This document shows positions 1 to 21,029 of a stretch of DNA of 21,029 nucleotides, one piece after another (positions within the stretch are counted from its first letter, which is position 1; each line of letters opens with the position of its first letter). Below the pieces are notes generated by a model. It searched no databases and was not told the DNA's origin. It saw only the letters and a list, made by a program, of their open reading frames with translations. The stretch lies in IMG/VR virus record IMGVR_UViG_3300034375_002930, positions 1 through 21,029 of that record; one strand, written 5' to 3'. The translations under genes and the position numbers were made by a program. Source of the DNA: a virus.

Positions 1-1
1 T

Positions 2-673
2 CAGGCTGAAGCCAAAGCTATCCGCGAACTAAAACGCGACGTTGAAGCAACTATTGCTGGTGTTCAAGACTCCGCTACAGAAAACGGTGCTGGCACAGCC
101 AACGCACTTCGTGGACTTGGCAAATGGCTTGAATCAACAGCAGACACAGGTGGAGCAGGTGCTCCCGCTGATGTTCCTGCTGCGTTCCGCACTCCTGCTG
201 GAAGCATCATCAATGGCGCAACTGTATCAGAATCAGCCTTCAACACCTTGATTTCTTCGATCTTCAAGGTTACTGGTTCTACAAGCAATCTTATGCTTGT
301 TGCTGATACTGAGCTTCGTCGTCAAATTGCTGACTACGCACGCACAGCAGCCTCGGCTACTGACAATGTTCGTTCGGTTAACTACGATGGTAACAGCGGT
401 AGCATCAAGCTATCTGTTGACCTCTATGAGTCCGACCACGGTGTTGTTTCTATTGTAAACGGTAATCCTGACTGTATGCCAACTATGGCTGGTACAGATG
501 GAATCGCTGGTTACCTCGTCAACCCAGAATACTACGGTGTTCACGAGCTTATCCCAATGGGAAGCACTCGTCTACCAAATCTTGGTGGTGGTGAGCGTGG
601 TTTCGTTGATTGTGCTTTGACCCTCGGTGTATACCACCCTGGTGCTCACGGTAAGATCGTTGACCCTTCATAA
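2..673 (+). CDS. Major capsid protein, SU10-type (DUF5309-like), C-terminal part
   Basis: The reading frame is open from the left edge; only the last 223 residues are present and the start lies outside the window. It would form the icosahedral shell (HK97 fold). The visible part starts with a helical stretch containing KRDVEATIAGVQDSA, followed by a GLGKWLES segment. This matches my memory of the DUF5309/SU10 major head protein family, where a 'KR.VE..I' helix precedes a 'GGL..W' segment. Later segments (LMLVADTELRRQI, DLYESDHGVVSIV, HELIPMGSTRLPNLG) fit the beta-rich A and P domains of that family. An ATG at 248 is internal to this frame and is not the real start. The gene is followed after 23 nt by a small structural gene with a good ribosome binding site, and both end at a strong terminator. 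The family call is from recognition and could be checked by a profile search. Confidence 0.85.
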   Translation, partial: QAEAKAIRELKRDVEATIAGVQDSATENGAGTANALRGLGKWLESTADTGGAGAPADVPAAFRTPAGSIINGATVSESAFNTLISSIFKVTGSTSNLMLVADTELRRQIADYARTAASATDNVRSVNYDGNSGSIKLSVDLYESDHGVVSIVNGNPDCMPTMAGTDGIAGYLVNPEYYGVHELIPMGSTRLPNLGGGERGFVDCALTLGVYHPGAHGKIVDPS

Positions 674-680
674 TTAACTA

Positions 681-686
681 AAGGAG
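681..686 (+). promoter_or_regulatory. Shine-Dalgarno site of the small structural gene at 697
   Basis: AAGGAG lies 10 nt upstream of the ATG at 697. It is notable because most other genes in the window lack such a site, which suggests strong translation of the capsid-associated product that follows. Confidence 0.7.
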
Positions 687-696
687 ATATAATAAT

Positions 697-1137
697 ATGT
701 CACGTTTAACTGTAAATGAAGCCGGAACATCTGGCTACACAGACGAAATCAAACTCAGCCCTAGTGACTTCACAACTGCCGCTGGAAATACAACCACACA
801 GGTTCTTATTCCAGTCAAAGAAGGTGATGTCATCGAAGGTGCTGCACTTAACATTACTGAAGCGTTCAGCGTTTCTTCCAATGTTAAAGTTGGTTACGAT
901 GCAACTGTAACAGCAGGTTCTGCTGTAACGGAAGCATTCATCCTGAACTCAAATGCTAATACTGCACAAATCAAAGTTGACACTGGTTCAGCTCTTGATG
1001 ATGGTGGTGACGCAAACAACACTAAAGTTGTAGCTGCTGCTGACGGTAACATCACTGTTATCGCTGCAAGCGCACTCGACGTAAGCACAAGTGGAGAGAT
1101 GACTCTCTTACTTCGCATCCGTCGTTTGAGCTTCTAA
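697..1137 (+). CDS. Small virion protein following the capsid gene (decoration or head-fibre candidate)
   Basis: This 146-residue protein follows the major capsid gene directly. It is rich in Thr, Ala, Val, Asn and Asp and is predicted to be mostly beta: alternating segments such as TTQVLIPVKEGDVIEGAAL and a C-terminal TLLLRIRRLSF. Composition, size and position fit a capsid decoration or head-fibre protein, as is usual for the gene right after the capsid gene in many tailed phages. No catalytic motif or signal peptide is visible. It has the best ribosome binding site in the window and is followed by a strong terminator, so capsid protein and this protein would be the end of a highly expressed transcript. 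The decoration role is inferred from context; I do not recognise a named family. Confidence 0.6.
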   Translation: MSRLTVNEAGTSGYTDEIKLSPSDFTTAAGNTTTQVLIPVKEGDVIEGAALNITEAFSVSSNVKVGYDATVTAGSAVTEAFILNSNANTAQIKVDTGSALDDGGDANNTKVVAAADGNITVIAASALDVSTSGEMTLLLRIRRLSF

Positions 1138-1150
1138 TTAAATACTGGTT

Positions 1151-1177
1151 GGGGGGCGCAAGCCCCCCGCCTTTTTT
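1151..1177 (+). terminator. Rho-independent terminator after the capsid operon
   Basis: A perfect 7-bp G/C stem (1151-1157 with 1162-1168) is closed by a GCAA tetraloop. A run of six T follows at 1172-1177. This is an almost ideal intrinsic terminator, placed 13 nt after the stop of the gene at 697-1137. Confidence 0.92.
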
Positions 1178-1180
1178 AAT

Positions 1181-1489
1181 ATGGATATAATCATTCCTAA
1201 TCTAAAACGATACTCCGATGGCGAGATTGATCGTGCCTTCATGAAGGAGATTCAAAACGGCTTTAAGCTGGAGAAAGAGACAGAAGAAAAGAGGGTTGCA
1301 CAGGCAGCCAAAGAAGCCCAACACCTAAAGGGGACTACACACCCTACGCTTGGCAAACCAGTTGCAACTATTCCCGCGAGAGAATTTTTCCGACTCACAC
1401 AGAAGTATGGTCAAGAGACCGTGCATTCTAAAGAATTTTTAAAGTATTACAACAAGAAGTTCCCAGAACTTACCCCAAATAAAATCTAA
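1181..1489 (+). CDS. Hypothetical protein, 102 aa
   Basis: This small charged protein is probably helical in its first half (many Glu, Lys, Gln and Ala between residues 20 and 50). Its C-terminal half contains PAREFFRLTQKYGQ and KEFLKYYNKKFP, which suggest amphipathic helices. The ATG at 1181 lies only 3 nt after the T-run of the terminator, so this gene needs transcription from readthrough or an internal promoter. No ribosome binding site is seen. Its stop overlaps the ATG of the next gene (TAATG at 1487-1491), implying translational coupling to the adaptor-like gene. I do not recognise the family. The position between capsid and adaptor genes suggests a head-completion or assembly role, but that is inference only. 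Confidence 0.7.
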   Translation: MDIIIPNLKRYSDGEIDRAFMKEIQNGFKLEKETEEKRVAQAAKEAQHLKGTTHPTLGKPVATIPAREFFRLTQKYGQETVHSKEFLKYYNKKFPELTPNKI

Positions 1490-2499
1490 TGCAGACTAGA
1501 ACTTACGGTGAACTTTTTAAGACAGCATCAGCCCTCATAGGAACTGGTGGTCAACTAGCAGTAGGTGAGCAAGACCAGTTGCGTCACTTCATTAACCGTA
1601 GGTTCCAACAGGCGTTTGACGAAAGTCCAGTATGGCCCAGGTATCTAGTTAGCTCAGAAGCCCGTGATATCATTTCTTTGAATATCAGTGGTCTAGGTGC
1701 GGGAAGTGCAACGAATTTTTCAACTGTTACCAATGGAAATTACATTTTACTTGGTCAAGATGCTGGAACGTCTGGGGCAGTTGCTGGAACTAATGTTTAT
1801 TATAATCCCGCTGCTGGAACTAGAGATTCCGATGAAATAACTGACTCTACCGTCATATATAAAAGGACTAGCACAAACCGATGGGAAGTTGAGGAAGGAA
1901 CTGATGTTGACCTAACTGGAGGTGTAATTGCTGTAAATGCAGGTGTAGGTTCCGCGGTTTTAGTTGAGGCTGATAGTCAAAAAAAAGATAACCCATCTGA
2001 GGTTATTACGTGGACGTTAACAACTGCCAAGGTATCTGGCACTCCATTGGTCGTAGATAAACAACTCATTCCCTATGCTCAAACAGGCAGGGATTCCATT
2101 GGTGATTTCAATCGCATTCACCGCAAGCAAGCATTTATGAATAACTCCTCTATGGAATATGATTTCTTTGTAGATTTTGATGGAGCCAACATTTTAAACA
2201 TTGCTAACTCTACTGACAATGAAGCATTTGTTTCCTACAAGAAGCAGTTTACTCCCTATACAATTACTTCTGAATACTACGATTCAACACTAGAGGTTCC
2301 AGGTGAGTTCTTCAATTACATTGCTCACGCTGTGTATGCTGACTTCCTACGGGTTCAGAACAGACAGGAGCAAGCCCTAGCCGAAGAGCAGGTGGCTCAG
2401 ACCTACCTAGCCTTGGAGCTAGAGAAGATTGACATTCGATCCAACAACAACACAATTAACAAGAGATTTTCCACATACGTAAATCGGCAATCCCGATAG
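1489..2499 (+). CDS. Head-tail adaptor-like virion protein
   Basis: The 336-residue product has a helical N-terminus (about residues 1-50, with QDQLRHFINRRFQQAFDESP followed by WPRY). This resembles the start of podovirus head-tail connector or adaptor proteins, which often read 'L..FLNRRY..AWE...WPE'. The middle (about 60-220) is a Thr/Asn/Gly-rich beta region. The end (about 275-330) is helical again, with YADFLRVQNRQEQALAEEQV and a basic tail, again as in adaptor families. It would sit on the portal ring and connect it to the tail nozzle. The start codon overlaps the stop of the previous gene. It is longer than simple adaptors, the excess being the central beta region, which may be an inserted domain. 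The role is inferred from these resemblances and from gene order. Confidence 0.6.
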   Translation: MQTRTYGELFKTASALIGTGGQLAVGEQDQLRHFINRRFQQAFDESPVWPRYLVSSEARDIISLNISGLGAGSATNFSTVTNGNYILLGQDAGTSGAVAGTNVYYNPAAGTRDSDEITDSTVIYKRTSTNRWEVEEGTDVDLTGGVIAVNAGVGSAVLVEADSQKKDNPSEVITWTLTTAKVSGTPLVVDKQLIPYAQTGRDSIGDFNRIHRKQAFMNNSSMEYDFFVDFDGANILNIANSTDNEAFVSYKKQFTPYTITSEYYDSTLEVPGEFFNYIAHAVYADFLRVQNRQEQALAEEQVAQTYLALELEKIDIRSNNNTINKRFSTYVNRQSR

Positions 2500-2509
2500 T
2501 AACCCCCTG

Positions 2510-2518
2510 TGATATAAT
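2510..2518 (+). promoter_or_regulatory. Candidate extended -10 promoter element
   Basis: TGATATAAT (TG, one base, then a perfect TATAAT) lies in the 27-nt gap before the ATG at 2527. There is no good -35 hexamer at the right distance, so this would be an extended -10 promoter. The gap has no ribosome binding site. Evidence is only the match to the sigma-70 consensus. Confidence 0.4.
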
Positions 2519-2526
2519 ACACAATT

Positions 2527-2781
2527 ATGGCAAGTTCACGAAATAACGCACTGGAGTTTAGCTCCGCAGGTTCCATCATTCTCAGCGGGGCTGCAACGTC
2601 AAGTGGTAGCTTTGGTGCTATTCAATTCCTAAAGGATTCCACTCTTAGCGGAACACTAACTGCTACCAATGTTTCTGGTTCAGCTAGTTTGCTGACAACA
2701 TTTGGTGCTGGAACAATTATCTATGGTAACTTTACTACTGTTCAAATAAGCAGTGGTCTAGTAGCACTACACAGGGTCTAA
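2527..2781 (+). CDS. Small Ser/Gly/Thr-rich structural protein, 84 aa
   Basis: A short protein made of alternating hydrophobic and Ser/Thr/Gly residues (for example GSIILSGAATSSGSFGAIQF and TIIYGNFTTVQISSG), which suggests a beta-strand-rich, fibre-like or decoration-like fold. It has no signal peptide or catalytic motif. It lies between the adaptor-like gene and the adhesin gene and ends 1 nt before the ATG of the latter, so the two are probably co-translated. A role as a virion surface or fibre-trimerising protein is plausible but unproven; I do not recognise a named family. Confidence 0.6.
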   Translation: MASSRNNALEFSSAGSIILSGAATSSGSFGAIQFLKDSTLSGTLTATNVSGSASLLTTFGAGTIIYGNFTTVQISSGLVALHRV

Positions 2782-2782
2782 T

Positions 2783-3598
2783 ATGCACGTTAGCCTTGAT
2801 TCAGCACTGGGTCGCCAGCGTAGGCTGAACTCGGTGGGCGAGAGCGTCCTGCAGATTGCTCCTAACGCTGCGGCGGCATACAGCCTCCGTAGTTTAACTG
2901 GTGGTGACCCCACGGTTGTGCGTGTGCGCAGGGACACAGATGGTGGTGCAGGAGATAATGATGAGCAAGATTTTACGGCTTCTGAGGTATCTTCTGGGGC
3001 TTTAGTTGACTTTGTTGGTTCTGGTAATGACGGCTTTGTAGAGACTTGGTATGACCAGTCAGGTAACAGCAAGGATGCTACACAGGCAACTGCTGGAAGC
3101 CAACCTAAGATTGTTGATGAAGGTGTTTTGGTAACGGACTCATCTGGTAATCCAGCACTTGTTGGAGACGGGACAGACGACACGCTATTTAACTCAACGC
3201 TCACCACAGAGCTAGATAATTCTGATTTGTTGGTTACCGCCGCCTATAAAGATGATTTGGATATGGGTATTGATGGTGGAGTTCCTAGGTTTTATTTACG
3301 AAGTGCGAATTTTAGTTATAATGCCAATAACATAATAAACTACACTCCTCAAACGGGTAGAAAAATTTTATCGTTTCAAGTGGTGGGAGATACCCAAGAA
3401 GTTTTTGGGAACGGAACATCACTAGGAACAGCATCTGAGCCTCAATCTAACATTGATGGAAATATGTTTAATGTTATGCGAGCGGGAGGTGCTTTTTCTA
3501 GCGGACCCTTAATGGAGGTTCTTGTTTATAACTCTAACCAGTCGGCAACTCGCACAGCCATCGAATCTAACATTAACGGTCATTACTCAATATTCTAA
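2783..3598 (+). CDS. Adhesin-like protein with arabinofuranosidase-B-like/LamG-like fold
   Basis: The 271-residue product contains AAYSLRSLTGGDPTVVRVRR (about residues 31-50) and WYDQSGNSKDATQ (about 89-101), then an N-P-A-L-x-G-D-G-T-D-D segment (about 123-133). This order is what I recall for the catalytic-type domain of alpha-L-arabinofuranosidase B (ArabFuran-catal, a concanavalin-like beta sandwich), a domain also found in phage virion proteins. The C-terminus (EVLVYNSNQSATRTAIESNI) resembles the end of LamG/concanavalin-like domains. The likely role is binding, and possibly trimming, of host surface glycans. It lies among virion genes directly after a small beta-rich protein and overlaps the next start codon (TAATG). 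Whether catalytic acids are retained cannot be judged by eye. Confidence 0.6.
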   Translation: MHVSLDSALGRQRRLNSVGESVLQIAPNAAAAYSLRSLTGGDPTVVRVRRDTDGGAGDNDEQDFTASEVSSGALVDFVGSGNDGFVETWYDQSGNSKDATQATAGSQPKIVDEGVLVTDSSGNPALVGDGTDDTLFNSTLTTELDNSDLLVTAAYKDDLDMGIDGGVPRFYLRSANFSYNANNIINYTPQTGRKILSFQVVGDTQEVFGNGTSLGTASEPQSNIDGNMFNVMRAGGAFSSGPLMEVLVYNSNQSATRTAIESNINGHYSIF

Positions 3599-3840
3599 TG
3601 CTCTATCTAATATACGCAAGCAAGGAGGCCGCCATTGAGCGAGCCGACGAAGAAGGTAAGGAGATTGGTTTTGATTACTGGGTCGAGGACAATGGTCAAG
3701 GCACACGCTGGCTCACCTACCCGGACGAAACCATTGACCATATGTGGGCATTGGACGTAACTGACTACGACCTGGACGAGTCCGAGAAGTCATCAACTGT
3801 TGATCACTACACACCCCTACCTGATCCTGAAGACGACTAA
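3598..3840 (+). CDS. Small acidic hypothetical protein, 80 aa
   Basis: This short protein starts at the ATG that overlaps the stop of the adhesin gene. It is strongly acidic, especially in the last 30 residues (LDESEKSSTVDHYTPLPDPE then two Asp). Segments such as YWVEDNGQGTRWLTYPDE look like a compact beta domain. No known motif is recognised. Tight coupling to the adhesin suggests it acts with the virion proteins, for example as a chaperone or minor component, but that is conjecture. Confidence 0.6.
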   Translation: MLYLIYASKEAAIERADEEGKEIGFDYWVEDNGQGTRWLTYPDETIDHMWALDVTDYDLDESEKSSTVDHYTPLPDPEDD

Positions 3841-3845
3841 ATGCT

Positions 3846-4013
3846 ATGGAAGACATTATATACAAATCAACAATCGGAACAGGAGGATTTATCGCGACAA
3901 TTGAATTAGCCCCTATTAACGAACTACTTGGTTTCTGCGTAGGCCTAGCAACCTTTATCTATATGACTGCCTCTGCGGTCAAGGTAATCAAAGAACTCAG
4001 AAAGAAAAAATGA
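3846..4013 (+). CDS. 55-aa membrane protein, holin candidate
   Basis: This ORF begins 5 nt after the preceding stop and ends in an ATGA overlap with the next gene (ATG at 4010, TGA at 4011-4013). The 55-residue product has a short charged N-terminus, a hydrophobic segment (about residues 27-46, LLGFCVGLATFIYMTASAV) and a basic C-terminus ending LRKKK. One or two membrane passes with a Lys/Arg tail are typical of small phage holins such as the T7 class II type. An alternative ATG at 3841 opens only a 22-codon frame and is less likely. The tight coupling to the following membrane protein supports a lysis role for both. I infer function from topology, not from sequence identity. Confidence 0.55.
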   Translation: MEDIIYKSTIGTGGFIATIELAPINELLGFCVGLATFIYMTASAVKVIKELRKKK

Positions 4014-4408
4014 CACCAGAACTTATAGCAATGCTCGGAGGAGGAATCAGTGGTTTCGTAATGAAGCTGATTGGCACACAGATGGAGAGTCAGGCTCGCC
4101 AGTTCGAGCGTATGATTACGTCCCAGCAAGCAGCGGATACATCTGCTGATGCAGCGGCAAAACGTGATGGTGGTGTGTTGGTTCGTAGGTTCCTTGTTGC
4201 ATCCACCGTCTTTGCCATTGTAATAGCCCCATTCGTCTTTGCGTGGACTGACGTAGGGGTAACCATAGGTAGAGAGACAAGCGGCTTTCTAGGGCTATTC
4301 AAGAGCCTTAAATGGGACACCGTGCAGGGCTTCGTTATTTTACCAGAAATTAGGCAAACTGCCTTAGCCATCGTAGGGTTCTACTTTGGTTCATCTCAAA
4401 TCAAATAA
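4010..4408 (+). CDS. Membrane protein, 3-TM holin-like
   Basis: The 132-residue product has a hydrophobic N-terminal stretch (about 4-21), an amphipathic Gln/Ala-rich linker (25-52), a clear transmembrane segment (about 61-79, FLVASTVFAIVIAPFVFAW) and a second one near the end (about 108-127, ending IVGFYFGSSQIK). This layout, with an Arg-Arg before the first strong TM and a 'GFYFG' ending, resembles the three-TM holins known from gene-transfer agents and many phages. Its start overlaps the stop of the 55-aa membrane protein. No endolysin is recognisable next to it, so this pair may be the membrane part of a lysis cassette whose muralytic enzyme lies elsewhere. The alternative is a membrane protein with another function. 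Confidence 0.55.
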   Translation: MTPELIAMLGGGISGFVMKLIGTQMESQARQFERMITSQQAADTSADAAAKRDGGVLVRRFLVASTVFAIVIAPFVFAWTDVGVTIGRETSGFLGLFKSLKWDTVQGFVILPEIRQTALAIVGFYFGSSQIK

Positions 4409-4413
4409 TAATT

Positions 4414-4653
4414 ATGAACGATAAAGATAAAAGCTCTGTTGAAAAGCGTAGCTTCGGCGAGAAATTTAAACGCAAAGTATTGGGATTGGGTAGACCGTTG
4501 ACTATAAAAGAAAGAATGGAGGTAGAGCGACTCAGAGCAGAATTGAAATTAGACAAGATGCCTGAAAAATACGTAATGTCCGAGGAAACATTTAAAGAAA
4601 GACAAGCGGCAAGACGTAAAATTCAAACAATTGATAGATATTTAAATAAATAA
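4414..4653 (+). CDS. Small basic helical protein, 79 aa
   Basis: First gene of a run of small basic genes. It is rich in Lys, Arg and Glu and probably entirely helical, for example KERMEVERLRAELKLDKMPE and RQAARRKIQTIDRYLNK. No Cys or membrane segment. It has no ribosome binding site; the ATG is preceded by TAATAATT. I do not recognise the family. It could bind nucleic acid or other virion proteins. Confidence 0.6.
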   Translation: MNDKDKSSVEKRSFGEKFKRKVLGLGRPLTIKERMEVERLRAELKLDKMPEKYVMSEETFKERQAARRKIQTIDRYLNK

Positions 4654-4655
4654 TT

Positions 4656-4718
4656 ATGTACGGAAAAAAACCAAAAGTTAAAAGACCTGTTAAAAAAACA
4701 ACTAAAAAGAAATACTAG
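4656..4718 (+). CDS. 20-aa lysine-rich micropeptide
   Basis: An ATG 2 nt after the previous stop opens a 20-codon frame encoding MYGKKPKVKRPVKKTTKKKY. Eleven of the 20 residues are Lys or Arg. It ends 2 nt before the next ATG, so spacing is exactly that of a real gene in this compact operon. The peptide resembles tiny Lys-rich peptides I have seen in marine phage genomes near virion genes. Alone it would be weak evidence, but the neighbouring small genes are also strongly basic. It might condense DNA or be a vestigial tail of such a gene. Confidence 0.45.
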   Translation: MYGKKPKVKRPVKKTTKKKY

Positions 4719-4720
4719 TA

Positions 4721-4888
4721 ATGAAAGGCGTTAAGCACTACAAGAGGGACGGCAGTTTACATAAAGGCACATCTCACAAGATGCCCAACGGAAGTCTGCA
4801 TACCAACAAGTCACACACCAAGACCAGCGTAAAGTTGTTTCATTTCAAGGACTTGAGTAAAACAGCTAAAGCTAAAGCCAATGCCTAA
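4721..4888 (+). CDS. 55-aa basic His/Lys-rich small protein
   Basis: This ORF starts at ATG 4721, 2 nt after the previous stop, and overlaps the next ATG at 4881. The product has two similar halves: YKRDGSLHKGTSHKMPNG and then GSLHTNKSHTKTSVKLF, so a short 'DG/NGSLH-K-SHK' unit appears to be repeated. It is rich in His, Lys and Ser. The protein end is KDLSKTAKAKANA. I recall similar small proteins in marine phages without assigned function. The internal repeat and His/Lys content suggest a small nucleic-acid- or metal-binding peptide, but this is inference. Confidence 0.6.
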   Translation: MKGVKHYKRDGSLHKGTSHKMPNGSLHTNKSHTKTSVKLFHFKDLSKTAKAKANA

Positions 4889-5051
4889 GAAAGCAAAGAG
4901 TGGAGGTAAGATATGCCCGGAAGGTAAAGCCTGGGCTAGACGGACGTTTGATACGTATCCATCCGCTTATGCTAATATGGCTGCATCCAAGTATTGCAAG
5001 GACCCTAACTACGCTAAGAAATCAAAGAGTGCTAAACGTAAAAGAACATAA
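4881..5051 (+). CDS. 56-aa basic two-cysteine small protein
   Basis: The ATG at 4881 lies inside the last codons of the preceding gene (8-nt overlap), and its own stop overlaps the ATG of the following gene (TAATG at 5049-5053). The product has a basic N-terminus, Cys12 in KICPEGKAWARR, a central segment FDTYPSAYANMAASKYCKDP with Cys39, and a basic tail (KKSKSAKRKRT). The central block is one I remember from several marine phage genomes as a conserved hypothetical. Two Cys per chain could form a disulphide or, in a dimer, a metal site. Overlapping starts and stops with both neighbours strongly support that it is real. Confidence 0.65.
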   Translation: MPKKAKSGGKICPEGKAWARRTFDTYPSAYANMAASKYCKDPNYAKKSKSAKRKRT

Positions 5052-5293
5052 TGGGCCAGCTAGAACAATGGAGAAAGCAGAACTGGGTAAGGATCGGAAC
5101 TGATGGATCTATCAAAGGACCTTGCGGAACGTCGAAGGATAAGAAGAACCCTGACCGTTGCCTCCCTAAAAGAAAGGCTCTTAGTCTTACGAAAGCAGAG
5201 AGAGCTAGCACAGCTAGAAAAAAGAAAGCAGCAGGAGCCAAAGGAAGAACAGTCGTAGCAAATACACCTAAAGCAAAAGTAAAAAGCAAATGA
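5051..5293 (+). CDS. 80-aa basic two-cysteine small protein
   Basis: The product begins MGQLEQWRKQNWVRIGTDG, followed by a block KGPCGTSKDKKNPDRCLPKR with Cys25 and Cys37, a helix LTKAERASTARKKKAAG, and a disordered basic tail. 23 of 80 residues are Lys or Arg. The Cys-containing block is one I recognise as conserved in phage small proteins, usually annotated as hypothetical. The gene overlaps both neighbours (TAATG upstream, ATGA downstream), so it is part of one coupled operon of small basic proteins. A nucleic-acid-binding or packaged role is plausible; there is no direct evidence of function. Confidence 0.65.
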   Translation: MGQLEQWRKQNWVRIGTDGSIKGPCGTSKDKKNPDRCLPKRKALSLTKAERASTARKKKAAGAKGRTVVANTPKAKVKSK

Positions 5294-5526
5294 GGAAGGA
5301 ACACAAAAGCGAAAAGGGAGGACTCACAGCAGCTGGTCGTGCCTACTTCAAGCGCAAGACGGGTGCTAACCTCAAGGCTCCGGTCACGGAATCCAAGCCA
5401 AAGGGTAAGAAGCTAGCAAGAAAGAAATCATTTTGTGCCAGAATGTCTGGCGTTAAGGGTCCAATGAAGGATTCAAAAGGAAGACCAACACGGAAGGCTC
5501 TAGCCTTGAAGCGTTGGAAATGTTAA
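5290..5526 (+). CDS. 78-aa basic protein, DUF6321-like
   Basis: The product reads GGLTAAGRAYFKRKTGANLK (residues 10-29), a linker, KKSFCARMSGVKGPMKD (45-61) and a terminal GRPTRKALALKRWKC. The order of blocks, with Cys49 and a C-terminal Cys78, matches my memory of DUF6321, a small phage domain of unknown function. About a third of residues are Lys or Arg. The ATG overlaps the stop of the previous gene by 4 nt. It is the best recognised member of the small basic gene run. No enzymatic motif is visible; a role in DNA condensation, packaging or head morphogenesis is only a guess from charge and position. Confidence 0.7.
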   Translation: MRKEHKSEKGGLTAAGRAYFKRKTGANLKAPVTESKPKGKKLARKKSFCARMSGVKGPMKDSKGRPTRKALALKRWKC

Positions 5527-5542
5527 ATTAATAATCAATACA

Positions 5543-5992
5543 ATGCCAAATCAATCCAAAAGAAAAATCAGTGGTCCTAGCTTTGGGCGTATGGACCGTC
5601 AGAAAAACATGAAGCGCGTAAAAGCGTTGCGTGACTCCGGGCAATTAAAAAGAGACAACCCTCTTTCTAAATTACACAATTCTATAAAAGGAGCCTTAGG
5701 TTCCTTGAGCAGAAAAACAGATTCAAGTGCAACTAGGGTAATACAGGGTCCAAAGGTAAAACAACTCTCACCTCCAACTGCACAACAAGCGGCCAACAAG
5801 TTAATTAAAACTGGTCAAGGTGCGGTAAAGAAAACAACACCTAGTCGGCCTGTAAATTCTAACTCCAAAGATGCTCAGTATACTGCCAAGCAACGTGAAG
5901 ACCTAGCTCGACTGGATAAAATCAGCCCTGGGTTAGCAAAAAGAAAACGAGCAAGACTTGACGCTCTATTGAAGCGTTCCGCAGCTAAATAA
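5543..5992 (+). CDS. Basic, probably disordered protein, 149 aa
   Basis: This is the largest of the small basic genes. Long stretches are rich in Lys, Arg, Ser, Gln and Pro and look disordered (for example RKTDSSATRVIQGPKVKQLS). The C-terminal 40 residues are a likely helix (KQREDLARLDKISPGLAKRK and following). There is no Cys and no membrane segment. The preceding 16 nt have no ribosome binding site. It ends 3 nt before the tail gene at 5996. I do not recognise the family. It could be a scaffolding-like or DNA-binding virion protein. Confidence 0.6.
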   Translation: MPNQSKRKISGPSFGRMDRQKNMKRVKALRDSGQLKRDNPLSKLHNSIKGALGSLSRKTDSSATRVIQGPKVKQLSPPTAQQAANKLIKTGQGAVKKTTPSRPVNSNSKDAQYTAKQREDLARLDKISPGLAKRKRARLDALLKRSAAK

Positions 5993-5995
5993 TTA

Positions 5996-8392
5996 ATGCC
6001 CGAATACCGCACATACGCAGGACTAGATGACCGCATTTCCAAGGATGGAGATGTTGGTTTTATTGGTTTCAATAATAGGATGCGACCCGATCAGTTGCCG
6101 CCAAGCCTGCTTGCTGATGCACAGAATCTTAGGACTGACCGCAGGGGCGAGGCGCAGGTGCGAAAGGGAATTGACTTAATTGTTAGCCCACTGTCCACAG
6201 GTGCGTCCGCGCTTACACTTCCGTTTTTCTTAGTTGCTGATGATACTTCGGTAACGGCTACACAGACTGGTGGTGCTGTGGTTCTAACGAATGTTACTGC
6301 TACAAATTTTCCAAGCACTGGAACAGTTAATGTGTCAGGCGTATCCGGGCTTACTCCTGCTGTTAATGGTGACCGTGCATTCACAAAGAATAGTAGCGCA
6401 CAGATTACAATAGCTGACCAAACATACAGCGGAACGGCTAGCGGGACTGCGACAGTAAAGTTCGGTATACTAAATGATGGTGCTGTTAATGCCATTTATG
6501 GCTCCTGTTCTTTCTCGGATCCAAATGCATCAGCCAGTCAATATGTTATATTTGCTGCTAACTCAAAAGCGGTTGCTGTAAATATAAACACTGGAGCAAC
6601 TACAGATCTTGTTTATCCAACTGGAGTGACTGTATCAGCTACAGCATCCATGCTTCAAGCATTTAACAAAGTATTTATATTTCGTGATGGTAGCACGGCA
6701 TTAGAAAATAATCTAACACTATCCATAATTAGCTCTGCGACGGTCACTGGTTCAAGTAATACTGCGAATATTACTACAAGCACGAACCATAACTTAGTAA
6801 CTGGGGACCTTGTTACAATACATAATTTGGGATTCAGTACTACTGATCCTAATGGTTCGGCTAAAACTATTACAAGGGTAGATGATACGACATTTACTTA
6901 TTCACTTACGGCAAGTGGTGATGAAACCTATACGGTGTCAAGTGCCTCCCTTGTTTCTACTGATTTTAAAAAGGTAGCTAGTGGCACTTATACTCAACCA
7001 ATTCCACTCTCACTTACTGATATTGATTACGCTAGTGGCATAGCAACAGCCACAGCTAGTACTGCAGCGGTGGCTACTTTATTGGTAGGAGATACTTTAA
7101 CCTTTACTGACGCGGGTAGCTCTACTTATGCGGTTAGTGATACTATTGTTGTTAAATCAATACCGAGTACAACGACCTTTACATTTATTACGGATAAGGC
7201 TGATACTACAAATAAAAACGGAACTGTGCAAAAACGAGTATCGGTTGGACTTGGGTTCAGTCATATGCCTGCTCCACCATATGCCGTATATCACGAACGT
7301 CGGTTAATTATGCCACTCAAGTTTAATGTTGATGCGTCAACGGATTCATTTAGCTCCACAGGCATCCTCGATGAAATTATAGCATCTGATTTGTTGGACA
7401 GTGATAGCTATGACCAGATGTATGCTCAGTACAGGTTCAATGCCGGTGAAGCTGACTTTAACGTAGGACTGCATTCCTTCTCGGAGGACAAGCTTATGGT
7501 GTTCAACCGTAACAGTATTCACTTGGTTGCTAACACAACGTCCATTGCGGCATCTAATGCTAGGCTTTTAACTAACGAAGTTGGCTGCGTAGCCCGTCAA
7601 TCAATTATACAGGTCGGTAATCAGGTTATCTTTTTATCCGACAATGGTGTTTACAGCACGCAGTTCTTTGACGAATACAACCTTCGTGGTACTGAGACTC
7701 CATTGAGTGAGCCAATCAACGTAACTATTCAAAGAATTAACAAGGCGTATTGGGACAAGTCCGTAGGCGTTTACTTTGATAACAGATACTTCTTGGCCGT
7801 TCCCTTGGATAATTCTACCAAGAACAACGCTATAATAATCTACAACTTTCTTAATAAGCAGTGGGAAAGTATTGACCAAGTCAATGATGCGGACTTTCAC
7901 ATATCCAACCTTCTGGTTGTTGGTGAAGGCGATGCCCGTGGGGTATATGCAGTCAATGACATTGGCGGTGTCCAGAAATTAGACGAACGGGTTGACGGAG
8001 TGGACCGAGTAATCACACAAATTGGAGGATCAGAAAAAAATATTAACGTCCCAGGTTCGTTGACTACTCGGCAATACACACTTGGTAATCTCGAAAGAAA
8101 GAACTGGAAGCAATTTGAAATGCACATTGAGTCCGGGGCATCTACGGTTTCTAACTTTAATATATCTGCCGAGACGGAGAACCCGGATGCTGATCTTGCT
8201 TTAGGCACACTCAGTGACTTCGTGGGATCAACTTTATCTGAGGCCGAGGATGTGTCCATCCGTGGTAGAATAGGTAACCGTAGAGGTTACGGAATCCAAT
8301 TTACAATTAATAATACACTCGGAAGACCAAAGATTAGGGCTGTTGAAGCCGACGGGTCCATATCCTTCCGTTCAACTAATAAAGCAGAATAA
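5996..8392 (+). CDS. Tail nozzle-like beta-propeller virion protein
   Basis: The 798-residue product begins with a module GFIGFNNRMRPDQLPPSLLA (about residues 22-41) leading into 'NLRTDRRGEAQVRKGI'. This is how many podovirus tail-nozzle or hub proteins begin (short N-terminal arm, then propeller blade with 'R.G'). The second half (about 430-700) has propeller-like strands: APPYAVYHERRLIMPL, DKLMVFNRNSIHLVANTTSI, QVIFLSDNGVYSTQFFDEYN, VYFDNRYFLAVPLDNSTKNN and IIIYNFLNKQWESIDQV. About residues 65-420 include Thr/Ser-rich beta inserts, one resembling the 'T...H.L..GD.V.I' modules common in phage tail proteins. T7 gp12-like or P22 gp10-like roles (closing the tail channel) fit position and size. 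It overlaps the fibre gene by one base (TAATG). Confidence 0.6.
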   Translation: MPEYRTYAGLDDRISKDGDVGFIGFNNRMRPDQLPPSLLADAQNLRTDRRGEAQVRKGIDLIVSPLSTGASALTLPFFLVADDTSVTATQTGGAVVLTNVTATNFPSTGTVNVSGVSGLTPAVNGDRAFTKNSSAQITIADQTYSGTASGTATVKFGILNDGAVNAIYGSCSFSDPNASASQYVIFAANSKAVAVNINTGATTDLVYPTGVTVSATASMLQAFNKVFIFRDGSTALENNLTLSIISSATVTGSSNTANITTSTNHNLVTGDLVTIHNLGFSTTDPNGSAKTITRVDDTTFTYSLTASGDETYTVSSASLVSTDFKKVASGTYTQPIPLSLTDIDYASGIATATASTAAVATLLVGDTLTFTDAGSSTYAVSDTIVVKSIPSTTTFTFITDKADTTNKNGTVQKRVSVGLGFSHMPAPPYAVYHERRLIMPLKFNVDASTDSFSSTGILDEIIASDLLDSDSYDQMYAQYRFNAGEADFNVGLHSFSEDKLMVFNRNSIHLVANTTSIAASNARLLTNEVGCVARQSIIQVGNQVIFLSDNGVYSTQFFDEYNLRGTETPLSEPINVTIQRINKAYWDKSVGVYFDNRYFLAVPLDNSTKNNAIIIYNFLNKQWESIDQVNDADFHISNLLVVGEGDARGVYAVNDIGGVQKLDERVDGVDRVITQIGGSEKNINVPGSLTTRQYTLGNLERKNWKQFEMHIESGASTVSNFNISAETENPDADLALGTLSDFVGSTLSEAEDVSIRGRIGNRRGYGIQFTINNTLGRPKIRAVEADGSISFRSTNKAE

Positions 8393-9111
8393 TGGCAATT
8401 TTATCAAAAGGAACAACATTTTCAACAGGAGATCAGGTTACCGCAACTAACCTCAATGCCTTGGTTGATAGTGCAACATTTGCGACAGGAGCCGTGGATG
8501 ACAGCACAACAGCCCTAGACAGTTCTACTCCAAAGAAAATTATTGTAAAGAATGCTGGTATTACGTCTACTCAACTTGCTACCGATTCAGTCACAACGGT
8601 GAAGGTTGAAAACAATGCCATAACCCTAGCAAAGATGGCTACTCAAGCTGATCAGACCGTACTAGGCAATGTGTCAGGCGGGGCTGCCGTGCCTACAGCT
8701 GTTCCTATCGTAGGGGCTGCTGGCATACTTATTAACAATGACTCACTTGGAACGGATGATACTAAGGGTGCGACTCAAGGAAACATTAAAGCCTATGTTG
8801 ATGCGTCCTCAACGGATGGATTTACACCAACTGCTAGTGCCAGTGACACCAAAAGCGTTACTTTACCAAATGGTTTAATTATGAAATTTGGTCGAGTTGT
8901 TGCGAGTGGAAGCACCACAACGACTATAAACTTTAGTGATTTTGGTGGTAATTTTACGAATGACATATTTAGTGTAGTGCTTACCCCAGAGAGATCTGGA
9001 GGAGAAACTAATCCAACTCGATTGAACGCAGCACCTAGCACAAGTAGTTTTGTAATAAGAAATCACTTATCTGGCGATACCGATGTAGATTTTATAGCAA
9101 TTGGCAGATAA
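8392..9111 (+). CDS. Tail fibre protein with Gp53-like C-terminal domain
   Basis: This 239-residue protein has an N-terminal segment (about 1-30, FSTGDQVTATNLNALVDSAT) of the kind that attaches short fibres to the tail. A repeat-like region follows, with GITSTQLATDSVTTVKVENN then AITLAKMATQADQTVLGN, a trimeric-stalk pattern found in many fibres. The C-terminal 100 residues (KSVTLPNGLIMKFGRVV and later TNDIFSVVLTPERSGG, ending VDFIAIGR) match what I remember as the putative tail fibre Gp53-like C-terminal domain, where the last strands often end 'F.WIAIG'. It would bind the host surface as a trimer. Start and stop codons overlap both neighbours. Confidence 0.75.
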   Translation: MAILSKGTTFSTGDQVTATNLNALVDSATFATGAVDDSTTALDSSTPKKIIVKNAGITSTQLATDSVTTVKVENNAITLAKMATQADQTVLGNVSGGAAVPTAVPIVGAAGILINNDSLGTDDTKGATQGNIKAYVDASSTDGFTPTASASDTKSVTLPNGLIMKFGRVVASGSTTTTINFSDFGGNFTNDIFSVVLTPERSGGETNPTRLNAAPSTSSFVIRNHLSGDTDVDFIAIGR

Positions 9112-9593
9112 TGAACCCTCTCCTGCAATCAGTTCAAATAGCATTGCAAAATGCTGAACAGAAAGAAGCTATTGACTTTATAAATAAAGTCGTGGATTTC
9201 TGTATTGAACACGAGAACGGGAAGGTCTTAGCCGGATGGCCAGAGGATCGAATGCAGGTACTCATTGCTTATCATTTAGCCAAGCATACCTTCCTGTGCG
9301 AGCAGGACGAAGAAGGTAATATACAAGGTGTATTTATGTGGTATAATTGCGACAAGGACGATGGCTGGACTTTTGTTCAGAACTGGGAGGCCGATGACCC
9401 GGACGGTGACGCAATCTTCCTAGCCTTTTTATTCGCGGACAGCACCGACACTTTCAAACGACTTACACAGAATTTTATTATCAAATGCCCTGAGGTTATG
9501 CAGAAGAAACTATTAAGCATAAGATACAGGAATCAAAAACCCACAAAGGTGGATTACACGCCTAAACTATTTAACAGAATACTAAGCATATAA
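9111..9593 (+). CDS. Internal virion protein candidate (gp13-like position), acyltransferase-like fold possible
   Basis: The 160-residue product has an N-terminal helical part and then alternating strands and turns (LCEQDEEGNIQGVFMWYNC; AIFLAFLFADSTDTFKRLTQ) with a C-terminal YRNQKPTKVDYTPKLFNRIL. That pattern is vaguely like acyltransferase (GNAT or HlyC) folds in some phage internal proteins. I cannot see a clear acetyl-CoA loop. Its place between the fibre and a 453-aa internal-type protein corresponds to T7 gp13, a small protein of the ejection set. The start overlaps the stop of the fibre gene (TAATG). The family assignment is weak; the gene itself is certain. Confidence 0.4.
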   Translation: MNPLLQSVQIALQNAEQKEAIDFINKVVDFCIEHENGKVLAGWPEDRMQVLIAYHLAKHTFLCEQDEEGNIQGVFMWYNCDKDDGWTFVQNWEADDPDGDAIFLAFLFADSTDTFKRLTQNFIIKCPEVMQKKLLSIRYRNQKPTKVDYTPKLFNRILSI

Positions 9594-9597
9594 TATT

Positions 9598-10959
9598 ATG
9601 GGAGGAAAAGGATCACCACCACCACCACCACAAGTTGACCCAGGCGCGTCAATGGGTGAATACTTATTTGGGGAGAGCTTTGGCTCGGCTCAAGGCATCA
9701 CGGACCCTCAATTGCAGGAGCGATTGATTGGTGCAGAGCGTACCTATCGTCCGCAATACACCGCACTGGAGCTTGCCGACATTGGGGTCATGGCTCGTGG
9801 TATCAAGGGTGGTGCGGCTAACCCCGCATACCAAAGCCTCGAGGCAGAGCTTGCTGGACTTCGTGCTGGTCAAGAGACTGGCAATGCACGTTCTCAAGAA
9901 GACCTAGAAAATGCTGCTAATACTCTGTATCCCGACAGAGAGGCTAGCGGATTCAAGAGTAGTTCTTCCAACAAAGCTTTTAACGAATCCCAAGCGGCAA
10001 AACGTGACGCTTATCTATTAGCTGCTGGAGACCCGGGCCAGGATCGTGCGGCACGTATTGCACAGATTGAAACACAGATGCAGGGGATGTCACCAACCCT
10101 TGAGAAAACTTCAGGTCTGTTTGATCTTTTAGAAGAAAACACAGAGCGTGGAGGAAAATTACAGCGTGAGCAGTTACAGTTACAGCGTGAGTCCGACGTA
10201 GGTGCATTACGGGATTTCGCACCACAAGTGGTTGAGGCTTACCGTGGAGCTGACCCATACAGCACAGGACTAGCCGAGCAACAGACTGCCATGGCAGAGG
10301 ATCTTTACCAGCGCGCGCAGGGTCTTAACCCTGAGCAACAGCGTTTAGTCGATCAGCAGGCACTAGGTATGGCACAACGTCAAGGTCGTGTAACCGATCA
10401 GAGTGCAATCGCAGGTCAACTACTAGGCCGTGAACAATACCTATCCGGTCTTCGTGGCCAAGCGGCAGGTATGGGTCAACAGGCTTTTAGTATGAACCGT
10501 CAGCTAGCGGGTGACATAGGTAATACGATCTTAGGTCGTCCTTCATCTGCTATTAATCTAGGTGGTCAAACACTATCATCGGCACAGCAAGGCGCAGCAG
10601 GTCAAATGGGACCTCAACTATTCGACGCTAACGCAGGTTACAATGCGGCCTTGCAACAACGTGGACAGGACGTTACGTTCCAGGGTATGCAGGCTCAGGC
10701 TAAGGCGGCACAGGGTGCGGGGATAATGGGTGCAGCTGGTAATATTGCATCGGCAATGATAATCTGCTGGGTAGCCCGTGAGGTCTACGGCATCGATAAT
10801 CCTAAGTGGATAGAGTTCCGTGAATGGATGCTTAACGATGCACCAAGCTGGTTCCGTAACCTGTATGTAAAGTACGGAGAACGATTCGCTAAGTTCATTT
10901 CAAACAAGCCTCGTGTAAAATCAATCATCCGCAAGTGGATGAATACAAAAATTAAATAG
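9598..10959 (+). CDS. Internal virion (ejection) protein candidate, 453 aa
   Basis: The N-terminus is MGGKGSPPPPPQVDPG, a Gly/Pro start that I associate with phage internal core or tail proteins. The body (about 40-380) is Gln-, Ala- and Gly-rich and mostly helical, with coiled-coil-like stretches (ERGGKLQREQLQLQRESD) and blocks such as QRLVDQQALGMAQRQGR. The last 65 residues form a separate module: ICWVAREVYGIDNPKWIEFR, then WFRNLYVKYGERFAKF and a basic tail. I recall this 'CWVAREVYG' module at the ends of several phage tail or core proteins. Size and position suit a T7 gp14-like or related ejection protein that forms a channel in the envelope. A short in-frame direct repeat is present near 10159-10191. 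Confidence 0.55.
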   Translation: MGGKGSPPPPPQVDPGASMGEYLFGESFGSAQGITDPQLQERLIGAERTYRPQYTALELADIGVMARGIKGGAANPAYQSLEAELAGLRAGQETGNARSQEDLENAANTLYPDREASGFKSSSSNKAFNESQAAKRDAYLLAAGDPGQDRAARIAQIETQMQGMSPTLEKTSGLFDLLEENTERGGKLQREQLQLQRESDVGALRDFAPQVVEAYRGADPYSTGLAEQQTAMAEDLYQRAQGLNPEQQRLVDQQALGMAQRQGRVTDQSAIAGQLLGREQYLSGLRGQAAGMGQQAFSMNRQLAGDIGNTILGRPSSAINLGGQTLSSAQQGAAGQMGPQLFDANAGYNAALQQRGQDVTFQGMQAQAKAAQGAGIMGAAGNIASAMIICWVAREVYGIDNPKWIEFREWMLNDAPSWFRNLYVKYGERFAKFISNKPRVKSIIRKWMNTKIK

Positions 10960-10960
10960 T

Positions 10961-11830
10961 ATGGCATTTCAAGCAGGATCAAGAATTAGACCCGAACTGG
11001 GTAACGCGGACTTTAGTGGCTTTGCAAATGCGGCTACTATACAAGCTAACTCACTAGCCCAGCTAGGTGCTACCATTGGCTCCGCTATACAGGTTGCTGG
11101 AGAAAAGAAAAAAGAAAAGGCTCTTGGCAAACAGGCTCAAGAGATGGTCTTTGGTTTCTTAAAAGCAAATCCTGCTCAGGCTGAATTTTTTGGTCTATCA
11201 GAGGGATTTGAGATGGGTGACGTAAAACCTGTTGTTGATGTTATAGGTGCTAAACCCAGTATAGCACTGATGATGCAACTCAAGATGGCTAGTATGAAAG
11301 CTGGTCAAACAGAGCTTCCTAGCGTAAAAGATACACAAAACTTTAAAGAATACGTTGCAACCCTAACATCACCTAAGGGAGATGATTTGGTAGTTAGAGG
11401 CGGTATGCTTTATGACGAAGACATTGCCTTCGATGATCCTCTCCCTGCGGATGATCCTGCCGTTATAGCAGCCCTAAGAACTAAGGAAGGTAAAGAAATT
11501 CTTACTGGATATGGTGATGCGATCTACGGAGGCACAGTAGATGATGACGGAACTCCTGTCGAACCAGCAGAAATCATAGAGACACCTAGCATCAACGTGC
11601 AGGAAGAACCGACTGGTTCGCGAGCCTCTCAGCTGTTACGCAGTATTGGTGATGTAAATGCAAAGATGCGCGACGTGGGAAGCACTTCTAGAGCTATTCC
11701 TTTAGGACTTAAAGATTTTATGTTCAGTCCAGAAAGAACTCCATTTACTGAAAGTATAAGTTCTGCCAAGTCCAAGATGGAATCTGTGGACCCTTTTCTT
11801 CGATTTTTTACAAAGGGTATGCCGTTCTAG
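10961..11830 (+). CDS. Internal virion protein candidate, 289 aa
   Basis: The start codon lies 1 nt after the stop of the previous gene, so the two are co-translated. The N-terminal third is Ala/Gln/Gly-rich helix (GFANAATIQANSLAQLGATI) with a Lys-rich turn (GEKKKEKALGKQAQEM). The middle has an acidic region (EDIAFDDPLPADDPAVIAA). The end has a Ser/Arg-rich part and FLRFFTKGMPF. No known family. Because it stands between two probable ejection proteins it may be an accessory internal virion protein. A 96-nt gap with inverted repeats separates it from the giant downstream gene. Confidence 0.5.
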   Translation: MAFQAGSRIRPELGNADFSGFANAATIQANSLAQLGATIGSAIQVAGEKKKEKALGKQAQEMVFGFLKANPAQAEFFGLSEGFEMGDVKPVVDVIGAKPSIALMMQLKMASMKAGQTELPSVKDTQNFKEYVATLTSPKGDDLVVRGGMLYDEDIAFDDPLPADDPAVIAALRTKEGKEILTGYGDAIYGGTVDDDGTPVEPAEIIETPSINVQEEPTGSRASQLLRSIGDVNAKMRDVGSTSRAIPLGLKDFMFSPERTPFTESISSAKSKMESVDPFLRFFTKGMPF

Positions 11831-11926
11831 ATTCCCGTCGTTTACCAATAATATATTCCACGGTAAAAGACTTCTTTCAATAGTATTTAAATACATCTTA
11901 CTTTAGCTTTTGGAGCTAATACACTT
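11831..11926 (+). promoter_or_regulatory. Intergenic region with three inverted repeats
   Basis: This is the longest gap in the late gene block. It contains an imperfect 10-bp hairpin (11837-11846 with 11862-11871, one mismatch), a perfect 12-nt palindrome GTATTTAAATAC at 11883-11894, and a 6-bp stem-loop TTAGCT/AGCTAA at 11903-11919. A GGAG at 11912-11915 could serve the next start, at a long spacing of 11 nt. The hairpins lack a proper T-run. A regulatory or weak-terminator role for the giant gene is plausible. Confidence 0.4.
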
Positions 11927-14900
11927 ATGCCTACTTCTACATTTAGAGATCCAGGAACAGGAAGAGCTTTTAGTTTTAAGCACGATAAAGGTCTTACTCC
12001 GGATCAGCTACAGGCACTTGCTAACGACAAAAGATTTGAGGGTCTAAAGAGGGAGGGCAATCTTGTCACCCGCAACATAGCCATCGGCGTTGATACAATT
12101 CAGCAAAATGTTTTTGGATCAGCCCTAGAAGGTGTTGGTAAAACTTTTGACCTCAAGACGCTAGAGGAACTAGGTGCTAGCGTTATAGAGGAGCAAGAAA
12201 GCCAGATGGAAGACCGTCGTAGGTTTGCTCCTAGGTCAGAAGGCTTTGTTCCATACGTCACGGAAATGGCTGCTCAATCAGCTCCTATCAGTGCGGTTGG
12301 TCTAGCTGGTGGATATGCTGGTTTTAAGGGTGGTGCAGCTATTGGAACCGTTTTAGGAGGGCCACCAGGCACAGTAATAGGTGGTACTGTTGGTGGGTTC
12401 TTGGGAGCCGCAGGTGCGATGCTACCCTTCTTCTACGGAGGAAACAGAGAGCGTCAGAAGGAAGCTATTGAGCGTGGCTATCGTACTGAGGTGGACGAAG
12501 GAGCCGCTCTATTGACTGCTATTCCACAAGCCTCTCTGGATAGTATTCTAAATTTGTTTGTTGTTTCCAAGGTTGGTAGGGCATTTGTCCCAGCGGCCAT
12601 TCAAAAGGGTGGCGGTATATTTACTCGAGTTTCCAAAGGAACTGCAACAGGTGTGCTTACTGAGACTCCTACTGAGCTAGGGCAACAAGTCCTTGAGCGT
12701 TATCAGGCCGGGCTTCCTATGGACACGCCAGAAGCTATTGAGGAATACAAGGCAGCCGCCGCTGGTGGTGCTATCCTTGGTGGTATCCTAGGTGGTGGTT
12801 CCGGTGCTATCTCCAGAAGTGCTGATGTCGAACCGGATTCTGAAGAGGATCCAGACAAGACCGAAGAGGAACAAGAGAGAGACGATCAAGAGAGAATTGA
12901 TGAACTTGATGAAGAGATTGGTGGAGGCGAGAAGAAGATTTTCAAGGTTGAGTACACTGACCCAGATACCAATGAAAAGATAGTAACTGAGGTAGAGGCT
13001 ACTAGCTTTGAAGAAGCCCGTGGCTTAGTTGCGGAAAGCACTGGTGCTAACCCTAATACGATAGCACTTGCTCCGGAAACTACACCAGAGCCAGAACCTG
13101 CTCCAGAGCCAGAGCCAGAAGAAGAACCTGCCCCAGAAGAAGAGCCTGCTCCAGAACCAGAAGAAGAGCCTATCCCAGAGCCTTCTGAAGGTGTTGAGGA
13201 TGAACCAGATTTTGAACCAGAGATTCGCCAACAAGTTAAGGACGCACTCAAGTTAGAAGGAGCTAGGAATTTCCTAAGGGTTGACCCAGTAAACCGCAAC
13301 CCTGTTCCTTTAGGTCCTCTTGAAAATAGTATTCGTGAGGGCGTTCCCATCGGTGAGGTTGCAACCGAACAAGAAGTAAATGAAAAATTTAGTGACGAAC
13401 AATTACTTCAAGCATTAGAAGCCGCAAACGATGGAGGAGCTTTTCGGTTATCTTCTCTAACGGGAGCTAGAAATATTATTATGCCAAAAGGTGTAGCATT
13501 TGATTCTTTGCCTATGGCAGAAAGACAAAAAATCGACGAGGAAGCCTTTAAATTAAGGAAGCGACAAAAAAAACTCCAGAAAGAATCCTTCAATCTACAA
13601 AATAGACTGCGAGCTAAAATTAAAGAAGAGGGTTATGTTCAAACAGACCTAGATAAGGAGTTAGAGGCTATTGCACCTCGAGGAGAAATCATAGAAACTC
13701 GTGATCAATTAAAAGCAATCGTTGATAGTTTTATACCTATCGCACAAAAACTTGGATTTGATATTGATACAACCTATAAGAAATCTAAAAAGGGTTCTAG
13801 CGCAAGATGGAATCCTGGTAAGAATAGAATACAAATAGACGTAACTGCGCTGTTTGATAGGGTGACAAAAGGTTTAGACGAAAGACCAACTGGAACAGGA
13901 GGCAACTATGTTCGGTCTGTTATGCGTGAAGAAATTATTCATGGCGCAATGGATAAGGTCTTGGTCAAAAAGGGTATAATGTCAGACCAGTGGTATATCG
14001 ATCTCGGTGCATCGCTAACTGAAGCCCAGAGAAAAGCCCTTAGAGAAAATTATAATGTAGAAGCAAAAAGCAGCTACGGAAAAACAGGTAAGAAAAGTGA
14101 TATTGATTTTGGTTACGGTGCTGAATACGCACGAGCAGTAGTCCAACAACTTCTTTACGGCAATGATACTCAATCCTTTACTCAGCCAGGCAGTGCCTTG
14201 GAAAGGGTTAAGGCTCTCATTAAGTCAACTCAAGCATACATCACTAAGGCTCTAAAAACTTTAGCCCCTAAAAATGAAGAGGCAGCGGCTATCATTGCAG
14301 AGACGGCTGACCTTTTACTGAAGGCTGATCCTAACGCAAAGCCGACTAATCAAAAGACTGTAGCATTATCTAAGTTCCTTCTAAGACAAAAGCAGGCTAA
14401 CAAGGCTTCTGGTGTTTCTACTTCTGGCGTGGACCCTGCCATTGAGTCAGCCCCAAATTTAGAAAGCGCAGCACCTACACCTGTATCGGCAGAGACAGTT
14501 GCGGAATCAGACAAGCCACCGAGTGAGCGTAAGGGCAAGGAGGAAATAACTACAGTTGATAGGTATCTAAAAACTATCAGTTCGTTGCTCCGTAGTATGC
14601 ACCCCCGACTAGCCTTGTTGGTTGATAAGTACTACAATGACATTGACTCAAAGGTTCTTGGTTACATGACCAAGACCAAGCCCTTCTTTGAGAAAATAAA
14701 TAAGATCAAGAACAAGAAGGATAGGAAACGCTTGACTCAACTAATCTACTATAGCCGTAGCCTTGAGAGGGATCCAGAGCAAGGTGAACTAAGAATCAAG
14801 GAGCGTGACCTTCTGTTAAGGAAATACGGAATGTATAATGACTTCCATCTTCGGGTGAGAGTTATTCTTAATAAGGTCCGTACGGAACTCGTAAATGCTG

Positions 14901-16669
14901 GCTACGAACCCGGCAACCTTGACGATTATTTCCCTCGTAAGATTCTGGATCTCAAAAAGGTAAAGGAATACTTTGGTGACACTGTCAAAAAGCCCTTTAG
15001 TAAATTTATTACTGAACTGAACTTCGTTACTAATGCCCGTCAACTTGTTGTCGCAGCCAGAAAGGGCAGCGGAAAAGAACCGTTTAGCGCGGCCGAGCTA
15101 GCGGTTGAGGTTGAAAAGAAATTAAGGGCGATGAGTCTATCCCTTGAAAAGCCAGAGATGGCTTTGGATTTTGATACCGTCAAAAAACTTTTACCCCTTG
15201 ACCAAGGAGTGATTCTTAAACTGGGGGACAAGAAGACTCTAGAGATTGAGTCCATGTTGTTTGATCAATTCATGCGCCGAGGTCTTTATACTAATTACAG
15301 TAAAGGTCTTAGTAACTTAAAGAGGAGAAGCATTGACATCATACCTCCTGAATTGATGGATGCCTATGCCTCACCTGGTGAAGCGTTTGAGTCCTATGTC
15401 TATGGTGCTACTCAGGCAATAGAAACCAGTAGGCTCATAGGCCGTAGGTTCATTCTTGATGGCGGGGGTGACAAAGCCGAAAGAGCAAGTGAACTTGCAC
15501 GAGAACTCCGCGAACTAGAGAACAGCGGAGCCATTACCCCAGAGGACACTGAGACTGCTTATGATGTTTTCCGCGTCATCCTTACTCCGCAAGGAAAGGA
15601 ATCAAAGTTCTTCTCAGGACTCAGAGCGGCTAGTTACTTTACTTTGCTAGTGGAGTTCACCTCAACGCTATCGCAAGTATTTGATATGCCATTCATCATG
15701 GCTCGAGCAGGTATTGATAATACCTTCAAGGCATTGATCTCCCAAAAACTTGGTGTTGATTTACTTGGCATTGATTCAAAGCGTGTATCCGAGGAGTTCC
15801 GTGATCCGCTGTTCATGGACAAGGCTGTTCGCTTGGGTCTAAAGGTTACTGGGTTCACTCGCATGGATCAGTTCATGAAGGAGACCAACATCACGGCTAA
15901 CTTTATGCGCTTTAAAAAGATAGCGCGAGCCGCAGCTAACACTCCCAATGGCCGTAAGTTCCGGGCGGAGATGGAGTTCATGGGATTCAATGATGCGGAA
16001 ATCATAAAGCTAAAGGCTGCACTCCAGAAGGGTGACAGCAATAACGCACTGGTGAGACTCGCACTCTTCTCAAGGTTGTCCGAGACACAACCAACCTCCA
16101 AGGCTCGTATGCCACTCAAGCAAGCTGAGAATCCAGATACTAGATTGTTGTACACAATGAAGTCCTTCTTGGTGAATCAATTAAATCTTACTAATGATTT
16201 ATATATTCAGCAGATGAAAAATGGAACTCGTCAACAGAAAGCTGAAGCATTTCTTAATCTTAGTAAGTTGATAGTATTCATGGCAATGGTTGGTATGCCC
16301 GTGGATATGCTAAAGGATTTAATAGCGGGACGCTTGGGTTACCTCCCGGACTACGCAGTTAATAATAGTCTCCGTATCTTTGGTATCTCTAAATATTCTG
16401 CTTACAAAATAAAACGAGATGGGTTCGGATCGTTTGCTCTTAACTACTTCCAACCAGTTGCCTTGCAACAATTCGTTGACATAACTAAGTCCGTGCAGCA
16501 ACTAGCTGAGGGAACTCCCGTTGAGAGGACCAAGCTAATGACCCTTGCTCCTATGTCCGATGTCCTTAACAGAATCTTTGGGTTCACGAAGCAAAAGGAA
16601 CAAAGAGAATTTAAGCGCAGGCTCAAAGAAGGAGAGCGTCCATTCTTCACTCCTCCTGGAGCCTTATAG
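11927..16669 (+). CDS. Giant internal virion/ejection protein, 1580 aa
   Basis: Order of parts: an N-terminal module with FRDPGTGRAFSFKHDKGLTP (about 5-24); Gly-zipper segments (about 126-172, and AAAAGGAILGGILGGGSG at about 276-293) that could insert in membranes; a charged linker; a small beta domain (about 336-380); a Pro-Glu repeat (about 385-422); a helical region; a metallopeptidase-like segment with EEIIH (668-672) and GAEYARAVVQQLL (E733); another linker; and a long helical C-terminal half with FLVNQLNLTNDLYIQQMKNG and a hydrophobic stretch LSKLIVFMAMVGMPVDMLKD. The length and position are like T7 gp16, which is ejected to form the DNA-conducting channel. The expected HExxH has Glu in place of the first His, so catalysis may be lost. 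It ends the late block. Confidence 0.6.
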   Translation: MPTSTFRDPGTGRAFSFKHDKGLTPDQLQALANDKRFEGLKREGNLVTRNIAIGVDTIQQNVFGSALEGVGKTFDLKTLEELGASVIEEQESQMEDRRRFAPRSEGFVPYVTEMAAQSAPISAVGLAGGYAGFKGGAAIGTVLGGPPGTVIGGTVGGFLGAAGAMLPFFYGGNRERQKEAIERGYRTEVDEGAALLTAIPQASLDSILNLFVVSKVGRAFVPAAIQKGGGIFTRVSKGTATGVLTETPTELGQQVLERYQAGLPMDTPEAIEEYKAAAAGGAILGGILGGGSGAISRSADVEPDSEEDPDKTEEEQERDDQERIDELDEEIGGGEKKIFKVEYTDPDTNEKIVTEVEATSFEEARGLVAESTGANPNTIALAPETTPEPEPAPEPEPEEEPAPEEEPAPEPEEEPIPEPSEGVEDEPDFEPEIRQQVKDALKLEGARNFLRVDPVNRNPVPLGPLENSIREGVPIGEVATEQEVNEKFSDEQLLQALEAANDGGAFRLSSLTGARNIIMPKGVAFDSLPMAERQKIDEEAFKLRKRQKKLQKESFNLQNRLRAKIKEEGYVQTDLDKELEAIAPRGEIIETRDQLKAIVDSFIPIAQKLGFDIDTTYKKSKKGSSARWNPGKNRIQIDVTALFDRVTKGLDERPTGTGGNYVRSVMREEIIHGAMDKVLVKKGIMSDQWYIDLGASLTEAQRKALRENYNVEAKSSYGKTGKKSDIDFGYGAEYARAVVQQLLYGNDTQSFTQPGSALERVKALIKSTQAYITKALKTLAPKNEEAAAIIAETADLLLKADPNAKPTNQKTVALSKFLLRQKQANKASGVSTSGVDPAIESAPNLESAAPTPVSAETVAESDKPPSERKGKEEITTVDRYLKTISSLLRSMHPRLALLVDKYYNDIDSKVLGYMTKTKPFFEKINKIKNKKDRKRLTQLIYYSRSLERDPEQGELRIKERDLLLRKYGMYNDFHLRVRVILNKVRTELVNAGYEPGNLDDYFPRKILDLKKVKEYFGDTVKKPFSKFITELNFVTNARQLVVAARKGSGKEPFSAAELAVEVEKKLRAMSLSLEKPEMALDFDTVKKLLPLDQGVILKLGDKKTLEIESMLFDQFMRRGLYTNYSKGLSNLKRRSIDIIPPELMDAYASPGEAFESYVYGATQAIETSRLIGRRFILDGGGDKAERASELARELRELENSGAITPEDTETAYDVFRVILTPQGKESKFFSGLRAASYFTLLVEFTSTLSQVFDMPFIMARAGIDNTFKALISQKLGVDLLGIDSKRVSEEFRDPLFMDKAVRLGLKVTGFTRMDQFMKETNITANFMRFKKIARAAANTPNGRKFRAEMEFMGFNDAEIIKLKAALQKGDSNNALVRLALFSRLSETQPTSKARMPLKQAENPDTRLLYTMKSFLVNQLNLTNDLYIQQMKNGTRQQKAEAFLNLSKLIVFMAMVGMPVDMLKDLIAGRLGYLPDYAVNNSLRIFGISKYSAYKIKRDGFGSFALNYFQPVALQQFVDITKSVQQLAEGTPVERTKLMTLAPMSDVLNRIFGFTKQKEQREFKRRLKEGERPFFTPPGAL
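13085..13190 (+). repeat. Pro-Glu tandem repeat inside the giant virion protein gene
   Basis: Codons for Pro, Glu and Ala repeat as PEPEPAPEPEPEEEPAPEEE and further PAPEPEEEPIPEP (about residues 387-421). At DNA level the units are variants of CCAGAGCCAGAA and CCAGAAGAAGAG. Such Pro/Glu stretches form stiff extended linkers. They are also prone to length change by slippage. Confidence 0.85.
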
Positions 16670-16670
16670 T

Positions 16671-16725
16671 AAAAAGGGCTGCTCCGTGGACTTCTCATAT
16701 CGGAAGTTTTACTGCGGAACAGCCC
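16671..16725 (-). terminator. Rho-independent terminator for leftward transcription
   Basis: Read on the minus strand, an 11-bp stem with one mismatch (16725-16715 with 16686-16676) holds a 28-nt loop with a further 5-bp inner stem (16707-16703 with 16694-16690). The stem is followed by five T (16675-16671). It sits immediately after the stop of the rightward giant gene, where the two gene blocks converge, and would stop leftward transcripts from the replication block or from a nearby minus-strand promoter. Confidence 0.75.
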
Positions 16726-16840
16726 CCAAGGATTGAACAAAAGCGCGGTCCATGAAAACCGCACTGCGCCTGGGATTACTCCTTCGGCTTACCTTGTATT
16801 ACTATATGAACCAACTAACACACGAACCATTTGTGTGGTA
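16671..16840 (-). ncRNA. Candidate small RNA between converging gene blocks
   Basis: No convincing coding gene fills 16670-16874. On the minus strand a promoter-like sequence (16878-16846) is followed by about 165 nt that end in a hairpin with a T-run (16725-16671). The predicted RNA could fold into a hairpin around GCGGT/ACCGC (minus 16762-16758 with 16749-16745) and the terminator. An alternative pairing of AGCC-AAGG (16789-16781) with CCTT-GGCT (16731-16721) would compete with the terminator arm, as attenuators do. A 13-codon leaderless peptide (ATG at minus 16830) is also possible. It is not a tRNA. A stable small RNA is the simplest reading, but it is inferred from sequence alone. Confidence 0.4.
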
Positions 16841-16845
16841 GAATA

Positions 16846-16878
16846 ATTATAACATAGGTGTCCTATGTTTTCTGTCAA
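16846..16878 (-). promoter_or_regulatory. Leftward promoter candidate
   Basis: On the minus strand a perfect TTGACA (16878-16873) is followed by a perfect TATAAT (16851-16846) preceded by TGT, i.e. an extended -10. The spacing between the hexamers is 21 nt, too long for both to be used together. With TATGTT (16856-16851) as -10 the spacing is 16. Either an extended -10 promoter or the 16-nt spaced pair may work. It overlaps the end of the HNH gene and would drive the region to its left. Confidence 0.5.
16851..16869. promoter_or_regulatory. Perfect 8-bp inverted repeat inside the leftward promoter (operator candidate)
   Basis: AACATAGG, three bases, CCTATGTT. The inverted repeat is perfect and lies between the TTGACA and TATAAT of the minus-strand promoter candidate. 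That is a typical location for a repressor operator. Alternatively it is a hairpin terminator after the HNH gene, but no clean T-run follows on the minus strand. Confidence 0.5.
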
Positions 16879-17126
16879 GAGGAATGCTCGAGCCTGTGAC
16901 AATTTGCACATAGAAGTTCGCACTTCTCTAGTTCCTCAATTAATTGCTGACGGGTTCCCATTCTGCCGAAGTCCCTGATGGCTCTCACCTTCTCATACCC
17001 TGGCAAGTGATGGCAGTCAAACTGCACCGCCTTGCCCTTGAACCCGCACTCACCGCAGACATAGCCACCGAAAAAATCCTCAATGATTTTATGGTAACGT
17101 GCTGTCCGCTTCTGGTGGGGCTTCAT
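16875..17126 (-). CDS. HNH endonuclease-like small protein
   Basis: The 83-residue product has the layout of a zinc-ribbon HNH nuclease: C24-x2-C27 (CGECG), FDCHHLPGYEK (His39, His40) in the catalytic ββα region, and LEKCELLCANCHRLEH near the end (C73-x2-C76, Asn75, His77, His81). It would cut DNA with a metal ion. Its ATG lies 1 nt after the helicase stop, so it is co-translated with the helicase. Free-standing HNH genes in phages are often homing endonucleases, but HNH proteins also serve in packaging or in repair; no choice is possible here. The gene end overlaps the leftward promoter candidate. Confidence 0.8.
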   Translation of the reverse strand: MKPHQKRTARYHKIIEDFFGGYVCGECGFKGKAVQFDCHHLPGYEKVRAIRDFGRMGTRQQLIEELEKCELLCANCHRLEHSS

Positions 17127-17127
17127 A

Positions 17128-18414
17128 TCAAATAAACTGCGAGTGATCCTCCATCTTCTGAGTGCCTTTGTTGAAGAGTATACGGCCTTGGGTATATCCC
17201 ATGCCCTCTCTCTGTTTGGCTAGAGTCCAACGGACGTAGTCCGTCTTCTGTTCCCTCTCTGATAAAGTCTGCCACAGAAATATAATACTGTCAGCATCCT
17301 GCTCCAAGGCTCCACTCTCACGCAGGTCGGACATGATGGGAGAGCGGTCATCCTTTTCGGATTCACGGTTCACCTGTGCCAGTAACAGGACGGGTATATC
17401 TAAGTCCTTGGCGAGTAGCTTTAACTCACGGCTGATCTCTGCGACTTGTTGCTCTCTGGATATGTTCTTGGACATGGGCTTTATCAGCTGGCAGTAATCA
17501 ATAATGATTCCATTTACCTTATGCTTTCTGTGCATACCCCTAGCTGTTGCTAGTATGTGATCCAACCTGTATACGTTGTCACGGATCCAGCAGTTCCAGC
17601 CCTTCACGGTTTCGGTAGTCCTCCGCAGTGTTTGCATCTTGTCAGCCGGAGCTAGCCCGTCCTCGAACCTACGCATATGAAGTCCTGACTTGATGCTGAA
17701 GATGCGTTTCATTATCTGATTAGCACCCATCTCAAGATTGAAGAGAAGAACACCGTTGCCCGTCGTGCATATGTTACTCAAGAAATTCAAGGCGTATGCA
17801 GTCTTGCCGCATCCCGGCCGTGAAGCTAGGACGCACAGCTGACCTGATCCGTAGCCACCTCTGTAGAGAACATCATCAATTGATTGGATGCCAGTCCGTA
17901 GGTATTTAGAAAAATCTACCTTACCTGTAACATCCTCAAATGTTTGATCAACAATGGTTTCCAAGTTATCCCTAGTGGGAGTCAATGAGGATATGGAATC
18001 GCACTGACCCTGGATACTGGTTAGTATCTCCTCTGAGTCCTTGCCGTCCTGTAGCTGATCCTTGATGACTAGCGACAGACGGGAGAGGTTCCGTGTCCTA
18101 TGGGACTCCACCATATCATCCATTAGGTTTTTGAAATGCAACTCGCTGAGACCTGCATTGTGCGTGGACCAAACAGCGTTAGCATTGAGGCCGTGCTGAC
18201 CCTTGGACATATCCGTGAACAGGGACATCGTGCCAAGTATCACGCCCTTGGAGTCAAGCTTACACATAGCCTCCCACATTGTGCGAGTATCGTGAGCTGT
18301 AAAAAAGTCAGCGTTGATGCCGGACTCCTTGGCTTCATTCAGTAGGGCGTTGCACCCATCGTTCATCTCAGCCTTGAGGATTGTCCCCAGTAGGCTCTCT
18401 TCTAATTCTTTCAT
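17128..18414 (-). CDS. dnaB: Replicative DNA helicase, DnaB family
   Basis: The 428-residue product has a DnaB-type N-terminal domain (MKELEESLLGTILKAEMNDG, later INADFFTAHDTRTMWEAM) and a RecA-like C-terminal helicase domain. Visible motifs: Walker A SRPGCGKTA (198-206), LFNLEMG (224-230) as motif H1a-like, Walker B IIIDYCQL (303-310), and LLAQVNRESEKDDRSP followed by SDLRESGALEQDAD (362-375) as the H3/H4 region. It unwinds DNA ahead of the fork as a hexamer. The start matches the canonical DnaB N-terminus; no ribosome binding site precedes it and the coding end of a small upstream gene overlaps it by 47 nt, so it may be translationally coupled. No helicase loader or primase is seen in the window. 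Confidence 0.92.
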   Translation of the reverse strand: MKELEESLLGTILKAEMNDGCNALLNEAKESGINADFFTAHDTRTMWEAMCKLDSKGVILGTMSLFTDMSKGQHGLNANAVWSTHNAGLSELHFKNLMDDMVESHRTRNLSRLSLVIKDQLQDGKDSEEILTSIQGQCDSISSLTPTRDNLETIVDQTFEDVTGKVDFSKYLRTGIQSIDDVLYRGGYGSGQLCVLASRPGCGKTAYALNFLSNICTTGNGVLLFNLEMGANQIMKRIFSIKSGLHMRRFEDGLAPADKMQTLRRTTETVKGWNCWIRDNVYRLDHILATARGMHRKHKVNGIIIDYCQLIKPMSKNISREQQVAEISRELKLLAKDLDIPVLLLAQVNRESEKDDRSPIMSDLRESGALEQDADSIIFLWQTLSEREQKTDYVRWTLAKQREGMGYTQGRILFNKGTQKMEDHSQFI

Positions 18415-18649
18415 GGTTTTTTAGTTTTATGTTTTGTTGGTTCCAATTGTCAAATTGAGGTTCCCACTGATCCTCACCCTGCATTACCCATTCTTCTAGG
18501 TGAGCAAGGTCCTCGGAGTAAAGTGGTTTATCGGAATAGATGGAAGTGAATCCATCGAACAGTCCACCCGCATCGGTCACGAACTTTACGATAACCGTGC
18601 AGGATTCAAACTTCTCATTGTCCATGTTAAGCATATATATGTATTTCAT
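18368..18649 (-). CDS. Hypothetical protein, 93 aa, coupled to methyltransferase
   Basis: This ORF begins in an ATGA overlap with the methyltransferase stop (ATG 18649-18647, TGA 18648-18646) and its end overlaps the helicase start by 47 nt. Its first half looks like a small beta/alpha domain (KYIYMLNMDNEKFESCTVIV), and the end is hydrophilic (NWNQQNIKLKNHERIRREP). An AAAGG lies 5-9 nt upstream of the ATG. It fills the only gap between methyltransferase and helicase. I do not recognise a family; it may be an accessory protein of the methyltransferase. Confidence 0.6.
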   Translation of the reverse strand: MKYIYMLNMDNEKFESCTVIVKFVTDAGGLFDGFTSIYSDKPLYSEDLAHLEEWVMQGEDQWEPQFDNWNQQNIKLKNHERIRREPTGDNPQG

Positions 18650-20055
18650 ATTAACCTTTGGATTAATGTGATGAATGCCTTGGCTGCGGTAGCAGGAACT
18701 ACTCCGTTTCCCAAGAGCCTAAGTCTGTCCACCCTGCTGGAAGACCCATTAGATGCTCGACCCAGTTTGGATTGAGCTTGCCTGTTGCTTTCCCGCAATG
18801 ACCCGCTATGTCCTCCTCCAGATTGGCTTTCTTCCGATTGGCTAGATGCTCTCGATTCTTCTCCGTTATCTCTGGATGAACCTTGTTTGCTCTTGGTGTC
18901 GGCCACGACTCTTGGTTCTTCCCATTCGTATTGAGGTTCGCTTGGTCTTGCAGGCCAACGTGTGCCACCCGCTGACCAAGTGTCTGCTTGGATGGGTTCG
19001 CCCTGCTCGGAGGAACTGTGGCGTTGGTGTCCTTCCAGTCCCTCGTGGTTGCTGTTGGCCAGTTCTTCACTTCTTGACATAGTGGTGGCTTCTGCCCCCC
19101 TGATGGATTCTTCTTTCTGGGCTTCTGAATGTTTGCTGTGTCCATCACCGTTGGGGTTGACCAGTTCTTCACCTGTTCGGTTAGGCAACCCTCCACATAC
19201 TTCCGTCCTATGCTCTCCCGGTAAGCCTTCCGCTTTTCCATTCCCTCTGGAGTTCTCTCTATGTCCATCGTTGTTGGAGTTTGCCAGTTCTTCACCTGAC
19301 CCCCCAGATAGAGAGCCTTCGGATTCTCTTTCGTCCCCGCGTAGTCGCTCCCCTTCGCATCGTTGGCTATCGGGGTTGCCCAGTTCTCCTCGTGAGTCTC
19401 CACTGCATCCCGCAGTTTTGCTCCGAATGTTTGATTGCTCCTGTGCCTCTTGCTCTTGAAGCCCTGGCCCGTCATCTCCGTCTCGATGCGTCCACCCTCC
19501 GCGTCCGATGTCCTCGCTGTTGGCCATCCCAAGGATGAAGACTCGCTTTCTCTGATGAGGCGCGCCGACTTCTTCCGCTGAGAATACTCCTGCCGTTGCT
19601 CGATAACCCAATCCTTCCAATGTTCTGAGGACATATTGGAGAACTGGCTCTCCGTCGGCTGTCTTGCAACTGAGGATTCCTTGTACGTTTTCGAGGAAAA
19701 CAATTCTAGGTTGGCACTCTCTGATTCCGTCTGCGATGTAGGGGAAGAGGTGTCTGGGGTCTTCAGTAGCTTGACGCTTTCCAGCAGCTGAGAATGGCTG
19801 ACACGGGAATCCTCCAGAGAGGATGTCCACGCATCCACGAAACTTTCTGTAAGGGAATTGCTTAACGTCCGTGAAGACAGGTGCTGCATCCAGCTTTCCC
19901 TCTTCCATCTTTGCAACCAAGTTCGCGATAGGGAATCCTTCCCTCTCCACGTAAGCGATTTCTCGCAGGTTTGGCAGAACGCTTCTGAGTCCAAGCCCAA
20001 TGCCTTCGTATCCTGAACATAGGCTGAGGTGTGTAATTTTTTTGTTAGTATCCAC
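18646..20055 (-). CDS. DNA (cytosine-5) methyltransferase
   Basis: The 469-residue product has the C5-methyltransferase motifs in order: I LSLCSGYEGIGLGL (10-23, SAM binding), IV GGFPCQPFSAAGK (81-93, catalytic Cys85), VI ENVQG (122-126), VIII QRKRVFILG (168-176) and X RLRLLGNGVVP (444-454). It transfers a methyl group from SAM to cytosine C5, typically protecting phage DNA from restriction. Between motifs VIII and X, where target recognition should lie (about 177-440), the sequence is hydrophilic and repetitive with ELANSN-type units and looks disordered. This is the region that also encodes a second protein in another frame. The frame starts at a GTG (20055) two bases inside an ATG start of that other frame; it may also be reached by a -1 shift at 20043-20037. 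The upstream gap has a terminator but only weak promoter features. Confidence 0.9.
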   Translation of the reverse strand: MDTNKKITHLSLCSGYEGIGLGLRSVLPNLREIAYVEREGFPIANLVAKMEEGKLDAAPVFTDVKQFPYRKFRGCVDILSGGFPCQPFSAAGKRQATEDPRHLFPYIADGIRECQPRIVFLENVQGILSCKTADGEPVLQYVLRTLEGLGYRATAGVFSAEEVGAPHQRKRVFILGMANSEDIGRGGWTHRDGDDGPGLQEQEAQEQSNIRSKTAGCSGDSRGELGNPDSQRCEGERLRGDERESEGSLSGGSGEELANSNNDGHRENSRGNGKAEGLPGEHRTEVCGGLPNRTGEELVNPNGDGHSKHSEAQKEESIRGAEATTMSRSEELANSNHEGLEGHQRHSSSEQGEPIQADTWSAGGTRWPARPSEPQYEWEEPRVVADTKSKQGSSRDNGEESRASSQSEESQSGGGHSGSLRESNRQAQSKLGRASNGSSSRVDRLRLLGNGVVPATAAKAFITLIQRLI

Positions 20056-20057
20056 AT
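18699..20057 (-). CDS. Alternative-frame WxTP-repeat protein overlapping the methyltransferase, 452 aa
   Basis: A second frame on the same strand is open for 453 codons and covers almost the entire methyltransferase. It starts at an ATG at 20057. Its product has a Trp-, Ser- and Cys-containing N-terminal part (residues 25-60 and 130-160; SEHWKDWVIEQRQEYSQRKK), then six similar units centred on WPTA (178), WATP (226), WQTP (258), WSTP (299), WPTA (333) and WPTP (385). It ends GKLNPNWVEHLMGLPAGWTD (426-445). From memory, similar proteins with WPTP units and a '..LNP.WVE.LMG.P.GWT' end are found in phages, often mislabelled as methyltransferases. That and the absence of stops over 1.35 kb support real dual coding. 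Function unknown; it may modulate the methyltransferase. Confidence 0.7.
   Translation of the reverse strand: MWILTKKLHTSAYVQDTKALGLDSEAFCQTCEKSLTWRGKDSLSRTWLQRWKRESWMQHLSSRTLSNSLTESFVDAWTSSLEDSRVSHSQLLESVKLLKTPDTSSPTSQTESESANLELFSSKTYKESSVARQPTESQFSNMSSEHWKDWVIEQRQEYSQRKKSARLIRESESSSLGWPTARTSDAEGGRIETEMTGQGFKSKRHRSNQTFGAKLRDAVETHEENWATPIANDAKGSDYAGTKENPKALYLGGQVKNWQTPTTMDIERTPEGMEKRKAYRESIGRKYVEGCLTEQVKNWSTPTVMDTANIQKPRKKNPSGGQKPPLCQEVKNWPTATTRDWKDTNATVPPSRANPSKQTLGQRVAHVGLQDQANLNTNGKNQESWPTPRANKVHPEITEKNREHLANRKKANLEEDIAGHCGKATGKLNPNWVEHLMGLPAGWTDLGSWETE
18894..19526 (-). repeat. In-phase dual-coding repeats in the methyltransferase locus
   Basis: The unit GAAGAACTGG and flanks recurs. Copies of the W codon are at 19526, 19382, 19286, 19163, 19061 and 18905 (minus strand). 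The three spacings among the four central copies are 96, 123 and 102 nt, all multiples of three, so both overlapping frames keep phase. In the methyltransferase frame they read GELGNPD, GEELANSN, GEELVNPN and SEELANSN; in the other NWATP, NWQTP, NWSTP and NWPTA. Confidence 0.8.
20037..20043 (-). other. A_AAA_AAA slippery heptamer, possible -1 frameshift site
   Basis: On the minus strand there is a run of seven A. In the frame of the ATG at 20057 the codons read ACA AAA AAA TTA, so the heptamer is in the exact X_XXY_YYZ phase for -1 slippage. A -1 shift leads into the methyltransferase frame just before the motif I region (ITHLSLCSG). No obvious downstream pseudoknot or stem is visible by eye. 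The same run could also cause phase variation by length change. Confidence 0.45.
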
Positions 20058-20102
20058 TGTATCTTTCTAATTTGTTTGTTGGTTCATTTAGTTAGTAATA
20101 AT

Positions 20103-20131
20103 AAAAAGGGGAGAGGCCTGACCCTCTCCCC
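20103..20131 (-). terminator. Rho-independent terminator after the SSB-like gene
   Basis: On the minus strand a perfect 9-bp stem (20131-20123 with 20116-20108) with a 6-nt loop is followed by five T (20107-20103). It lies 20 nt after the stop of the SSB-like gene and separates it from the methyltransferase operon, which therefore needs its own promoter within the 45 nt that remain. Confidence 0.88.
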
Positions 20132-20150
20132 CTTGATAGTCAAGCAATCC

Positions 20151-20417
20151 CTAAAAAGGATCGTCCCCAATGGGAGCCGCTGTGGGCTGATTCGGGATGC
20201 CGTCCCTGCGGTATTGCTCTGGCTGTTTGTCCTCGTCAAGACGAGTCAAACGGATGTTCATAACAGGACCGGATTTGCTCTGGTTCTTCCAAGCCGCCGC
20301 ACGGTACTTGCCCGGTGCTGTGACTTCAAGTGTTCCTGTGGCGTGAGGCGATGAATCGGACTCACGTTTGCTTTCGGGGAATAGCACCCCAGTGTTTTCG
20401 TTGTTGTACTTTGGCAT
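20151..20417 (-). CDS. SSB-like/DUF736-like small protein
   Basis: I choose the ATG at 20417, giving 88 residues that begin MPKYNNENTGVLFPESKRES. An upstream TTG at 20444 would extend it but would overlap the ERF gene end. The start resembles the 'NTGALF...' beginning of DUF736 and related small phage or plasmid proteins. The middle has GTLEVTAPGKYRAAAWKNQ and PVMNIRLTRLDED, alternating strands as expected for a small OB-fold or similar beta domain. The tail is acidic and Pro-rich, ending IGDDPF, like the acidic C-terminus of single-strand binding proteins. With the ERF recombinase directly upstream, a role in single-strand DNA metabolism is likely. I am not certain of the family. Confidence 0.6.
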   Translation of the reverse strand: MPKYNNENTGVLFPESKRESDSSPHATGTLEVTAPGKYRAAAWKNQSKSGPVMNIRLTRLDEDKQPEQYRRDGIPNQPTAAPIGDDPF

Positions 20418-20433
20418 TGTATTATTGGTGTTA

Positions 20434-20907
20434 TTAGAAGTCAAAGTTCGAGTCAGCGTTAGCTGTCTGGCTTATCTTCTTGGTTTGTGTTGTTGGCTTC
20501 TTGCCGTGATTGTTAGTAGCATCAGCGTCCTTTGTATCGTCGATAGCAAAGAGTCCATTGAGTGCATACTTGCGAGCGTAGGAACTAGCTGACCCGGTAA
20601 TCTGTGAGTCATCCATTCCCTTGCGAGTCTCTGCTTCTCTAGCGAATCCACTTACTTGTATTGTAAATTCGCCTTCAGTATCTGCTAGCACGGCCGTGGA
20701 CTTGACGTATACACGCCCACCTACTTCGACCATGTCGTCAGTAATAACAAGCGTGCAATTCCACTCAGCGAGCAGAGGTTTGACAGCTGTTAGTATGTCC
20801 TCAGCGGAGCGATAACTATACCCTCCGAACTTATTAGTCTGCCCCTTGGGAGCTTTGAGGGATGACTGAATCCCTTTGAGTTTTGAATGTATATTCAATT
20901 TATTCAT
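20434..20907 (-). CDS. erf: ERF-family single-strand annealing recombinase
   Basis: The 157-residue product matches the ERF (essential recombination function) family: a helical N-terminus, FGGYSYRSAEDILTAVKPLL (27-46), strands TLVITDDMVEVGGRVYVKST, GFAREAETRKGMDDSQITGS (87-106) and the conserved end SSYARKYALNGLFAIDDTKD (108-127). The tail is disordered and Gln/Thr/Asn-rich, ending DSNFDF. It anneals complementary single strands in phage recombination and circularisation. Its start overlaps the stop of the upstream gene, and the SSB-like gene begins 17 nt after its stop, as is usual for recombination modules. Confidence 0.88.
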   Translation of the reverse strand: MNKLNIHSKLKGIQSSLKAPKGQTNKFGGYSYRSAEDILTAVKPLLAEWNCTLVITDDMVEVGGRVYVKSTAVLADTEGEFTIQVSGFAREAETRKGMDDSQITGSASSYARKYALNGLFAIDDTKDADATNNHGKKPTTQTKKISQTANADSNFDF

Positions 20908-21028
20908 GTTTATGCTTAGTTAGTTCACGGAATAGTTTGGTTCGTTCTGAGGCATTAGAACATTCCATGAGTTGTTTTCGTTTCGCCCCTAGATCTACTA
21001 AAGTGGCTTTTTGTTTTTCGGATGTCAA
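20900..21028 (-). CDS. C-terminal end of an unknown gene, window edge
   Basis: The frame is open from the right edge and encodes at least 42 residues (KQKATLVDLGAKRKQLMECS, later SERTKLFRELTKHKHE), probably helical and basic. It ends at TAA 20902-20900, overlapping the ATG of the ERF gene (CATGAATAA), which suggests translational coupling. The start is outside the window and the family cannot be identified. Confidence 0.5.
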   Translation of the reverse strand: MTSEKQKATLVDLGAKRKQLMECSNASERTKLFRELTKHKHE

Positions 21029-21029
21029 G

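Follow-up and report, generated by a model that had tools for sequence, protein, structure and literature searches.

A candidate non-coding RNA gene with a covarying three-way junction at the convergence of replication and structural gene blocks in uncultivated marine phages

The window, the 21,029-nucleotide stretch of viral DNA analyzed here, contains a gap (positions 16670-16874) between a minus-strand replication block (HNH, DnaB helicase, C5 methyltransferase, SSB, and Erf) and a plus-strand structural block. The gap is flanked on one side by the HNH gene (minus strand, 16875-17126) and on the other by a gene encoding a 1580-amino-acid protein (plus strand, ending at 16669). The coordinates at which the initial annotation had placed a possible small RNA, 16671-16878 on the minus strand, are right. 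The 3' end of the predicted RNA abuts the stop codon of the facing 1580-amino-acid gene. The following features were assigned:

16846-16878, minus strand: promoter (sequence scan and conservation)
16878-16873, minus strand: -35 box TTGACA, overlapping the HNH stop codon
16868-16852, minus strand: dyad ACATAGG-ACA-CCTATGT within the 21-bp promoter spacer
16851-16846, minus strand: TATAAT of the extended -10 box TGT-TATAAT, 21 bp from TTGACA
16815-16841, minus strand: 5' hairpin H1, stem CACAC/GUGUG (16837-16833 with 16823-16819; folds)
16805-16819, minus strand: nearly invariant segment GUUAGUUGGUUCAUA, predicted to be unpaired, the putative seed (folds and conservation)
16800-16804, minus strand: AU-rich linker of variable length (indels in relatives)
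16726-16799, minus strand: three-way-junction core (covariance model R1 and covariation)
16796-16792 with 16731-16727, minus strand: core helix P1, CAAGG/CCUUG
Between P1 and P2, minus strand: core joint J1/2, UAA
16788-16768, minus strand: core helix P2, with a GUAA tetraloop at 16779-16776
16765-16742, minus strand: core helix P3
Between P3 and P1, minus strand: core joint J3/1, UUUUGUUCAAU
16671-16726, minus strand: intrinsic terminator hairpin, then UUUUU at 16675-16671 (fold and conservation)

A promoter-like sequence had been proposed on the minus strand, and the promoter scan recovered it as a sigma-70-like site starting at 16878. We assigned the -10 box to TATAAT rather than to the TATGTT implied by standard spacing because TATAAT is conserved in relatives; with this relocation, the proposed promoter stands. 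The spacing of 21 to 22 bp between TTGACA and the -10 box, with TGn ahead of it, was kept even where the spacer dyad was altered or lost. TATAAT was present in 21 of 39 distinct upstream regions, versus 1.95 in shuffled sequences. In most TATAAT-bearing members, the first helix began 4 to 9 nt past this box, at about the expected first nucleotide, and the helix placed there differed by clade (P1, the H1 of the window, or an unrelated hairpin). The predicted RNA start in the window is 16839 (±2). The dyad is perfect and fills the promoter spacer (16852-16868). Because one clade has it altered and another lacks it, the dyad may act as a clade-specific operator; a second copy, as envisaged for a shared operator, was not found in the window. 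In a minority of relatives, no promoter was recognizable and the element overlapped the 3' end of the last early gene; L198, L218, and L245 have no TATAAT-type box before the element. In these three loci, and in L163 and L196, the last early gene apparently enters the RNA and stops at the UAA of the GUAA tetraloop. Read from the sequences, at least two unrelated upstream genes run into the RNA core in this way.

At the far end, the good terminator noted previously proved to be a GC-rich hairpin (GGGGCUG..CAGCCCUUUUU) followed by five U residues ending at 16671, with the U-run on the minus strand only. The terminator arms were conserved across relatives, and the length and sequence of the loop were free to vary. 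The fold energy of the strand was -63.8 kcal/mol, versus -46.9 (SD 3.8) in shuffled sequences (z = -4.5; 0/200 shuffles equally good). Rather than the two hairpins originally described, the predicted RNA has five helices: the 5' hairpin, P1, P2, P3, and the terminator hairpin.

A helicase search returned 51 IMG/VR loci, corresponding to 33 distinct relatives picked irrespective of the RNA, and the RNA was present in all 33. Close relatives showed hardly any change in TTGACA, TATAAT, the segment GGUUCGUGUGUUAGUUGGUUCA, or the core. They did differ in the AU linker and the terminator loop, and several of them also in the gene past the terminator. The H1 stem was invariant in 34 of 34 sequences of A1, as was GUUAGUUGGUUC, which was also retained in the diverged loci L102 and L103. 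Mean identity to the window was 66% at HNH third codon positions and 75% at DnaB third positions, versus 95% in the seed and 89% in the core, rough figures from a set that includes RNA-selected loci and probably a few misaligned ones.

To assess covariation, we first aligned 28 dereplicated cores by sequence. In this alignment, 89.8% of cells were paired and double changes occurred at 12 of 19 pairs; the 85 double-change cells compare with 29.7 in shuffles and at most 24 with slid partners. Across 75 matches to the covariance model, there were 226 double-change cells versus 70.8 in shuffles and at most 41 with slid partners, in an alignment that leans towards the model to which it was fitted. 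The junction thus covaries strongly. The GNRA tetraloop was kept in all model matches (GUAA; GCAA in L020) and the UAA joint in nearly all, and the frequent G-U pairs of P3 fix the RNA strand. Model R1, comprising P1, the UAA joint, the GNRA-capped P2, P3, and a U-rich joint, matched the window at full length with 50.2 bits (E = 1e-12) as the sole match, the window being one of its 28 training sequences. Across all clades, the unpaired junction nucleotides were the most conserved part of the molecule; loops and 5' segments varied. We rejected a coding reading of the region: indels that break the frame occur in the linker and in the loops, and several members begin 4 to 9 nt past TATAAT with no start codon. 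A tRNA or tmRNA reading was likewise set aside, none being called.

Taken together, positions 16671-16878 of the minus strand very probably constitute a non-coding RNA gene, with a predicted, independently transcribed product of about 165-170 nt. The original observation holds, and it is larger in extent than was first supposed: by its sequence and predicted structure, the RNA is a member of a structured family, defined here, in marine phages with genomes of ~35-40 kb. Used as a pattern, the core motif was found in at least 119 stretches, and related RNAs lie at the same spot in well over 100 uncultivated phage contigs. The RNA was located at the 3' end of the endoVII-Erf-SSB-DnaB block, with the structural block opposite. 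In 80 of 82 newly fetched motif loci, the RNA lay where the replication block ends, with a structural gene opposite wherever the contig was long enough; L168 and L180, located elsewhere, were rejected as chance pattern matches. The family spans divergent uncultivated marine phages at this one place, once per genome (16 of 17 long records). Erf and the RNA persist across its two main lineages, whose helicases are only about 29% identical. Six long contigs yielded no phage integrase, and the 5' hairpin pattern was absent from 84,980 species genomes.

Sampling by Erf gave a broader view of distribution. The RNA was detected in 27 of 77 viral loci sampled in this way; where the convergence point lay inside the contig, it was present in 26 and missing in at least 8. 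Some RNA-less relatives retain one hairpin or only the terminator at the locus. Because some relatives have lost or reduced the RNA, it is dispensable. Reduced versions at the same locus (L341, 8966-9219; L342, 4287-4540; L362, 4642-4976) consist of TATAAT, then only a P3-like or only a P1-like hairpin, then a terminator. The RNA was present in one of the 80 cellular loci that carried an Erf relative, a Lewinellaceae MAG contig (Erf 74% identical) that may be misbinned. Where the window has its HNH gene, just ahead of the RNA, most loci from other clades carry a short ORF of coiled-coil-like sequence (..RIQTQIEMIRNESR..RKELQDEKRxLKELL). L362 also carries, at about 4610-4690, a tRNA-like or tmRNA-like stretch (GGGGGTGCAGGGATTTCGAC...CCACCTCCACCA) just before the last early gene, which ARAGORN does not call.

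Among named phages, Phage C75C1 alone gave a structural-gene match that was convincing (42% identity across 79% of the 798-amino-acid protein). Its layout is the same, with an RNA at the convergence point that carries the motif GGUAAGC..GAGUAAUC..GC and a P1 of UUUAGG/CCUAAA versus CAAGG/CCUUG in the window. A BLAST search with the RNA of another relative independently matched the C75C1 convergence point (E = 1e-3); by DNA similarity, the window's own RNA gave only chance matches to named phages.

Rfam 15 gave no match at the gathering score for the window and ten relatives, and a permissive search gave none up to E = 5 in the RNA region; a snoRNA match elsewhere in L203 was dismissed as chance. 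No description of the RNA was found in a literature search that covered few subscription journals. By sequence comparison, then, the RNA represents a new family of structured phage RNAs that covaries strongly and has no Rfam entry. The packaging RNA of the phi29 family, also phage encoded and comparable in size, shares with this RNA a three-way junction and a dedicated promoter. In contrast, the present RNA matches no Rfam family, the packaging RNA included, and sits at the convergence of early and late blocks; we found no link between it and packaging. Lambda oop and P22 sar are short antisense phage RNAs that likewise have their own promoter and terminator; they are antisense to an adjoining gene, whereas the putative targets of the present RNA lie elsewhere. 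To our knowledge, most known phage small RNAs come from the phages and prophages of a small number of model hosts. Trans-acting examples from phages and prophages of Escherichia coli include anti-sRNAs (PMC4104026) and svsR (PMC12803456). As described, these resemble the present RNA in being small, free-standing, and phage or prophage encoded, and differ from it in belonging to E. coli phages and prophages and in the covarying three-way junction and putative own-genome targets found here.

We compared the 5' segment of the RNA with gene leaders, taken as positions -50 to 0, scoring duplexes of -11 kcal/mol or better as strong and using shuffled segments as the control. In the window clade, complementarity of the segment UUAGUUGGUUCAUA extended to many leaders of early genes and far exceeded that of shuffled segments. 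The seed GUUAGUUGGUUCAUA formed strong predicted duplexes with 4/6, 11/21, 7/18, 5/22, and 8/19 early leaders in five clade genomes, against a shuffled-segment expectation of 0.2 to 1.1; for late leaders in the same five genomes, the difference from shuffles was not significant. None of 1500 shuffled seeds did as well in G004, and the most enriched early-leader word of that genome was AACCAACT, the seed complement (5 of 6 genomic copies in early leaders). Early leaders of G007 matched a different seed (p = 0.02): their top word, CTAACCAA (5 of 7 copies in leaders), is the complement of the linker UUGGUUAG in the G007 RNA, located elsewhere in the molecule than the window-clade seed. Early and late leaders matched the seed alike in G008, and the match was unsupported in G009, G011, G013, and C75C1, so that it is strong in the window clade and weak or absent in most other clades. 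The leader motif showed no clear difference between relatives with and without the RNA (23/275 versus 6/132). Two targets in the window, the Erf and helicase leaders, lie inside the coding end of the preceding gene and may be kept owing to that coding. Given the negative clades, this coding overlap, and a motif that is not clearly lost along with the RNA, support for pairing is confined to the window clade. Shine-Dalgarno sequences are largely missing from early genes (present in 0/6 in the window), and an A/C-rich translation element could therefore explain the leader motif. Several early genes of the window, G001-G004, and G007 share AACCAACUAA-like leaders. The P3 loop UUUUCAUGG, the complement of CCAUGAAAA, was rejected as an anti-start-codon element after no recurrent target was found.

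Gene anatomy, structure, conservation, synteny, and complementarity are features of the sequences themselves. The excess of early-leader duplexes and the enrichment of AACCAACT and CTAACCAA favor pairing with early mRNAs, and our best reading, held tentatively and at somewhat less than an even chance, is that of a trans-acting phage small RNA in which a conserved scaffold presents a segment that pairs with these messages. Host RNA polymerase would produce the RNA from the extended -10 promoter and stop at the intrinsic terminator, and the three-way junction and terminator would form the conserved scaffold. In the window clade, the exposed segment UUAGUUGGUUCAUA would pair with GAACCAACUAA-like sequences that lie 3 to 35 nt ahead of the start codon in several early genes. 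Such pairing, as we infer it to occur in the cell once the RNA is transcribed, would most likely repress or time early-gene translation as the RNA accumulates; for the direction of regulation, repression over activation is a guess from position. A more doubtful extension is that the whole widespread family combines a constant junction scaffold with lineage-specific seeds that match each lineage's own early-leader motif and lie in the 5' segment (window clade) or in the linker past P1 (G007), forming an RNA-based early-to-late switch. For control of the lytic program by RNA in marine phages, it offers a specific candidate that can be put to the test, and model R1 is ready to run on metatranscriptomes.

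Unlikely, though of real weight, is a trans-acting structural RNA that binds a host or phage protein as decoy, inhibitor, or scaffold, with the junction, UAA joint, and GUAA tetraloop as its active parts and the seed match secondary. The conservation of unpaired junction nucleotides above all other parts in all clades, while loops and 5' segments change, agrees with protein binding, as do the many members that begin directly at P1 with no 5' segment; the near-invariant unpaired 5' segment of the window clade does not, since it lies outside the junction and matches early leaders. Rather improbable is a module, placed where the early operon ends, that stops and protects early transcripts and shields the convergent blocks from each other, the promoter having only an accessory role. 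Clades in which the element begins inside the last early gene and no promoter is recognizable (L198, L218, L245) and relatives that keep only the terminator would fit such a module, but more than half of distinct members have a promoter positioned so that the RNA would begin with its first helix, which argues against it, and a plain terminator has no need of a covarying junction. The attenuated transcript that the initial annotation offered beside a free-standing small RNA, a cis-acting switch between terminator and antiterminator, is very improbable despite the structured, leader-like RNA and its 3' terminator: no sense gene lies downstream, the terminator loop is unconstrained, and the competing pairing said to disrupt the terminator arm finds no support, as folds lacking the terminator helix cost 11 to 23 kcal/mol, alternative partners differ between relatives, and no conserved, mutually exclusive fold appeared among the relatives compared. 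The free-standing half of that proposal is strongly supported by conservation, covariation, promoter spacing, and synteny.

Elsewhere in the replication block, at 18646-20057 on the minus strand, two long ORFs that are read in different frames share 1.35 kb. One encodes the 469-amino-acid C5 methyltransferase (GTG start), and the other, with an ATG start two bases upstream, encodes 452 amino acids; the two are possibly an overprinted gene pair. The N terminus of the 452-amino-acid ORF, MWILPKQLHTSAY, is also found in ORFs of the relatives G004 and G007.
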